Assembly (NCBI GenBank): GCA_025356435.1
Contig: JANXSY010000078.1
Coordinates: 1-64,000, forward strand
Length of the DNA: 64,000 nucleotides
From: Isosphaeraceae bacterium
GTDB taxonomy: Bacteria; Planctomycetota; Planctomycetia; Isosphaerales; Isosphaeraceae
Direction of reading: 5' to 3'
Made by a program: the position numbers and the translations under genes. Below are positions 1 to 64,000 of this stretch, piece after piece. The notes beneath the pieces were generated by a model that did no database searches, was not told the origin of the DNA, and worked only from the letters and a program-made list of their open reading frames with translations. Within the stretch, counting starts at the first letter, position 1, and every line of letters begins with the position of its first letter.

Positions 1-74
1 TCAGGAATGGTAGCGTTTGAGGTCAAGACCCCGCGTCACCCGTCCCGGCGTGCCCACCCCGCCAGGCAACAATC

Positions 75-102
75 CGGCCGGTCGGGATTTCCCGACCGGC
101 CG
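75..102 (-). terminator. Hairpin downstream of the 134-2245 gene
   Basis: A perfect 12-bp inverted repeat (75-86 and 91-102) encloses a 4-base ATTT loop. It lies 32 bases beyond the stop codon of the minus-strand gene that ends at 134. No clear U-tract follows on the minus strand, so it may be a Rho-independent-like terminator or only a 3'-end stabilising hairpin. Confidence 0.55.
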
Positions 103-133
103 TCAGATCACAAGTTTATAAGCCGACAACCGC

Positions 134-2245
134 TCATTGGCCGGTCATGGGAAGTGGGCTCTCCCCGGTCGGCGTGAGCACAATCCGCATCCATCCAGAC
201 GGGTCGAGGTCACTGATCGTAGTGATGGTGTAGCCCCGGAGTTTCACATTGTCCAGGGGCACATTCAGCGGTTTGGACCGGATCGCCGTGGCAAATCCCT
301 GGAAGATGAAGACCGACCGGAAGGGGTCGAGCGGCAGGGCTTTGGCCTCGTCGTCGTTGATCGCATAAACCTTCGACCCCGCGCCTGGGGTGAAATTCTT
401 CAGGCTCCCCGTGAGACGGATCGTGCCGTTGGGGTCGGTGACGGGCTTGATGTCGAAGACAAACTCCGCCTTTGAGGCGACGAGGCGATAGACCTTGGCC
501 GTCGCGCCTCCAAACCCCGACTTGGCAACCTGCGCCGGGACGGGGATGTCGAGTTGGAGGTCGTGGGCGATCACAACCAGATGTCCTTCGGCGTCGACCG
601 CGAACTCCGGGGCGTCTTTGGGCCGCTTGATCCGGATCGCCTGGGTCTCGGGCGTGTTGGCGGCATTGGCCGCGTCGACCGCCTTGAGATAGGTGGGGAA
701 GTCGATATTCTTCGTGATCTTCACGGCATCTTTCGGGGACGTGCCGGGCGTGACTTTTTGTGTCACGATCATCAGGTTCTGGACGTCCGCCACCTGGGGA
801 GACGAGAGATAGCCCCCGACGACGTTATTCGCGACCGAGGCCAGATGAATGTCGGCCGAGATCCCGGCGGCGGGCTGGGCAAATTTGGGCGGCTGGGGGA
901 TATCGGCCCCGCCTTGCTCCGTGCCGGAAGTCCATTTAAGTGTCCCGCCGATCGAGGCATTCTCTGTCCGAGAACGCAGCGAGAGGCCGGCGACGGAGAT
1001 GTCCTTGACCGTGAGGGTGCCGTCACCCCGGAGGAACTGGCCGATCTTGGAATTCTGTTCGGACTGAGCGAGGCCCGCCCTCTCGGCAGCCTCCTCGGCG
1101 GCACCCTGGGCGACATTTTGCCTGATTCGTCCGATGGCTGAGTCATAAACCTTGGCGATGATCTTCTGCTGACCGAGCCCAATCGCCGAGGCGATCAGTC
1201 GAGGCAGGCCCTTGCCGGGGGTGGGCGTCGAGCAAACCTGCGCATTGATGTTGTGCGTGGGATTCGGCTGGATCTGCAGGCCGAAGGGGGTGAGGACGGC
1301 TGTGATCGTCATCATGCTGCTATCGGTCGACGTGGCCGAGAATTGGTACAACTTCGCGGCCCGTTGGCCCTTCTGATCGCCGGCGACCTGCGTCTGGAAG
1401 TCGGTAATCGGGGTCACGCTCGTAAGATACTGGCTGTTATTAAACGCGATGCCCTGGTCGGAGGGAACGAGGCTGAATCCGGCATAGGGGCCAGCGGTGA
1501 CCTGCGAAACATATCCTCCACGGGCGATCGGTCCGCTCGTGACGACCTGCTTCGCCAGAACCGGATAGAGCGAGGCGGCGTCGGCTGAGATGTCAAGGTT
1601 GGGGGCGTTGAAGAGGTCGTCGGCCGCAGCCTGAAGTTCGGTCGAGTAAGACCAGGGGTTCGTCTGGCGAAGCGATCCGAGGGCCAGCCGGAGCTTTTTC
1701 AACGACTCTTGCCGCGACTGCACTGACTTGGCGCTTTCATAGTCGCGAAGGGCACCGCCGAGCTTACCGTCGATGAACGTATTCCAGTTCTTCCGGTTTG
1801 CCGCGTCGTCGGCCGTGCCCATATCGCCTACGAGGGCGTCGGAGAGGTGACGCTCGGCCCAGGCGAGCCGCACTCGGGGGCTAAGCCAAGACCTCATCGC
1901 TTCGCGGAGGTCATTCGCGGGGGCCCAAGTCAGTCCTTCAAGGCCAGTCGAGAGCCGCCAGACCCTGTTCAGCGGGCCGAGACGCTCATTTGAAGAATTC
2001 GCTGCGGCGTAGGCGTCGAGTTCGCGACGAACCTCGTCGAGATACGCATTCCAGCCCGCCGCAGCCTCGGGCGCGTTCGTCACCCAGCCCTTGCGAATCG
2101 CGTCAATCGCCCTCGTGATCGAGGAGAAGCTCGGCGCGGCGGGCGCGGAGGCGGTCTGCGCCCGGCTGGTGCCGACGATACCCATACCGATCACGAACGC
2201 GACGAACGTGGTTCGCCACTGATGAGCCATCCCAGCGCGTAGCAT
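134..2245 (-). CDS. Secreted protein of unknown function
   Basis: A protein of about 703 residues with no domain I recognise. The ATG at 2245 is preferred over in-frame upstream positions because a GGGAGAG ribosome site lies just before it. The N terminus is then a short basic stretch followed by a hydrophobic segment (FVAFVIGMGIVG) and a signal-peptidase-like SRA-QT site, so the product is probably exported. The mature part is rich in Ala, Ser and Asp with alternating hydrophobic stretches towards the C terminus, and has no obvious catalytic motif. It is divergent from the FG-GAP lipoprotein gene at 2628 and has a strong hairpin after its stop codon. Confident as a gene; function not assigned. 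Confidence 0.8.
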   Translation of the reverse strand: MLRAGMAHQWRTTFVAFVIGMGIVGTSRAQTASAPAAPSFSSITRAIDAIRKGWVTNAPEAAAGWNAYLDEVRRELDAYAAANSSNERLGPLNRVWRLSTGLEGLTWAPANDLREAMRSWLSPRVRLAWAERHLSDALVGDMGTADDAANRKNWNTFIDGKLGGALRDYESAKSVQSRQESLKKLRLALGSLRQTNPWSYSTELQAAADDLFNAPNLDISADAASLYPVLAKQVVTSGPIARGGYVSQVTAGPYAGFSLVPSDQGIAFNNSQYLTSVTPITDFQTQVAGDQKGQRAAKLYQFSATSTDSSMMTITAVLTPFGLQIQPNPTHNINAQVCSTPTPGKGLPRLIASAIGLGQQKIIAKVYDSAIGRIRQNVAQGAAEEAAERAGLAQSEQNSKIGQFLRGDGTLTVKDISVAGLSLRSRTENASIGGTLKWTSGTEQGGADIPQPPKFAQPAAGISADIHLASVANNVVGGYLSSPQVADVQNLMIVTQKVTPGTSPKDAVKITKNIDFPTYLKAVDAANAANTPETQAIRIKRPKDAPEFAVDAEGHLVVIAHDLQLDIPVPAQVAKSGFGGATAKVYRLVASKAEFVFDIKPVTDPNGTIRLTGSLKNFTPGAGSKVYAINDDEAKALPLDPFRSVFIFQGFATAIRSKPLNVPLDNVKLRGYTITTISDLDPSGWMRIVLTPTGESPLPMTGQ

Positions 2246-2526
2246 CGTTAAACTCTCCCTGATGCGAGACTCGTACCTCTGCCGACGGCATTCGACCCAA
2301 TAAATTTCATCGCACGATGATTCCAGGCCACTTGACCCCAAAACCGGGAGTCTCTCTCCGATGAAACGATTTTACCGGGTCTGAGGAAGGTAAGTTCGTG
2401 GTTCCACGTCAAACGGTCGCAGACGACACTAACCCACGACGAGACGAGACTCCCCAAGCAGCCCGTGTGCCGAAAACGAACAACGTTGAGAGAACGGCAG
2501 GGACTTTCTCAACCACCCGGTTGTCT

Positions 2527-2535
2527 TGTTACAAT
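2527..2535 (+). promoter_or_regulatory. Possible extended -10 promoter for the FG-GAP/TPR pair
   Basis: TG-N-TACAAT sits 93 bases upstream of the ATG at 2628, in an AT-richer part of the otherwise empty 382-base divergent interval 2246-2627. No convincing -35 element is seen at 17 bases, which is compatible with an extended -10 promoter. The call rests on motif similarity only. Confidence 0.3.
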
Positions 2536-2627
2536 AATTTGAGTCCGATCGCCATCAGCATCCCTTCGAATCTTTCCCCTTCATTTTTCTTTCGCGCAAC
2601 CGGTCTCTGATCGGGAAGGCTCCCTCC

Positions 2628-4511
2628 ATGATCCAGGCATGCAAGGCTCCTTTCACTCTCTTTTTCCTCTGCTTGACCCTCACGCTGATAAACGGCGGCT
2701 GCGATTCCGGTAGCGGCGGGCCGCCCAAGGCTCCGAATGTCGGGCTGAACTCGACGGGGCCGAAAGTCGAGACGACGCCATCCACCTCAGCCGCAAAGGG
2801 CGACGAGAAGGCTGCGCCCAGTATTGCCGGAGACAGACTCGCGAACCTCGCGCCGATCGTCGAAAATCGCGTCGCCGCGCAGGATCCCAGTCCCTTCCGC
2901 TTCGCGGAGATCGCCAAAGACTCGGGCATCGATTTCGTTCATGTCTCGGGGATGAATGAAAAGAAGAACTTCCCCACTGCCAACGGGTCGGGCGTGGCGA
3001 TGTTCGACTACGACGGCGACGGCAAGCTCGACCTCTATTTCGCGACCTGTACCTATTTCCCAATTGGCTCGCAGAAGACCGGATCGAACAAGCTCTACAA
3101 GGGTCTTGGCGACGGCAAATTTAAGGACATGACCAAGGAGAGCGGCCTGGGATTTGAGGGATTCTGCCACGGGATCATCGCCGGTGACATCGACAACGAC
3201 GGCGACGCCGACGTCTTCCTCTGCAATTACGGCCAGAACGTCCTCTACCTGAACAACGGTAACGGCACATTCACCGACATCAGCAAGAAGGCCGGTATCG
3301 ACAAACAGGGCTGGTCGTCGAGCGGGGCGATGCTCGACTACGACAATGACGGTGACCTGGACATCTACGTCTCGAATTACGGCGACTGGAAGCTGCCCGA
3401 GGACGACGTCTTTTGCGGAGACGTTGCCAAGGGGGTACGGCTCTATTGCTCGCCAAGGTCGATCCGCACCACAAAACACTACTTCTATCGCAACAATGGC
3501 AATGGCACGTTCACCGACGTCTATTCGACGATCATCTTCGACCCCTTCACCAACCAGTTCCGGGGCCGTGACGACGGGCACGGCTTCGGCGTCGTCACCG
3601 CTGACTTTGACGGCGACGGCAAGATTGACATCTATGTCGCCAACGACATGAATCCGAATTTCCTCTTCCGAAACCGGGGCGACGGCACGTTCGAGGATAT
3701 CACCGAGGCTTCGGGAGCAGCGTTCGACGAGAAGGGACAGGCTCAGTCAGGAATGGGCGTCGACTGCGAGGACGTCAACGGCGACGGCTTGCCCGAGCTA
3801 TTTGTCTCAAACTTCGCCAATGAATACAACACCTTGTATCAGAACCTCGGCAAGTCGTCGTTCTTGGACTCGACCCCGTTCTTCGGCCTCGCCGCCGACA
3901 CGATGCCCTACGTGAAATGGGGCACCGCGCTGGTGGATCTTGACTCCGACGGATGGCCCGACATCTTCGTGACGAATGGCCACGTCGACAACAATCGTAA
4001 GCTCATTGGCCAGCCGGTCGAGTACGAGGAGCCGCCGCTGCTCCACCGGAACATCGACGGCAAACGATTCAAGCTCGCCATGCGCGATGTCGGCCCTTAT
4101 TTCAGCAGTCGCCATGTCGGCCGCGGTGCTGCATTTGGAGACCTCGATAACGATGGAGACATCGACATCGTCGTCAATCACAAAGACGGCGCACCTGCGG
4201 TCTTACGCAACGATACGCCCCTCAATGGGAATTCGTGGATTCGGTTTCAACTGACCGGGACGAAGAGTAATCGTGACGCAATCGGCACACTCATCAAAGT
4301 GCAGGTCGGGCCTCGCACCATCTTTCGTCAGCGGAAGGGCGGATACAGCATGTTGGCCACAAACGACGGCCGGGTCCTGGTCGGTCTCGGCAAAGCCGAA
4401 ATCATCGACAAAGTGACGATCCTCTGGCCATCAGGCACGAAGCAGATCCTCGAAAACATCAAGCCCGGCCAGACCTTGAAAATCACGGAACCGGCCGCCG
4501 GTGGGAAATAA
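2628..4511 (+). CDS. CRTAC1-like lipoprotein with FG-GAP/VCBS repeats and C-terminal ASPIC/UnbV domain
   Basis: A 627-residue exported protein. It begins with a hydrophobic signal ending at a Cys (LINGGC, an imperfect lipobox), so it is probably a lipoprotein. Seven Ca-binding-type DxDxDG motifs recur from about residue 127 to 510 (DYDGDGKLD, DIDNDGDAD, DYDNDGDLD, DFDGDGKID, DVNGDGLPE, DLDSDGWPD, DLDNDGDID), the signature of an FG-GAP/VCBS beta-propeller. The last 100 residues, starting near NSWIRFQLTG, match the ASPIC/UnbV type and include GRVLVGLG and ILWPSG. Members are usually extracellular; the ligand is unknown. The gene precedes a TPR lipoprotein by 7 bases, and this pairing is common in planctomycetes. 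A GGGAAGG ribosome site supports the start. Confidence 0.88.
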   Translation: MIQACKAPFTLFFLCLTLTLINGGCDSGSGGPPKAPNVGLNSTGPKVETTPSTSAAKGDEKAAPSIAGDRLANLAPIVENRVAAQDPSPFRFAEIAKDSGIDFVHVSGMNEKKNFPTANGSGVAMFDYDGDGKLDLYFATCTYFPIGSQKTGSNKLYKGLGDGKFKDMTKESGLGFEGFCHGIIAGDIDNDGDADVFLCNYGQNVLYLNNGNGTFTDISKKAGIDKQGWSSSGAMLDYDNDGDLDIYVSNYGDWKLPEDDVFCGDVAKGVRLYCSPRSIRTTKHYFYRNNGNGTFTDVYSTIIFDPFTNQFRGRDDGHGFGVVTADFDGDGKIDIYVANDMNPNFLFRNRGDGTFEDITEASGAAFDEKGQAQSGMGVDCEDVNGDGLPELFVSNFANEYNTLYQNLGKSSFLDSTPFFGLAADTMPYVKWGTALVDLDSDGWPDIFVTNGHVDNNRKLIGQPVEYEEPPLLHRNIDGKRFKLAMRDVGPYFSSRHVGRGAAFGDLDNDGDIDIVVNHKDGAPAVLRNDTPLNGNSWIRFQLTGTKSNRDAIGTLIKVQVGPRTIFRQRKGGYSMLATNDGRVLVGLGKAEIIDKVTILWPSGTKQILENIKPGQTLKITEPAAGGK

Positions 4512-4518
4512 ACAACCC

Positions 4519-5703
4519 ATGATCGGTCCCAACATCGCTCAGTTTCATCGCGTAATCTCCGTGCTGGCGTCGACGCTCCTGCTAGGCGTAATAGGTTGCT
4601 CGTCGCCCGACGCCCTCTGGCGAGAGGCCGTCGACGCCTTCGCGGCACGAGACTTCTCGACCGCCGATTCGGCGATGACCCAGCTCGCCAAGCTCCGCGT
4701 CCCGACGGCCGAGGATTCGATGATGCGAGCACAGCTCGCGATCGCCCGCAATCAGGCCGATGAGGCGTTGGGATACCTGACGCTCGTGCCTGACACGCAC
4801 CCGATGGCCGCGCAGGCGAGGCTCGAACAGGGCCAGCTCGAACTGCGTCGCAAACGCGCCCGTTTCGCGGAAACGCACTTGCACGAGGCGATCCGGCTCG
4901 ACCCGAAGCTGGTCCAGGCCCACAGCGAGCTGATCTACATCTACGGAATGCAGCTCAGACGGCGTGCCCTGGCCGATGAGTTCCGCAAGCTGTCCGAACT
5001 TGTGCCGCTCACCTATGACCAGGCCTTGCTATGGTGCTTGACACGAGGGTCGGTCTGGGAGCCAATCGAGATCACGATCGAGATGGGCAAGTATCTCGCG
5101 GCCGACCCAGACGACCACGAATCTCGGCTGGCGCTGATCGAGAGCCTGAGGAAGCTCAACCGTTATGACGAGGCCGAGCGTGCCCTCGCCCTCCTGCCGG
5201 CCGACAACCCCGAAGCCCGCACGGCGAGGGCGAATCTGGCCCTCGATCGGGGCAACGAGGCGGAAGCCGAGACGCTCCTCGCGGGCGGCCCGAAGGTGCA
5301 TCTTGGGCTCGCGTTGTTGCGAGGTAAGCTGGCGATGGCCCGGGGCAACACATCGGCCGGGGTCGCCGCGTTTCGAGACGCCGTCGCGGCCGAGCCGAAC
5401 AACCGCAACGCCGTGTTTGGGCTCGCACACGCCCTTCAGAAAGCAGACGACCCCGAGGCCAAGCGTTGCCTCGACGAGTCGGTGCGGCTGGAACGGCTCG
5501 GGACGTTGGTGCAGCGAGCCGCGATGCCCGCTTCGAAGAACGACCCCAAAGTCGTTCGGGCCCTTGGTGCGGCCTGCGCTGAGGCCAGCCGATTGCCCGA
5601 GGCGCGAGCCTGGTATCGCCTCGCAATCCAGATCGATCCGCTCGATACCGAGGCCCAGCAAGCCCTCTTCAAACTCAACGACGCGAAGCCGCCCTCTCCG
5701 TGA
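4519..5703 (+). CDS. TPR-repeat lipoprotein
   Basis: About 394 residues. The ATG at 4519 is chosen over an in-frame GTG at 4501, which would overlap the previous gene, because it gives a compact lipoprotein signal ending in LLLGVIGC. The mature part is almost wholly helical TPR-like pairs, with Ala/Leu/Glu-rich 34-residue spacing (for example EARLEQGQLELRRKRARFAE and the last repeat ARAWYRLAIQIDPLDTEAQQ). TPR proteins act as protein-binding scaffolds and no enzymatic motif is present. It follows the FG-GAP/UnbV gene directly and is probably cotranscribed with it, which suggests a surface complex. The partner is unknown. Confidence 0.8.
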   Translation: MIGPNIAQFHRVISVLASTLLLGVIGCSSPDALWREAVDAFAARDFSTADSAMTQLAKLRVPTAEDSMMRAQLAIARNQADEALGYLTLVPDTHPMAAQARLEQGQLELRRKRARFAETHLHEAIRLDPKLVQAHSELIYIYGMQLRRRALADEFRKLSELVPLTYDQALLWCLTRGSVWEPIEITIEMGKYLAADPDDHESRLALIESLRKLNRYDEAERALALLPADNPEARTARANLALDRGNEAEAETLLAGGPKVHLGLALLRGKLAMARGNTSAGVAAFRDAVAAEPNNRNAVFGLAHALQKADDPEAKRCLDESVRLERLGTLVQRAAMPASKNDPKVVRALGAACAEASRLPEARAWYRLAIQIDPLDTEAQQALFKLNDAKPPSP

Positions 5704-5742
5704 TCGCGTGTTGTCGCAAAGACGGTTCGAGGATCGAACGGG

Positions 5743-6150
5743 TCACGGATCAACGGGTTCCTGGAACGCCTTCGTATCAATGACCACGAGTCGTTCGACG
5801 ACGGGCGACGACCAATACTGCGTGTCGACAATCCAGTTAAAGACATCAAACGCTTCGAGCAACTTGTCGATCAACGGGATCCTTGTCTTCCTCGGTACCG
5901 ACAGCAATATCGTTTGATGGTGTTGGTCATGAGAGCGTCGGTCCTTTCCAAAGTCTTCACCCTGGGAGCCTGGACTACGTCCTTCAGTTGCCTGTAAAGG
6001 TCGACCAGGTTCGCCCCTCCGTCCATCCACGGGAGTTTCCGATCGTTCCGACTCTGTGTCGAAACCATCCTTCCGACTCGCGACACCCTTGCAAACGAAT
6101 CCGCAGTCCGTAAGACTGAGTTCAGACGTTTGTCAGGGTCAGTCGCGAGG
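5743..6150 (-). pseudogene. Possible decayed gene fragment, two frames
   Basis: The 453-base interval between the TPR gene and the permease holds no intact gene. On the minus strand two overlapping open frames read protein-like text that would join through one frameshift near 5890-5910. The upstream part contains WMDGGANLVDLYRQLKDV and the downstream part IPLIDKLLEAFDVFNWIVDT. Base composition is lower in GC than the flanks. It could be a broken transposase or another foreign gene, but I do not recognise the family and it may equally be chance. Confidence 0.2.
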
Positions 6151-6156
6151 ATGTCG

Positions 6157-7965
6157 ATGATCTTCGGACCGGTCTTTAACGCCGAACTGGTCACGACCTC
6201 TCGACGGCGGCGCTATTACCTCACGCGGCTGGTCTATGGCCTGATCCTGCTCGCACTCGTGGGCTCGACTTATGAGCAGATGCGAGACATCTCGCGTTCG
6301 GGATCGCCCTCCAACGCCTCGTACCTGGCCGACACGGCATCGGCGATCTTCACGACCTTCATCACCACGCAGATTGTCGCCGTCCTCTGCCTCACGCCCG
6401 CGATGGTGGCCGGCACGATCGCCGAAGAGACGCAGAGGAAGACGCTTCACTATCTACTTGCGAGTGAGCTGACGAGCCTTGAAATCGTGGGTGGCAAGCT
6501 CGCGGCGCGGATGCTTCATGTCGTGGTGTTGGTGGCCGTCGGCCTGCCGATCATCAGCATCCTCAGCCTCTTCGGCGGCCTTGACCCGCAGTTGATCGTC
6601 GTCGCCTTCGTGGGCACCTTGACCACGGCGTTCTGCCTCGCCTGCCTATCGATCTTTGTCTCGGCCGTCTCTCGGCGGTCCCGTGACGCGATCGTCGGGG
6701 TTTATCTCCTCGAAGCGCTCCTCCTGGTCGGGCCTTCGATCGCGGTCGCGGCGGCAGGCGCTGTGTCTTATCGGCTCCGAGAATGGGTGCAGTGGGCAAC
6801 GTCTTCGATCGTCCGGATCGACCCGTTCCAACTCATTGATCTGACGAATCCCAAGCCCGGATTGCCGAGCGATTTGGCGTGGATGGCGGGGTTTCAGGTC
6901 GTGTTAGGTCTCTGCTTTCTCGGCTTGGCGGTCTGGCGGCTCCGCCCTTCCTCCGCCGGGGCCGAACGTGGTTCCTCACCACGAAGCCGGTATGCACTTC
7001 CCAGACTCTTCCGTCGTCCCGAGATCGGCGGCGATCCGATGCTCTGGAAAGAGATGCACGTCACGAGGTTGGGCCTGGTCTTGCGCCTGTTCGGCCTGTT
7101 GGCCGCAGTGTTTACCGTTGTCTTTCTCGGTGACGCCCTGATCGACCACGCGCGGGCGGCGTTCGCTGAGCTAGCGAAATACGGCTATGGAGACGGGGTC
7201 AATCAGGTCCATCGTGCCCGTGACCAGTTGCAGGAATTCATCGCCCTGACTGCAACGGCGGCTTATGTGATCTGGACGATCGGGATCAGTACCTCGGTCG
7301 CCGCGGGCCTGAGTTCTGAGCGCGAGGACGACACCTGGATCAGCCTGCTGGGCACCACGCTTTCGGGGGATGAGATCGTGCGGGCGAAGGCCCTGGGTGC
7401 CCTCTGGCGGTGGAAGGCGGTGGGGTCGCTCGTGGTGATTCTCTGGACGTTTGGACTGGTCGCCGGGGCCATCCATCCCCTCGCCTACGTTGTGGCATTG
7501 GCCAACTTCCTCGCGTTCACAGCCTTCGCGCTGGCACTCGGCTCGTTCTTCTCGCTAGGGGCCAAGAGCACGACGCGGGCGATGGTCGTCACCCTCACCC
7601 TCCTCTTCGTCCTCAACGGAGGCATCTTGCTCTGCCTCTTCCCCGTGGCGCAGGCGGCCAACCCGTTCTGGATTGCCCCGTGCACGCCGCTCGTCATCGG
7701 CATAGCCCCGGCTCGCTACAAGTGGGTCCAGCAACTCTTCGGGACGTATCCGACGACTCCTCACATGAAGCTTGATCGAGTCCGCGAACTGACGCTGACT
7801 TGCCTCGTCAGTTTCGTCGGATATAGCGTTGCGGCGGTCATTCTTGCCACGCTGACGCAGAGCCGCTTCGACGTGGTCGCCGGCCGACCGAAGCGGCCTC
7901 CGGGATTCTCGCCCGCGCTGGCCGAGTCGATCGCATCAGATGGTGTCACGCCTAACGATTCCTGA
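6157..7965 (+). CDS. ABC-2 type transporter permease
   Basis: About 602 residues with roughly a dozen hydrophobic segments in two blocks, residues about 20-250 and 320-590, separated by a hydrophilic Arg/Ser-rich linker. The first block contains the TIAEETQRKTLHYLLASELT stretch typical of ABC-2 permeases, and a related SSEREDDTWISLLGTTLSGDEIVRAK stretch appears in the second. So the protein looks like two fused ABC-2 halves. Start codons are possible at 6130 (TTG), 6151 and 6157; 6157 has GCGAGG six bases upstream. No ATPase gene is adjacent, so the nucleotide-binding partner must be encoded elsewhere. The substrate is unknown. A truncated relative follows directly. Confidence 0.8.
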   Translation: MIFGPVFNAELVTTSRRRRYYLTRLVYGLILLALVGSTYEQMRDISRSGSPSNASYLADTASAIFTTFITTQIVAVLCLTPAMVAGTIAEETQRKTLHYLLASELTSLEIVGGKLAARMLHVVVLVAVGLPIISILSLFGGLDPQLIVVAFVGTLTTAFCLACLSIFVSAVSRRSRDAIVGVYLLEALLLVGPSIAVAAAGAVSYRLREWVQWATSSIVRIDPFQLIDLTNPKPGLPSDLAWMAGFQVVLGLCFLGLAVWRLRPSSAGAERGSSPRSRYALPRLFRRPEIGGDPMLWKEMHVTRLGLVLRLFGLLAAVFTVVFLGDALIDHARAAFAELAKYGYGDGVNQVHRARDQLQEFIALTATAAYVIWTIGISTSVAAGLSSEREDDTWISLLGTTLSGDEIVRAKALGALWRWKAVGSLVVILWTFGLVAGAIHPLAYVVALANFLAFTAFALALGSFFSLGAKSTTRAMVVTLTLLFVLNGGILLCLFPVAQAANPFWIAPCTPLVIGIAPARYKWVQQLFGTYPTTPHMKLDRVRELTLTCLVSFVGYSVAAVILATLTQSRFDVVAGRPKRPPGFSPALAESIASDGVTPNDS

Positions 7966-7993
7966 CATCGTCTCCATCAAAGCCCCTCGCAAG

Positions 7994-8090
7994 CTCTTCG
8001 GCCCGAACATCCATGCCGAGCTGATCCGGATCGCCCGCCAGCGGCGGTCTCGCCCTCCTACTCCTCATCGATCAAGCCCAAAGGATGTGA
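7994..8090 (+). pseudogene. Remnant of a second ABC-2 permease paralogue
   Basis: Just after the permease stop codon, one frame reads LFGPNIHAELIRIARQRRS. This closely parallels the upstream permease N terminus, IFGPVFNAELVTTSRRRRYY. In the next frame, from 8049, the sequence continues LALLLLIDQAQRM and stops at 8088. That is what would be expected of the first membrane helix after a small deletion with frameshift. Nothing else of the gene remains before hpnE. Both frames were read directly; descent from a tandem paralogue is inference. Confidence 0.5.
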
Positions 8091-8110
8091 TCCGTCGTGA
8101 GGTCCGCCCA

Positions 8111-9556
8111 TCAGCCACTACCCCCCGAAGACGGACGGCCGAGGAGCAGGCGAGCCAGCCTCGACTCCGGCAATTCGGGCTGGATGAGCGGCTCCGGCCG
8201 GTCGAGGTCGGCAAGCACGCCTTCGGCCGCTTTGTAGCCGCTGCGGACGGCCCCCTCCATCGTGGCGGGCCAGCCGGTGTCGGTCCAATCTCCGGCCAGA
8301 AATAAGCCTTCGATAGCCGTGCGCTGGCGGGGACGGATCTCCTCGATTCCGGGCCTCACGGCGAAGGTTGCCCCGTGCTCGGTCACGACTCGCCAGCGCT
8401 CGAGCACGGCGTCCTTCGACTTCGGCCAGATCGCGGCGAGGTCGGCGAGAACCGCCTCTTTGATCGCGGCATTGTCGAGCGGCAGGAGATCATAAGAGGC
8501 ACTGATCACAATCTGTAGATATTGTCCCGAGTCGCCATTTCCGCGACGACCTTGCAGCGCCGTGTGGTTGAAGACCCACTGCACGAGTCGTCCCACAGTG
8601 ACGACGTGATCGACGGGGCAGACCTCACGATCAAACCACAAATGAACACCTGTAATAGGCGAAGACTCGAACTCGCCTAGGCGTGAAAGCGAGATGATTC
8701 GACTTCGGACCGCCTCGGGCAAGAGGCTGGCGACCCGGTCGAATGGGACGGCCAATACGACGAATTCAGCCCCGATAACCTCGCCCGACCGGAGCGTCAC
8801 GCCGCCGATGGTTCCCTCGGAATTGAGGTTGACCGAGCGGACGCCCGTCGTCAGCCTGACATCGACGTCTCGGCTAGCGAGCCAGGTTTCGAGACGCGAC
8901 CCGTAGAGTTCCCCCAGCGGCACGAGCGGCAGTTCCATCTTGTAGCCGTCACGGTTGCGGAGGAATCCGTCGACGAAGACCTTGCGCGCGTGACCGATGT
9001 CCATTCGTTCAAGCCGCTCATTGAGCGCCGAGATCAGGACGGTGGCCCAGTATCGCTCGATCGTGCGAGGCGTCTGACCGTGGCGACTGAGCCACTGGGC
9101 GAAAGGTTCGTCCGAAGGCTTCGCGGCGAACCGAAGACAGGCCAAGCCATACGCGACCCGCAACCGTTCGAAGACCGTCAGATAATTCGCGGAGAGAAAG
9201 CTCTGCGCCAGATGAAAAGGAGCGGGCAGGGGGCCGGCTTCAAGGGTTGAGTAGCGGCCCTCGGGCGAGAGGAACAAGACAGCCTGCTCACGACGAAAGA
9301 GGTTGTCCGTGCCGACCCGGCGGCAGAAGTCGGCCAGATTGGTACAGCAAACCATGCTCACGTGCTGACAGTTGTCGACCAGTTCTCCCGTCGCGGGATC
9401 AGGGAACGAGCTGGCCCGTCCGCCGAGTCGGGGACGGCTTTCAAGGAGCGTGATATTCAGGTCATGCCCCGCAAGGCCGACGGCCGCCGCCAGACCGGCG
9501 AGTCCGCCGCCGATGATCACGACGCGAGGAGGGGCGGGCGGAGTATGCTGACTCAC
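8111..9556 (-). CDS. hpnE: Hydroxysqualene dehydroxylase HpnE (FAD-dependent amine oxidase family)
   Basis: About 481 residues. HpnE reduces hydroxysqualene to squalene in the HpnCDE route to hopanoids. The N terminus holds the dinucleotide-binding motif IIGGGLAGLAAAVGL followed by LLESRPRLGGRASSF, as in phytoene-desaturase-like amine oxidases. The C terminus has the second FAD motif region LFLAGDWTDTGWPATMEGAVRSG (key residues GDWT and MEGA). The GTG at 9556 is chosen because it overlaps the hpnD stop as GTGA and has CGGAG upstream; longer in-frame extensions would run into hpnD. It is the third gene of hpnC-hpnD-hpnE and convergent with the permease region. Confidence 0.93.
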   Translation of the reverse strand: MSQHTPPAPPRVVIIGGGLAGLAAAVGLAGHDLNITLLESRPRLGGRASSFPDPATGELVDNCQHVSMVCCTNLADFCRRVGTDNLFRREQAVLFLSPEGRYSTLEAGPLPAPFHLAQSFLSANYLTVFERLRVAYGLACLRFAAKPSDEPFAQWLSRHGQTPRTIERYWATVLISALNERLERMDIGHARKVFVDGFLRNRDGYKMELPLVPLGELYGSRLETWLASRDVDVRLTTGVRSVNLNSEGTIGGVTLRSGEVIGAEFVVLAVPFDRVASLLPEAVRSRIISLSRLGEFESSPITGVHLWFDREVCPVDHVVTVGRLVQWVFNHTALQGRRGNGDSGQYLQIVISASYDLLPLDNAAIKEAVLADLAAIWPKSKDAVLERWRVVTEHGATFAVRPGIEEIRPRQRTAIEGLFLAGDWTDTGWPATMEGAVRSGYKAAEGVLADLDRPEPLIQPELPESRLARLLLGRPSSGGSG

Positions 9557-10449
9557 GAGGTTGACTCCGCGCTTCCGGAGGCGGCTCGGCCGAACCGCGA
9601 TGGCAGGGCCGAGACGGCGATCAACGTCTTCTTCCATGCCGGAAGACTCACACGCCTCGCCAATACGTTGTAGTCGCGCTTGGCGATCTCATTGAGCAGG
9701 CCCCGGTAGATCCCCGCAATCGCACCGAGAACGGGCCGGCCGACCGGGTCGACGAGCCTCAACAGTGGCGCGGCCTTCTCGTAATAGGTTGAGGCACGCT
9801 CAGCCTGGAACTGGAATAAGTCTCGCAGCGCGGGCGTCGACCGATCCGCCAGGAGTTCGTCTGGCGTGACACCGAAGCGTCGGAGGTCTTCCTGCGGCAG
9901 ATAGACCCGGCCATTGCGGGCGTCTTCCCCCACGTCACGCAGGATATTCGTCAGTTGCAAGGCGATCCCGCACGCTTCCCCCATCGCCTCAGCGCGACCG
10001 CCCTGCGATTGATAGCCCCAGATCGAAAGACAACACAACCCGACCACCGACGCGACCCGGTAGCAATAGGCATAGAGGTCTTCAAACGTCTCGTAGGTCC
10101 GGGAATCGAGGTCCATCTCGACGCCGTCGATCACTTCGTGGAGATGTCGGGGGGGGATGTCATGGCGCTGGACAGTATCAGCCAGAGCCGCTAATCCGGA
10201 CCAGGCCGGAGTCTGTCCGTTGAGGGCGGCGACGAGGTCTCTCCTCCAGAAATGAAGGGCCTCGGCTTTTGCAGACGACTCGCCCGGTTCGTCGGCGAGG
10301 TCGTCGGTCTGTCTCATAAAAGCATACAGGGCGCACATCGATCGGCGACGGCCGGCGGGGAGCAGTCGGAAGCTATAATAGAAATTCTTCGCTTCGCGCC
10401 GCGAGAGGGCATCACAAAAGGCATAGCTTGCGACGAGTGCGTCGGTCAT
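9553..10449 (-). CDS. hpnD: Presqualene diphosphate synthase HpnD
   Basis: 298 residues, normal family length. HpnD condenses two farnesyl diphosphates to presqualene diphosphate. The two Asp-rich Mg/diphosphate motifs of trans-isoprenyl head-to-head synthases are present: RQTDDLADE near residue 47 and NILRDVGEDARNGRVYLP near 170, with YCYRVASVVG between them. Its ATG overlaps the hpnC stop as ATGA, and its own stop overlaps the hpnE start as GTGA, so all three proteins are probably translationally coupled. It resembles phytoene synthase, but the neighbours settle the assignment as squalene synthesis. Confidence 0.93.
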   Translation of the reverse strand: MTDALVASYAFCDALSRREAKNFYYSFRLLPAGRRRSMCALYAFMRQTDDLADEPGESSAKAEALHFWRRDLVAALNGQTPAWSGLAALADTVQRHDIPPRHLHEVIDGVEMDLDSRTYETFEDLYAYCYRVASVVGLCCLSIWGYQSQGGRAEAMGEACGIALQLTNILRDVGEDARNGRVYLPQEDLRRFGVTPDELLADRSTPALRDLFQFQAERASTYYEKAAPLLRLVDPVGRPVLGAIAGIYRGLLNEIAKRDYNVLARRVSLPAWKKTLIAVSALPSRFGRAASGSAESTS

Positions 10450-11360
10450 GGTCGGGCCTTCCCCGCACGTCGCGATAGTAGGGCACGAAGGAGGAGGCCG
10501 ATCTTCGCGAGCTTGCCGACTTCGGGGCGCGACGACCAGACGTCATAGCCTTGCCACTCGACCCGGTCAAGGATGGCCAGCCCACCGCGCGAGAAGAGGT
10601 CGATATCGACCGCGAGTTTGCCTGGCATCCTCGCCACGAGCGGCCGACCTTCGAGCAGAATCGCTCTCGCCCGTTCGACTTCGAATGAGAGCAGGTCGCG
10701 AAAGGCCGGGGTAAAGCGGCGGGCATGAAGGTCAGAGTCGGGATAGCCGAAGCGGTCGCGGTCTTCGCGTGGGATATAGATGCGGGGGATGTCGAGGTCG
10801 CGGTTCACGTCTTGCCAGAAGTTGGCCAACTGAAGGCCGGTGCAGGTGCAGTCGGAGAGACGGACATTCTCGTCGTTGTAGGAACGGGCGAGGTAGAGGA
10901 CGAGATGACCGACAGGGTTGGCCGATCGCGAACAGTAGTTAATCAGTTGGGGATAGGTGTCGTAGTCGGTCACGACCTGGTCTTGTTCAAAGGCGGAGAT
11001 GAGGGCCTCGAAAGGCGCGATCGGGATGCCGTATTCCGCGACCGTCGGCTTGAGGGCCTGGAAGACGGGGTGGCGAACTTCGCCCGCGAACATCGCCCTC
11101 AGCTCGCCTCGCCACCATCCGAGGAGTTCGGTCGAGCGACGACGGTCGCCAACTTCGTCGCCCAAGTCATCCGACCACCGACAGAACGCATAGATGCTCG
11201 CGAACGCAGGCCGAAGCTCCTTGGGAGTGAGCCAGGTCACGACGCTGAAGTTCTCATAATGCGAGGCGGTCAGGTGGGCACAGTAGGACTTGGCCTCGTC
11301 GAGGGTCGGCGTCAGGATGGAGTCGGGGCCGAAGCGGGCTAAGTCATCCGAGAACGGCAT
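10446..11360 (-). CDS. hpnC: Hydroxysqualene synthase HpnC
   Basis: About 304 residues. HpnC converts presqualene diphosphate to hydroxysqualene. The squalene/phytoene synthase fold is shown by FCRWSDDLGDE (first Asp-rich motif, about residue 64) and LANFWQDVNRDLDIPRIYIP (second motif, about 190). The open frame extends far upstream on this strand, but MPFSDDLARFG at 11360 gives the usual N terminus and lies inside a normal divergent spacing from the DUF1080 gene; the extension lies opposite that gene and is discarded. It is first in the operon. No squalene-hopene cyclase is in this window. Confidence 0.92.
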   Translation of the reverse strand: MPFSDDLARFGPDSILTPTLDEAKSYCAHLTASHYENFSVVTWLTPKELRPAFASIYAFCRWSDDLGDEVGDRRRSTELLGWWRGELRAMFAGEVRHPVFQALKPTVAEYGIPIAPFEALISAFEQDQVVTDYDTYPQLINYCSRSANPVGHLVLYLARSYNDENVRLSDCTCTGLQLANFWQDVNRDLDIPRIYIPREDRDRFGYPDSDLHARRFTPAFRDLLSFEVERARAILLEGRPLVARMPGKLAVDIDLFSRGGLAILDRVEWQGYDVWSSRPEVGKLAKIGLLLRALLSRRAGKARP

Positions 11361-11455
11361 GCAGGCCCCCGAGGGGAGTCGGTCGTTGAGGCGTCGAGGG
11401 GGGATTTTACCAGCTTTGGCTCGCAGGACAGAAGGAGTAACACGCGAGAGGCCCG

Positions 11456-11484
11456 TTGACCCGACACTGCGACTGGGCCAGAAT
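11456..11484 (+). promoter_or_regulatory. Sigma-70-like promoter for the DUF1080 gene
   Basis: TTGACC at 11456-11461 and CAGAAT at 11479-11484 are separated by 17 bases. They lie 47 bases before the ATG at 11532, within the hpnC/DUF1080 divergent interval. The -35 matches five of six consensus positions and the -10 four of six. Motif similarity only. Confidence 0.4.
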
Positions 11485-11531
11485 CGGTCCCGATCGCTTC
11501 GTTTCGACAAACCGCAGTGGAGACGACCTTG

Positions 11532-12152
11532 ATGTTCCGTATCCGCCTCTCCCTCGCTCTCGCCGCCTGCACGCTCGCGCCGGGGCTTGTCCGCGCGGCC
11601 GACGAGGGGTTCAAGCCCCTGTTTAACGGCAAAGACCTGGCCGGTTGGGCTCAACCCGCCGAAGACTCCGGGGCCAAGTTCACGGTCGAAGACGGCGTGA
11701 TCGTCGGCCGGACTGACGGCAAGCTCAAGAAGAACGAATTCCTCGCCACTGAAAAGGGTTACGGAGACTTTGTCCTCAAGGCCAAGGTGAAGTTCAAGAA
11801 CGGCAACTCGGGCATCCAGTTCCGCAGTGCCCGCGATCCCAACGGCCGCGTGAGCGGTCCCCAGGCCGACGTGGCCGACGGTTGGTGGGGCCTGCTCTAC
11901 GAGGAAAACCGACGCGGCATCCTCGAACGCTTCGACAAAGACGCCGCTGCCAAGCTCGTCCACGAAGGTGACTGGAACGACTTCGTGATTGAGGCGAAGG
12001 GAAAGCACGTCGTCATCACCCTCAACGGCACCAAGATCATCGACCGCATCGACGAGAAGTTCGAGCCCTCGGGCATCCTCGCCCTCCAGGTCCACGTCGG
12101 CCCGGCGATGGAAGTGAAGTACAAGGACATTGAGATCAAGACGCTGGATTGA
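11532..12152 (+). CDS. Secreted DUF1080 (3-keto-disaccharide hydrolase-like) protein
   Basis: About 206 residues. A clear signal peptide (FRIRLSLALAACTLAPGLVRA, cleavage after VRA) precedes one DUF1080 jelly-roll-like domain beginning GFKPLFNGKDLAGW. The domain continues with KNGNSGIQFRS and ends with the typical LQVHVGPAMEVKYKDIEIK. The family is strongly expanded in planctomycetes, and some members hydrolyse 3-keto-glycosides, which fits the nearby Gfo/Idh/MocA dehydrogenases. The ATG at 11532 is preferred to an upstream in-frame GTG because GGAG lies 8 bases before it. A strong hairpin closes the transcript. The activity of this member is inferred. Confidence 0.88.
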   Translation: MFRIRLSLALAACTLAPGLVRAADEGFKPLFNGKDLAGWAQPAEDSGAKFTVEDGVIVGRTDGKLKKNEFLATEKGYGDFVLKAKVKFKNGNSGIQFRSARDPNGRVSGPQADVADGWWGLLYEENRRGILERFDKDAAAKLVHEGDWNDFVIEAKGKHVVITLNGTKIIDRIDEKFEPSGILALQVHVGPAMEVKYKDIEIKTLD

Positions 12153-12161
12153 CGACCCCGA

Positions 12162-12190
12162 CCCGTCCCGACGCGAGCCGTCGGGACGGG
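12162..12190 (+). terminator. Hairpin terminator after DUF1080 gene
   Basis: A perfect 12-bp inverted repeat (12162-12173 and 12179-12190) with a 5-base loop begins 9 bases after the stop codon. A poly-T run is not obvious, but position and stem strength fit a transcript end. Confidence 0.6.
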
Positions 12191-12332
12191 CGCGGTGATT
12201 TGGACCGGGCGACCGGCTCGTTGGCTTCGTTCGTCGTGGTGCTGGGATGGCGGAAATTGGCTTCGCTCGGTCAGACGCCCCTTGATCGACTGTTGGCTTC
12301 GTTCGGTCGCCAGTCGAGGCGCTGATCGTTTA

Positions 12333-12810
12333 GTTGCTCTGAAAGTCTTGATTCTGGGTGATCTGCGCCATTTGAGGAATGCCCGGCAATTCGTTCGGTC
12401 GAAACGCTCTGGTCCCCTCTCCACTTGTGGGGGAGGGTCAGGGTGGGGGGGTCTTGGACCAAGGGCGTGGATCGACGGGAGTCTCTCTCCGATTCGCCCC
12501 TCGACCGCGACGCGAGACCGGGTTGGGTTCGTTTGGCGCGATGATCGGTCGATGTCGGTTGGGTTCGCTCGGTCGAAAGGTTGTGCGGCATGCCCCCCCA
12601 CCCTAGCCCTCCCCCACGGGGTGGGGAGGGGACCGGATTGGGTTCGCTCGGTCGAAGGTCGCGCAGGCAGCGGTTGGGTTGCCCTGAAAATCTTGATTCT
12701 GAGTGATCTGCACAATCTCAGGAATGCCCGGCAATTACTGGGCGCATGCATCGATCTCGTGCTTCTTTCATGGGGTCGGGTGTCCCAGGGGAACATGAAA
12801 AATTCGTTCA
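12333..12810. repeat. Modular intergenic repeat, copy A
   Basis: Four blocks of this interval recur at 42904-43256. Module 1 is at 12333-12391 and again, fuller, at 12678-12810. Module 2 is at 12391-12473 and module 3 at 12512-12651. Identity by eye is high, with scattered substitutions. A short unit of the type TTGGSTTCGYTCGG also recurs in and just upstream of the modules (about 12221, 12260, 12292, 12524, 12560 and 12638). Open frames with Pro/Gly-rich text on both strands here come from the repeats and are not genes. Confidence 0.8.
12408..12637. mobile_element. MITE-like element, copy A (no transposase)
   Basis: The ends TCTGGTCCCCTC and GAGGGGACCGGA are near-perfect inverted repeats. 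The wider G/C-run termini are complementary over about 40 bases, and each can also fold on itself. This copy is about 230 bases and carries 38 internal bases at 12474-12511 where copy B at 43047-43242 has only 4. There is no coding capacity. Mobility is inferred from two-copy occurrence and terminal symmetry; no target-site duplication was recognised. Confidence 0.4.
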
Positions 12811-13194
12811 GTTGCATCGTGGAGAGCCCGGTCCGGCAACAATTGGCTTTGTTTCGTCGATGGGGCAGGGAGGGATTCCAGAGCGGTGGGCTTAAAAACC
12901 CGCCGATGTATTGACCGCCCAGCCTGTTAATCATCGTCCTTCCGTCACCCCTCGTCCCGCCAATCGTGAACGGGTCGGGGATGGCCAAGTTCATCTCATG
13001 GCGAGAGGGAGCTAAGGAATGGGTGGCCCCAGTTCTTGAATTCGCGGTCGCTCCTCACCAGTGCCACCCGAGATGTCCTAAGGAATTCTGACTTTATCAT
13101 CTTCCTGCGGGACCGTCCCGAACGGAGTGCCGGGGGCGGAACATCGGTGGTATCATCATCGTGTCGGGTCGCGATCGAATGGGGAGGATCGACG
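12811..13194. other. Intergenic stretch without a recognised gene
   Basis: A 384-base stretch between the repeat zone and the cytochrome gene. Frames open on both strands but lack a ribosome site or protein-like content. A clear GGGGAGG ribosome site for the next gene occurs at its right end. Confidence 0.5.
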
Positions 13195-14913
13195 ATGGAG
13201 TTCCTCGGGATGGGTGCGTTTCTGCTCTCGATTATCGTGGCCTTCGGCACCGTCGACGACGGACCATCCAGCCATCGGCGACGGCCCGTGGCGCTCGCCT
13301 CGTCCGTCGATGGTCGATGGCTTGATGTGGCCAATCGCGAGAGCGGCACGGTGTCGACGATCCGCATCGAGACACTGAAGGTCGTCGCCGAGTCGAAGGT
13401 CGGCAGCGGCCTGACCGACCTCGCTGTTCTCGGCGGAAACCGCGTGCTTGCGATCGACGGGCCGTCCGCGCGGATCATCCTCCTCACAAGGGAGGATAGC
13501 GGACGACTCGTCATGCGTTCGACCCGCAGAATCACCGCCGACCCAGTCCGGCTTCGCGTCTCGGCCGATGGGTCGCGGGCGGCGGTGGCGTCGCGCTGGT
13601 CGAACGCGGTGACGATCGTCGCGGTTGGCCTGGACGATAGCCTGGTCCCCGGCCCGACGATCGGCCTCCCGTTCGCACCTCGGCACCTGATCTGGATCGA
13701 CGGCGTTCGCCTTGCCGTTGCTGATGCGTTCGGCGGACGGATCGCGGTGGTCGATGCCGATCGCGGGACGATCGACTCGGTCCGGACGATCCCGGCGCAC
13801 AATATCGGCGGGCTGGCGATGAGCGTTGACGGGGCACGCCTGATCGTCACGCAGCAATTCCTCAACCACCGTTCAGAGACGACCGCCGACTCGATCCACT
13901 GGGGGTTCCTGCTGACCAACAGCCTCCGATCGCTCCGCGTCTCCGACCTGCTGACGCCCGACGCCGACCTGGTCCCGACCAGCCGCCTCGCCCACATCGG
14001 CGAGCCGGGCATCGGCGCGGGCGATCCGGCCGGTCTCGCCGTGCTGCCCGACGGACGGGTCATCACGGCGCTCGCGGGGGTCGGCCAGGTCGCAATCGGT
14101 CGGCTTGAGATCCCGGACTCGCGGCGGATCGACGTCGGGGCGCGGCCGACGGCCGTGCTCGTCGATCGGGACGGGCGGACGGCTTATGTCGCGAACACGC
14201 TCGACGATACGATCTCGGTCGTCGACCTTCAGAACGGGACATCGAGACGTCTTTCGCTCGGGCCGAAGCCACCGGAGCGTGAGATCGACCTTGGCGAGCG
14301 GCTCTTTTATGATGCCAGGCTCTCGCATGAAGGTTGGATGAGTTGTCAGAGCTGCCACGGCGAAGGTCAGACCAACGGACGCCTCGCCGACACGCTCGGC
14401 GACGGTTCGTTCGGCGATCCGAAGGAGGTTCCTTCGCTCCTGGGTGTCGCCGACACTGCTCCCTACGGCTGGAACGGCGGGGTGCCCGACCTGGAGACTC
14501 AGGTCCGCAAGTCGATCAAGACGACCATGAGGAGTCGGGAACAGACCGATGTCCAGGTTCGCGCGCTCGCCGCGTACTTGCGGACTTTGGCCCCGCCGCC
14601 GACGATTCGCGAGATCGACGCCCCGACCGCCGCGCGGGGCCGGGCCGTCTTCGAACAGCGCCATTGCGACCGCTGCCATCAGGCCCCAACGTATACGTCC
14701 TCGAAGGTCTTCGACGTGGGACTGGTCGACGAGTCGGGCAACGCCATGTTCAACCCGCCCTCACTGCGGGGGGTCGGGCGACGCGAGCCGCTCCTGCACG
14801 ACGGCCGGGCGCGTACGCTCGATGAGGTGTTCACAAGATTCGGACATCCCCGAGGTGCTGAGTATCGCAGCCAAGAGGCTTCGGACCTGGTCGAGTTCTT
14901 GCGGAGCCTGTGA
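13195..14913 (+). CDS. Beta-propeller / di-haem cytochrome c peroxidase-like protein
   Basis: About 572 residues. The ATG at 13195 follows a perfect GGGGAGG site and starts a hydrophobic export signal (FLGMGAFLLSIIVAFG). Residues about 30-360 form a YVTN/NHL-like propeller with repeats such as GRTAYVANTLDDTISVVDL. The C-terminal third carries two haem-c motifs, CQSCH (about residue 385) and CDRCH (about 492), arranged as in MauG/cytochrome c peroxidase-type proteins, with the closing REPLLHDGRARTLDEVF. It is therefore a periplasmic electron-transfer protein or peroxidase; the substrate is unknown. Its stop overlaps a possible GTG start of the following oxidoreductase. Confidence 0.85.
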   Translation: MEFLGMGAFLLSIIVAFGTVDDGPSSHRRRPVALASSVDGRWLDVANRESGTVSTIRIETLKVVAESKVGSGLTDLAVLGGNRVLAIDGPSARIILLTREDSGRLVMRSTRRITADPVRLRVSADGSRAAVASRWSNAVTIVAVGLDDSLVPGPTIGLPFAPRHLIWIDGVRLAVADAFGGRIAVVDADRGTIDSVRTIPAHNIGGLAMSVDGARLIVTQQFLNHRSETTADSIHWGFLLTNSLRSLRVSDLLTPDADLVPTSRLAHIGEPGIGAGDPAGLAVLPDGRVITALAGVGQVAIGRLEIPDSRRIDVGARPTAVLVDRDGRTAYVANTLDDTISVVDLQNGTSRRLSLGPKPPEREIDLGERLFYDARLSHEGWMSCQSCHGEGQTNGRLADTLGDGSFGDPKEVPSLLGVADTAPYGWNGGVPDLETQVRKSIKTTMRSREQTDVQVRALAAYLRTLAPPPTIREIDAPTAARGRAVFEQRHCDRCHQAPTYTSSKVFDVGLVDESGNAMFNPPSLRGVGRREPLLHDGRARTLDEVFTRFGHPRGAEYRSQEASDLVEFLRSL

Positions 14914-14918
14914 ATCGG

Positions 14919-15995
14919 ATGAAGACGGCCCTCATTGGATGCGGCAAGGTCGGCCAGATTCACGCCTCGTCGCTCTGCGCCTTGCCCGAGTCGGAACTCG
15001 TCGCGGTCTGCGATGCCGACCCCGATCGCGCCCGAGCGTTCGCGGCGCGGTTCGGTGGTGAGGCGTTCACAGATGTTGCGGCGATGCTGGATCGGGCGGC
15101 CCCTGAGGTCGTGACGATCTGCACGCCGCATCCAGGACATGCCGGGCCGGCGATCCTCGCGGCGAGCGCAGGCGTGCATGTGCTGGTTGAGAAGCCGATG
15201 GCGGCGAGCCTCACTGACTGCGACGCGATGCTCGATGCTGCCAGAGCAGGCGGGGTCTGGCTCGGCGTCATCAGCCAGCGGCGATGGTTCGAGCCGGTCC
15301 GCCGCGTGAAGGACGCCATCGACTCAGGCCAGATCGGCAAGCCCGCGCTCGGCGTTTTCCAGATGTATAGCTGGCGCGAGCAGGCCTATTATCGCTCCGA
15401 TCCCTGGCGAGGCCGGTGGGATACCGAGGGCGGCGGCGTGCTCGTCAACCAGTCGCCACATCAGCTCGACCTGTTGCGCTGGTTTCTCGGCGATATCGAA
15501 CAGATCAGCGGAGACTGGGCCAACCTCAACCATCCCGGCGTCGAGGTTGAAGACTCGGCCGTCGCGATCGTCCGATTCAAGAATGGGGCGCTCGGATCGA
15601 TCGTGACGAGCGTCTCGCAGCGGCCCGGCCTCTACACCAAGGTCCACGTCCACGGCACGAACGGGGCGTCGGTGGGTGTCGAGACCGACCGAGGTGCGAC
15701 GTTCATCGCGGGCGTCTCTGAGATCGCCGAACCGCCGCTGAATGACGTCTGGACGATCCCCGGTGAGGAGCATCGACTCGCCGCATTCCAGGCCGAAGAC
15801 CGCGCCCACTTCGCCAGGATCGACGCGACCACCTATTATCACCAGTTGCAAATTGCTGACTTCCTCGCCGCCGTGCATGACGACCGTCCGCCCCTTGTCA
15901 CGGGGGAGGACGGTCGCGCGGTGGTGGCGATGTTCACGGCGATCTACCGATCGGCCCGCGAGGGCAGGCCGATCGTGTTCCCGCTTGAGGCATAG
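14919..15995 (+). CDS. Gfo/Idh/MocA family oxidoreductase (cytoplasmic)
   Basis: About 358 residues. The N-terminal Rossmann motif ALIGCGKVGQIHAS, the EKPMA motif (VLVEKPMAASL, near residue 95) and the QSPHQLDLLRWFLG region place it in the NAD(P)-dependent Gfo/Idh/MocA sugar-dehydrogenase family. No export signal is present, unlike the two relatives downstream. An in-frame GTG at 14910 overlaps the preceding stop as GTGA and is the alternative start. The substrate cannot be read from the sequence; oxidation of a sugar or cyclitol hydroxyl is typical. Confidence 0.9.
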   Translation: MKTALIGCGKVGQIHASSLCALPESELVAVCDADPDRARAFAARFGGEAFTDVAAMLDRAAPEVVTICTPHPGHAGPAILAASAGVHVLVEKPMAASLTDCDAMLDAARAGGVWLGVISQRRWFEPVRRVKDAIDSGQIGKPALGVFQMYSWREQAYYRSDPWRGRWDTEGGGVLVNQSPHQLDLLRWFLGDIEQISGDWANLNHPGVEVEDSAVAIVRFKNGALGSIVTSVSQRPGLYTKVHVHGTNGASVGVETDRGATFIAGVSEIAEPPLNDVWTIPGEEHRLAAFQAEDRAHFARIDATTYYHQLQIADFLAAVHDDRPPLVTGEDGRAVVAMFTAIYRSAREGRPIVFPLEA

Positions 15996-16011
15996 GGCAA
16001 AGCGACGGGGT

Positions 16012-17346
16012 TCAGGTCGTCACTTCATACCCTGCGCGCTGCCGGCGACTGAGCCAGCCGTTGGCCTCGGCGTCGTGGAGGATTTCCTCTTTGACGGGGT
16101 CCCAGGTCAGCTTGCGTCCGCCGAGGCGGAGGGCAATGTTGGCGAGGTGGCAGGTGGTGAGGGCGCGGTGGTGGGTCCAGACGTCGGAGGCGGGGACGCT
16201 TCGGTCGCGCATGCACTCGAAGAAGTTGTCCATGTGTCCGCCGACCCGTTTGCCTTTGCGAAGCTCCATGAGGAACGACTCGGGCACCGAGTTCTTGTGA
16301 AGCCCATCGACCGCTCCCCCCTGGAGGTCGATACGGTCTCGGGTGACAAAGATCTTGCCGGCGGAGCCTTCGAAGGTCACGCCGTTCTCGGTGTCGTGGC
16401 GGATATCGATCACGACGCCGTTGGCGAAATGGGCCTTGACCAGGAAGCCGGTCGGGGTGTTGAAGCTGTCATCAACGGTCGGCAGGCCGTGTTTGAATGC
16501 GACCGGGAGTTCGTCCTTCGTGACCTCGATCGTGTTCGGCCCGGAGTTCTCCATGCCGATCGCCCACTGGCCGATATCGACGTGGTGCGCGCCCCAGTCG
16601 GTGAGCTTGCCGCCGGAGTATTCGTACCACCAGCGGAAGTCACTGTGACAACGCTGCTTGATATAATCCACCTTGGGGGCCTGGCCGAGCCACATGTCCC
16701 AGTTTAGGCCTTCCGGGGCCTTCTCTTTGGCGAAGGGGCCGCCCGAGGGTGCCCCACCGATCGCTGCCGTCACCTTCTTGATCTTGCCGATCCGCCCGGA
16801 GCGAACCAAGGCGACAGCGAGAAGGAAGACGCGATTGTGATCGCTGCGCTGCTGGGTGCCAACCTGCACGACCTGACCGGTCGACTTGGCGACCTGGCAG
16901 AGCTTCTTGCCCTCGTCGATCGTGAGCGTCATCGGCTTTTCGCAGTAGACGTCTTTGCCCGCCTTCATGGCGTCGATGCAAATCTTGGTGTGCCAGTGGT
17001 CGGGCGTGCCGATGATGACGGCGTCGATGTCTTTGCGGTCGAGAAGCTTGCGATAGTCTTCATACGTGTCGGCCTTGCCCTTGCCGATTGATCGGTCGGC
17101 CTTGGCACGTTCGACGTGGTTCTTGTCGACGTCGCAGACGGCGAGGAAATCGCCGTATTGCGATGCGCCGTGGGCGTCGCCCGTGCCCTGGCCGCCGGCA
17201 CCGATCAGGCCGAGGCGGGGTCGGTCGTTCTTGGCCCGCGTCTCGTCGGCCATCGTCCGGCCGGACGGCGTGATCAGGGGCAAGAGCAGCGGGCTTGCCG
17301 CGGTGACGCGGAGGAACTCCCGCCGATTCTGGGAACGGCTGGCCAT
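16012..17346 (-). CDS. Gfo/Idh/MocA family oxidoreductase with twin-arginine-like signal
   Basis: 444 residues. The N terminus [19 protein letters not shown] is a twin-arginine (RREFLR) export signal. It is followed by the Rossmann motif [28 protein letters not shown], the YCEKPMTL active-site motif and [11 protein letters not shown]. This layout is typical of the large planctomycete family of exported dehydrogenase-like proteins, whose cofactor is presumably folded in before Tat export. GGGAG precedes the ATG. It is convergent with the cytoplasmic paralogue and divergent from another Tat-type paralogue at 17528. Confidence 0.9.
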
Positions 17347-17527
17347 CGTCGCGAACTCCCATTTTCAGAAGAGGAATGTTGAAGAGTCCGCCCCCGGCAC
17401 TCCGGGCGCGGATCGACCTGAGCGCAGGATAAACGCTCCGGACCGGCCCCACAAGCAGGCGGCGAAGGGCGGCACGGTCTTGCTTCGCGAGTCAGAGCGG
17501 GTCATCCTTGGAGTCCAAGAGTTTAAC

Positions 17528-18907
17528 ATGAATCCGACAAAAAGACCCGGGGGAGCCATGCAGGACCATTCTTCGCCCCACCGCACACGCAGGCAGTTCG
17601 GGCAGACGCTCGCCGGTGCCGCCGTTGGGGCCTTTGCCGTGCCCGCGATCGTGCGCGGCCGGAACCTCAACGACAAGCTGAATATCGCCTGCATCGGCGT
17701 CGGCGGTCGCGGCGGCTCGAACCTTCAGGGCGTGAGTTCCGAGAACATCGTCGCCCTCTGCGACGTCTACCAGCCGGCCGTCGACAGGGCCGCGATGGCG
17801 CATTCGAAGGCGCTTCAGTTCCGGGACTTCCGCAAACTCTTCGACCGCGCCCACCTCTTCGACGCGGTGGTCGTGAGCACGACCGAGCACACGCACGCTT
17901 TCGCTACCCTTCCTGCACTCCAGCTCGGCAAGCACGTCTACTGCGAGAAACCGCTCACGCACGACGTCTACGGGGCCAGGGTCATCCGCGAGGCCACCGC
18001 AAAGGCCAAGGTCGCGACCCAGATGGGCACCCAGATCCACGCGGGCGACAATTATCGACGTGTCGTTGAACTGATCCGCGCCGGGGCGATCGGACCGGTG
18101 AGCGAGGTCCACGTCTGGGTCGGCCGCGCCTGGGGTCGGCAATCGGCGGAAGACGCCAAGAAGAACGACGACATCGTCTCGGTCCGCGAACGTCCGTCCG
18201 AAGCCGCATCGCTGCCGAAGGGGCTCGACTGGGAACTCTGGATCGGGCCTGCCCCCGACCGGCCGTATCACGAGGTCTACTTCCCCGGCCCGAAGTGGTA
18301 TCGCTGGTGGGATTTCGGCAACGGCACGATGAGCGACCTCGGCAGCCACTGGATCGACCTGCCGTTCTGGGCCTTGAACCTCGATGCCCCGCTCACGATC
18401 GAGGCCACCGGCCCGCCGCCGCATCCTGAGATCGCCCCGGCCTCAATGCGTGCCACCTATCAATACGGGGCTCGCGGCGAACGGCCGCCGTTGAAGCTTA
18501 GCTGGTATCAAGGCAGTGAGCGCCCGGAACTCGTGCGAAACGGCTCGGTGCCGAAGTGGGATAGCGCCGTCCTCTTCGTCGGCGAGAAGGGCATGCTCCT
18601 GTCCGACTACGACAAGCATGTCTTGCTGCCTGAGAACGAATTCCGCGACTACAAACGGCCCGCCCCCACGATCGCCGCGTCGATCGGCCACTATGCCGAG
18701 TGGATTCACGCCTGCAAGACCGGCGACCCGACGACGTGTAACTTCGACTATGCGAGCCGACTCACCGAGGCGAACCACCTCGGGAACATCGCCTACCGCG
18801 TCGGCAAGACACTCGAATGGGACGCGGCCAAGGGGTACGTCAAAAACGCCCCCGAGGCCGAACCGATGATCCGCCGTGACTATCGCAAGGGATGGAGCCT
18901 GGGCTGA
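17528..18907 (+). CDS. Gfo/Idh/MocA family oxidoreductase with twin-arginine-like signal
   Basis: About 459 residues. [21 protein letters not shown] is an RR-type export signal (key residues RRQF plus a hydrophobic run), followed by [18 protein letters not shown] (Rossmann) and [11 protein letters not shown] (active-site Lys). The start could be 17528 or the in-frame ATG at 17558, which has GGGGGAG very close upstream; a much longer open frame runs upstream but lies opposite the divergent gene and is not used. The C-terminal half, with [19 protein letters not shown], fits the family. Probably periplasmic and sugar-acting; the substrate is unknown. Confidence 0.88.
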
Positions 18908-18932
18908 GTCGAGATCTGTCCCCTATAAAACT

Positions 18933-19961
18933 TCAACGTCCCGCGTAGAGCGCATCGACTTCAATCGCTGGCTCAGCCGGTTCGCGATAGCCGTCGGGAT
19001 GGGTCCGCCGCCATCTCCAGGCCGAGCCGACGATCTGGCGGATGTCCGTGTATCTTGGCGACCAACCGAGCTGCCTCATCGCCCGCTGCGGGCAGGCGAT
19101 GAGGACGCCGGGGTCGCCGGGGCGGCGATCGACGATCTCGTGATTGATCGGGAAGCCGACCGCCTCCTCGCAGGCGCGAAGCACTTCGAGGACCGTGACC
19201 CCGGTGCCCGAGCCAAGGTTGAAGGCCCGGCCCATGCCCGGTTCCAGGCTCTCGACGGCCAGCTCATGCGCCTGGGCGAGGTCGTCGACGTGGATGTAGT
19301 CGCGGACGCAGGTGCCGTCCTGGGTCTCGAAATCGTCGCCGAAGATCAGCAGTCGCGGACGTCTGCCAACGGCGACCGCCAGGGCGAGCGGGATCAGGTG
19401 GCTCTCGTCGCGACGGTCTTCACCGTGCTCGCCGTCGATGTCGGCCCCCGAGGCGTTGAAGTAGCGGAAGATCGTGTAGCCCATCCCATAGGCTTTCGCA
19501 TAATCTTTGATGAGCCATTCGGCGGCGAGCTTGGTCGATCCATACGGCACCTGCGGGGTCTGCGGCGCGTCCTCGGTCATCGGCATCCGGGCGTGGAACC
19601 CATAGGTCGCGGCCGTGCTGCTGAAGATGATCCGCCGGACCCCGGAACGCCTCATGGCGTCGAGCACACCCTTCGTGCCGAGTACGTTCGACCGATAATA
19701 GAACTCGGGGTTTTTGATCGACTCAGGGACCGAGGCCGCCGCCGCGAAGTGGAGCACGGCGTCGATCCGCTCTGACCGCATGCAGTCGGCCATCGCGTCG
19801 ACGTCGGCGATGTCTCCGACGACGAGTCGACCGCCCGGCACCGACCCGCGATTCCCCTCGATGAGGTTATCATAAGCGATGGCGTTGTGGCCGTTTTTGA
19901 GCAGGTGGCGGAGACAGGCGCTGCCGACATAACCCGCGCCGCCGGTGAGGAAGAGATTCAT
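18933..19961 (-). CDS. galE: UDP-glucose 4-epimerase GalE
   Basis: 342 residues, the normal length. It interconverts UDP-glucose and UDP-galactose for polysaccharide synthesis. The NAD-binding motif FLTGGAGYVGSACL is at the start. The catalytic SSTAATYG segment and YGSTK (the YxxxK pair, near residue 147) follow, then RYFNASGADIDGEHGEDRRD and VRDYIHVDDLAQAH, all diagnostic for GalE. Its ATG overlaps the stop of the upstream hddC-gmhB fusion as ATGA. It is the last gene of the minus-strand half of the polysaccharide locus. Confidence 0.93.
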   Translation of the reverse strand: MNLFLTGGAGYVGSACLRHLLKNGHNAIAYDNLIEGNRGSVPGGRLVVGDIADVDAMADCMRSERIDAVLHFAAAASVPESIKNPEFYYRSNVLGTKGVLDAMRRSGVRRIIFSSTAATYGFHARMPMTEDAPQTPQVPYGSTKLAAEWLIKDYAKAYGMGYTIFRYFNASGADIDGEHGEDRRDESHLIPLALAVAVGRRPRLLIFGDDFETQDGTCVRDYIHVDDLAQAHELAVESLEPGMGRAFNLGSGTGVTVLEVLRACEEAVGFPINHEIVDRRPGDPGVLIACPQRAMRQLGWSPRYTDIRQIVGSAWRWRRTHPDGYREPAEPAIEVDALYAGR

Positions 19962-21274
19962 CGATGAGACTCCATAAGCAAACTCGTATCGTGTGGCGCC
20001 GCGACCGTCGCCAGGATCCTATCAACGGCCTCGGGAAGATCAGATGCGACCTCGAAGGGCGGGCTGCCCCCCTCGGAATGTCGGCGGGATTCGGGACCTG
20101 AGAGGACGAGGATGCTCCCGCGACATCCCGCGTTCCGACCGGCCCGCACGTCGCTAATCATGTCGCCAACCATCCACGATCTGCCGAGGTCAAGGTGGTG
20201 CTCGTCGGCCGCCCTCAGCAACATCCCGGGACCGGGCTTGCGGTCTGGATGCTCGATCAGGGTACGGTCGCCGCCCGAACCGGTAACGGGACAGTGATAG
20301 ATAGCGTCCAGCACCGCGCCTTCCTCAGCGAGCTGGCGGTTCATCTCCCGGTGAATCGACTCTAGGTCCGTTTCGGTGATAAGGCCAAGGCCGATCGCCG
20401 ATTGATTCGTCACCACGACGCACGCGAAGCCCGCATCCTTGATCCGACGGACCGCCTCGGCCCCGCCCGGCACGAGACGCACCTGCGCGGGGTCGGAGAG
20501 GTAATGAACGTGCTCGATCAGCGTGCCGTCGCGATCGAGGAAAACGGCGGGACGACGTTTTCGACCCGTCGATCGGTATCTTTGCTCGGCCTCCGCCAGA
20601 GCTTCGTGCGTGCCGATATCGCGGTGATAGCCGTCATAGTGCCAGCCCCGCATCCGTCCGACGAACCTCGGCAAGACGTCTCTGCCCAGGTCAAAAGCCC
20701 CTGACGACGCCATCTCACGATAGGCGTCAGGGCTGACGATATAGATCCCGCCGTTAGCGAGATCGCCGCGCGGCTGCCTCGGCTTCTCTTCGAACGAGAC
20801 GACCCGTCCCGCCCCATCCAGTTCGACGATTCCGCACGCTTCAGGTACCGGGGCGCGAAACAAGAGGATCGTGAACGGGTCGTCATGACTCCGGTGGAAG
20901 GCCAGCATTTCCGACAGGTTGACATCACTGAGATTGTCGGCATAGACCAGAATGATCTCAGTGGCGTCGTCCGCGAAGTGGAGATTCGCCGCGACGGTGC
21001 CGGCCGATCCAAGCAACGTCGGCTCATAACACTCGGTGACGTTTAGTCGTCCACAATCATTGACGCCTTGGATGAAAGCCCGCACCTGCCCGGCATGGGC
21101 GTGCGTGTTGACCCTCGCCTCAGAGACCCCCGCCTCGAACAAGGTGTCGACCCAGTAGTCGAGCAGGGGCCGCCCTGCGATCGTGACCAGGCATTTCGGC
21201 AGTCGATCTGTGAGCGGTTTCAACCGCGTTCCCAGTCCGGCGGCCAGCACGAGAGCTTTCACGTTCGATGTCAC
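19958..21274 (-). CDS. hddC: Fused heptose-1-phosphate nucleotidyltransferase and HAD heptose bisphosphatase
   Basis: 438 residues in two domains. Residues 1-235 are a sugar-phosphate nucleotidyltransferase (VLAAGLGTRLKPLTDRLPK, LVYADNLSD, VSFEEKP). Residues about 240-420 are a HAD-IIIA phosphatase of the GmhB type (AVFLDRDGTLIEHVHYLSDP, VVVTNQSAIGLG, MVGDMISDVRAG). With hddA next door this matches the GDP-D-glycero-alpha-D-manno-heptose pathway: GmhB removes the C7 phosphate and HddC adds GMP. The zinc-loop cysteines usual in GmhB are absent after YHCPVTGSGGD. Activity on another sugar 1-phosphate remains possible. Confidence 0.8.
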   Translation of the reverse strand: MTSNVKALVLAAGLGTRLKPLTDRLPKCLVTIAGRPLLDYWVDTLFEAGVSEARVNTHAHAGQVRAFIQGVNDCGRLNVTECYEPTLLGSAGTVAANLHFADDATEIILVYADNLSDVNLSEMLAFHRSHDDPFTILLFRAPVPEACGIVELDGAGRVVSFEEKPRQPRGDLANGGIYIVSPDAYREMASSGAFDLGRDVLPRFVGRMRGWHYDGYHRDIGTHEALAEAEQRYRSTGRKRRPAVFLDRDGTLIEHVHYLSDPAQVRLVPGGAEAVRRIKDAGFACVVVTNQSAIGLGLITETDLESIHREMNRQLAEEGAVLDAIYHCPVTGSGGDRTLIEHPDRKPGPGMLLRAADEHHLDLGRSWMVGDMISDVRAGRNAGCRGSILVLSGPESRRHSEGGSPPFEVASDLPEAVDRILATVAAPHDTSLLMESHR

Positions 21275-21290
21275 GATCGGGCTCCGTCGC

Positions 21291-22265
21291 TCAGTGGTTC
21301 AGATAGATCACCCGGCTGCCGTTGCGTTCGATCTTGAACTCCATCCGACGAGGCCGCCCGAGCGCCTCTTCGATCACCCGATGGCGGTCGGGTGGGGCCA
21401 TGAGCAGGAGGAATCCACCGCCGCCGGCACCGAGCAGCTTGCCGCCCTGGGCTCCTGCCCGACGCGCGATCTTGTACCACTCATCAACCTTGTCATTCGA
21501 GATCCCGCAGCCGATCGATCGCTTCAGTTCCCAGCCCGCGTGCAGGAGTCTGGCGAACTCGTCGAGGCCACCGGAGCCGGCAAGGGCCTTCCGCATCTCG
21601 TCGGCCAGGTCACGCATCCGGCCGAGCGTCCGCCGATGAGTGGCCGTCGCGTCGCCCTGCTTCTGGAGAATCCCGTTCGCGTCGCGTGTCTTCTCGGTGT
21701 AGATAAGCATCACCCTGCGCTCGAGTTCGGCGAGGGTGTCAGACGGACAGGCGACAGGCTCAACGTCAACCGAATCGTCGGGATGGAACCGGATATAGTT
21801 CAGCCCGCCGAAAGCCGCTGCATATTGATCCTGCCTGCCAATCGGCTTCTTCAACACGTCCATTTCGATCCGGCACGCCTCGCGGGCCAAGCGATCGGGT
21901 GCGACGATCCGTCCTCGATAGCCGTGAAACGCCGTGAGCAGGCCCGTCGTCAGGCTGCTGCTCGAACCCATGCCGGTGCCGGCGGGAACATCGCCGATCG
22001 TGGTAATTTCGAGGGGTTCGTCGATCTCGGTCAGTCGCAACGATTCTCGTACAAGTTCGTGATCAATTTCGTCGATGTGCGTCACCGTCTCGGTCTTCGA
22101 GTACGCGACACGGATATTCGGTTCGAAGCGGCGGTGAACGGTGACATACATATGCCGACTGATCGCCGTACTGAGAACGGCCCCATACTCCTCGCGATAG
22201 AACGCGGGCAGGTCGGTCCCGCCCCCCGCGAAGCTGACGCGGTAGGGAGTCTGTGAGATAATCAT
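21291..22265 (-). CDS. hddA: D-glycero-alpha-D-manno-heptose 7-phosphate kinase (GHMP kinase) HddA
   Basis: About 324 residues. The N terminus IISQTPYRVSFAGGGTDLPAF and the GHMP ATP loop PAGTGMGSSSSLTTGLL are characteristic of HddA, with GGKLLGAGGGGFLLL near the C terminus. The enzyme phosphorylates heptose 7-phosphate at C1. The ATG at 22265 is used instead of a TTG upstream because it overlaps the previous stop as ATGA and has GAGG at good spacing. It lies 16 bases before the hddC-gmhB fusion. GmhA, which would make the substrate from sedoheptulose 7-phosphate, is not in this window. Confidence 0.88.
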   Translation of the reverse strand: MIISQTPYRVSFAGGGTDLPAFYREEYGAVLSTAISRHMYVTVHRRFEPNIRVAYSKTETVTHIDEIDHELVRESLRLTEIDEPLEITTIGDVPAGTGMGSSSSLTTGLLTAFHGYRGRIVAPDRLAREACRIEMDVLKKPIGRQDQYAAAFGGLNYIRFHPDDSVDVEPVACPSDTLAELERRVMLIYTEKTRDANGILQKQGDATATHRRTLGRMRDLADEMRKALAGSGGLDEFARLLHAGWELKRSIGCGISNDKVDEWYKIARRAGAQGGKLLGAGGGGFLLLMAPPDRHRVIEEALGRPRRMEFKIERNGSRVIYLNH

Positions 22266-23503
22266 ACAGCGACCTCGCAATGAGTCGAGGGAACGGTAGC
22301 GGGGCTGAGCTTGGCGCGAAAGAGTTCGGCGAGCGGTTCCAGGCAGTCGTCGATCTGAAACACGCGTTCGATCCGGTCGCGACCGCCTCGCGCCAGGCGC
22401 TCTGAGAGCCGGGGATCGCGGAGCATTCGCTCCATCTCGTTGGCAAGTCCGCCCGCGTCACCCGGGGCGACGAGAAGTCCTGACTCGTCGTGTTCGATAA
22501 GGTCAGGGATGCCGACGAGTCGCGTCGAGATCGAAGGGATTCCGCAGGCCATCGCTTCCATCAAGGTCCGGGGGATGCCGTCGACGTCGTTGTCACGCGA
22601 CCAGACGCAGGGCTGGGCGAAGATCGCCCCCGAAGCGAGGAAGTCGGGCAGTTCAACCTGGAGGAGCGGGCGGCCGGTGATCGTGACGCAGTCGGTCAAC
22701 CCCAGGCGATCGACCTGTTCGCGGAGCGAGACTTCGAGCGGGCCGTCTCCGGCGATGACGCAATCGAAATCGAGCCCACGGTCGGCGAGGGTTCGGCAGG
22801 CGTCGATCAGAAACGCAAACCCCTTCTTCTCGACCAGACGGCCGACCGAGAGGATGCGCGGCCGTCCGGGCTTCCTCGGTCGAAACGCGAACTGATCGAC
22901 GTCGATACCGCAATAGACAATGTGCAACTGTTCGTCGCGTGCGCCCACGGTCTTGTAGAAGTCGCGGTGGAAGTTCGAGATGCAGACAATGAAGTCAGCG
23001 CGGCGGACCTTGTCCTCAAGTGCGGCGCGCTCGCGGAAGAGGTCGACGGCATGTCCGGTGAAGCTGAACGGGACGCCGAGCAGCCAGGCCCCATACATCC
23101 CGACCGTCCCTGACGACTGAATCCACTGGGCATGGATCAGATCAACGTCTTGGCCCCTGAGACCCCTCGCCCAGTGGCACGCGACAATCGCGTGGGCGAT
23201 CCCCGCTGCCCGGACGCGGAACGACTCGCGCTTGCCGAAGAGGGCGTTGAGCATCACCGCGAAGACACGATGGCCAAACAGAAACGGGGCCATGACGATC
23301 GACCACGCCAGCCCCGCCGCCGGCAAGGGGTAGATCAGCCGCGTCGCCCGATTGAGGGCAGAGCACCAAGATGACGTGAAGAAGTTCTGATGCGGCGGTC
23401 TTAGAGAGTGGAGCATGAAAGGGATGCCCTTCCGCTCCATGACTTCTAGCTCGGCCGCCACCCAGGCGTTACCGATACCATTGGTACTGATATAGTGAAT
23501 CAC
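22262..23503 (-). CDS. Glycosyltransferase family 4
   Basis: About 413 residues, GT-B fold. The C-terminal donor half has ILSVGRLVEKKGFAFLIDAC, VIAGDGPLEVSLRE and the GT4 signature DGIPRTLMEAMACGIPSIST. The acceptor half contains DLIHAQWIQSSGTVG and FTGHAVDLF. The start is uncertain: GTG at 23503 leaves 13 bases after the previous gene with GAGG 11 bases upstream, while an ATG at 23542 would overlap that gene. It presumably adds a sugar to the lipid-linked repeat unit at the cytoplasmic membrane face; donor and linkage cannot be told. Confidence 0.88.
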   Translation of the reverse strand: MIHYISTNGIGNAWVAAELEVMERKGIPFMLHSLRPPHQNFFTSSWCSALNRATRLIYPLPAAGLAWSIVMAPFLFGHRVFAVMLNALFGKRESFRVRAAGIAHAIVACHWARGLRGQDVDLIHAQWIQSSGTVGMYGAWLLGVPFSFTGHAVDLFRERAALEDKVRRADFIVCISNFHRDFYKTVGARDEQLHIVYCGIDVDQFAFRPRKPGRPRILSVGRLVEKKGFAFLIDACRTLADRGLDFDCVIAGDGPLEVSLREQVDRLGLTDCVTITGRPLLQVELPDFLASGAIFAQPCVWSRDNDVDGIPRTLMEAMACGIPSISTRLVGIPDLIEHDESGLLVAPGDAGGLANEMERMLRDPRLSERLARGGRDRIERVFQIDDCLEPLAELFRAKLSPATVPSTHCEVAV

Positions 23504-23516
23504 GAGCGTGATAACC

Positions 23517-24683
23517 TCAAGATGTCGTCCCTGCCATCGCATGATCGGCTGCGGGAACACCCCGGCGATCGGAGAGCAGACCTTCGATGAACTCGCGGTA
23601 AAGCGCCGCCTGCCGTCGCCAGGTCCAGTCGCTCGCGACTCGGGCGCGTGCCGCGCGGCCGTATCGGTTCTTGGATTCGGGCCGGATCGCAATGCGGAGT
23701 GACGTCGCGACCGCGTCGAGGTCGGAAGTGTCGGCATACAGCGCCGTGTCGCCGAGTATCCAGCGTGGGATTGGTCCGTCGTGGGCGACGACCGCCAGTC
23801 CGGTGCTCGCGGCTTCGAGATAGACAATGCCGAACGGTTCGTCCTGGCTCATGTGCAGCAGCACGTCAGCGCGGCGATAGATCGACGCCATTCGCTCGCG
23901 GGGTACACTGCCAAGCATCAGATAACGGCCCGGCAACGCCTCGTCCGCCAGCCTCGCAATGGACTGGCGATCAGGGCCGTCACCGACCATGATCATGAAC
24001 GCATTGGGCACTCGCGCCACCGCCCTAACTCCGTCGGCCACACGCTTCGATGCGACCAGGGCGCTAGCCATGAGGACGATCGGCCGGTCGATGGGGATTC
24101 GGGGATCATCAAAGATGTCCGCCCCCAATAGCGTCGGCTTGAAGACGTCGGGGTCGACCCCATTCGGGATCAGGGCCGACGGGTAGCGATCGCGGTTGGC
24201 TTCGTAATGTTCGGGGTTGGTACAGATCAGGCCGTCGCAACGGAACGCGCGGAACTCGCGATTGATCCGGCGGCAGGGCCAGTCTCCGTTCTGGGTCACG
24301 AAGACGCGCAGCGGGCCATCCGGCTGACCTGTCGCACGGAGGAACCAATTCACGAATGGATAGGAGCAACCGATGACCGCGTCGAAGTCGCGTGGGCGAA
24401 ACTTCCGGCTCGCGGCCAGACTGAGAACGTAGGTCAACTCCTCATAGTGGGTCTCGCCGCGCAGGCAGGGCAGGCTCGGCCAGCCTTCGAACCGTTCGCG
24501 GGGGACGCACGCGACCGAGTGAATCGTCAGGCCGTTGACACCCTCTCGGCCCGATCCAAACAATTCAACGTGGACCCCGCGATCCTCGGCAAGTCCGCGA
24601 GCGATCTCGATAAAAGCGGTTTCCGCCCCTCGCTGTACGCGGCCGAGACCGGGCAAGATCATGGCGACTCGGAGTGATGGCAT
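23517..24683 (-). CDS. Glycosyltransferase family 4
   Basis: 388 residues. The N terminus RVAMILPGLGRVQRGAETAF is a GT-B acceptor domain with the usual Gly-rich loop. The C-terminal domain shows LIPNGVDPDVF, MVGDGPDRQSIARL and the donor-binding DEPFGIVYLEAASTGLAVVA. GGAAGG lies six bases before the ATG. It follows the flippase gene after a 98-base gap with no recognised site and is closely followed by a second GT4. It is part of the repeat-unit assembly set; sugar specificity is unknown. Confidence 0.9.
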   Translation of the reverse strand: MPSLRVAMILPGLGRVQRGAETAFIEIARGLAEDRGVHVELFGSGREGVNGLTIHSVACVPRERFEGWPSLPCLRGETHYEELTYVLSLAASRKFRPRDFDAVIGCSYPFVNWFLRATGQPDGPLRVFVTQNGDWPCRRINREFRAFRCDGLICTNPEHYEANRDRYPSALIPNGVDPDVFKPTLLGADIFDDPRIPIDRPIVLMASALVASKRVADGVRAVARVPNAFMIMVGDGPDRQSIARLADEALPGRYLMLGSVPRERMASIYRRADVLLHMSQDEPFGIVYLEAASTGLAVVAHDGPIPRWILGDTALYADTSDLDAVATSLRIAIRPESKNRYGRAARARVASDWTWRRQAALYREFIEGLLSDRRGVPAADHAMAGTTS

Positions 24684-24781
24684 CGGTGCCTTCCGTGACG
24701 ATTAACGAACGGCTGAGACCTGCAATATCTGGAGGCTAGGTCATGGTTTCCAGCTCGTCCAAGAAATCCGCAAACCCACTA

Positions 24782-26119
24782 CTATCGACCGACTTCGGTG
24801 CACATCGCGGCGAGGCCTAGAGCCATCCATCCGAGGGTAATCAAGAAGGGCGTGAGGCTGCGAACCCCGCGACGTTCCAATAAAAGTGTCTGGACGGCAG
24901 TGAGGACCGTCGTCGAGATCAGTCCGGCCACGGCCAGCCCCTCGACCCCTCGCCATCGCGCCAGGGGAAAGAGGATGATGACTTGAACGATCATCGCCGC
25001 GAGATAGGCACGCGTGCCGAGCCTGACTTGAGCTGTCGCGAGCAGGTATTGGAACTGGACCTGTCCGAGCCCACGGACCATGAGCCGGGCCGCCATGATG
25101 CCGAAGACGATCCGTGCCCCGGCATAGCGGCGGTCGTAAAGCAGGCCGATGACGTGCGGCGCGAGGACGACCCCCAAGGCCATCAGCGGCATCATCAACA
25201 CGGCAACTTTCCGTGATATCACCGCGTGCACCTTGACCTGTTCGTCAGGGTCGGATTGCCGCGAGAGCAGGGAGAAATAGACGTCGCAGGCCCGGGTCAT
25301 CAGACCCTCGGCGACGGCGGCGAGGTTCCAGGCGACGGCGTAGTAACCCATCTCACGCTCGCCGACGAGCTTCAAGCCGAGCAGACGATCGAGATTCAAC
25401 CAGATCGCCATGACCACCGTGTTCATGAAGACCTGCCGACCGAGGTGCGCGATTTCACGCGCTGCGGCGCGATCCCAAAGTCGGCTCGGGACGACTGGGC
25501 AGAGCCGATAGGAGACCAACGCCCCGGCGAGCGCACCCGCGAGCGTTCCGGCGACAATTGACCAGATCGAGCGGGTCGACCAGGCGAGGGTCAGGCTCAC
25601 GGCGGTCGCCACGAGGGTCTGCGTCACCTCGTCCCAGAACAGACTCCGATAGTTCATCGCTCGTCTCAGGAGCGGCATCCCGGGGCTGCGCAGGGCCATG
25701 ATCGCGGGCCGAAGCGCCAGCGCCGCAAGTACCAGGAAGAGGGCCGGCTGGCCATATGCCTTCGCCAGCGGCCACGAGAGGGCCGCCGCGACCGCCGAGA
25801 GAGCCAGCCCACGCCAGAGGCCCATCCACCATCCTGTGCTCAGATAGGCGAACGTTCCCCCGTCTGGATGGCGGACCAGCGCGGGCTGGACGCCTAGGTC
25901 GGAGAGCCATTCCAGGGTCGTGACCACGGCCATCGCCGTACCGAACAGGCCATACGCCTCGGGCACGAGCAGGCGAGTGAGGAGAAGGTTGCTGCCCAGG
26001 CGGATTACCATACCGAAGAGTTGCGCCAGGCTCGCCCAGCCGATACCGTGCCAGCCGGCGCGATGCGCGGACGAGGTCTGCGAAGTCGCAACGGCATTTC
26101 GATCGAGCACGAAACTCAT
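24782..26119 (-). CDS. Wzx-type polysaccharide flippase (MATE/MOP superfamily)
   Basis: 445 residues with about 12-14 hydrophobic helices across the whole length. The segment WHGIGWASLAQLFGMVIRLG, then TRLLVPEAYGLFGTAM, is typical of the polysaccharide-transport MOP family, which moves lipid-linked repeat units across the cytoplasmic membrane. Basic residues cluster on presumed cytoplasmic loops. Its ATG overlaps the stop of the GT2 gene upstream as ATGA. Together with the Wzy-like protein and a co-polymerase in the plus-strand half it gives a Wzx/Wzy-type assembly line. Confidence 0.87.
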   Translation of the reverse strand: MSFVLDRNAVATSQTSSAHRAGWHGIGWASLAQLFGMVIRLGSNLLLTRLLVPEAYGLFGTAMAVVTTLEWLSDLGVQPALVRHPDGGTFAYLSTGWWMGLWRGLALSAVAAALSWPLAKAYGQPALFLVLAALALRPAIMALRSPGMPLLRRAMNYRSLFWDEVTQTLVATAVSLTLAWSTRSIWSIVAGTLAGALAGALVSYRLCPVVPSRLWDRAAAREIAHLGRQVFMNTVVMAIWLNLDRLLGLKLVGEREMGYYAVAWNLAAVAEGLMTRACDVYFSLLSRQSDPDEQVKVHAVISRKVAVLMMPLMALGVVLAPHVIGLLYDRRYAGARIVFGIMAARLMVRGLGQVQFQYLLATAQVRLGTRAYLAAMIVQVIILFPLARWRGVEGLAVAGLISTTVLTAVQTLLLERRGVRSLTPFLITLGWMALGLAAMCTEVGR

Positions 26120-27081
26120 CGGTCGGCATGCCTCATTGATAACGAAGATGGGGCAATCGACGCCGCGACCTCTCCGACCCCATGACGACGAGGCTTGCCA
26201 ATCAGGCGGCGTTGAATCTCATTGATCTGCCAACGATGGAGGAACTTGCGAAAGCCCGGCTCTTCATAACGTTCGATCCCGCTAGCCCAGGCACGCAAAT
26301 AGCCGATGAGGATGCATAGGCCTCCCAGCAACCAGGGCCTCTCAAAAGTGCGATAGGCAGCGATCCCGAGGAGATAGAGCGGGTGTGTCCCCATAAAATA
26401 TTGGCCTCGACCCCAACGAATCCGGCCGTGATAGATGCTCTTGAATGACGAGCCCATGAGCCTCAAGTGGAGGATCGCCACCTCAGGCTCGTCAATGCTA
26501 ACGGCCTCCCAGCCGAGCATCCGGCAGCGGTGGCAGTCGATGCCGTCCCACATGACCTCGCGGACGAACCCGCCGATCTCTTCAAAGCACTCTCGCCGGA
26601 AGAGCTTCGCGACCCCGTGCGAGAACTCGTCGCCCGTCCGTTCGCGAACGAACTTGTCGCCGACGGGCACGAACGTCTTGCCGCTCGCCGTCCCTAGCCT
26701 GGGTCTAGCGGCGAACCGGCGGAGGAGCGTGGCGAAATAGCCGGGCCGGAATTCGAGGTCGCCATCGAGCTTGCAGACGAAATCGAAATCGCTGAGGCTG
26801 ACGCAGGCCAGCCCGTCATAAAAGGCCTCAACCACGCCTGGCCCGACCCGCCTCGTAGGCGTGCCGACCCGATGCACGACCTTGATCCAGTCGTGCTCGA
26901 ACGCGGCGGCAGCGGCGATCTCTCCGGTCCTGTCGGTGCTTCCGTCGTCGACGATGATCCAGAGGGCGGGACGCATTGTTTGTGAGATCATGCTTTGAAT
27001 AGTAAAGCGCAGGTATTTCTCTTCGTTCTTGACGGGCGAAACGACCAGCAGTCGGGGTTTTCGTGGTTCGTTACATTTCAT
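26116..27081 (-). CDS. Glycosyltransferase family 2
   Basis: About 321 residues. The GT-A fold is shown by LLVVSPVKNEEKYLRFTIQS, WIIVDDGSTDRTGEIA, and the DXD-type metal site FVCKLDGDLEF near residue 110. The C-terminal part has one hydrophobic segment (WLLGGLCILIGYLRAW), so the protein is probably membrane-associated. The ATG at 27081 overlaps the Wzy-like gene's stop as ATGA with GAGAG just upstream; a longer frame upstream lies within that gene and is not used. Sugar donor unknown. Confidence 0.9.
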   Translation of the reverse strand: MKCNEPRKPRLLVVSPVKNEEKYLRFTIQSMISQTMRPALWIIVDDGSTDRTGEIAAAAAFEHDWIKVVHRVGTPTRRVGPGVVEAFYDGLACVSLSDFDFVCKLDGDLEFRPGYFATLLRRFAARPRLGTASGKTFVPVGDKFVRERTGDEFSHGVAKLFRRECFEEIGGFVREVMWDGIDCHRCRMLGWEAVSIDEPEVAILHLRLMGSSFKSIYHGRIRWGRGQYFMGTHPLYLLGIAAYRTFERPWLLGGLCILIGYLRAWASGIERYEEPGFRKFLHRWQINEIQRRLIGKPRRHGVGEVAASIAPSSLSMRHADR

Positions 27082-28517
27082 GATGATCTCTCGCCGGTAC
27101 GTTCCGAAGGGTGGCCCGCAACAAGGACAAAACGGGGGAGGGGTGAGGCAACAGGCGGTCCTGAGAGCTCGCGATCGGGGTCCGACTCGGGCCGGGAGGT
27201 CAGCCCCGGCAATCGAGCCGAGACACCTGCGGTGAACAAGAAGGCTGCGCCAAAATCGGGCGAAAACCACGAGGTGAACAGCGTCACCACGAGCATCAGC
27301 ATCGCGCTGAAGAGACCAGCGGCCAGCGGGGCCTGCGCCGTCTTCGCGGACCAGGCGACTCGTAACAAGTTGAACAGCGTGACGACCGTGAGGCCGACGA
27401 ACGGGAAGACGCCCGAGTGGCCGCGCTGGAGATGGAGCATCACATAGGCGCTGTCGATCGAGCCGAATCGCATGGCGAGGCTCTCTTCAAGCTCGACGGC
27501 ACGCATTGCATTTCCATATCCCCATAAACCTGCATTATCGATGTATTCGGCATACGCTTTGAAGAGCAGGATGCGGTGCCGCGTTCCGGTGTATTCTTCC
27601 TCCTCGCCGTTGATGACGATGATCCGGACAGGCTCTTCGCTTTCCTTGGAAATCTTCGCGGAGACATCAAGGATTACCTCCTTCGCCGCGTAGGCCGAGA
27701 GTCCAATCGCGACGCCGAGCAGGGCCAGGCGCACCCGAAGGGCCGGGTTGCGGAGGAAGATCGCGATATAAGTTGTCATCAGGGCCGATAATTGCGGGCC
27801 GCGCGAGACGGTGCCGAAGAGAGCGCCGCCGACCAGCCAGGGGAGGGCACGCCACCATCGCGGACCCAGGTTCGACCGGGCCATCCGCGACGCTTCGAAC
27901 GCCCAAGGGAGGATCAAGACGAGCACCAAGCCCATGAAGATTGGGTGCTCTTGCGCCCCCTGGGCACGCTTCAATCCCATCCGATAGCCTTCCCCCTGTT
28001 CGAGTAGTCCGTAGGTCTTTCCAAGGAGCCTGTTGATCGGGTTGAATTTCAGGACCGACTCGGTCATCGCGTAGATGCACGCGATCAGGCAGACTTTCGC
28101 GAATCGCCGCGTCGCCTCGGGGATGTCGTCGGCCGTGCGAAGGAAGAGTCGGCCGACGACATAGGGCAGGAACCAGATGCGCAAGAGTTCCGGGGCGCTC
28201 ATCGGGCTGAACCGTCCCACTTGGTATTCCGAGACGATGTGCCCAGAGACGAGCAAGACCTCCAACAGATCGGCAAGGACAGGACGGCCGAATCCCATCC
28301 CGCCGGCCCCCGGGCTTGCGATCAGGCCGACGACGGCCATCGCCATTGCGACGGCCCGCAAGTCGACCGTCAGGAAGCCGATCTGGATCCCAACCCAGAA
28401 CGGGCAGAGCAGCAGCGCGACCCACCACGCCGACCAGAAGGCCTCGCGTCCCGAACGACCCGCGATCTGCGAGCCGATCCACGCGACGAGAGGGATTGAG
28501 AGGAGATAGAAATACAC
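27078..28517 (-). CDS. O-antigen ligase / Wzy polymerase-like membrane protein
   Basis: 479 residues from a GTG start, with about 10-12 hydrophobic helices. There is a large loop (residues about 280-350, around EEPVRIIVINGEEEEYTGTRHRILLF) and late motifs such as MLHLQRGHSGVFPFVGL. This matches the general layout of O-antigen ligase/polymerase proteins: short helices with a big periplasmic loop containing Arg/His (GTRHR, RGHSG). Primary sequence is poorly conserved in this group, so polymerase or ligase cannot be separated. Position between glycosyltransferases and the flippase supports polymerisation. Confidence 0.75.
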   Translation of the reverse strand: MYFYLLSIPLVAWIGSQIAGRSGREAFWSAWWVALLLCPFWVGIQIGFLTVDLRAVAMAMAVVGLIASPGAGGMGFGRPVLADLLEVLLVSGHIVSEYQVGRFSPMSAPELLRIWFLPYVVGRLFLRTADDIPEATRRFAKVCLIACIYAMTESVLKFNPINRLLGKTYGLLEQGEGYRMGLKRAQGAQEHPIFMGLVLVLILPWAFEASRMARSNLGPRWWRALPWLVGGALFGTVSRGPQLSALMTTYIAIFLRNPALRVRLALLGVAIGLSAYAAKEVILDVSAKISKESEEPVRIIVINGEEEEYTGTRHRILLFKAYAEYIDNAGLWGYGNAMRAVELEESLAMRFGSIDSAYVMLHLQRGHSGVFPFVGLTVVTLFNLLRVAWSAKTAQAPLAAGLFSAMLMLVVTLFTSWFSPDFGAAFLFTAGVSARLPGLTSRPESDPDRELSGPPVASPLPRFVLVAGHPSERTGERSS

Positions 28518-28537
28518 GTAAACTCTTCGCTCCGTGA

Positions 28538-29473
28538 TCAGGTCGCGTGGGTCGTCACGAGCGAAAGAGCGGGAATTCTGCGGGCGGCGGGACGCGGCGG
28601 AGACAGCCCGACCAGCATCCGAAAGAGGACGATGGCTTGAATCCGAGCCTGCACGATCTCGTTGCGACGGGCTGGTCGGATCAGCCCGCGCAGCACCTTG
28701 CGGGGCACCTCCACCATGTCGAGCAGCCAGGCGAAAGCCGCCACCGGCGCGGGCCGGTTCTTGGCGAACCAGCGGTGCCGGCCATAGACGTACCAGGCGT
28801 GCAGATCGGCCCGTCGAGTTGCGTCAGGTCCGCCGCCGCTCGCGCCGCCGTGATGGATGACGTGAGGACCCGAGAGGGCAGCCAGGCCCCAGCCCGCACG
28901 ACGAATCCGCATCGACATGTCCGCATCTTCCCAGTACATAAAGAAGCGGTCGTCGAGCCGTCCCCCGGCGGATTCGAGGGCCTCGCGGCGGATCATAAGG
29001 GCCGTGCCGGCGAGCCAGCCCTCGCCATCGGCAGGCTCGACGTCGGTCGGCCTTCGGAGGAAATCGAGGAGCTTCGCTTTCAGGGTGGGAAAGCGATAGA
29101 GGCAGCGCTGGGGGCGGCCGTCGATCCCGACGAGGCGAGGACTGACGGCACCGTCCTCCGGGTGCGTTCGGAGCCAGTCGGCGCAGCGGGTGAGGCTATC
29201 GTCCTCGAGCACGGTGTCGGAGTTGAGCAGCACGACGAACTCACCCCGACAGGCGACTAGCCCCAGATTGTTCGCGCCGGCGAAGCCGAGGTTGGTCTCT
29301 GACTCGATCGTCATGACCCGAGGAAACGCCTCGCGACTCATGGCTGCGGAGCCGTCTCCGCTACCGTTGTCGACGACGATCACCTCGGCGTCGGGGCAGT
29401 GTGTCTCGATGGAATCGAGGCATTGCCGCGTCAGCTCGCGGGTATTGAAGCTCACGATGACGATGGAAATCAT
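28538..29473 (-). CDS. Glycosyltransferase family 2 (rhamnosyltransferase-like)
   Basis: 311 residues. The motifs ISIVIVSFNTRELTRQCLDS, VIVVDNGSGDGSAAM, NLGFAGANNLGL and FVVLLNSDTVLEDD (metal site) are those of GT2 enzymes related to WbbL rhamnosyltransferases. DDRFFMYWEDADMSMRIRRAG is the usual catalytic ED-containing segment. It is first in the minus-strand half of the locus, facing the palindrome-bearing interval. With rfbA and rfbC in the other half, rhamnose is a reasonable but unproved donor sugar. Confidence 0.9.
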   Translation of the reverse strand: MISIVIVSFNTRELTRQCLDSIETHCPDAEVIVVDNGSGDGSAAMSREAFPRVMTIESETNLGFAGANNLGLVACRGEFVVLLNSDTVLEDDSLTRCADWLRTHPEDGAVSPRLVGIDGRPQRCLYRFPTLKAKLLDFLRRPTDVEPADGEGWLAGTALMIRREALESAGGRLDDRFFMYWEDADMSMRIRRAGWGLAALSGPHVIHHGGASGGGPDATRRADLHAWYVYGRHRWFAKNRPAPVAAFAWLLDMVEVPRKVLRGLIRPARRNEIVQARIQAIVLFRMLVGLSPPRPAARRIPALSLVTTHAT

Positions 29474-29506
29474 GCGATCAACAACTCCGGGGCTTTCGAT
29501 TCCTCG

Positions 29507-29585
29507 TCCTCACGTGAGGAACCGGCATCTCGCACTCGACTTTGATGTCGAATGGCAATTCGTGTCCTACCTTTACCGTAGGACA
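29507..29585. promoter_or_regulatory. Two palindromes in the divergent centre of the polysaccharide locus
   Basis: A perfect 14-bp palindrome TCCTCACGTGAGGA lies at 29507-29520. An 8-bp inverted repeat, TGTCCTAC and GTAGGACA with a 7-base spacer, lies at 29563-29585. They sit between the GT2 start at 29473 and the WecB-type gene at 29650, so both are placed to bind regulators of both halves. Function is inferred from symmetry and position only. Confidence 0.4.
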
Positions 29586-29649
29586 TGGATGCTTGAAGCG
29601 AGCGAAAATCGTTGGCCGTTGGCGGCCCTTTTGAGAGGGAGTGGCACTC

Positions 29650-30459
29650 ATGGCGAGCGCTGTTTATGAAACGGCAGAGGATTGTGGCACCCTGATCGGC
29701 CGTCGACCAACCTGGGTCTGGGGCGTCCCGCTCGCGCCGCTCACGGCCGTTGAGGCGGTCGCCGAGATCGAGCAAAGGGCCGACGGAGACTCGCCCTCGC
29801 TGATCCTCTCGGCCAACCTGAACTTCGCGATGATCTGCGACCGCGACCCCGAGATGGACGCGATCAACGACGGCGCGGCCTTGATCCTCGCCGACGGCAT
29901 GCCGCTCGTCTGGGCGGGCCGTCGCGCTGATCGCCCGATCCCCGAGCGCGTGCCTGGGTCTGACCTGATCTTCTCGGTTTGCGAGATGGCGGCGCGTCGC
30001 GGTTTCTCGATCTTCCTGCTAGGCGGAGCGCCCGGGATAGGCGAGGCTGCCGCCCGAAACCTCACCGCACGCTTTCCGGGGCTGAACATCGTCGGGATCG
30101 TCTCGCCGCCGTATGGCCCGAACAGCCCCGAGGAAGACGCCGCCCTGGTCGCGCGAATCCGCGATGCCCGGCCCGACATCCTCTTGATGGCCTCAAGCCA
30201 GCCGAGGGGCGAGAAATGGCTGGTCAAGCACCTCGAAGCCCTCGAAGTCCCCGCCTGCTTGCAGCTCGGGGCCTCACTCGACTTCGCCGCCGGAAGGGTC
30301 CGACGCGCCCCTCGTCTGGTCCAGAAGATCGGGATGGAGTGGGCCTTTCGTCTGAGCCTGGAGCCCAAACGCCTGGCACGCCGTTATCTCGATAACGCCC
30401 TCTTCTTGCTACGCATGATCGTTTCCGGCCCCAGGCGGAGCGGACGACCGAATCCCTGA
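29650..30459 (+). CDS. WecB/TagA/CpsF family glycosyltransferase (GT26)
   Basis: About 269 residues. Family motifs are LSANLNFAMICDRDPEMDA, ALILADGMPLVWAGR, FLLGGAPGIGEAAA, and DILLMASSQPRGEKW with the basic C terminus EPKRLARRYLDN that contacts the membrane. GT26 enzymes add the second sugar to an undecaprenyl-diphosphate-linked first sugar, usually a HexNAc or ManNAc-type residue. The ATG at 29650 is preferred to an in-frame GTG at 29641 since GAGGGAG precedes it. It is first in the plus-strand half. Confidence 0.9.
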   Translation: MASAVYETAEDCGTLIGRRPTWVWGVPLAPLTAVEAVAEIEQRADGDSPSLILSANLNFAMICDRDPEMDAINDGAALILADGMPLVWAGRRADRPIPERVPGSDLIFSVCEMAARRGFSIFLLGGAPGIGEAAARNLTARFPGLNIVGIVSPPYGPNSPEEDAALVARIRDARPDILLMASSQPRGEKWLVKHLEALEVPACLQLGASLDFAAGRVRRAPRLVQKIGMEWAFRLSLEPKRLARRYLDNALFLLRMIVSGPRRSGRPNP

Positions 30460-30488
30460 GACTTCCATCGATCTACCGAGATTTACCG

Positions 30489-32615
30489 ATGCCAAATCAA
30501 CGCTACCGCGTCGCGATCCTGGGAACGGGATATATCGCCGAGTGGCACATCAAGGCCCTCCGCGCGCTGCGAAATGTCGAAGTCGACGCGGTCTGCGACC
30601 TCGATCGCGGACGCGCCGAGAGCTTCGCCGCGCGACACCGAATCCCCAACGTCCACGGTTCGCTGGGAGACTTGCTCGACCTTCATGCGCACGACGCCGT
30701 CCATATCTTGGTCCCCGCCGAGGGCCACTGCCGGGCCGCTCGGGAGGTCCTGGATCGCGGCGTCCACGCATTTATTGAAAAGCCGATGTGCCTTCGATCG
30801 GAAGAGTGCGAGGCCCTCTCAGAACTGGCCATCGCCAAGGGCGTGCAGGTCGGCGTGAGCCACAACTTCCTCTATGCGGGGGTGTATGAGCAGCTCAGGC
30901 GGGACGTGATGGGCGGCGCACTCGGGCGGGTCGATCAGGTCGACATCGTCTGGAATAAGGAACTGGGCCAGGTCACGAATGGGCCGTTTGACGCCTGGAT
31001 GTTGCGCGAGCCGGGGAACGTGATCTTCGAGATCGGCCCGCACTCGGTCGCCCATCTCCTCGACCTGGTCGGACAGCCCGACGCCCTATCCGTCCGCGCC
31101 ACCAACCCGATCGAACTGCCAACCGGCCGGCTGTTTTTTCGCCGGTGGCGGGTCGAGGCCTACAAGGGCCATGTGGCGGCCAACCTCAGTTTTTCATTCG
31201 TGCCCGGGTTCTCGGAGCACACGATCCACGTACGCGGGAGCACGGCGGCGGCGACGGTCGACTTCGAGCGTAATACCTACATCCGGCACCAACACCTCCG
31301 CCACGATTACGACCTCGATCGCCACGCGATGAGCACGAAGGAAGCCGCGTCCCTCCGCAAACAGGCCGGCAACACCTTGCGTGATTACGCGGTTTCCAAG
31401 GTGACGAAGTCGCCCGGCGGTAACCCGTTCGGGGCCAGCATCGCGGCGAGCGTCGCGGCGTTCTATGCTGACCTCGGACGCGGCCTCGACCCGCGCATCT
31501 CGGCGAGGATGGGACGCGACACCGTGGCCACCTGCGAACGGATCGTCTCGCTGGCGGGCCTGCCCACGCAGGACCTCACACAGACCGCGACGAAGCTATC
31601 GGTTCCGGCGAGACGGCCTGAGGTTCTCGTCCTCGGGGCCACGGGGTTCATCGGCAAGGAACTGGTCCGCCAACTCACGCTCCTCGATCGCCCGACGCGG
31701 GTGCTCGTCCGCAAGCCGGGGGGGACCGCCGCAACCTTCGATCGCCGGGTCGTCGACGTGATGCAGGGAGACATCTCACGCCCCGAAGACCTCGACCGCG
31801 CGCTCGATGGGATCACGCACGTCATCCACCTCGCCCGCGCCCAGGCCAAAACGTATGACGACTTCATCAAGCATGACGTTGAAGTCACCGGAATCCTCGC
31901 CGAGAAATGCCTGGCTCGCGGCGTGAGTCGACTCATCTACACAAGTTCGATCTCTCCTTATTACTCCGGAAAACACGCCGGAACGATCACCGAGAAGACG
32001 CCGCTCGACGCCAAGATCGGCCGACGAAATGCCTATGCACGGATCAAGGCTCTGACCGAGGAGACGCTCCTGGCGATGCATCGTCGCGACGGCCTACCGA
32101 TGGTCATTTTCCGACCAGGGATCGTGATCGGCCGAGGAAGCCGGCCCTTCCACCCTGGCGTCGGGCTCTGGGCGTGGGACTCGATCTGCCGATTCTGGGG
32201 ACGAGGCACGAACCTCCTGCCGATCGTGCTGGTCGATGACGTCGCCTCGGCCCTCGTGGCCGCGCTCGATACGCCGGGGATCGAGGGGGAATGCTTCAAC
32301 CTCGTGGGCGAGCCGTGCATCACCGCGAGGGAGTTCGTCCGCGAGATCGAGAATCATGCTGGAATCACGCTCGACACGGCACCGTCGTCGATCGCCAGGT
32401 TCTATCTCGCCGATATGAGCAAGTGGCTGATCAAATTGCTGATCCGCCACCCCGACCGCCGCTTGCCGAGCTATCGAGACTGGGAGTCGCGTTCTCAGCG
32501 CGCCGTCTATGACTGCACCAAGGCCAAGACATGGTTGAACTGGCTCCCGACCACCGATCGTGGCGAAATCGTCCGGCGCGGAATCCACGAGCCCCTCGCG
32601 GAGCGACTCCGATGA
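30489..32615 (+). CDS. Fusion of a Gfo/Idh/MocA oxidoreductase with an SDR epimerase/dehydratase
   Basis: 708 residues, two Rossmann enzymes in one chain. Residues 1 to about 345 are Gfo/Idh/MocA-like (RVAILGTGYIAEWHIKAL, AFIEKPMCL, GPHSVAHLLDL). Residues about 375-700 are an extended SDR (VLVLGATGFIGKEL, YTSSISPYY, and YARIK giving the YxxxK pair near residue 515). This suggests oxidation and epimerisation or reduction of one nucleotide sugar in two linked steps. No stop or ribosome site separates the halves and the linker (LTQTATKLSVPARRPE) is short. Its stop overlaps the next ATG as ATGA. Substrate unknown. Confidence 0.85.
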   Translation: MPNQRYRVAILGTGYIAEWHIKALRALRNVEVDAVCDLDRGRAESFAARHRIPNVHGSLGDLLDLHAHDAVHILVPAEGHCRAAREVLDRGVHAFIEKPMCLRSEECEALSELAIAKGVQVGVSHNFLYAGVYEQLRRDVMGGALGRVDQVDIVWNKELGQVTNGPFDAWMLREPGNVIFEIGPHSVAHLLDLVGQPDALSVRATNPIELPTGRLFFRRWRVEAYKGHVAANLSFSFVPGFSEHTIHVRGSTAAATVDFERNTYIRHQHLRHDYDLDRHAMSTKEAASLRKQAGNTLRDYAVSKVTKSPGGNPFGASIAASVAAFYADLGRGLDPRISARMGRDTVATCERIVSLAGLPTQDLTQTATKLSVPARRPEVLVLGATGFIGKELVRQLTLLDRPTRVLVRKPGGTAATFDRRVVDVMQGDISRPEDLDRALDGITHVIHLARAQAKTYDDFIKHDVEVTGILAEKCLARGVSRLIYTSSISPYYSGKHAGTITEKTPLDAKIGRRNAYARIKALTEETLLAMHRRDGLPMVIFRPGIVIGRGSRPFHPGVGLWAWDSICRFWGRGTNLLPIVLVDDVASALVAALDTPGIEGECFNLVGEPCITAREFVREIENHAGITLDTAPSSIARFYLADMSKWLIKLLIRHPDRRLPSYRDWESRSQRAVYDCTKAKTWLNWLPTTDRGEIVRRGIHEPLAERLR

Positions 32616-33823
32616 GAATTCTCTACAGCCACTTCCTCGACGACGACGACCACCCCGCCGTGCAGATGGTCCACGCCATCAGCCGGCAACTTCGGTCGAT
32701 CGGGCACGAAGTCTGCGTCCATCGGAGCCTCGGTGAAGCGACGGGCGGGCATCGCGAGGTCGCGAAACCGACCCGCCGCACTCCCCTGACGGCGGTGAAG
32801 GATCGGTTCTGGTTCGCAAGAGCGCTGGCCCGCAATCGACCGATGATGCGACGAGATCGGGCGGCGATCGAAGCGTTCCGACCCGACGTTGTGCTCGCGA
32901 GGGAAGACCCGTATTGCGTCTCGATGGCCCTCGCCGCCGGGGCCGCCGGGGTGCCGCTCGTCACATTCGCCGACGTGCCGGTGGCCTATGAGACCCGAAC
33001 GTTTCCCGTCGGAGGGAGATGGCATCCGCCGTTCCTCGTTGAGGCGATCGAGCGACTCTGGTTGAAGCGGTGCCGCGCCGTGGTCACCCCCTGCCGGCCC
33101 GCCGCCGACGAGTTGAAAAAGTACGGGCTTGAAGTCCCCATCCATGTCTCGGCAAATGGCGTCGATCCCGAGAATTTTCCCGAGACGACACCCGAGCAGA
33201 GGGAGCAGGGGAGGCGGGCCTTGGGTCTTCCGGAAGGGGCGACGATCGTGGGGTTTCAGGGTTCGTTCCGCCGGTTTCACGGGATCGATCTGCTCCGGGA
33301 CATGATCCTCGCAACCGCCTCACGACCCGACGTCCACTGGCTCCTCATCGGCGATGGACCCGAACGCGGTCGCCTTGAGGCAGCGGTCGCGGGCCGATCC
33401 CGGGCCACCTTCATCGGCAAGCAGCCGCCTGGGCGCATGGGTGCTCTGACGGCGGCGTTCGACATCGCAGTATCAACGCATGTATTTGTTGAGGGATCTT
33501 TCTACTTCTGTCCGCTCAAGATTCTCGAATACGGGGCCGCAGGCTGTGCGATCCTTGCCAGCACGCAGGGGGACATCCCCCGATTACTCGACGGCGGACG
33601 TGCCGGGGTGTTGGTCGACGGCCCCGACCCCGCCGCCTGGATCGCCGCCCTCGTAGGCTTGCTAGCCAACCGGCGACGCGCGGAGCACCTGGGACGAGCG
33701 GCGAGAGAATTCGTGCTGGGGCATCTCACCTGGAAACACTCAGCGATTCGCATTGAGAGCATCTTAAATGCGGCCCTAGCGATGCCGATGCCGGCACCAA
33801 TCGGTCTTGTCCTCAGCCCTTGA
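32612..33823 (+). CDS. Glycosyltransferase family 4
   Basis: About 403 residues. The ATG at 32612 overlaps the previous stop; the open frame upstream is inside that gene. The N terminus RILYSHFLDDDDHPAVQMVH is a GT-B acceptor domain. The C-terminal domain has VGFQGSFRRFHGIDLL, LIGDGPERGRLE and FCPLKILEYGAAGCAILAS in place of the usual ExFGxxxxE segment, with E of ILEYGAAG conserved. Sugar donor unknown. A 99-base gap follows before the signalling module begins. Confidence 0.88.
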   Translation: MRILYSHFLDDDDHPAVQMVHAISRQLRSIGHEVCVHRSLGEATGGHREVAKPTRRTPLTAVKDRFWFARALARNRPMMRRDRAAIEAFRPDVVLAREDPYCVSMALAAGAAGVPLVTFADVPVAYETRTFPVGGRWHPPFLVEAIERLWLKRCRAVVTPCRPAADELKKYGLEVPIHVSANGVDPENFPETTPEQREQGRRALGLPEGATIVGFQGSFRRFHGIDLLRDMILATASRPDVHWLLIGDGPERGRLEAAVAGRSRATFIGKQPPGRMGALTAAFDIAVSTHVFVEGSFYFCPLKILEYGAAGCAILASTQGDIPRLLDGGRAGVLVDGPDPAAWIAALVGLLANRRRAEHLGRAAREFVLGHLTWKHSAIRIESILNAALAMPMPAPIGLVLSP

Positions 33824-33922
33824 CGGAGTTGAGGAATGAGCCGTTCTTCATCATGCAGCTACCAATCTTGCTCGTCTACACGAGTGGAAGAGTCGCGGGC
33901 GGACGACCCAGGAGGAGACGCC

Positions 33923-34387
33923 ATGGTCTCGGGAAAGAAGACCGATTCGAGGGCGACGGCTTTTGTCCTCGGTGTCGTGAATCTGGACGCTGTCGCCGCG
34001 CGGCGACTTCGGCTCGAAGTCCTACCGATCGTCGGCGCGGGTGGGTCCGTCGTTCTGGATATGGGGGGGATCGAGTTTGCCGATTCGAGCGGCCTAGGGG
34101 CGATTTGTGCCCTCAAGAAGGCGAGCGAGCAGGGAGGCCTCGTCGTCCTGGCCCGGTGCTCGCGAAGGCTGGAAACGATCCTCGCGAAGGTCCCCGAAGG
34201 CCGCCTTCCGGAACGCTTCACGACTCTTGGCGAGGCGGCCGAGGCCGTGTCCCGACATCTCAAGACGGACGTGGTCATGTCGGACTTCATCTCACCGATT
34301 GTCGCGTTCCCGATCCGGCAAGCGGCCGCGCCGACCGACAACCGTTGGAACCATAAAGATCTTCTCGCCCATGCACATGCCGACTAA
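33923..34387 (+). CDS. STAS-domain anti-anti-sigma-like protein (first copy)
   Basis: About 154 residues. The ATG at 33923 follows GGAGGAG; an upstream ATG at 33836 lacks such a site. The STAS fold is shown by VVLDMGGIEFADSSGLGAICALKKA, where the DSSG Ser (near residue 55) is the position phosphorylated by RsbW-type kinases in known systems, followed by TTLGEAAEAV. The C-terminal 30 residues beyond the domain (DVVMSDFISPIVAF) are unusual. It overlaps the co-polymerase gene by 17 bases. Its likely role is a phospho-switch responding to the phosphatase/kinase-like protein encoded at 36649. Confidence 0.85.
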   Translation: MVSGKKTDSRATAFVLGVVNLDAVAARRLRLEVLPIVGAGGSVVLDMGGIEFADSSGLGAICALKKASEQGGLVVLARCSRRLETILAKVPEGRLPERFTTLGEAAEAVSRHLKTDVVMSDFISPIVAFPIRQAAAPTDNRWNHKDLLAHAHAD

Positions 34388-36590
34388 TCTTCCCGCGCCG
34401 TCGATCTCCAGAACGGCCTCGCCCGCCGCGCGATTCCGCAGGTTGGCGACTGTGGTCTGCGGCGCGATCTCGCGGAGGAAGGTCCTCTTCGTTGTCGGAT
34501 GCCTGTTGAGCGTCGCTTCGGCCGCGGGCCTGTCGGAGGTGCTGGCAAAGAAGTTGTGGGAGTCGAACGGGATGTTGCTCTACACCCCGCTGACGACCGC
34601 CGAGAGCACGGCCTCGATGTATGTTCCGCCCGACCTCAAGACCCTGGTGAGCATCGCCGAAGAGCCTACCGCACTCGCAGTGATCGCCGACGAATTCCAA
34701 CTTGATATCCCGATCAAGGCCCTGGCAGCCAGCTTCGAGGTGACGGTAGCCAGCGGGACGAAGACGATCGAGTTCCGGCTGAAGTGGGGCGATGCGCAGA
34801 TCGGGGCCGACATGGTCAATCAGCTGATGGAGAGCTTCCGCAGCGCGGTCCTCGATATCCGGCTGAGGAAGATCGACGACTACGCGAAGGGCTTCGAGGT
34901 CAACAAGCAGCAGGCGTCCGACCGGTATCACACCTCGCTGAAGACGTTGCAGGATTTCAACCGCACTGCTTCGAGCGTCGACATCGGCCGCGAACTGAAC
35001 CTGACGAATGAGAACATGCTGCAACTCCAGCTCGAAATCGGCCGGGTCCGCCGCTCGGAATTGAACTCCAAGAGCCAGGCGAAGGAGTTGGAGCGGTACG
35101 TCACTGAGATGCGACGCCGGGAACATGCTGAGGGAGAGGACAAGCAATTCGAAGCCGCCGATGAGACGATCGCCGACAATCGTCGTCGCCAGGATCGGCT
35201 CCGCGAGATGGTCACCGACGAGCGGAGCCGGATGGAGATTGAAGCCCAGCTCGTTGCCAAGCGGGCCGAGCAACGCCGGCTCCTCAAACTCGCGCACGAC
35301 AATTTCGCATCAAAAGAGGAACTGGAACGGATCGGGGCCGAGATCGGCGTTCTCACCGCCAAGGTCATTGATACCGAAAAGATTGTTGGTTGGAAGACAG
35401 AACTCGACCGGATCGACCAGGTGGTTGTGCCGAAGGGGAAGACCAAGAGCCAGGGGTCTCCGGTCGTCCAGCAGGCGCTGACGAAACGGCTGGAGATCGA
35501 TCTTATCCTGCTCGGCAATCGCGAGGAGTTGCGGGAACTGGTAGGCGAGATCGAGGAGAAACGCCAGCGGATCGACAAGCTGCTCTCGATGCAATTGAAA
35601 TATCAATCGTTGACGAAAGAGGTGGAGGCGGCCGAGCTCGAGGTGGTCACGGCCGCCGCAGGGTTGCGAGAGATGCGGAAACTTCAGTCGATCCGCGTCC
35701 CTGACCTGGTGGTTGTCACCCCCGCGACGCCTTCGCCCTATCCGACCACCAACCGCAAGACGCTCCTGGTCGGATTCCTGGTGGGCGGGCTGCTCCTGGC
35801 GACGGCATCGGTGTTGCTGATCGACCACCTGCGATCCGACGGTCCGACATCCACGAGCGTCGTCTCGGGACTCGGACTGCCGATGCTCGAGCGATTGACC
35901 GGTGATGGCAAGCGGCCGTCGTTCTTCGCTTCGGAATCAGTTGAGCTTCGGCTCCTGGCGTTACGGATTCGTCAGGCGATCCGCATCCCCTCCGCCGTCT
36001 GCGTTTTCAGCACGATCAACGAGGCGGCGGGATCGGCCTGGCTCATCGTCCCGCTCGCCCAGTGCCTTGCCCGTCGAGACGAGCGCGTCCTCATCATCGA
36101 CTCGGCCGGTCTCGGCGACGACCCTCGATATCTCGAATCGCTGATTGACGCCCGGCCGCTGGGGGAGGCCCAGCCCGGTCTGGGGGATTACCTCGTCTTC
36201 GTCGAGGACGACCTGGCGCGAGTAGTCCTCCCGACGACGATTCCGGCCGTCGACTATCTACCGCGCGGGACGACGCCCGTCGGCTTCGATCTTCTGGCGA
36301 CGTATCGCATGACCGAGCTGCTCGACACCCTCCGCGACCTCTACACCATGATCCTCATCATCGGCCCGCGCGCTGATCGCCAGGTCGACCTGGAGATCCT
36401 CTCCGCTCGCGCCGATGGCATCATTTTCCTCGCCGACGACCAGTCGGGCCGCTGCCTGAAGTCGATCCCGAATATCAAAATCCTCGCCAGTCTCGGCGCA
36501 CCGATCCTCGGGGCCGTCGTCCAGACCTCGCAAGGTGGGACCCCGAGGTCAAAACGTGCCGTCCGAAAATTGGACAAAGTGCCCGCGTGA
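34371..36590 (+). CDS. Polysaccharide co-polymerase with degenerate BY-kinase-like domain
   Basis: About 739 residues. A first membrane helix (VLFVVGCLLSVASAAGLSEV, about 40-60) and a second (LLVGFLVGGLLLATASVLLI, about 465-485) flank a long coiled-coil-rich region, the layout of Wzz/GumC-type chain-length regulators. The C-terminal cytoplasmic part from about 530 resembles the P-loop fold of bacterial tyrosine kinases (RVLIIDSAGLGDDPRYLE; DLLATYRMTELLDTLR; MILIIGPRA). But the Walker A site is replaced by STINEAAGSAW, without the GK[ST] lysine, and no terminal Tyr cluster is present. It is probably a non-catalytic scaffold. The start may be 34371 or 34377; neither has a good ribosome site, consistent with coupling to the STAS gene. 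Confidence 0.8.
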   Translation: MHMPTNLPAPSISRTASPAARFRRLATVVCGAISRRKVLFVVGCLLSVASAAGLSEVLAKKLWESNGMLLYTPLTTAESTASMYVPPDLKTLVSIAEEPTALAVIADEFQLDIPIKALAASFEVTVASGTKTIEFRLKWGDAQIGADMVNQLMESFRSAVLDIRLRKIDDYAKGFEVNKQQASDRYHTSLKTLQDFNRTASSVDIGRELNLTNENMLQLQLEIGRVRRSELNSKSQAKELERYVTEMRRREHAEGEDKQFEAADETIADNRRRQDRLREMVTDERSRMEIEAQLVAKRAEQRRLLKLAHDNFASKEELERIGAEIGVLTAKVIDTEKIVGWKTELDRIDQVVVPKGKTKSQGSPVVQQALTKRLEIDLILLGNREELRELVGEIEEKRQRIDKLLSMQLKYQSLTKEVEAAELEVVTAAAGLREMRKLQSIRVPDLVVVTPATPSPYPTTNRKTLLVGFLVGGLLLATASVLLIDHLRSDGPTSTSVVSGLGLPMLERLTGDGKRPSFFASESVELRLLALRIRQAIRIPSAVCVFSTINEAAGSAWLIVPLAQCLARRDERVLIIDSAGLGDDPRYLESLIDARPLGEAQPGLGDYLVFVEDDLARVVLPTTIPAVDYLPRGTTPVGFDLLATYRMTELLDTLRDLYTMILIIGPRADRQVDLEILSARADGIIFLADDQSGRCLKSIPNIKILASLGAPILGAVVQTSQGGTPRSKRAVRKLDKVPA

Positions 36591-36648
36591 CATAGGCTCT
36601 CAACAGACGGCACTCAAGGCCGTGGGAAAAGACCCGAGGTGCAATCGA

Positions 36649-38715
36649 ATGCTCACCTTTAATGAAACAACCGTCTCCGACGCTGTGGCGCAAGCACTTG
36701 TCGGGGAACTCCAGGCTTCGTTCATCCCGATCGCGGCCACACTGGGCTGTTCGTTGGCGTTTCGCATCGATTCCCGCGACGAATGGCTAGTGATCGACCC
36801 GGCTTGTCGATGCGACGACGAATATTCGGTCGGCGATCTCGATTGCCTCGGGGCAGGGCGAGACCTGGCCACGATCCCGATTGAGTTCGAAGGGACATGG
36901 CTGGGAGATATTCGGGTTTGCACCCCAAGGGCGGCCGCCACGACCCTCGGTGTACTTCGGCAGATCATCGAATCGACATTGAAGCGGATCTTACTGGAGA
37001 AGCAAGAGTCGCGGCTTCGCAACGAACTCAGCGAATGCAGGCAGAATCTCGAAGCCCTCTACGAGACTCATTCGCTCACGCCCACCTCGCAGAGCATGGA
37101 GGCGATCGTCGATCGTGTCCTCTCCCGCGCCGTGGGGGGCGAGCACGACCGCCGGGCTGCCTTGTGGGTCGAACATAACGGGACGCTCGAACAGTTCGGC
37201 ACTGAGGCCAGCGGCAACGGGTCTCGGCCACCCTTCGACGAGGGGTTGATCCGCACGGCCGTGGCCGAGCAGCGTGGGCTCGTTATCGACGACTTGCAGC
37301 CGGAATGCGGCGGGTCGGCGCGGGTCCTGATCGCGCCGGTCGCCTCGTTCCATGGGACACGGGGCGCGGTTGCGGTCTGGGGATCGGCGTCGGGAAAACC
37401 TTTCGACTCGCGGTTCGTCCGGCAGACCCAGGCCCTCGCGACCCAGGGCGTGATGGCCCTTGAGGGAGAGCGGCTCTATCGGGCGGCGCTCGAGAACGAG
37501 CTGATCCGGCAGGAGCTGGACATCGGTGCCCGGATGCAACAAATGCTGCTGATCGGCAACCAGCCGAATCCGCTCGGTTTCGCGCACGTCGCGAGCCTCG
37601 TCCTGCCTTCGCAGCGAGTCGGGGGGGATTTCGTCGAGTTCTTCCCGCATCAAGATCACTGCATTGATATCTTGATCGGCGACGTCATGGGTAAGGGGCT
37701 GAAGGCGTCACTTGTTGGCGCTGCGGTCGCCAGGCAGTTCCACCGGACGCTCTGTTCGCTCCTCTCCGCCCGCCAAGATCACCTACCCCGGCCTGAGAAG
37801 ATCGTCTCGATCGTTCATGAGGAGATCGCCCGCCTCCTTGCCGAGTTCGACAGTTTCGTCACGCTCAACTACGCGAGGATTGACGCAACCACGACCCGTT
37901 TCGAGTTCGTCGACTGCGGCCATACGCCAATCCTGCACCATAGGCGCCAGACCCGCCAATGCCAACCGATTCGCGGTCAGAGCATGCCACTGGGCTTTAG
38001 CGATCGGGAATCTTATGAACAGGTTTCTGTGTTGTATGATGACGGAGACCTCTTCGTCTTCTACTCCGATGGTGTGACCGAGGTCAGAGACGCAAACGGA
38101 GAATTTTTCGGCCTGGAACGGCTCATTGCCCTGGTCGAAGGCCCGGGGCACGACGGCAATCCCGAGGCATTGATCCAGATCATCCAGACGGCGCTCGCCC
38201 ACTTCGCGGGGAGCGATCGCTTCGATGACGACCTGACGATCGTCGTCGTCGAGGCCCACGTCGCCGAGCCTCCCAAGCCCGGCACGCGGACGGCCTGCCT
38301 GGAGATCAAGAGTGACCTCTCCCGCCTGGAAGCCGTCCGGTCGTTCGTCCGATCGGTCTGCCAGGGCGACGACTACCCATGCCTTAGCGCACGCCGGGTC
38401 TCGCTGCTGGAACTCGCCGTCACCGAGGCGATCAGCAATATCATGATCCACGCATACGGGGGCCGCACCGACTGCTGGATTCGGGTCGAGGGAGAGATCT
38501 CGAACGAATGCGTTCTGATCCGCTGCACCCACACCGGCGAGCCGTTCGACCCGTCCACTGTCGAGCCGCCCCCCTTCGACGGGACGCGTGAGGGCGGCTA
38601 TGGCGTCTACCTCATCGACCAGTCGGTTGACGAGGTGTTCTATGTGCAAAACGGCCGCGGAATCCACGCCATCACGCTCATCCAGAAACGCCAGTTGACT
38701 GAACCAGGAGCCTGA
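36649..38715 (+). CDS. GAF-like / SpoIIE (PP2C) phosphatase / HATPase partner-switch protein
   Basis: About 688 residues. An N-terminal part (about 1-290) looks GAF-like, with a helical linker. The SpoIIE/RsbU phosphatase domain, about 295-540, keeps its metal-site Asp residues (VGGDFVEFF, IGDVMGKGLKASL, FYSDGVTEV, DDDLTIVVVE). The C-terminal domain, about 550-685, is HATPase_c of the RsbW type with the N-box ELAVTEAISNIMIHAYGG. The usual G1-box Asp is not seen (RCTHTGEPFDP), so kinase activity is uncertain. Likely role: dephosphorylate, and perhaps phosphorylate, the two flanking STAS proteins. The ATG at 36649 follows GAGG. A combined phosphatase plus HATPase recalls Vibrio SypE, in another domain order. 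Confidence 0.85.
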   Translation: MLTFNETTVSDAVAQALVGELQASFIPIAATLGCSLAFRIDSRDEWLVIDPACRCDDEYSVGDLDCLGAGRDLATIPIEFEGTWLGDIRVCTPRAAATTLGVLRQIIESTLKRILLEKQESRLRNELSECRQNLEALYETHSLTPTSQSMEAIVDRVLSRAVGGEHDRRAALWVEHNGTLEQFGTEASGNGSRPPFDEGLIRTAVAEQRGLVIDDLQPECGGSARVLIAPVASFHGTRGAVAVWGSASGKPFDSRFVRQTQALATQGVMALEGERLYRAALENELIRQELDIGARMQQMLLIGNQPNPLGFAHVASLVLPSQRVGGDFVEFFPHQDHCIDILIGDVMGKGLKASLVGAAVARQFHRTLCSLLSARQDHLPRPEKIVSIVHEEIARLLAEFDSFVTLNYARIDATTTRFEFVDCGHTPILHHRRQTRQCQPIRGQSMPLGFSDRESYEQVSVLYDDGDLFVFYSDGVTEVRDANGEFFGLERLIALVEGPGHDGNPEALIQIIQTALAHFAGSDRFDDDLTIVVVEAHVAEPPKPGTRTACLEIKSDLSRLEAVRSFVRSVCQGDDYPCLSARRVSLLELAVTEAISNIMIHAYGGRTDCWIRVEGEISNECVLIRCTHTGEPFDPSTVEPPPFDGTREGGYGVYLIDQSVDEVFYVQNGRGIHAITLIQKRQLTEPGA

Positions 38716-38721
38716 TCCGTT

Positions 38722-39099
38722 ATGGACATCTCATTTGAAACCGTCGGCTCCGTCACGATCGTCACGCTCGGAGGCACGTATTTCGACGCCGGCCGCTCCA
38801 AGGAGTTTCGCCGCGAGGTCATTGAGCGGCTGTCCTCTCCCGCCAAAATTCTCATCGACCTGACGGAGATCCAGTTCATCGACAGTTCCGGATGCGGCGC
38901 GATCCTCGCTGCCTCGCGCCGGGCGAATCCCACCGGGCAGGGGCCTGGCGACCTCAAGCTCTGTGGCGTCACGAAGCAAGTCCGCATGGTCTTCGAGATG
39001 GTGCGACTCCACAAAATTATCGATATCTACAACACGCGCGACGAAGCGATTCGGGCCTTCGAGGTCGACTCGTCTGCCGTGGCTCTGGCATCGAGGTAA
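38722..39099 (+). CDS. STAS-domain anti-anti-sigma-like protein (second copy)
   Basis: 125 residues, essentially a bare STAS domain: VTIVTLGGTYFDAG, ILIDLTEIQFIDSSGCGAILAA with the phosphorylatable DSSG Ser near residue 57, and MVRLHKIIDIYNTRDEAIRAF, as in RsbV/SpoIIAA. It begins 6 bases after the phosphatase gene and ends 2 bases before the priming sugar transferase, so cotranslation is likely. It differs clearly from the first STAS protein (shorter, no C-terminal extension), so the two may have different partners. Confidence 0.9.
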   Translation: MDISFETVGSVTIVTLGGTYFDAGRSKEFRREVIERLSSPAKILIDLTEIQFIDSSGCGAILAASRRANPTGQGPGDLKLCGVTKQVRMVFEMVRLHKIIDIYNTRDEAIRAFEVDSSAVALASR

Positions 39100-39101
39100 A
39101 T

Positions 39102-39854
39102 ATGGCGACCGTACTGACAGCCGACCGATCCCGCATCCTACTCCGCGACGAGCTGATCCGCCTCTATGGCGACGGCGGCAGCTCACCGAGCGGGCTCGCG
39201 AGGCGGCTCAAGCTCTGGTGGAAACTCTATTCCTGGGACGTCGCGATCGGCGGCGCGACGCTGCTGAAGCGGCTATTCGACATCGCCACGTCGGGCCTGG
39301 CGCTGGTCGCCCTTTTGCCCCTCTTCTTTGTCGTGGCGATCTTGATCAAACGCCACGACGGCGGGCCGGTGCTCTTCTGGCAGAAGCGGGTCGGGCGGTG
39401 GGGACGCGAGTTCACCTTCCCGAAATTCCGGTCGATGCAAGTTGATGCGGAGACGCTCAAAGACGCCCTGCTCGCCCAGAACGACCACCGAACCGGGCCG
39501 ACATTCAAGATGAAACGTGACCCGCGCGTTACGCCCGTCGGCCGCGTGATCCGCAAGCTGAGCATCGACGAACTGCCCCAACTCTGGTGCGTCCTGATCG
39601 GCGAGATGTCGATCGTCGGGCCTCGACCTCCGGTCCCTCGCGAGGTCGCGGTCTACACATTGGCAGACCGTCGACGGCTCGAAGTCACGCCCGGACTGAC
39701 CTGCATCTGGCAGGTGAGTGGGCGCGGAGACATCCCCTTCGACCGTCAAGTCGAACTCGACGTTCAATATGCTCAGAGCAAGAGCTTCTGGTTTGATCTC
39801 TTCTTGATCCTCAAGACCATCCCGGCCGTACTCACCGGACGAGGTGCATATTGA
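39102..39854 (+). CDS. Priming sugar transferase (undecaprenyl-phosphate glycosyl-1-phosphate transferase)
   Basis: About 250 residues. It has one N-terminal membrane hairpin (IATSGLALVALLPLFFVVAI) after KRLFD, then GPVLFWQKRVG, FPKFRSM, SIDELPQLWCVLIGEMSIVGPRPP and PGLTCIWQVSGRGDI. These are the conserved blocks of WcaJ/WbaP-type enzymes, which start repeat-unit assembly by moving a sugar 1-phosphate from a nucleotide sugar to undecaprenyl phosphate. It lacks the extra N-terminal helices of WbaP, a short form. GAGGT precedes the ATG at 39102. Sugar specificity unknown. Confidence 0.93.
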   Translation: MATVLTADRSRILLRDELIRLYGDGGSSPSGLARRLKLWWKLYSWDVAIGGATLLKRLFDIATSGLALVALLPLFFVVAILIKRHDGGPVLFWQKRVGRWGREFTFPKFRSMQVDAETLKDALLAQNDHRTGPTFKMKRDPRVTPVGRVIRKLSIDELPQLWCVLIGEMSIVGPRPPVPREVAVYTLADRRRLEVTPGLTCIWQVSGRGDIPFDRQVELDVQYAQSKSFWFDLFLILKTIPAVLTGRGAY

Positions 39855-39880
39855 ACCGCCCATCATCGAAAGGGGCACGG

Positions 39881-41338
39881 ATGAGGACGATCCTGATCGC
39901 CACCGGAGACCCCTCTGATCTCGGCGCACTGGCCGAGCAAGACCCCGCGCCGATGCTCCCGTTCGTCGATCGGCCGTTCCTCCAGCACGTCGTCGAGTCG
40001 TTGGCATCGCGCGGATTTACCGAATTCGACCTGGTCGTGAGTCACCTCGCCCACCGGATCGAGGACCACTTCGGCGACGGCACGCGCTGGGGCATCACGA
40101 TTCGTTATCATGTCGCCCGAGACGCAGACCGGCCGTATCGCAGGCTGCTCACGATGAGCCCACTCGTAGGCGATACCCCCGTGTTGCTCTGCCACGCCGA
40201 CCGGTTCCCCTCGATCGAGGCGATCGAACCACCGGCTCCGGCGACCGGGCCGATTCTGTACTGCAAACGAGGCGACTGGACCGGCTGGGCCTGGATATGC
40301 CGTGACGACATCAAAGACGTATCGGCCGATGACGACGAGAAGACCCTGGCCGCCCGCCTATTTGCACGCACGAACGAACAGGGCATCATTGAGGCAGGCA
40401 AGGGAATGAGCGCGGGCGATTTCGCCTCGATCCTGGCGGGCAATATCGCCGCCCTCTCCGAACGGTCATCATCGCTCCTCTTCGGAGGCCGCGAGGTCGA
40501 GCCCGGGCTCTGGATCTCGCGAAACGTCATCCTCCACCCAACAGCGCGGCTCATCCCGCCGGTCTACCTCTGTGAAGACTGCAAGGTCGGCGAAGGGGCG
40601 GAAATCGGCCCTGGTGTCGTCGTCGGCTCCGGGTGCGTCCTCGACCGCCGGTGCTCGGTCGCCAACGCCGTTGTCTTCCCGTCGACTTACGTCGGCGAAG
40701 GGGTTGACCTTCACGACGTTCTCGTCGTCCGCGACCATCTCATCGACGTTCGCACGGGACTTCAAATCACACTCTATGATGAAATATTGCTCGGAACCGC
40801 CTCGGGCCGATCGCTGGGACTGCGGCTCGCGAGGCTCGTCGCGCGGGCAACGGCGGTCGTGGCCCTGGCCTTCACTTGGCCGATCCTGCTGGCGACGGCG
40901 GTCGTTCTCAAGGCCTTGGGGCGCGGAGGTTTCTCTCCGACCGACGTGGTCTCGCTGCCGGCCTCAACCGACCGAGCGCGATGGAAGACGTATCGACTCT
41001 GGAGGTTTAACCTCGGAGAGGATTCCGCACCGAGGGGAGGGCTGCTCGACCTACTGCTCCGATTCCTCCCTGGCCTGCTGAACGTCGCCCGTGGAGAGCT
41101 GCGATTCGTGGGTGTTCCGCCCCGATCGGCCGAAGCGATCTCTGCGCTGCCCGAGGAATGGAAGGCCCTCTATCTTCGGACCCATGCCGGGTTAATTACG
41201 GAATCGAACCTCTTCAACGCACCGTCACCCGACCCCGAGGGGGACCAACTGGCCGACGCCTATTATGCCGTCGCCGGGGGGAAGCTCCACGACGTCCGGC
41301 TCGTGGCGGGCTATCTCGGCAAGGCTCTATTTCGGTGA
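39881..41338 (+). CDS. Nucleotidyltransferase-like / left-handed beta-helix / sugar-transferase-like fusion
   Basis: About 485 residues. The N-terminal part (1-200) resembles sugar nucleotidyltransferases (TILIATGDPSDLGALAEQDP, MLPFVDRPFLQHVVESL) but lacks the GxGTR loop and the later Lys motif. Residues about 217-290 are hexapeptide-like beta-helix repeats (VGEGAEIGPGVVVGSGCVLD). The last 175 residues echo a priming sugar transferase (membrane segment VVALAFTWPILLATAVVL, YRLWRFN, LLNVARGELRFVGVPPRSAE, HAGLITES) with its signature residues altered. It directly follows a normal sugar transferase and AGGGG precedes the ATG. Likely non-catalytic or altered; role unknown. Confidence 0.7.
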   Translation: MRTILIATGDPSDLGALAEQDPAPMLPFVDRPFLQHVVESLASRGFTEFDLVVSHLAHRIEDHFGDGTRWGITIRYHVARDADRPYRRLLTMSPLVGDTPVLLCHADRFPSIEAIEPPAPATGPILYCKRGDWTGWAWICRDDIKDVSADDDEKTLAARLFARTNEQGIIEAGKGMSAGDFASILAGNIAALSERSSSLLFGGREVEPGLWISRNVILHPTARLIPPVYLCEDCKVGEGAEIGPGVVVGSGCVLDRRCSVANAVVFPSTYVGEGVDLHDVLVVRDHLIDVRTGLQITLYDEILLGTASGRSLGLRLARLVARATAVVALAFTWPILLATAVVLKALGRGGFSPTDVVSLPASTDRARWKTYRLWRFNLGEDSAPRGGLLDLLLRFLPGLLNVARGELRFVGVPPRSAEAISALPEEWKALYLRTHAGLITESNLFNAPSPDPEGDQLADAYYAVAGGKLHDVRLVAGYLGKALFR

Positions 41339-41364
41339 GGTCCGACACGATCGGTCGCCGAAAA

Positions 41365-41386
41365 TGTCCTATAGAAGAGAGGGACA
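41365..41386. promoter_or_regulatory. Inverted repeat TGTCC-N12-GGACA before rfbA
   Basis: TGTCC (41365-41369) and GGACA (41382-41386) form an imperfect operator-like pair 33 bases before the rfbA start. The same half-sites occur as a longer repeat at 29563-29585 with a 13-base spacer. A shared regulator is a guess. Confidence 0.25.
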
Positions 41387-41419
41387 ATTCGCCATCTCTC
41401 TATCGAAGGGAGGCCGATC

Positions 41420-42313
41420 GTGAAGGGCATCATCCTCGCGGGAGGGTCGGGGACTCGGCTCTACCCGATGACCCGCGTCGTTAGTAAGCAGCTCCTGCCG
41501 ATCTATGACAAGCCGATGATCTATTACCCCCTCAGCACGCTGATGCTCGCGGGGGCTCGTGAAATACTCATCATATCCACGCCCACTGACTTACCTCGCT
41601 TCAAGGAGCTTCTCGGCGACGGCGGCGCGTGGGGCCTCCACCTTGAATACGCCGAGCAGCCCCGCCCCGAAGGTCTGGCGCAGGCCTTCGTGATCGGTCG
41701 GGAATTCGTCGGAGACGACCGGGTCGCGCTGGTGCTCGGCGACAACATCTTCTACGGCCACGGCCTCGGCAACATCCTTCGAGAGGCTGCCTCACGGCCG
41801 ACCGGGGCAACCATCTTCGGCTATCACGTCCAGGACCCCGGCCGCTATGGCGTGGCTGAGTTCGGGCCTGACGGCGAGGTGGTCGGGATCGAGGAGAAGC
41901 CCGCTGTGCCCAGGTCATCCTATGCTGTGACCGGGCTCTATTTCTATGACAACCAGGTTCTCGATATCGCGGCCGCGCTCCAGCCTTCCCCGCGCGGCGA
42001 GCTGGAGATCACCGACATCAACCGCGAATACCTCCGGCGCGGCCGGCTCCGGCTCGACGTGCTCGGGCGAGGGATCGCCTGGCTCGACACCGGGACGCCC
42101 GAGGCCCTCCAGCAGGCCGCGAGCTTCATCCAGTCGGTCGAAACCCGACAGGGTCTGAAGGTCGCCTGCCTCGAAGAGGTCGCCTATCGGATGGGATTCA
42201 TCGACGCCTGGCAGGTACGTGAGGTCGCCGAGACGCTCAAGAACGACTACGGACGCTATCTTGAACAGGTGATTGAAGGAGAAGCATATGAAAGTTGTCA
42301 AATTGAAGTTTGA
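41420..42313 (+). CDS. rfbA: Glucose-1-phosphate thymidylyltransferase RfbA
   Basis: 297 residues, normal length. It makes dTDP-glucose, the first step to dTDP-L-rhamnose. The whole N terminus [20 protein letters not shown] with [20 protein letters not shown] is diagnostic, followed by [30 protein letters not shown] and [10 protein letters not shown]. The GTG start has GGGAGG six bases before it. It overlaps rfbC by 26 bases. The next enzymes, RfbB and RfbD, are not in this window. Confidence 0.95.
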
Positions 42314-42884
42314 GGGTGCCTTGCTGATCGAGCCCCGCGTCTTTCGCGACCCGCGCGGATACTTCCTGGAAGGGTGGAACGAGGATCGGTTCGAGTCTGA
42401 AGGGGTGCCGCACCAATTTGTCCAGGACAACCTCTCGCGGTCGAAGATGGGGGTCGTCCGCGGCCTGCACTACCAGTCTCCCCGCCCGCAAGCCAAGCTC
42501 GTGTCTGTTCTGTGGGGGACTATCTTCGACGTGATGGTCGACATCCGGATCGGCTCCCCTACCTTCGGTCAGTGGGAAGGGGTCTACCTCGCTGCGGAAG
42601 AATGTCTACAGTTGCTTATCCCTCCCGGATTCGCTCATGGATTTGCGGTGATCTCCGAAGAAGCCATATTCTCTTATAAGTGCTCTGACTATTACCATCC
42701 TGAGTTCGAGGGAAGCGTCCACTGGAACGACCCGGCCATCGGGATCGAGTGGCCGATCGGTCGCCCGATGCTCTCGCCCAAAGACGCCCGCGCCCCCCGA
42801 CTCTCCGACATCCCGACCGACCGCCTCCCCCAATATGCCGACTGTTCCGAGCCGGCCTCCCTCAGTGAACTCGTCCTCCACTGA
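42288..42884 (+). CDS. rfbC: dTDP-4-dehydrorhamnose 3,5-epimerase RfbC
   Basis: About 198 residues. It epimerises dTDP-4-keto-6-deoxyglucose at C3 and C5. The conserved blocks are [35 protein letters not shown] (catalytic His), [24 protein letters not shown] and [16 protein letters not shown] (active-site Tyr). The ATG at 42288 has AGGAG seven bases before it and overlaps the end of rfbA; an ATG at 42273 is weaker. It is the last gene of the plus-strand polysaccharide half; repeat sequences start 20 bases downstream. Confidence 0.95.
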
Positions 42885-42903
42885 GGCCCGACGACCCGAT
42901 CGG

Positions 42904-43256
42904 GTTGCTCTGAAAGTCCTAATTCTGAGTGATTTGCGCAATTTGAAGAATGCCCGGCAATTACTGGGCATATGCATCGATCTGGTGCTTCTTTTATGGG
43001 GTCGGGTGTCCCAAGGGCACAGGAAAAATTCGTTTGGTCGAAACGCTCTGGTCCCCTCCCCACTTGTGGGGGAGGGTTAGGGTGGGGCGTTCTTGGACCA
43101 AGGGTGTGGATCAACCGCGAGACCGGGATGGGTTCGTTTGGCGCGATGATTGGTCGATGTCGGTTGGGTTCGCTCGGTCGAAAGGTTGTGCGGCATGCCC
43201 CCCCACCCTAGCCCTCCCCCACGGGGTGGGGAGGGGACCGGATTGGGTTCGCTCGG
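42904..43256. repeat. Modular intergenic repeat, copy B
   Basis: This stretch contains module 1 (42904-43037), module 2 (43030-43112) and module 3 (43117-43256), in the same order as copy A at 12333-12810. Module 1 here is full-length. The corresponding module at 12333 lacks about 70 bases between two AATT tetranucleotides. Pro/Gly-rich open frames crossing this region are repeat-derived. Confidence 0.8.
43047..43242. mobile_element. MITE-like element, copy B (no transposase)
   Basis: The termini 43047-43088 and 43201-43242 are nearly complementary over about 40 bases, from TCTGGTCCCCTCCCCAC at the left to GTGGGGAGGGGACCGGA at the right. The internal part is about 110 bases. The same element, 34 bases longer, is at 12408-12637. 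It has no gene. Proof of mobility is lacking. Confidence 0.4.
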
Positions 43257-43431
43257 CGCACCCCGGCGACGGCCGTTGTTGGCTTCGTTCGGCACCGTGA
43301 ATTCGCTGGCATCGGTTGTCATGGAGGTGGATCACCCGCCGATGGAGGGACGAGGACGTCGACGACGACGACCCACGTCTGATCATCGATCCGGGCGGTG
43401 TCCGCGTCCCGTCGAAATTACCGCTCTCGAT

Positions 43432-43689
43432 TCAAGCGACCCCCCGCTCGTTCCAGTCACGGTCGAGGTTGGGCTTGGCGGTCGATCGGATGACCGAGCC
43501 GCCGACGCCGACGCGGATGCCGAGGTAGGCCATCAGGAAACCGCCCGTTGAGATCAACCACACAAGAGAGTTCGGCGGGGCGGTCCAGTCGACGAACTGA
43601 ACGCGATCGCTATTCGACTCGCGGAGGAGCGAGACCGTTCGCTCTCTGTGGTCGGGGTTCCATCGGTATGGTCCTGGGTGTCGAACCAC
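43432..43689 (-). CDS. Small single-helix membrane protein, unknown
   Basis: 85 residues from a GTG. The C-terminal half looks like real protein: VDWTAPPNSLVWLISTGGFL with MAYLGIRVGVGG forms one hydrophobic segment after a basic N terminus (RWNPDHRERTVSLLRE). No ribosome site is clear before the GTG. No family was recognised. It lies alone between the repeat zone and a short upstream ORF on the same strand. Confidence 0.45.
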   Translation of the reverse strand: MVRHPGPYRWNPDHRERTVSLLRESNSDRVQFVDWTAPPNSLVWLISTGGFLMAYLGIRVGVGGSVIRSTAKPNLDRDWNERGVA

Positions 43690-43737
43690 GGAAGTTTGGG
43701 CGGTCCTATTGATCGAAACGGATCGAGGCGGAGGACC

Positions 43738-43806
43738 TCAGAGGAACGAACGGGGAAAGCTGAAGTTTGGGCGGGGGAAAAGCCGATAACTGATCTGGTA
43801 CTTCAT
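43738..43806 (-). CDS. 22-codon ORF with strong ribosome site, possible leader peptide
   Basis: The frame MKYQISYRLFPRPNFSFPRS (22 residues in all) begins at an ATG with AAGGAG six bases upstream, the best ribosome site in this interval. It stops 48 bases before the GTG of the small membrane-protein gene. A 13-base direct repeat (GAAGTTTGGGCGG, at 43691-43703 and 43762-43774) links the two. It may be a leader peptide, or the detached 5' end of a disrupted longer gene. Confidence 0.3.
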   Translation of the reverse strand: MKYQISYRLFPRPNFSFPRSFL

Positions 43807-44230
43807 GCCCACTCCTTGTAAAAGGGGCCACCGCGGTGATCGCGATCCCCTCCGTTCGAGCTTACCGGCCCAGGGATGGGTCGGGCAGCATCCGAGACAG
43901 GGACGTCGTGCCAACCGCCTCGTCGCCCGCCTCAGCGCGGATCGGCGGGAATCGCCTCTCCAAGATGGAGGGACGAGGGGCTCTCGACATGAGGCTCGCC
44001 CACGGATGGGCCGGGAATGACCGTTCCCGGATAGTTTCTCACCTTCGCACCACCACTCCGAACCGTATGGCAAGGCGAACCGGCCCGAAACGGCCGACCT
44101 CCGCCCCAGCCCTGTGTCGTGTCGCCTCGACGACGCGTGCCCTCCGGTGGTACGCGCGTCGCGTCCGGCCCGAGTTCGTCGCACCTGCGGCGAGCCTCCG
44201 GTCGTCCTGCGGGAAAGGAGTCCGTGCGGC
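43807..44230. other. Intergenic stretch without a recognised gene
   Basis: A 424-base interval. Open frames on both strands are Arg/Ser-rich and not convincing. One inverted repeat, CCGGGAA-N6-TTCCCGG, is at 44011-44030. GGGAAAGGAG near 44211-44220 serves the next gene. Confidence 0.4.
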
Positions 44231-45745
44231 ATGACCTACGCAGCTTTGTTGATCGCCCTGATCGCCTCCACGCCCTCCGACGACGCCTCACCCGCTCCGT
44301 CAAAAGCGGTCGCGGCACGGGGCGAACCCGTCCTGCTCGACTTCAACGCCACCTGGTGCGGCCCATGCCGCCAGATGCGAAAGGCGATCGAAGGCCTGGT
44401 TGACGCCGGCTACCCGATCAAGTCAATCGACGTCGACCAGCATAAAGACCTTGCCCAACGCTACGGTGTCACCGCCTATCCGACCTTTGTCGTCGTCGAC
44501 GCCGAAGGCACAGCCCTCGCCCGTAGCGAGGGTCTTCAGCCCGCCGCCAACCTCGCCGCGATGTATCGAGAGGCCCAGGGCAAAGTCCGTTCGAGGCCTC
44601 AGGCTCGCCCGATCTCGAACCGGAATGACGAGTCGGATCGGGACGACAGCCTCGACGAAGCCCCGCCGATCGTCAGCAAGGCCCCGAATCCGAAGCCTTG
44701 GGAAACTGTTGTACGCATCCGGATGCGGCTCAGCGGCAACGCCGAAGGGGTTGGCTCGGGCACGATCATCTCGAGCAATGCCCGCGAGACGATCATCCTC
44801 ACCTGTGCGCACATCTTCAAGGAAGAAGGCCGGCCGACCCCGCCGCCCTCACAATATCGCAAGCCGATCAGCGTCGACCTCTTCGACGGCCAGCTCGGCG
44901 CGAGGGGGAACCCGAAGCAGGTCCACTTCGTCGAGACCGTCCAGGGCGAGGCGATCGACTATGACACGACCAATGACGTCGGGCTGATCCGCATCCGTCC
45001 CGGCAAAGTCTTGCCCTATGCCAAGGTCGTCCCCTCAAATTGGGCTCCGGGCGAAGGCATGAGCATGACGACAGTGGGATGTTCTGAAGGCAAGGACGCC
45101 ACAGCCTGGAGCACCAAGGTCTTGCGGACCAACGCCAAGCTCAAAAACACCGGGACCGGCGAGACCTTCTACGTGACCGAGTGCGACCACCCCCCCGCAC
45201 AAGGGCGGTCGGGCGGCGGCCTCTTCACTGACGACGGCTATGTGGCGGGCGTCTGCGACTTCGCCGATCCCCAGCACGGTCACGGCCTCTACGCCGTCCC
45301 AAAATCGATCTACAAGCTGCTCGACAAGAATCAGCTCATGGCCCTCTATGAGCCTGGTGCCCGCAAACGCGAACAGCCGAAGCGACTACTCGCCGACGGC
45401 GGCGCGAGTCCCAAGCGAACCAACGGCGACGGCACTTATCGGTCGCAATCGCCCGAGGAAGACGACTGGAACGTTCCCCCGCCCGGACGCTTCGGCATCA
45501 AGCCGCCCGTCCTCGCCGACGCCGATACGACCGGGTCGAAGTCTCCTTCGACCAAGAAGTCATGGGAGAAGCCAGGTGCCAAGCTGGCTAGTCATCAACC
45601 GATCGAGAACGAGGCTGTCCCCTCACGGATGACCCGAGACGGCAGCGACGAACCGGCCCCGGCACAAGCGGCTGAGGAGACGGAAGTCGTTGAAGAGAAG
45701 CCGGTGCGAGCGAAGTCCCGATGGATTCCGGTCCGCCAGCCCTGA
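44231..45745 (+). CDS. Thioredoxin domain fused to a trypsin-like serine protease domain
   Basis: About 504 residues. A short hydrophobic N terminus (YAALLIALIAS) suggests export. Residues about 30-115 are a thioredoxin fold with WCGPC (Cys 43 and 46) and the cis-Pro segment TAYPTFVVVD. Residues about 155-380 are a chymotrypsin-like protease with GVGSGTIIS, ILTCAHIF (His), TTNDVGLIRI (Asp) and QGRSGGGLF (Ser), so the catalytic triad is complete. The last 120 residues are Pro/Ser/Glu-rich and disordered. It may be a periplasmic redox-linked protease in protein quality control; that role is inferred. AGGAG precedes the ATG, and a perfect hairpin ends the transcript. Confidence 0.82.
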   Translation: MTYAALLIALIASTPSDDASPAPSKAVAARGEPVLLDFNATWCGPCRQMRKAIEGLVDAGYPIKSIDVDQHKDLAQRYGVTAYPTFVVVDAEGTALARSEGLQPAANLAAMYREAQGKVRSRPQARPISNRNDESDRDDSLDEAPPIVSKAPNPKPWETVVRIRMRLSGNAEGVGSGTIISSNARETIILTCAHIFKEEGRPTPPPSQYRKPISVDLFDGQLGARGNPKQVHFVETVQGEAIDYDTTNDVGLIRIRPGKVLPYAKVVPSNWAPGEGMSMTTVGCSEGKDATAWSTKVLRTNAKLKNTGTGETFYVTECDHPPAQGRSGGGLFTDDGYVAGVCDFADPQHGHGLYAVPKSIYKLLDKNQLMALYEPGARKREQPKRLLADGGASPKRTNGDGTYRSQSPEEDDWNVPPPGRFGIKPPVLADADTTGSKSPSTKKSWEKPGAKLASHQPIENEAVPSRMTRDGSDEPAPAQAAEETEVVEEKPVRAKSRWIPVRQP

Positions 45746-45772
45746 CGGCCTTCTGAACCGAACTCAGATATC

Positions 45773-45815
45773 GACGGGATGGACGTGGTGTTCAGTGAAC
45801 CACGTCCATCCCGTC
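45773..45815. terminator. Perfect 16-bp hairpin between convergent genes
   Basis: Arms 45773-45788 and 45800-45815 are exactly complementary with an 11-base loop. T-rich bases (TTGTCGTTT) follow on the plus strand. It lies between the stop of the protease gene at 45745 and the stop of the minus-strand gene at 45874, so it can serve both. Confidence 0.7.
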
Positions 45816-45873
45816 TTGTCGTTTGCCTCGACAGCCCAGTGAGAACCGATTGTTCGGACGGCATGACTTCGCG

Positions 45874-47184
45874 TCACTGCACGATCCGGCCCGATCGGAT
45901 GCCTTCACGTTCGCCGAGGTAGAGCAGCACAATCGCCGCGATCAGGAGCCAGCAGGCATACGGCAAGATGCCCGCCTCGACGAGTCGTCCGAGCGGACCG
46001 CCACGCTCGGCGAAGTCGCGCAGAGACTTCATCAGCCCGCGCTGCATAAACAGGATCGGCAGGAGCGAGATCGCCGATCCGAAGAAGTAGGCACGCTCAT
46101 GCCCGACCGAGTTGCGTGCCCGATCCGTCGCGTATAGGAGCGGGATTGCAAGAATGATCGCGTCGGAGAGGCGGTGATAGAGAAACAGCATCGCGAACAA
46201 GGCGACGAGCGATCGCTTTGCCCCCTCCGAGATTCCCGACCGCCCGAGCACCTGATAGCCGACAAATCCGCCGATGACTGCCATCACGACGATCTGTGCG
46301 AGCTTCGCCGACGTCCGTGACTTCAGCCCCGCGCGATAGAACGCATGGTCGAGGCCGATCATGTCGCCGTTATCGGGGGCGGCATAGGTGAAGTCATTCG
46401 CGGTCCCCGGTGCGCTCATCCGGCCGATCCCCTGGAGCCATCGGGCGACTCGTGCAGGAGTCTCTGCCGCATGGCCGGTCGTGAGGCAGATCGCCGCTGT
46501 CATCACGATCATCGAGGCCCAGGCCGGTAGGTCGGAGCGTCGGCGGAAGAGTATCAGGAAAGGGAGCATCGTGCCGATCTTGATCGTGGCGATCGCGAGC
46601 CAGAACCCCGCCAAGATGCCTCGGCCTCGCGACTGGGCGTGCAAGGCCAGCACGCAGGCGACAGCCGTGATGATCGAGAGTTGGCCAGAGCCCAGGCACG
46701 CACGCGTGGCGTTCGAGATCGCGACAACGCTGCTGAGGATCAAGATCACAAATGAAGCCGACACCCGCATCGCTCGGTCATCAGCCGAGAGAGCACGCCA
46801 AGTTAAGGGAATGAGTGTCAGGGTCATCGCGGCGCTGATCACGACCCAGAGAGCAAATGTGACGTTCATCGGGCCAAGAGCGAACGCCGCGAACAACGGA
46901 AAGGCGGTGGGGGGATTGAGCGGGGGCAAGACTGACGTTTGCAGGAGGTCGATCGGGTCGCGACCCGCAAGGACTTCCCGCCCGGATTCGCAAAACGCGG
47001 AGAAGTCGAACGTCCCTGCAGGCGGATTCAATGCGATCTGGACGACGCTGAGACAGAACGCGACGAGGGCGAAACCGGCAAGCCACCTCACCCAGACTGG
47101 TGGTCGTCCACGTCCCACGAGCACGGCGACCGTCGCCACGAGAGCCGCGAGCGATCCAGCATAGTGGAGGAGTGACACAAGCAT
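45874..47184 (-). CDS. GT87-like (DUF2029) polytopic membrane protein
   Basis: About 436 residues with around ten hydrophobic helices. The early loop FDFSAFCESGREVLAGRDPID has the Asp/Glu-rich pattern typical of DUF2029/GT87 polyprenol-phosphate-dependent mannosyltransferase-like proteins, followed by LPPLNPPTAFPLFAAF. The donor would be a lipid-linked sugar and the active site faces the periplasm in known members; the acceptor is unknown. The start is ATG 47184 or TTG 47196. It follows the Helicase_C_3-type gene by 15 bases but has no evident functional link to it. Confidence 0.75.
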   Translation of the reverse strand: MLVSLLHYAGSLAALVATVAVLVGRGRPPVWVRWLAGFALVAFCLSVVQIALNPPAGTFDFSAFCESGREVLAGRDPIDLLQTSVLPPLNPPTAFPLFAAFALGPMNVTFALWVVISAAMTLTLIPLTWRALSADDRAMRVSASFVILILSSVVAISNATRACLGSGQLSIITAVACVLALHAQSRGRGILAGFWLAIATIKIGTMLPFLILFRRRSDLPAWASMIVMTAAICLTTGHAAETPARVARWLQGIGRMSAPGTANDFTYAAPDNGDMIGLDHAFYRAGLKSRTSAKLAQIVVMAVIGGFVGYQVLGRSGISEGAKRSLVALFAMLFLYHRLSDAIILAIPLLYATDRARNSVGHERAYFFGSAISLLPILFMQRGLMKSLRDFAERGGPLGRLVEAGILPYACWLLIAAIVLLYLGEREGIRSGRIVQ

Positions 47185-47199
47185 GAGTATCGACAAGTC

Positions 47200-49437
47200 T
47201 CACTTTGGACTATCGGAACCCGGAAAACGCTTCGGCTTGGAGACCGGCTTTGCGATCGAGGGTTCGGCGACAGGATTGTCGACGTCGATAAACTTGAGGC
47301 CGAGGTTGGCGAGGATCGACTGGAGTTCGATCCAGCTTGAATCTCGAACGATGGCGACCGTGGGGCCGAGCCGATCGCCGAGGTAGGGCGAGGTGTCAGG
47401 GTGCTGCAGTAGGCCGTCGAGCAGGTCTTCATCCGGGACGGTAAGCACCATCGGCCGCGAGACTTCGATCGGATCGACCTTGGGACGACCCGCGTAGAGC
47501 AGGAGCCGGATCGCGGCCGGGATCGACTCGCCGGTGCGCTGGAGAAACCATCGAGTGAGCGACGACTGGGTTAGCCCGGCGTCTTCGCGGGCGCGAGCGA
47601 GCGAAGCGGCCGAGACCCGGAAGCGTCGCCGCGTCTCGGCGTGGGGGAGTTCCTCAGCGAACCGGACGAGTTCGGCGTCGACGAGTAGGTCGGATCGGGC
47701 TAGGTCAAGCGCGAGGGTTACTCCGTCGAGCTCAACCTCAACGCACGGTTCGGCCGCGCGTCGGTAGTCGCGCTGACCGGCGAGACGGAAGCGATGGAAC
47801 GGGATGGTGCTGGGATCTTCTACGAGGAGCAATCGCTCGGAGATGCGGATCGGACCCGTCGAACCGGGGGCAACGGGCCAGTCGCTGACGGCCAGTTCGA
47901 GGTCTTCCTCGTTGGCGAATTCGACCAGAGTGGCCGAGGCGTAATAGGTCACCCGTTCGCGACGAGAGGCCCAGGTATTCACGGCGTCGGCCACACTCGG
48001 CGGGATCGCACGCTGACTGTGTTTGCTAAGCCGATCGATCATGGAGTCGGGCGTGAGGCCGCCTTCGAGACCCTGGTAGATCGACTCGGGCGTGAGCTTT
48101 AACTCAAGCGCGGAGCCAACTTGAGTCCAGTGCGCGAACCGGCTGAACTCGCCGATCAAGCCGGGCGTGAGGCCCTGTCGATAGGCGATGATTTCAAAAT
48201 TCGGCTGGACGAAGAGGAAGTGCTCGAACGTCGTTCGACCGGGCGGTGGCGGGCCGAGGGCCATCACGTAGCGCCCGAGAGGGGTCAGTTGCACGACGCG
48301 ACGACCGGTCGACACTTCCTCGGCCGTTCGGGTCAGCCCCAGTTGATAGGCAGGGCCGAGCAAGACGGCGGCGATGACGGAGGCGTGGTCGGGGGTCAAC
48401 GCAATCTGTCGAGAGTGAGGGATGATCGGGTGTTGCCAGCCTGGGGCGAGCGTGTCGAGATGGGCGGCGAAGTCTTCAGGCGCAAGCCAGTCGTCTTCGC
48501 CGATCGTCGCGAGCCAGAGCATTGCGACGGGTCGGAGATAGGGGAGCGTCGGCTCGGTCGCGCCGCCATCGGCGACCATCCCGCCGAGTTCGTGCCAGTT
48601 TCGAAGGCCGAGCCAGCGGGTGGCGACCATCTGAGGTAAGTGGACGGCGTTCTCGGCCCAGAATTCAGTCGAGGCCGCCACGATCCGGTCCGAGCCCGGC
48701 TCGTCGGCGAGCAGGCCGACCGAACGTGCGAGTTCGATCCAGAGCAGGGCCATGTCGGGAAGGGGCTCAAAGGCATCTGAGATTGGGCCGGCGATGACGG
48801 GGTCGTCCTCGATCCGCTCACGATCGCGTTTGAAGAAGGTCCGCTGGAGGGTCTGTCTGAGCGGAGACTCGGCGACGCGCTGCCAGACAGCGGCCATGCG
48901 GAGGATCGGTTCGAGGCCGTCGGCTTCACGGACCTGACGGACCGGACCTGCGACCGGCGGGCCCGCCGCCTCGGGAAGCATCGTGCGGGCCGCATTCACC
49001 CCGGCCGGGTGGGCCAGAAGCCGGGCAGGGGCAGGGGGATTCGGTGCCGTTTCTGCATCCCTCAGCGCGAGCAATCCGCGCTCGAGGAGCGGATGGACGG
49101 CGGCGTCGGGCTCAATCCCGAGAGCGGTTAGCGCCAGGCCGAGGCCGGGGGCCGACCATGAATAGGTCTCGGTAAGAGCGTACAGGCCAAGCGCAGTTTT
49201 CGACCCGACCGGAAGGTCGGACAGCAGGCGTTCTGCGATCCGGTGTTCCGAGAGCCGCTCGACGACCCAATCCGGGCGAAGTTTATGGCTAGCGCTGACC
49301 TCGGCCCCACCGGACAGGCGATGGATCATCATCAGCCGTGTCTGGTCGTACCGCTGAAGTGCCGCGCGATAGGCCGCCAGGGGCGGTTCGGGCAGGGGGG
49401 CGGAGAACGCGGGCATCTCGTCGGACGGGTCGAGCAT
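47200..49437 (-). CDS. Helicase-associated (Helicase_C_3 / XPB-SSL2 N-terminal-like) domain protein
   Basis: 745 residues without Walker motifs. The C-terminal 250 residues (LTLALDLARSDLLVDAELV region, then RFRVSAASLARAREDAGLT with SSLTRWFLQRTGESIPAAI and VTVPDEDLLDGLLQ) match the helicase-associated domain found next to XPB-type helicases in many bacteria. EHFLFVQPNFEIIAYRQGL begins the conserved core. It is probably a partner or DNA-binding subunit for the XPB helicase two genes upstream. The N-terminal half is Ala/Leu-rich helical and unassigned. CGGAAG precedes the ATG. Confidence 0.75.
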   Translation of the reverse strand: MLDPSDEMPAFSAPLPEPPLAAYRAALQRYDQTRLMMIHRLSGGAEVSASHKLRPDWVVERLSEHRIAERLLSDLPVGSKTALGLYALTETYSWSAPGLGLALTALGIEPDAAVHPLLERGLLALRDAETAPNPPAPARLLAHPAGVNAARTMLPEAAGPPVAGPVRQVREADGLEPILRMAAVWQRVAESPLRQTLQRTFFKRDRERIEDDPVIAGPISDAFEPLPDMALLWIELARSVGLLADEPGSDRIVAASTEFWAENAVHLPQMVATRWLGLRNWHELGGMVADGGATEPTLPYLRPVAMLWLATIGEDDWLAPEDFAAHLDTLAPGWQHPIIPHSRQIALTPDHASVIAAVLLGPAYQLGLTRTAEEVSTGRRVVQLTPLGRYVMALGPPPPGRTTFEHFLFVQPNFEIIAYRQGLTPGLIGEFSRFAHWTQVGSALELKLTPESIYQGLEGGLTPDSMIDRLSKHSQRAIPPSVADAVNTWASRRERVTYYASATLVEFANEEDLELAVSDWPVAPGSTGPIRISERLLLVEDPSTIPFHRFRLAGQRDYRRAAEPCVEVELDGVTLALDLARSDLLVDAELVRFAEELPHAETRRRFRVSAASLARAREDAGLTQSSLTRWFLQRTGESIPAAIRLLLYAGRPKVDPIEVSRPMVLTVPDEDLLDGLLQHPDTSPYLGDRLGPTVAIVRDSSWIELQSILANLGLKFIDVDNPVAEPSIAKPVSKPKRFPGSDSPK

Positions 49438-49490
49438 GGGGGCTTCCGCGGCGTCAGCGGTCGTGTCTTCTCAAAGCACCGAGGTGAAGA

Positions 49491-49724
49491 TCAGCGGGCC
49501 ACTCGTGGCGTTTGACCCATCCGCCGCAACTCGTCGAGGATCGCGTCTTCTTCCTCGGCATGCACGAGCAAGACCGTCTCAGAGAGCCGGCCCACGATGA
49601 GCTTCGCGAGCGATTTCCGCGCGAGAAGCTCCTCTGCTAGCACGGGGTCAGCCGTGCGGATCAGGCTCACGGCGCGATGGAGCTTGACGGGTATTCGGGT
49701 CAGCGGGTTGAGCATGCGTGGCAT
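49491..49724 (-). CDS. Small protein between XPB helicase and helicase-associated genes, unknown
   Basis: 77 residues, charged, mostly helical by appearance: SLIRTADPVLAEELLARKSL, then LSETVLLVHAEEEDAILDEL. It has no known motif and no membrane segment. It starts 34 bases after the helicase stop and ends 53 bases before the Helicase_C_3-type gene, so it belongs to this operon. It could be a small bridging subunit. A second in-frame ATG at 49715 is possible. Confidence 0.65.
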   Translation of the reverse strand: MPRMLNPLTRIPVKLHRAVSLIRTADPVLAEELLARKSLAKLIVGRLSETVLLVHAEEEDAILDELRRMGQTPRVAR

Positions 49725-49758
49725 CTCGGCGGAGGGAAGCGATGGCCCGTCGCGTGGG

Positions 49759-51480
49759 TTATTGGCTCATCTTCGCGGCATCCTCGACCCACTTCGTGAT
49801 GTCGGATTCGTCGAGGATTTCATAGCTGTAGCCTTGCTCGGTCAGGAAGAGCTGGCGATGGTGCGCAAAGTCCATCTCCCGCGTGTCTCGGGTGACGAGC
49901 GTGTAGAACCTCGCAGGCTCGCCTTCTTTTGGACGGAGGATGCGACCCAGTCGCTGAGCCTCTTCCTGGCGGGAGCCGAACGTGCCCGAGATCTGAATCA
50001 TGACGTTGGCGTCGGGGAGGTCAATCGCGAAGTTGCCGACCTTGGAGAGCACGAGCTTGCGAATTTCGCCGTCGCGAAACCGCCCATAGAGGTCTTCGCG
50101 TTCGCTGTTTCCGGTCTGGCCGGTGATGAGCGGGAGGTTGAATCGCTCGGCGATCGACCGGAGCTGCCTCAGATATTGACCGATGACGATAATTCGATCT
50201 TCCGGCCCATCGTGGAGTCCGAGGAGCTGGGCGACGACGTCTTCCTTGACCGGGTTCTCGCTGGCGATCCGGAACTTATCGCGCCACTCCGCTACAGCGT
50301 AATCCATCCGACCCGAGCCGGTCGAGGGAAGGGCGAGTCTGACCTCGTGGCAGAGCGCCTCGGCGATCCAGCCCTTCTGTTCGAGTACGCGCCAGGGCAC
50401 GTCATACTTCTTCGGGCCGATCAGGCTGAAGACGTCTTCCTCGCGGCCGTCTTCTCTGACGAGGGTGGCGGTCAATCCGAGCCGCCGGCGGGCCTGAATG
50501 TCGGCGGTGACACGAAAGACGGGGGCGGGCAGGAGGTGGACTTCATCGTAAATGATCAGGCCCCAGTCACGCTCATTGAAGAGGGTGAAGTGGGGGAAAT
50601 CGCCGTCTTTCTTGGGGCGATAGGTAACGATCTGGTAGGTCGCGAGCGTGACCGGAGAGATCGCCTTCGACTCGCCCGTATAGAGGCTGACGAGCGAGTC
50701 GTCGAGGTCGGTCTTGTCGAGAATCTCGCGCCGCCACTGCTCAACGGAGGTTGTGCTGGTGGTGAGGACAAGGGTGTTCTTGCCGATCGCGGCCATCGCC
50801 GCGATGCCGACGATCGTCTTCCCTGCACCGCAAGGGAGGACGATCACGCCCGAGCCGCCCCGGACGTCTCCACCGGCGTGGAAGGCCTCGACGGCGAGCC
50901 GCTGATAATCCCGCACGCGGAACGGGTGGCCGGAAACAGACACTTCGCGGAGGCCGATCGCGAGCGCGGCCCCTTCGGTATAACCGGCGAGGTCTTCGGC
51001 AGGGTATCCGACGGCGATGAGTGCCTGCTTGAGCATGCCACGAAAGGCGTCGTTGATCGCGAAGCTGGTCTCGTCGATCCGGTCTCCCAGGAAGTCGCGC
51101 ACGCCCTTGCGGCGGGCGAGTTCTTCGAGGAGGTGGCCATCCGACGAGATCAGTCGGAGCATTCCGTCGACGCGGCGGAGCTGGACCCGCCCGTAGCGTG
51201 AGACAAGCTCCCGAAGGTCGGTCGGGACGTTGGTCGGGAGGGGGAACTTGCTGAAGGTCGCGAGCGCGTCGATCATCGCGTCGGCGGTCATGCCGGCGGC
51301 AGCGGCGTTCCAGAGCGAGAGGGGGCTAAGCCGATACGTATGAATGTGTTCCGGGCTTTTTTCCAGCTCTGCGAACGGCGCGAGGGCGTCACGCGCCTGG
51401 GGATAGAGCGGATTATCAACTTCGAGCAGGACGGTCCGGTCGCCCTGGACGATGAGTGGATTCGCGGGGTTATACTGCAT
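49759..51480 (-). CDS. XPB/Rad25-type DNA repair helicase
   Basis: 573 residues, superfamily 2, 3'-5' helicase type. An N-terminal damage-recognition-like part (1-190) is followed by VRDYQRLAVEAF, Walker A PCGAGKT (about 217), TSTTSVEQWRREI, the DEVH box IIYDEVHLLPA (about 311), GLTATLVREDGREED with the RED motif known from XPB, and motif VI QEEAQRLGRILRPK. All catalytic motifs look intact. In eukaryotes XPB works in nucleotide excision repair and transcription; bacterial XPB has been shown to unwind DNA in vitro, often with the nuclease Bax1, which is not seen here. It follows a protein kinase gene by 54 bases. Confidence 0.93.
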   Translation of the reverse strand: MQYNPANPLIVQGDRTVLLEVDNPLYPQARDALAPFAELEKSPEHIHTYRLSPLSLWNAAAAGMTADAMIDALATFSKFPLPTNVPTDLRELVSRYGRVQLRRVDGMLRLISSDGHLLEELARRKGVRDFLGDRIDETSFAINDAFRGMLKQALIAVGYPAEDLAGYTEGAALAIGLREVSVSGHPFRVRDYQRLAVEAFHAGGDVRGGSGVIVLPCGAGKTIVGIAAMAAIGKNTLVLTTSTTSVEQWRREILDKTDLDDSLVSLYTGESKAISPVTLATYQIVTYRPKKDGDFPHFTLFNERDWGLIIYDEVHLLPAPVFRVTADIQARRRLGLTATLVREDGREEDVFSLIGPKKYDVPWRVLEQKGWIAEALCHEVRLALPSTGSGRMDYAVAEWRDKFRIASENPVKEDVVAQLLGLHDGPEDRIIVIGQYLRQLRSIAERFNLPLITGQTGNSEREDLYGRFRDGEIRKLVLSKVGNFAIDLPDANVMIQISGTFGSRQEEAQRLGRILRPKEGEPARFYTLVTRDTREMDFAHHRQLFLTEQGYSYEILDESDITKWVEDAAKMSQ

Positions 51481-51534
51481 GGCTCCTTGCCGGTCGAAGA
51501 TAGGCTGGGATGGGGAGGGTTTCGAGAGCTAAGG

Positions 51535-52404
51535 TCACTCTTCGTTGCCTTCCGAACCCTGAATATCAGCCTCGGACACGCCCAGATATTTCGCCACCGC
51601 GTCGAGTTGATTCTTAATCTCGAAGATCCCGGCCGGCCGCTTATCGCGGTTCGGCTCCAGACAGGCGAGGATCGTCTCGTTGAGCGTACCGGGAATCTTG
51701 GGGTTGATCTGGATCGGCGCGGCGAGCTTACTCGAACGCGTGTTGTCGCCGGGCTTCGGGTTGCCCATGTTGGCATATCGGCCTGTAAACATTCGATACA
51801 TCGTCGCGCCGAAGTTGTAGATGTCGGTTCGGTCGTCGACAATCTTCTCGTTCACTGTTTCGGGGGCGATATATTGCGGAGTGCCCTGGATGCGGTTCTT
51901 GTCGCGTCCCTTGATCCAGGCGGTTCCCAGGTCGATTAGCTTCACCTTGCCGTCTTTGGTGAGCATGATATTGCCGGGCTTAAGATCACCGTGGTAGACG
52001 CCCCGGCGGTGCATGGTTGAGAGTCCGGACGCGACCTGAGTGAAGATCAGCACGAGCTGGCTCATCCCGGGTGCTTCAATCTCGTCGAGCGTGCGGCCGT
52101 CAACAAACTCCATCAGGAGTTCGACGCCAGAGGTCTTGAACCACGACTTCTTGATCCGACAGTCGTAGATCCGGACGATCGCTGGATGCTTGAGTTTCTT
52201 GCCGACCTCGTATTCGGTCTTCGCCTGCTCGATGAACACGTCGTCGTCGGCGTCTTGCCGTTTGACGACCTTGAGAGCGAAGTCTTTGCCGCCGCGAGTC
52301 TTATCTTTGATCAGGAAGACGACGCTCCCGGCCCCTTCGCCGAGCTGTTTCGCCACGCGAAACTGCATGTCCTTGAAATTCGGCTCGGTCGTCACGTTCG
52401 ACAT
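51535..52404 (-). CDS. Serine/threonine protein kinase (Hanks type)
   Basis: About 289 residues, a kinase domain only, with no membrane segment. It shows the Gly loop GEGAGSVV, the ATP Lys in FALKVVK (Lys 45), the catalytic loop HGDLKPGN (Asp 140, with HGD in place of HRD), the metal site LIDLG (Asp 158, DLG in place of DFG), GTPQYIAPE and DIYNFGATMYRMFTGRY. All essential residues are present, so it is probably active on cytosolic substrates. The ATG at 52404 with GAGG six bases before it is used; the upstream open frame lies toward the divergent flavin reductase gene. It may regulate the XPB operon that follows. Confidence 0.9.
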   Translation of the reverse strand: MSNVTTEPNFKDMQFRVAKQLGEGAGSVVFLIKDKTRGGKDFALKVVKRQDADDDVFIEQAKTEYEVGKKLKHPAIVRIYDCRIKKSWFKTSGVELLMEFVDGRTLDEIEAPGMSQLVLIFTQVASGLSTMHRRGVYHGDLKPGNIMLTKDGKVKLIDLGTAWIKGRDKNRIQGTPQYIAPETVNEKIVDDRTDIYNFGATMYRMFTGRYANMGNPKPGDNTRSSKLAAPIQINPKIPGTLNETILACLEPNRDKRPAGIFEIKNQLDAVAKYLGVSEADIQGSEGNEE

Positions 52405-52586
52405 GCGTTCCTCGGAGCTATCATCAAGGATGCGGCGCGCGGCGAAACGCGGGGCCAGGCCCTCTCGACCACCCAAAGAGGGTATCGCAACGAGCTTCCG
52501 GCGGCAATCCCCCGGTCGTGCCGTATGGCCCTTCTCGACTATAATACGTTCGCGACATTCGACCTCAACTCGCCTGGGAATCTCTG

Positions 52587-53084
52587 ATGAGCGACACAAA
52601 CTCCCATCTCGGTAACGCCAATCTCGCCGCCGCGCTCGGCCGAGTCCCCAGTGGCCTTTTCATCTTGACCGTACGCTCGGGTGGCCGGTCGACCGGCATG
52701 CTCGCGAGCTGGGTTCAGCAGGCCGGATTCGACCCGCCGATGCTGACCGTGGCACTTCACCGTGACCGCTACGTCGGCGAGTGGGTCAGGGCGTCGGGCA
52801 AGTTCGTGCTCAATCAGATCGCCGTCGGCAACAAGTCGCTCCTGCGACACTTCGGAAAGGGCTTCCACCCGGAGGAAGAGGCATTCGAGGGCGTAAATCT
52901 GGCTCAGGAACACCCGGCCGGCCCGGTGCTCGCTGACGCGTTGGCTTTCATGGTCGTCGAGTCCGTTGGCGAGGTGGCTGGAGCCGACCATGTGGTCTTG
53001 CTGTGCAAGGTTGTCGAAGGAGGGCTGATCGACTCCGAGGGCCAAGCGTTCGTCCACATTCGGCAAAATGGGCTCCACTACTGA
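52587..53084 (+). CDS. Flavin reductase-like FMN-binding protein
   Basis: 165 residues, a single split-barrel flavin reductase domain: AALGRVPSGLFILTVRSGG, TGMLASWVQQAGFDPPMLTVAL, and KFVLNQIAVGN. Family members bind FMN and use NAD(P)H to supply reduced flavin or act alone. The region DHVVLLCKVVEGG resembles the C-terminal strand of the domain. GGGAA precedes the ATG. It is followed 24 bases later by the sulfite-oxidase-like gene, so the pair may share a redox role, but this is inferred. Confidence 0.85.
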   Translation: MSDTNSHLGNANLAAALGRVPSGLFILTVRSGGRSTGMLASWVQQAGFDPPMLTVALHRDRYVGEWVRASGKFVLNQIAVGNKSLLRHFGKGFHPEEEAFEGVNLAQEHPAGPVLADALAFMVVESVGEVAGADHVVLLCKVVEGGLIDSEGQAFVHIRQNGLHY

Positions 53085-53108
53085 TCATCACCTTCCGAGG
53101 AGGCGACG

Positions 53109-53822
53109 ATGTCCGAACCCAAGCTGTCGCAACTCTCTGCGGGGTTGCTCGAAAAGGCGAGGATCGCAGTCCGAGGGCTTGCGAGCCTGTTCGGCCGGAA
53201 GGACGCTCCGCCGGTCGAGGGGCCGACCGACCATGGGACGACCGTCATCAGCGTCGATACCTTGCGAGAGAACCGCATCCCGCCCCGCCAGGTCAGCACC
53301 CGGAAATGGCCGGTCTTGCACGCGGGCAAGACGCCAAAGGTCGACCTCGCAACGTGGGATCTACGGCTGTTTGGGCTTGTCGAAGGGTCGGTCCGGTGGA
53401 CCTGGGACGAGTTCCGCTCGCTGCCCTCGGCAAGGGTCATCGCCGACATGCATTGCGTGACGCGATGGAGTAAGCTCGATAATGGCTGGGAGGGCGTGCT
53501 CGTCTCGGAGGTGATGAAGCATGTTTGCCTCAAGCCCGAGGCGAGATTTGTCGTGCTTCACTGTGACGCAGGCTATACCACCAACCTCCCGATCGCCGAC
53601 TTTCTGGGCGAAGACTGCCTATTCGCCTGGGGTCACAACGGTCAGCCGCTCGACGTCGATCACGGAGCACCGCTCCGCATGGTCGTGCCGAAGCTGTATG
53701 CCTGGAAGAGCGCGAAATGGGTGCGCGGGGTCGAGTTCTTGACGGAGGATCGGCCGGGGTTCTGGGAAGAGAACGGCTACCATAATTACGGTGATCCCTG
53801 GAGCGAACAGCGGTATAGTTGA
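53109..53822 (+). CDS. Sulfite oxidase-like molybdopterin oxidoreductase
   Basis: 237 residues, only the molybdenum-cofactor domain. Key segments are WDLRLFGLVEGSVRWTWDEF, the molybdenum Cys in ADMHCVTRWSKLDNGWEGV, VLHCDAGYTTNLP and HGAPLRMVVPKLYAWKSAKW, as in MsrP/YedY-like and planctomycete sulfite-oxidase-like proteins. No signal peptide or Tat motif is seen, so it may be cytoplasmic, unlike MsrP. GGAGG precedes the ATG. The substrate (sulfite, sulfoxide or another) is unknown. Confidence 0.88.
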   Translation: MSEPKLSQLSAGLLEKARIAVRGLASLFGRKDAPPVEGPTDHGTTVISVDTLRENRIPPRQVSTRKWPVLHAGKTPKVDLATWDLRLFGLVEGSVRWTWDEFRSLPSARVIADMHCVTRWSKLDNGWEGVLVSEVMKHVCLKPEARFVVLHCDAGYTTNLPIADFLGEDCLFAWGHNGQPLDVDHGAPLRMVVPKLYAWKSAKWVRGVEFLTEDRPGFWEENGYHNYGDPWSEQRYS

Positions 53823-54014
53823 GATCATTTCCGGAGGTCGATCGGGGGGCGGAACGGCGTCTCAAAGGTGGAGGTGTGGGCCTCTCTGGTGCCCGAACGG
53901 TGTCGCTCGCCACCCTCCGAAAATCCGGTGACGCTTGTCGATAACGAGCCTGGCCTTGACCTCTCCCGCCGACATCACCTGCGGTCATTGCGATAACTGC
54001 CGCTCAACCGCTGC

Positions 54015-55505
54015 TCAGTGATCCGGGCAGAACCCGCCGACGGGCTTGACTGCCGACTCGGGCTTCGGGGCCAATAACGGTCTCTGTTCGGCACCTTTGA
54101 TCATCGCGTCGAGTTGGGTCCGGTCGATGAGGCGACCTCTCACGACCACGGCCCGAATCTTCCGGGTGTTGCCGATCGAGATGAGCGGGTCGGCATCGAG
54201 CAGCACGAGGTCGGCCTGTTTTCCCGCCTCGACGGTGCCGAGAGTCGCCTCTCGACCGAGATATTTCGCCGGGTTGAGCGTCGCGGTGCGGAGCGCTTCG
54301 GAAGGCGAAAGTCCGGCCTTTACGAGAAAGCCGAGTTCGTCGTGCAGGCTAAATCCGGCAAAGATGTAGGGATTGCCCTCGTCGGTGCCGGCGAGGATCG
54401 GCACGCCCGCCTTGCTCATCTTGTTGACGAGTTCAAGGCTCCGCTCGAACATCTGCTTCTGGGCAGCGAAGTCTTCGGCCTTCATGTTGCGGAGCCGGAA
54501 GTCGTTCTTGGGGTCCCAGTAGAGTTTCGTGAACGAATCGATATAGATCAGGCGAGGGTCTTTCAGAAAGGCCGAATCGTCGAGATGCGCGAGGGCGTGA
54601 AGGACAACGAGTGTCGGGCATTGCCAGGTTTCATTGGCCTTCAGACGAGCGAAAAGGGCGTCTCCCTTCTCTGCGCTGAACGAGTCGCGGACTTTCTCAT
54701 CGAGCGGTCTCAGCTTCAACCTCGCCGTGGCCCAGTCACCTTTCGCCTCGTCGAGAATCGTCTGGCGTGCCTTGAGGAGTTCGGCCTCGGCGGGCGAGCA
54801 GGCGGCGAAGAGGCCGTACATGTGTTCCATGCTCTTCTGACCGAGGTCTGAGGCCTCCCGAGCGCTCAGCAAGGTCGGCACATGCCCGGCGAACGCGATA
54901 TCCTGGACTTTCGCTTCCGCCGCGATCGCCCGGTAACACTCCGGGGTGAGCATCGAATAGACCTTGATGAAGTCGGCCCCGGCCGCCTTGGCGTCGCGAA
55001 CGGCCTTGCGTCCTTGCTCGGGCGTGGAGACCGCGATCGTGGTCGGCCAGATTGGCTTAGGGCCGTCGAGGATGTTGCTCGCGACGACAAGTCGAGGGCC
55101 GACGCGTCTGCCGCCCTCGATCTCCCGCTTCCAAGAGCCGTGCGGCACCGGGATTCCAGCCATCGCCGGGCTGCCCCACATGATCCGCAGGCCGGTCACG
55201 CCATTGGCGAGGTTGAGCGCGAGATTTCCCTCGCGAACGCAGTGGACGTGCATGTCCCAGAGGCCGGGGATCAGAAACTTCCCCTTACCGTCGATAACGA
55301 TGGCGTCGGGACTGACCGGGCGATAGTCCTCGTCCGCGACGATCTTCGCGATGGTATCGCCGCTGAGTACGACCGTGCGTCCGCTGATCGAAGGCCCGCC
55401 CCTGGTGTCGACCACGCTCACGCCGACGATGACGATGGGAGGTGCAGGTATCGGAGGGTCAAAGGGCAGGAGCAGTGCCAGAAGAAGCACGGATACGAAA
55501 GTCAT
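54015..55505 (-). CDS. Secreted amidohydrolase
   Basis: About 496 residues. A short hydrophobic export segment (FVSVLLLALLLPF) precedes a metal-dependent amidohydrolase (imidazolonepropionase/prolidase-like) domain. LIPGLWDMHVHC has the first metal His pair, FIKVYSMLTPE a metal Lys-like site, FAGHVPTLL and SMEHMYGL further His, and ILAGTDEGNP the catalytic Asp. The closing LNPAKYLGREATLGTVEAGKQADLVLLDAD is typical. The substrate is a cyclic amide or dipeptide in known relatives; not determined here. It is divergent from glcD over a 128-base interval with a GAGTCGACTC palindrome. Confidence 0.88.
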   Translation of the reverse strand: MTFVSVLLLALLLPFDPPIPAPPIVIVGVSVVDTRGGPSISGRTVVLSGDTIAKIVADEDYRPVSPDAIVIDGKGKFLIPGLWDMHVHCVREGNLALNLANGVTGLRIMWGSPAMAGIPVPHGSWKREIEGGRRVGPRLVVASNILDGPKPIWPTTIAVSTPEQGRKAVRDAKAAGADFIKVYSMLTPECYRAIAAEAKVQDIAFAGHVPTLLSAREASDLGQKSMEHMYGLFAACSPAEAELLKARQTILDEAKGDWATARLKLRPLDEKVRDSFSAEKGDALFARLKANETWQCPTLVVLHALAHLDDSAFLKDPRLIYIDSFTKLYWDPKNDFRLRNMKAEDFAAQKQMFERSLELVNKMSKAGVPILAGTDEGNPYIFAGFSLHDELGFLVKAGLSPSEALRTATLNPAKYLGREATLGTVEAGKQADLVLLDADPLISIGNTRKIRAVVVRGRLIDRTQLDAMIKGAEQRPLLAPKPESAVKPVGGFCPDH

Positions 55506-55633
55506 CCTGACGGATCTCCACTGCGCGAAAGTCTGGTCAACTGTTGCGTGGCAATAGGGGGAGAAGCCTGATAAGATCAATTTTGTTTTCGAGTCGACTC
55601 TCGATCATACCGCATGGGGACGCTCAAACAACG

Positions 55634-57112
55634 ATGCCCGCCACAGTTGCCCCCGCGAAGATGGCCGATCGCTCGGTCGGCGAGCGTCTCCTGGCCGCGC
55701 TGACCGAGGCCGTGGGGGAGGAAAATCTCCTCTCACGCCGCGATGAGCTGATCGTCTACGAATGCGACGGCTACGTGATCGAGAAGAACGTCCCCGACGT
55801 GGTCGTCTTCCCGACGTCTCGCGAACAGCTTATCGCCGTCGTGAAGGTCTGCCACGAGGCCAAGGTTCCGTTCGTCCCTCGTGGGGCGGGCACGAGCCTC
55901 GCGGGGGGGACGCTCGCTGTCGGCGGCGGGGTGATGATCAGCCTCACCCGGATGAAGCGAATCCTCGAGATCAACATCCGAGACCGCTACGCTGTCGTCG
56001 AACCCGGCGTCGTCAACGTCTGGCTCACGCGTGCCCTGGCCGGGACCGGCTTCCATTATGCCCCCGACCCCTCAAGCCAGGGGGCTTGCACCCTTGGGGG
56101 TAACGTCGCGACCAACTCGGGCGGCCCGCATACGCTCAAGTACGGCGTCACGGTGAACCACGTCAGGGGCCTCGAACTCGTCCTCCCCGACGGCTCGACC
56201 GTCGAAACAGGCGGCATCGCCGAAGACGCGCCGGGCTATGACCTTACGGGTCTGATCGTCGGCCACGAGGGAACGTTCGGGATCGTCAGCAAGATCATCG
56301 TCAACCTCGCACGCGACCCCGAAGCCGGTCGGACATTCCTTGGCGTCTTCGACTCGGTCGACGACGCGACCGCGACGGTGAGCGGAATTATCGCCGCCGG
56401 GATCGTTCCGGCCGCGCTCGAAATGCTCGACAACCTGATGATTCGGGCGATCGAGGAGGCGTTCGGGTTCGGCTTTCCCACCGAAGCGGGCGCTGTGCTC
56501 ATCATTGAGATCGACGGCCTCGAAGCCGGCCTCGACCCCGACTCGCACGCGATCGCTGAGATCGTGCGGTCGAACGGCGGCGAGGTGCGGAAGTCGATCG
56601 CCTGGCGGACCCGGAAAGAGCCCGAATACGTTGCCATCTGGAAGAGCCGGAAGTCAGCCTTCGGCGCGATCGGCCGTCTCAGCCCCACCTTCTGCACCCA
56701 GGACGGCGTCGTCCCCCGGACAAAGCTGCCGCAGATCCTCCGGTTCATCATGGCCGTCGGCGAGAGGCACGGATTGCGGATCGCCAACGTCTTCCACGCT
56801 GGAGACGGCAATATCCACCCGATCCTCCTCTTTGACGAGCGCGACCCGGAGCAGGTCCGTCGCGTCCTGATCGCCAGCCACGAGATTCTTGACGAGTGCA
56901 TCAACCTCGGCGGGAGCGTGACGGGCGAGCACGGGATTGGGGTCGAGAAGATGGAATTTATGCCGAAGCTCTTCTCTCCCGAAGACCTCGCGGCGATGGT
57001 CGCGATCCGAAACACGTTCAACCCGGACGGCCGGTGCAGCCCCTCGAAGATGCTGCCGATGGGCGGCGGTTGCATCGAGAAGAAAAACCCAGGCCATCAC
57101 GCCTCGGCCTGA
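55634..57112 (+). CDS. glcD: Glycolate oxidase FAD subunit GlcD
   Basis: About 492 residues. It oxidises glycolate (or a D-2-hydroxy acid) to glyoxylate with FAD. The PCMH-type FAD motifs FVPRGAGTSLAGGTL, DPSSQGACTLGGNVATNSGG and YGVTVNHVRGLELVLPDG are all present. The C-terminal VFHAGDGNIHPILL and SVTGEHGIGVEKM complete the FAD-oxidase C domain. The start is ATG 55634, with a further in-frame ATG at 55661. It is the first gene of a four-gene run with an unknown gene, glcE and glcF, an electron-transfer complex expected at the membrane. Confidence 0.93.
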   Translation: MPATVAPAKMADRSVGERLLAALTEAVGEENLLSRRDELIVYECDGYVIEKNVPDVVVFPTSREQLIAVVKVCHEAKVPFVPRGAGTSLAGGTLAVGGGVMISLTRMKRILEINIRDRYAVVEPGVVNVWLTRALAGTGFHYAPDPSSQGACTLGGNVATNSGGPHTLKYGVTVNHVRGLELVLPDGSTVETGGIAEDAPGYDLTGLIVGHEGTFGIVSKIIVNLARDPEAGRTFLGVFDSVDDATATVSGIIAAGIVPAALEMLDNLMIRAIEEAFGFGFPTEAGAVLIIEIDGLEAGLDPDSHAIAEIVRSNGGEVRKSIAWRTRKEPEYVAIWKSRKSAFGAIGRLSPTFCTQDGVVPRTKLPQILRFIMAVGERHGLRIANVFHAGDGNIHPILLFDERDPEQVRRVLIASHEILDECINLGGSVTGEHGIGVEKMEFMPKLFSPEDLAAMVAIRNTFNPDGRCSPSKMLPMGGGCIEKKNPGHHASA

Positions 57113-57156
57113 AGCATCGGGACCGTTTTGTTACCCCCACACGAAGCGAGGCGATC

Positions 57157-57912
57157 GTGGCCGGACGACCCCGACGACCGCCCTGGAAACGCCGCTACTC
57201 CGGTTTCCTGCAAGGAGACCGGATACGACCCGACACGTCGGACGACACACAGCGTCTGACCCTCTTCCTCAACGGGCGTCTCCTCGACCTTGCCGAGAAG
57301 CTAACGGTCCGCTCGGGAGGCGGCTCGGTCCAACAGTTCTGCGAGAGCCTCCTCATTCGCGCCCTCGAAGCCGAGCGCTCCCGCCACCAGATCGAGGACG
57401 CCGAGGCCCGTCACGGGACTTTTGAAGGGCTTCGTGCCATCGCCGACGATCCCATTTATCTCGCCGAGTGGACCGCCTCGCACGCTCAGAAAGATGCGCC
57501 GCCCGTCTTCAAGATCGACTCGAGTCCAGCCTTCGCTCTCGCTCTGGAGCCGCTGATGTCGTTACCGGCCCCGGATCGATGGTCGGAGTCGGCCGAGGTG
57601 ATCTTACGACATGCCGGATTGGTCGACGATGTTCCGGGCGGATTCCTGCTCTCGCTCCGTCGCGGAGAATTGCCGACAGTCGAGTCGGTCGAGGAGCTCG
57701 CAGGAGCGCTGGTCGATCTTGACCGTGAAATGAGGGGGGCCGACCGAATTGACCGGCGGCTTGCCCACGCGCTGCATCGGCTGGCGCTCGAGTCGCAGGT
57801 CTTGCATACCGACGCCTGGCCCGATGCCTTCGACAACTGGACGATCGACGCGATTCGCGCGGTGCAGGCGGCCGTCGATCGGATCTTGTCGGGCGAATCG
57901 TCTTCTTATTGA
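57157..57912 (+). CDS. Unknown protein with possible N-terminal ribbon-helix-helix domain
   Basis: About 251 residues from a GTG with GAGG six bases before it. Residues about 31-73 (QRLTLFLNGRLLDLAEKL, then SVQQFCESLLIRALEAE) have a beta strand plus two helices, the pattern of a ribbon-helix-helix DNA-binding domain. The rest is helical with no recognised domain. It sits between glcD and glcE, so it may regulate glycolate oxidation. Both the fold and the role are inference. Confidence 0.6.
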   Translation: MAGRPRRPPWKRRYSGFLQGDRIRPDTSDDTQRLTLFLNGRLLDLAEKLTVRSGGGSVQQFCESLLIRALEAERSRHQIEDAEARHGTFEGLRAIADDPIYLAEWTASHAQKDAPPVFKIDSSPAFALALEPLMSLPAPDRWSESAEVILRHAGLVDDVPGGFLLSLRRGELPTVESVEELAGALVDLDREMRGADRIDRRLAHALHRLALESQVLHTDAWPDAFDNWTIDAIRAVQAAVDRILSGESSSY

Positions 57913-57946
57913 TCTCGAAACGAATCCGCATCCGGGAGTGCCCGAC

Positions 57947-59194
57947 TTGAATTGGCCAGACCCTTCTGAAAGTTATACGACGCTCGGCGACGGACGGGTC
58001 GCGACCGCCGTCGAATGCCCGAACACGCTCGACGCCCTCCAGGACGCCGTCCGTCGTCGGGTGGCCGAGGGGCTGGCAATCTATGCCCAGGGGGGACGCA
58101 CGTCTCTCGATTACGGAGGCACCCCCCTCAGACCGGGCGTGGCGGTCGACATGACGGCGCTTAACCGGGTGATCGACTATCCGGCCGCCGATATGACGAT
58201 CACCGTCGAGTCAGGAATCACGCTCGGCGAAATCGCCAGGACGCTCGACGCGGAAGGTCAACGACTGGAGATCGACGCCCCACAGCCTGACCATGCAACG
58301 ATCGGCGGGGTCTACGCGACCAACTCGACCGGTCCTCGTCGATACGGGTCAGGTCGTCCGAGAGACCAGATTATCGGCGTCGGCTTCGTCACTGCCGATG
58401 GCAACGTCGTTAAAGGTGGTGGGCGGGTCGTAAAGAATGTCGCGGGTTATGACTTCCCCAAACTCCTCACCGGCTCGCTCGGCACACTCGGCATCATCAG
58501 CCACCTGACACTCAAGGTCAAACCCAAGCCCGAGACCTCCGCAATTGTCTGCGTGGGTTACGACTCGATCGATGTCGTGGCCCACGATCTGGCGAGGCTC
58601 AACACGTCGAGCACGCGCCCGGTCGCGATCGAGCTTCTCAACGTCCCGGCCGCCAAGCGGACGTTAACTGAAGCAAATCGATCGCTGTGGACGATCGTGC
58701 TGGCCTTCGAAGACAATGCAGCGTCGGTTGCATGGCAGATTGATCGGATCGCCGTGGAACTCTCGGGCACCGTGCAATCTGTCGTCCAGGGCCAAGCTAT
58801 CGAGCCGATCCGGGTCGCCTTGAGAGACCTACCGACGGCGAATTTCGGGTCTGTCTCGATCGTCGCCAACGTCCGTTACTCTGACGTCCCGGTTCTGGCG
58901 GCGACCGTCGACCCAGGCCTCTGGACGTTTCAGTCGCACGCGGGCAATGGCGTGATCCGACTCCATTCCCTGGTCGACGATTCAGCCACAATCGAGGCCG
59001 ATGTTCACAGGCTCCGCTCATCGGTCGAGCCGTCGGGCGGCAACCTGATCGTCGCACGATGCCCGGCGGATCGAAAGCCGAGCGTCGGGGTCTGGGGCAG
59101 TTCTAGGCCGGACTGGGTCTGGTCGGAGAAGGTGAAAGCCGCGCTCGACCCGTCGGGAGTGATGAACCCTGGCCGGTTCGTTGGTAAGATTTAG
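57947..59194 (+). CDS. glcE: Glycolate oxidase FAD-binding subunit GlcE
   Basis: About 415 residues. A PCMH-type FAD domain is shown by AIYAQGGRTSLDYGG, QPDHATIGGVYATNSTGPRR (FAD contact), KGGGRVVKNVAGYDFPKLLT and GTLGIISHLTLKVKPKPE. It is shorter than GlcD and lacks the FAD-oxidase C domain's GDGN/GEHG blocks, as in GlcE. The start is uncertain: TTG 57947 has GGGAG eight bases upstream, GTG 57938 has none. Its stop TAG shares its last base with a possible GTG of glcF. Confidence 0.9.
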   Translation: MNWPDPSESYTTLGDGRVATAVECPNTLDALQDAVRRRVAEGLAIYAQGGRTSLDYGGTPLRPGVAVDMTALNRVIDYPAADMTITVESGITLGEIARTLDAEGQRLEIDAPQPDHATIGGVYATNSTGPRRYGSGRPRDQIIGVGFVTADGNVVKGGGRVVKNVAGYDFPKLLTGSLGTLGIISHLTLKVKPKPETSAIVCVGYDSIDVVAHDLARLNTSSTRPVAIELLNVPAAKRTLTEANRSLWTIVLAFEDNAASVAWQIDRIAVELSGTVQSVVQGQAIEPIRVALRDLPTANFGSVSIVANVRYSDVPVLAATVDPGLWTFQSHAGNGVIRLHSLVDDSATIEADVHRLRSSVEPSGGNLIVARCPADRKPSVGVWGSSRPDWVWSEKVKAALDPSGVMNPGRFVGKI

Positions 59195-59256
59195 TGGAAG
59201 AACATTCGCGAGACCTCTCCGCTCTCGTTTCGATAGGACCCAGGACTCACTCACTC

Positions 59257-60570
59257 ATGGCGACCGCGACAAACGGCCACGGCGTCGACCTCGACTGGCT
59301 CTCCGAAAAAATCGACTATCGCCGATTCCAAGATTGCATCCACTGCGGACTCTGCACCGCAAGCTGCCCGACTTATGTCGAGAACGGCGACGAGAACGAC
59401 AGCCCACGAGGCCGGATCTACCTGATGCGCGGAGTGGTCGACGGCCGACTCGGCTTCTCCGACGCGGTGCGAGAGCACTTGAACCTCTGCCTCGATTGCA
59501 GGGCCTGCGAGTCAGCGTGCCCTTCGGGCGTGCAATACGGCAAGCTCATCGAGCCATTCAAGGTGGCCCTCCAGAATTCGGCCCCCGCCGGACAGCGTCC
59601 GAGCCTGCTACAGCGGCTGATCCTCACGCAATTGTTCCCCTATGCGAATCGGGTCAAGCTCTCGCTCCAACCCGCACGGCTGTTCCAGAAGTGGGGCCTG
59701 CTCGACTGGTTCGAAAAGGTCGGCCTCACCAAGCTCCTACCCCCGACCGTGCGCCGCCTCCAGAGCATGTTGCCCACGCTTGCCCCGAAGGCCGCCGCGC
59801 CTCTGCCCGAGGTTCTTCCGCCGGTCGGCCCCAAGCGTGCGCGAGTGGCCCTCTTTCTGGGGTGCGTGGCCGACGCGATGTTCCCGGAGACGAACGCGGC
59901 GACCGCGCGGGTCTTGCAGCACAACGGCTGCGAGGTCGTGGTCCCCGAGGGCCAGGTGTGTTGCGGCGCGATCCACTACCATTCAGGTTACGAAAAACCC
60001 GCGATCGACTTGGCTCGGGCCAACATGGCGATGTTCAACCCCGACGACTACGACGCGATCATCGTCAACGCCGCCGGCTGCGGGGCAATGTTCAAGGACT
60101 ACGCTCACTTCCTCCCCGACGAGGATCACGTTGCGGCGACGAAGTTTGTCTCGAAGGTCAAGGACATCTCCGAATTCCTCGTCACCCTCGGCCCGATCCG
60201 GCCGACGCACGAGATCGCCCAAAAAGTCACTTATCACGACGCCTGTCATCTCTGCCACGGCCAGCAGGTGCGTAGCCAACCCCGGCAACTTCTCGGCATG
60301 ATCCCGGGCATCGAACTGGTCCCGCTCGAAGAGAGTGAAATCTGTTGCGGTGCGGCGGGAACATACAACCTCACCCAGCCGGAGATGTCCGAGCGGCTCG
60401 GCCGTCGTAAGATGGACCGGATCGACGACACCGGAGCTGAGTCGGTGGTCACGGGAAACGTCGGCTGCATCCTCCAGATCGCCCGTAAGGTCAAGGAGCG
60501 TGGTCGAGACATCACGGTCGAACACCCGATCGACCTGCTCGACCGGGCCTACGGAGATTTACCGACGTGA
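59257..60570 (+). CDS. glcF: Glycolate oxidase iron-sulfur subunit GlcF
   Basis: About 437 residues. Two 4Fe-4S motifs, CIHCGLCTASCP and CLDCRACESACP, lie near residues 27 and 79. Two CCG-type domains follow (QVCCGAIHYHSGY near 255 and EICCGAAGTYNL near 385) with HDACHLCHGQQVRSQP between them. It passes electrons from GlcD/GlcE to the membrane quinone pool in known systems. The ATG at 59257 begins the usual N terminus; a GTG at 59194 is the alternative. It is the last gene of the glc set, followed 40 bases later by a SirB1-like gene. Confidence 0.94.
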   Translation: MATATNGHGVDLDWLSEKIDYRRFQDCIHCGLCTASCPTYVENGDENDSPRGRIYLMRGVVDGRLGFSDAVREHLNLCLDCRACESACPSGVQYGKLIEPFKVALQNSAPAGQRPSLLQRLILTQLFPYANRVKLSLQPARLFQKWGLLDWFEKVGLTKLLPPTVRRLQSMLPTLAPKAAAPLPEVLPPVGPKRARVALFLGCVADAMFPETNAATARVLQHNGCEVVVPEGQVCCGAIHYHSGYEKPAIDLARANMAMFNPDDYDAIIVNAAGCGAMFKDYAHFLPDEDHVAATKFVSKVKDISEFLVTLGPIRPTHEIAQKVTYHDACHLCHGQQVRSQPRQLLGMIPGIELVPLEESEICCGAAGTYNLTQPEMSERLGRRKMDRIDDTGAESVVTGNVGCILQIARKVKERGRDITVEHPIDLLDRAYGDLPT

Positions 60571-60610
60571 GGGGCGGGTTCCATCTACTTCCCTACCGAT
60601 TAGGTATCCC

Positions 60611-61447
60611 GTGCGTCATCCGTTCCGAGAAAGTCCGGAGTTCCTCCGCCTGATCGAAGGCAAGGGCGGAGTCAGCCTCCCGAGGATCGCTCTAGAGATC
60701 GCGCGGGATTTCGACCCGTCGGTAGATATTGACTCGTATCTCCGACGGATCGACGCCCTTGCCGATCGAGTGCGCCCCCGATGCTCGAAGGACGCTCGGC
60801 CGAAGGCGATCCTCGCACAGATCAACTGGGTCTTCTTTGTCGAAGAAGAATTCCGGGGCAACGAAGCCGACTACTATGACCCGCGAAACAGCCTGCTAAA
60901 CGAGGTGTTCGAACGCAAGACGGGCATCCCGATCAGCCTTTCGGTACTCTACGCAGGTATCGCGGAGCCTCTCGGTCTGACCCTTGAAGGGGTCGACTTG
61001 CCTGCGCACTACGTGTTAAGGCTTCGAGGAGCGGAGCCACCCCTCTTTGTCGACCCGTTTCATGCAGGCACGCTGCTTGACCGCGAGGCCTGTTCCGGCC
61101 TGGTCTCCAAGGCGGTTGGGCAGATGATCGACCTGGAAGACGACCAGATCATTGCCTGCCCGCCCGCGAGAACGGTCGCGAGGATGCTCCGCAATCTCAA
61201 GGCGATCTCACTTCAGACGGGAGACTTCGCAGAGGCGTTACTGGTCGCGCGTCGACTCGCGGCCATCGAGCCGGACAATCTCGAAGGGGTGCGCGACTGG
61301 GGCCTGCTGGCTTATCAGACCGGCCACCTCGGCGAAGCGATCGGGCCTTTGTCACGCTACTGCGAAGTCCGATCCAAGGCTCTCGACATCCCGACGGTCG
61401 GCGAACTGCTCCGGGCCGCACGGCGTGAAGTGGCGCAAAGTAACTGA
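60611..61447 (+). CDS. SirB1-like transglutaminase/TPR-type protein
   Basis: About 278 residues from a GTG. The segment INWVFFVEEEFRGNEADYYD with NSLLNEVFERKTGIPISLSV is the hallmark of the SirB1 family, followed by LPAHYVLRL (His) and DPFHAGTLLD. The Cys of a true transglutaminase is absent at the NxxLxxVFERKTGIPISLS position, so no catalysis is assumed. The C-terminal 90 residues are TPR-like helices (ARMLRNLKAISLQTGDFAEAL). Function in the cell is unknown; related proteins are widespread and uncharacterised. Confidence 0.85.
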   Translation: MRHPFRESPEFLRLIEGKGGVSLPRIALEIARDFDPSVDIDSYLRRIDALADRVRPRCSKDARPKAILAQINWVFFVEEEFRGNEADYYDPRNSLLNEVFERKTGIPISLSVLYAGIAEPLGLTLEGVDLPAHYVLRLRGAEPPLFVDPFHAGTLLDREACSGLVSKAVGQMIDLEDDQIIACPPARTVARMLRNLKAISLQTGDFAEALLVARRLAAIEPDNLEGVRDWGLLAYQTGHLGEAIGPLSRYCEVRSKALDIPTVGELLRAARREVAQSN

Positions 61448-61501
61448 AATCTGTCGAGTTTTCGGGTTGCATGGATGAAGCGGGCTCGTCCCCCCGACTT
61501 C

Positions 61502-61518
61502 TCTTTTTCGTAAAAAGA
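61502..61518. repeat. AT-rich inverted repeat after the SirB1-like gene
   Basis: TCTTTTT and AAAAAGA flank CGT in a GC-rich setting. It lies 55 bases beyond the stop at 61447 in an otherwise empty 246-base gap before the next ATG. A weak terminator or protein site is possible. Confidence 0.25.
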
Positions 61519-61693
61519 TTCAAGCCACTCACCCCGACTCGTCGATGAATGACGATGTGAGGCCAGCGTTCTCCGCAAGGAGTTCGCTGCCGATTCCTCG
61601 GCCCGCGAGAGGGGTGAGAACGTGGGCGTGGGCGGAGACCCGACGCAACGTCGAACCACCGGGACCACCCCGATCAGGAGGAGAAGCGCCACC

Positions 61694-63478
61694 ATGCACA
61701 CCATGCGATATCACCATCGACTCTGGCTCTTCCCCCTTGCCGCAATCGGGCTCGGCTGTAGCTCGACGGGCGGACAGGGCCGCTCGGCGGAAGAGAATAA
61801 AATTCGCACGATCGCATCGATCGGAGACCGCCCCGTTTCGTCGTCCTCTGGGACTCCGAGTTCCTCGGCCGTCGCGAATCTCGACACACCTGAGCGGAAG
61901 CGGGATGGCCGTGACCTCGTCTCGGGCCGTGTCGTCGACGATCGGGGAGATCCCGTGCCCAGCGCCCGCGTCCGCGTCGCCGACGGCGGACTCTCGGGCG
62001 GGAAGGTCGTCCAGGCCAAGACAGACAAGGCGGGTGGCTTCACCCTCCACGGCCTGCGGCCCGGCTCGACTTATACTTTGATTGCCGAATATGAAGGAAA
62101 GGACGGCCCGGTCGAGGGTCGTAGCGAAGTCAAATCGCCTCAAGAGGAAGTCGAGATCGCCCTGTCAGGCGACGACCAAACTCTCGACCGTCGCCGAGCG
62201 AGCCGGTCGCCTTTGAGCCGCAACATCTCTCAGCGTCGGCCCGTCGATGAGGCTGACGAGAACGATCGTCCCCTGAAGCTCAATCGCGATGACACCCCCG
62301 ACCGGTCCGACATTGAAGACGTCGATGACCTCGCGGGCAAAACCTCAATGCGGACCCGCGCCGGTACAGCCGTTCCTGTCTCCAGCTGGCGACGGACGGA
62401 TGGAAAGCCATCGATGAGTGGCTCGGCCCTCGCATCGTCGGCCGTTGACGACAGGGCAACTCAGCTCGCTTCGACGAAGGTCGCCTCCGACAACGAAGAC
62501 GACCCGCTCCCCGAGCCGAAAAGCCGGCGAGGGGCCGAACCTCCCTCAGTCGTGGAGGATGAGGGCGAGAACCCTCTCCCTCCTGCGATCGAGCCAAACG
62601 GGTCTCAGAAACCTCGGCCAACCTCCGATCCGCATCGAGACGAGTCGGTCCAACGACCGAGACCGCCGTCTCGGGTCGCGAAATCGAAAACGAACAGCCC
62701 CGGGCCACAACCCGGGGCCTTCGCATTGGGCAGGGAGGGGTTGTCGACCGAAGGCACACCGACACGTCCCAGGCTGGGGAACATCGCACCTCCACCTGCC
62801 CCCGAAGCTGATACAACTCCGTTTACAGACCCGTTCGCCCAGACTTCACGCAAGGCTTCGACGACGTTCGGCGACCTCGCGAACACGTGGAAATCGAAGC
62901 CGAACGACGATTTGATGGACAGACCCGATCAGCAGGTTGCGCGCGGCACGACCAAGACCAAGGTCGGGGCGGCCAAGGTTAGTATCGAAGCTTGTCGGTA
63001 TGACTCCAAGCAACGCCAGATCCTCAACTTTCGCCTCCCCGACCTCGACGGCCGTCCCGTCACCCTAAAAGACTTCGACAGCGACCTGATCCTCCTCGAC
63101 TTCTGGGGGACGTGGTGCCGGCCCTGCCTGAGCAGCGTGCCTCATCTGGTTGAGCTTCAGGAACGGCTCGGCACAAAGCGGCTGACGATTATCGGGATCG
63201 CCTGTGAGGAAGGCCCCGCGACCGCCAACGCGACCCATGTCGCCGAAGTGGCCGAACGGCTCGGCATCAACTACAGCGTCCTGCTGAGCAGCAAGGACCA
63301 ACCGAGCCCGCTGCTCGAAGCGCTCCACATCCAAGCGTTCCCGACGATGATCGTCGTCGATCGCGAAGGTCGTATCGTCTGGCGTGACCAGGGAGCGACG
63401 GATTTCACCCTCGCGCGCCTCGACCGCGCCGTCGACACATCGTCCCGCGCCGGAACCTCGGCCCCGGTCCGTCGCTAA
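61694..63478 (+). CDS. Lipoprotein with carboxypeptidase-regulatory-like and C-terminal TlpA thioredoxin domains
   Basis: About 594 residues. The ATG at 61694 follows GGAGGAGAAG. The signal segment WLFPLAAIGLGCSS ends in a Cys, so it is probably a lipoprotein. Residues about 75-130 (VSGRVVDDRGDPVPSARVRV) are a carboxypeptidase-regulatory-like beta-sandwich. A long Pro/Ser/Arg-rich disordered linker (about 150-440) follows. The last 155 residues are a TlpA/ResA-type thioredoxin with LPDLDGRPVTLKDF, DFWGTWCRPC (near 475) and AFPTMIVVDREGR. It may reduce disulfides of periplasmic proteins at a distance from the membrane; this is inferred. Confidence 0.85.
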   Translation: MHTMRYHHRLWLFPLAAIGLGCSSTGGQGRSAEENKIRTIASIGDRPVSSSSGTPSSSAVANLDTPERKRDGRDLVSGRVVDDRGDPVPSARVRVADGGLSGGKVVQAKTDKAGGFTLHGLRPGSTYTLIAEYEGKDGPVEGRSEVKSPQEEVEIALSGDDQTLDRRRASRSPLSRNISQRRPVDEADENDRPLKLNRDDTPDRSDIEDVDDLAGKTSMRTRAGTAVPVSSWRRTDGKPSMSGSALASSAVDDRATQLASTKVASDNEDDPLPEPKSRRGAEPPSVVEDEGENPLPPAIEPNGSQKPRPTSDPHRDESVQRPRPPSRVAKSKTNSPGPQPGAFALGREGLSTEGTPTRPRLGNIAPPPAPEADTTPFTDPFAQTSRKASTTFGDLANTWKSKPNDDLMDRPDQQVARGTTKTKVGAAKVSIEACRYDSKQRQILNFRLPDLDGRPVTLKDFDSDLILLDFWGTWCRPCLSSVPHLVELQERLGTKRLTIIGIACEEGPATANATHVAEVAERLGINYSVLLSSKDQPSPLLEALHIQAFPTMIVVDREGRIVWRDQGATDFTLARLDRAVDTSSRAGTSAPVRR

Positions 63479-63507
63479 GTCGTCTCCCCTAAAGCGGCTC
63501 GGCTTCG

Positions 63508-64000
63508 CTAGACCCGCGTACCCGCCGACTCGGGATGTTTGAGTCGGATCGGCGGCTGGCCGGTCGGATCGACGTTGGGGTCGGCGAAGAGCCGTGAACG
63601 GTGACGTGTGAGGTCCACGAGCGGCTTGACCGCGAAGGTTGCCCCGTCCCGGCACGAAGGGAACCGTTCGATGATCTGACCGTCTTCACTGGAAAGTGGC
63701 ACGGTGCGCGGATGGGCGACGAGGGCCATCGGCGGGATCGACGAGCCGGGTGGGTCGGTCTTGAGCAAAATCGACCAGGGACGGCCCGGGAACGACGGCC
63801 GACGTAAGACGTACGTTACCGTGATTTCGGGGTTTGGCCCCGGCACGATCGTCCTGGCCGTCGGTTCGAGGCCGGGAGAGGTCAGGTTTGCCCCGTCGAC
63901 TTCCGTCAGGCTGAACACGGCGAGGTGCCACGGTCCCGGCTGCGTCTCGACGGGGAGGTTGAGAGCGAAATAGCCTTGCCGACTATATTCGACCTCAGAG
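63508..64000 (-). CDS. C-terminal part of an unknown gene, cut by the window edge
   Basis: The minus-strand frame is open from its stop at 63508 to the window end and beyond. The visible 163 codons include YSRQGYFALNLPVETQPGPW, then ARTIVPGPNPEITVTYVLRR and SIPPMALVAHPRTVPLSSED. The repeated extended, Pro-rich beta pattern suggests an extracytoplasmic beta-sandwich segment, but no family was recognised. It is convergent with the TlpA-type gene, 29 bases apart. The true start lies outside the window. Confidence 0.6.
   Translation of the reverse strand, partial: SEVEYSRQGYFALNLPVETQPGPWHLAVFSLTEVDGANLTSPGLEPTARTIVPGPNPEITVTYVLRRPSFPGRPWSILLKTDPPGSSIPPMALVAHPRTVPLSSEDGQIIERFPSCRDGATFAVKPLVDLTRHRSRLFADPNVDPTGQPPIRLKHPESAGTRV

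Follow-up and report, generated by a model that had tools for sequence, protein, structure and literature searches.

Partner-switching genes beside the polysaccharide priming genes of an Isosphaeraceae bacterium suggest assembly enzymes as candidate targets

A partner-switching gene set is embedded in a polysaccharide locus of an Isosphaeraceae genome. The locus lies in a 64,000-nucleotide stretch of contig JANXSY010000078.1 (hereafter, the window), where five genes follow each other head to tail on the forward strand. The first, STAS1 (33923..34387), encodes a STAS-only protein (PF01740, E=2.1e-10) with the motif ADSSGLG and a C-terminal tail of ~40 residues; its ATG is preceded by a strong Shine-Dalgarno sequence, AGGAGGAG. 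The end of STAS1 overlaps by 11-17 bases the start (34371/34377) of a gene for a predicted Wzz-like co-polymerase with a coiled coil and a BY-kinase-like C-terminus, which ends at 36590. It is followed by a single protein combining GAF, SpoIIE (PP2C), and HATPase domains (36649..38715; Pfam GAF_2 5.8e-7, SpoIIE 1.1e-39, and HATPase_c_2 1.3e-15). Homology to sampled genome G025 (53% identity) makes ATG 36649 its most likely start, and a GTG at 36535 is disfavoured. STAS2 (38722..39099; PF01740, E=2e-16) is anti-sigma-antagonist-like, carries the motif IDSSGCG, and is separated by a 2-base gap (TAA AT ATG) from the gene for a priming polyprenyl-phosphate sugar-1-phosphate transferase (PGT; 39102..39854; PF02397, E=5e-64). 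A GT4 glycosyltransferase (32606..33823, same strand; PF13692, E=3e-18) is located directly upstream of STAS1. Re-derivation with Pfam and gene calls thus returned the arrangement of the original prediction, including the intact DSSG motif of both STAS proteins and the 2 bases between STAS2 and the PGT. The term “phosphorelay” used there is a misnomer, because the switch is Ser-based and not a His-Asp relay.

Two further forward-strand genes extend the locus. NTPhex (39881..41338) combines a degenerate sugar-1-phosphate nucleotidyltransferase, a hexapeptide helix, and a degenerate PGT-like C-terminal domain (Pfam, alignments), and an RmlA-type glucose-1-phosphate thymidylyltransferase follows (41420..42313; PF00483, E=5e-73), in the same order as in G025 (L033 6254-7147). 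The genes for STAS2, the fused phosphatase/HATPase, the PGT, and NTPhex are thus packed closely together as a single set. Promoter and terminator scans gave matches at chance level.

The phosphatase of the GAF/SpoIIE/HATPase protein is predicted to be intact. In the alignment, all metal-binding aspartates of the SpoIIE domain are kept (GGD, GDVMGKG, SDG, and DDD), and the HATPase domain keeps its N box (ExxxN; TEAISN) and G2 box (GGYGVYLI). The G1 box lacks the Asp (DxG) that contacts the ATP adenine, reading HTG in the window and HSG in G025, where RsbW (6m36) has DEG. This replacement by His is found in 12/14 linked HATPases of the STAS2 clade, and the kinase step is therefore doubtful on sequence grounds. 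HxG is not universal among genomes with a STAS-PGT pair, since the best-scoring HATPases of G315 and G291, neither of which has a linked HATPase, carry an ordinary DxG box. By Pfam, the window protein has only a GAF domain for sensing and no receiver domain; a separate receiver-like gene is found upstream of the module in G025 and G011. A search of genome contigs with the SpoIIE protein retrieved distant phosphatases only. Neither the G1-box His nor the continuation of the cassette into NTPhex featured in the original prediction.

STAS2 resembles anti-sigma factor antagonists in sequence. It passes TIGR00377 (58.7 bits against a cut-off of 53.45), and the closest solved structure is SpoIIAA (1th8, E=4e-8). 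Together with the RsbW-like HATPase, this would fit a classical route, in which STAS2 antagonises the HATPase as an anti-sigma factor and the module regulates transcription of the locus through a sigma factor whose gene lies elsewhere in the genome. Several sister modules are, moreover, divergent to glycogen phosphorylase, an arrangement that is usual in transcriptional control. However, no ORF among the 40 scanned in the window has a Pfam match to a sigma factor, in agreement with the original prediction, and the change of the G1-box Asp to His in nearly all HATPases of the linked subfamily also argues against this route, which we consider somewhat unlikely.

STAS2-type genes adjoin PGT and NTPhex genes in eight genomes from three families, in two arrangements. 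The order SpoIIE-HATPase, STAS2, PGT, NTPhex, RmlA is shared with G025, while STAS, PGT, NTPhex is found in G315, G112, and G291 (the last cut by a contig end), and PGT, NTPhex, HATPase, STAS in G234, G252, and G296. The full five-gene order occurs in no other genome of the 398 sampled, which counts against the original prediction on the terms it had set itself, although sub-orders do recur. Dense sampling of two families (95 + 170 genomes) yielded no further NTPhex locus. A plasmid search with STAS2 and PGT concatenated found no linked pair elsewhere; an apparent STAS-PGT fusion on the Paenibacillus plasmid NZ_CP054613 (H63) was spurious, its “STAS” part being aligned to a GalU gene.

We found that PGT, GlgP, or GlgX adjoins 16/23 STAS2-clade loci and 0/22 control STAS genes, associations that were noticed post hoc among non-independent relatives. 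Glycogen phosphorylase adjoins eight of the sister STAS loci and isoamylase one, compared with 0/22 for the controls. These neighbourhoods suggest that the STAS clade is a subfamily associated with enzymes of carbohydrate polymers (PGT/EPS, glycogen phosphorylase, and isoamylase). Some modules of the clade have no carbohydrate-polymer neighbour (G355, G231, G282, two in G247, and one in G315). Some relatives also lack the phospho-serine, having DSAG (G234, G252, and G296), DAAG (G112), or DSRG instead, so that the family need not share one phospho-switch.

The distribution of the module is narrow and patchy (3/45 genomes of the order), and the orthologous module in G011 lies outside any polysaccharide locus. 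Both observations, along with the single occurrence of the full order, would be expected of a mobile regulatory module that landed by chance beside polysaccharide genes and regulates something else. Such hitch-hiking in an operon fits less well, however, with STAS-PGT linkage in three families and two gene orders, with carbohydrate-polymer genes near most loci of the clade, or with the covariation between the NTPhex C-terminal domain and STAS linkage described below. We regard it as distinctly unlikely.

NTPhex, present in 12/398 genomes, has features of a pseudo-enzyme. Alignment to RmlA reveals that its GGxGTR motif is lost, and its C-terminal domain matches PGTs (hhalign probability 96-98, E=3e-9) with the DE dyad missing. 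An AlphaFold model from single-sequence input has a pLDDT of 37, too low for use. The window PGT itself retains an intact catalytic DE dyad (SIDELPQL) and scores 280.9 bits against TIGR03025 (cut-off 295.55). The PGT-like C-terminal domain is present in 7/7 readable STAS-linked NTPhex proteins and 0/4 unlinked ones, with the G291 protein, at a contig end, left out of the scoring. The same contrast is seen within one genus (G112 versus G205, G297, and G070). These counts, too, were noticed post hoc among non-independent relatives. Covariation of STAS genes with a PGT-like protein domain would be unexpected if the target were a sigma factor. Together with the recurrence of STAS-PGT pairs in three families, it points to one of the assembly enzymes as the target and so lends partial support to the original proposal, even though the full order is unique among the sampled genomes.

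We tentatively interpret the cassette as a partner-switching module dedicated to the polysaccharide assembly line, with STAS2 acting on the PGT/NTPhex, and, from gene linkage and sequence, give this interpretation a nearly even chance. The GAF/SpoIIE/HATPase protein would sense a signal and set the state of STAS2: its phosphatase would release STAS2, and its HATPase domain would bind and possibly phosphorylate it. We infer that free STAS2 may act post-translationally on the priming step by binding either the PGT itself or NTPhex, the PGT's pseudo-enzyme partner. Given the loss of its G1 Asp, the HATPase may hold STAS2 through binding, without phosphorylating it in an ATP-dependent manner.

A precedent for a direct enzyme target is SiaABCD of Pseudomonas aeruginosa, where a small protein, SiaC, is switched by a phosphatase and a kinase and directly binds and activates an enzyme (PMC8457831, PMC7647112). 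In contrast to the window, the reported pathway is one of threonine phosphorylation, and the enzyme acted upon has no part in polymer assembly but is a diguanylate cyclase. The window module could similarly have a remote, non-sigma output, such as a c-di-GMP enzyme, with polysaccharide controlled indirectly. A parallel is SiaD, the diguanylate cyclase that SiaABC switches on (PMC8457831), and the window SpoIIE domain matches SiaA weakly. However, no c-di-GMP enzyme was seen adjoining the PGT-linked modules, most neighbours being labelled by similarity to window genes only, and we think this output very unlikely.

The module also shares features with other partner switches. In Vibrio fischeri, SypA/SypE likewise comprises a STAS-only protein and one Ser kinase/PP2C phosphatase protein within a polysaccharide locus (PMC11112999, PMC4517449). 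Unlike that system, the window has a GAF-PP2C-HATPase order with no receiver in that protein, two STAS genes with STAS2 directly upstream of a PGT, and His for the HATPase G1 Asp. The level at which SypA acts is unknown, and a role as anti-sigma antagonist is unlikely (PMC11112999). The Bacillus systems SpoIIAA/SpoIIAB/SpoIIE and RsbV/RsbW/RsbU share a DSSG STAS protein, an RsbW-type HATPase, and a PP2C phosphatase, whereas in the window phosphatase and HATPase are fused, HxG replaces DxG, and no sigma factor is linked. Anabaena All4160 is a glycosyltransferase with an N-terminal STAS domain (PMC8256260); STAS is there physically tied to a glycosyltransferase connected with heterocyst envelope polysaccharide, whereas STAS2 and the PGT are separate, coupled genes. 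The Nostoc HmpU/HmpV/HmpW switch also lies in a motility/polysaccharide locus, with the target of HmpV unknown, but belongs to another phylum, and the parts of the account consulted here report no PGT link (PMC8256260).

For switches such as SypA and HmpV, which are known without their targets, the gene neighbourhoods suggest the PGT, NTPhex (through its PGT-like domain), and glycogen phosphorylase as candidates. If STAS proteins bind PGT, NTPhex, or GlgP, partner switching would constitute post-translational on/off control of polysaccharide initiation, and the HATPases with HxG would form a component class new to such switches. A bolder and, in our estimate, unlikely extension is that a planctomycete subfamily of partner switches has taken on a new role. 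Its HxG HATPases, which may have ceased to work as ATP-dependent kinases, would together with their STAS proteins exert direct control over enzymes of carbohydrate polymers: in some species the PGT and its pseudo-transferase partner, in others glycogen phosphorylase or debranching enzyme. Glucose-1-phosphate would thereby be allocated to storage glucan or to exopolysaccharide with no sigma factor involved.

STAS1 is probably a recent, secondary addition beside the co-polymerase. It forms a long branch in the STAS tree, has no close ortholog across 45 genomes of the order, and scores 32.3 bits against TIGR00377, below the cut-off of 53.45. The proposed link between STAS1 and the co-polymerase is weak: a STAS gene in the same position upstream of a co-polymerase was found in G034 only, with DSAA, and thus with the phospho-serine lost. 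The co-polymerase has no Pfam match, and its matches to NCBIfam tyrosine-autokinase (BY-kinase)/Wzz models (E 6e-8 to 8e-4) all fall below cut-off; the activity of its BY-kinase-like C-terminus is uncertain. WD40 matches in the PDB search were set aside as a repeat artefact. The same search matched the co-polymerase to Wzc (9xgv, E=2.4e-6), and homologs are present in 38/398 genomes of the class.

The module in the window is real and of a known kind, partner switching. What is new is a phosphatase fused to an HxG HATPase, operonic with a priming transferase and a pseudo-enzyme. It lies on contig C297 of an incomplete genome (G000; 5.6 Mb, 303 contigs) as a tightly packed forward-strand cassette (33923-42313): STAS1 (33923-34387), co-polymerase (34371/34377-36590), GAF/SpoIIE/HATPase protein (36649-38715), STAS2 (38722-39099), priming sugar-1-phosphate transferase (PGT; 39102-39854), NTPhex (39881-41338) and an RmlA-type gene (41420-42313). 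STAS1 and the co-polymerase overlap by 11-17 bases; 6 bases separate the SpoIIE stop from the STAS2 start, and 2 bases the STAS2 stop from the PGT start. The cassette genes have the same GC content as the window (60-65% vs 63%), and are surrounded, on both strands, by glycosyltransferases, a WecG-type transferase, a Wzx flippase and a weak O-antigen ligase match. Both STAS proteins retain DSSG, and the SpoIIE phosphatase residues are intact. Re-derived genes and domain searches bore out the coordinates and domain calls of the original prediction, as well as its view that the window lacks a sigma factor gene: none was found among the 40 window ORFs scanned.

Other genes of the window include a GFO/IDH/MocA oxidoreductase fused to an NAD-dependent epimerase (30489-32615), a nucleotidyltransferase fused to a HAD-type phosphatase domain (19958-21274), and a eukaryotic-like Ser/Thr protein kinase ~12 kb downstream of the module (51535-52599). 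Long proteins resembling the first fusion occur near co-polymerase genes of other planctomycetes (loci L076, L089, L096). The whole genome has 13 STAS and 4 SpoIIE matches, and an adjacent STAS gene pair lies on contig C135 (locus L172, 8570-9637).

The original prediction centered on a five-gene order running from STAS1 to PGT. Among 398 genomes sampled, this order is unique to the window genome, whereas SpoIIE-STAS2-PGT-NTPhex is not, as the gene orders around two orthologs of the SpoIIE protein show. These orthologs, found among 45 genomes of the order, belong to G025 (53% identity) and G011 (37%); 398 genomes spread over the class gave no further match better than 1e-32. G025 has a receiver-like gene, SpoIIE/HATPase, STAS2, PGT (gap of 3 bases), NTPhex, and RmlA, with its co-polymerase ~17 kb off on the same contig, without STAS1. 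G011 has a receiver-like gene, SpoIIE/HATPase, and STAS, followed by unrelated genes. The single receiver-domain-like gene is directly 5' of the SpoIIE/HATPase gene in both (locus L033, 12090-12530; L034, 8771-9271), a place occupied by STAS1 and the co-polymerase in the window. Upstream of the G025 module lies a very long repeat protein (L033, 12766-19980; 2404 aa, SdrD-like repeats).

The proposal that STAS1 might bind the co-polymerase is thinly supported. STAS1 has no close ortholog in the 45 genomes of the order and a very long branch in a tree of 47 STAS domains, and its sole positional parallel is a weak STAS (28.6 bits, DSAA) in G034, with a GT4 gene on one side and the co-polymerase on the other.

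Linkage of STAS, PGT, and NTPhex recurs in other families. We surveyed neighborhoods of co-polymerase homologs and searched the 398 genomes with a four-sequence STAS2 alignment. The three genes follow in that order in G315, G112, and G291 (where the contig end terminates the last gene), while G234, G252, and G296 have PGT, NTPhex, HATPase, and STAS. Including G000 and G025, the linkage spans 8 genomes, three families (f1, f2, f3), and two gene orders; Pfam confirmed the STAS and HATPase calls. The STAS motif is DSSG in G000, G025, G315, and G291, DAAG in G112, and DSAG in the f2 genomes. Every PGT-linked gene falls inside one 25-member group of the STAS tree; the link may or may not have a single origin.

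NTPhex looks like a scaffold for the priming step or a factor regulating it, combining a pseudo-nucleotidyltransferase, a hexapeptide helix, and a pseudo-PGT domain. It is present in only 12/398 genomes. Alignment to RmlA shows that the GGxGTR signature is lost (ATGDPSDLGAL in the window). The last ~150 residues resemble a PGT that lacks the DE dyad. Compared profile to profile, they match PGTs with a probability of 96-98 (E=3e-9); used as a search profile, the domain retrieves PGTs (E down to 2e-9); and the G025 copy exceeds the PF02397 cut-off (33.4 bits). The domain is found in all seven STAS-linked copies readable to their end and in none of the four unlinked copies (G205, G297, G070, G235; Fisher p=0.003, related genomes counted separately). 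Genus g23 contains both states: STAS and domain are present together in G112 and absent together from G205, G297, and G070. This covariation, a correlation, is the best hint that STAS may act on the PGT/NTPhex pair. The state of STAS2 would be set by the GAF/SpoIIE/HATPase protein, and STAS2 would in turn act on PGT or NTPhex.

ATP binding and kinase activity of the HATPase are doubtful, since the G1 Asp, which contacts adenine in GHKL proteins, has been lost. In alignment, the window G1 box is THTG, with His where RsbW (6m36; ADEG) has Asp; the N and G2 boxes are kept. HxG is the G1 motif in 12 of the 14 HATPases with a local link to STAS2-clade genes; the other two have Tyr (G207) and Asp (G011) at this position. 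In the remaining RsbW-type planctomycete proteins of the alignment, the box reads DxG. Because the replacement is conserved, it argues for a HATPase that has changed in function rather than decayed. The phosphatase residues are also intact in relatives. G315 and G291 lack a linked HATPase, and their top-scoring HATPases elsewhere have DxG.

The module belongs to a clade tied to carbohydrate-polymer enzymes. STAS2-clade genes (E<1e-23 in the STAS2 alignment search) that do not adjoin PGT are mostly beside such enzymes: glycogen phosphorylase lies 0-2.3 kb away in G339, G321, G247, G253, G207, G279, G229, and G235 (PF00343 ~1040 bits in five tested, the others called by similarity to those five), and isoamylase 52 bases away in G198. 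The STAS genes of G234 and G296 also adjoin UTP-glucose-1-phosphate uridylyltransferase. PGT, GlgP, or GlgX is adjacent in 16/23 STAS2-clade loci vs 0/22 other-clade STAS genes in the loci compared (Fisher p=5e-7, a descriptive value, given that the pattern was noticed post hoc, that short contigs are included, and that several of the genomes are congeneric). Counted per genus, the GlgP link extends to five genera of two families, and the PGT link to seven genera of three. The eight glycogen phosphorylase loci (L137, L138, L140, L141, L145, L150, L152, L154) have a linked HxG or Tyr-variant HATPase in five cases and an FHA-GAF-SpoIIE protein in three. Several of their STAS proteins carry DSRG or DSAG, and have therefore lost the usual phospho-serine; the phosphatase is intact. 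In G282, a fusion protein combining an ECF-type sigma factor (Sigma70 regions 2 and 4) with a PPIC-type rotamase (L147, 2870-4855) is encoded 1.5 kb from a STAS2-clade gene.

It is possible that the module instead works through a sigma factor, because STAS2 fits the anti-sigma-antagonist profile well and several sister modules are oriented divergently from glycogen phosphorylase, a common layout for regulators. SypA exerts its control of Syp polysaccharide “at an unknown level,” and for this protein an anti-sigma antagonist role is unlikely (PMC11112999; PMC4517449). The literature, partially covered, yielded no paper tying STAS proteins to glycogen phosphorylase or to a priming transferase in planctomycetes. 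As precedents, the Anabaena glycosyltransferase All4160 carries a fused STAS domain (PMC8256260), and SiaD is directly activated by SiaC (PMC8457831).
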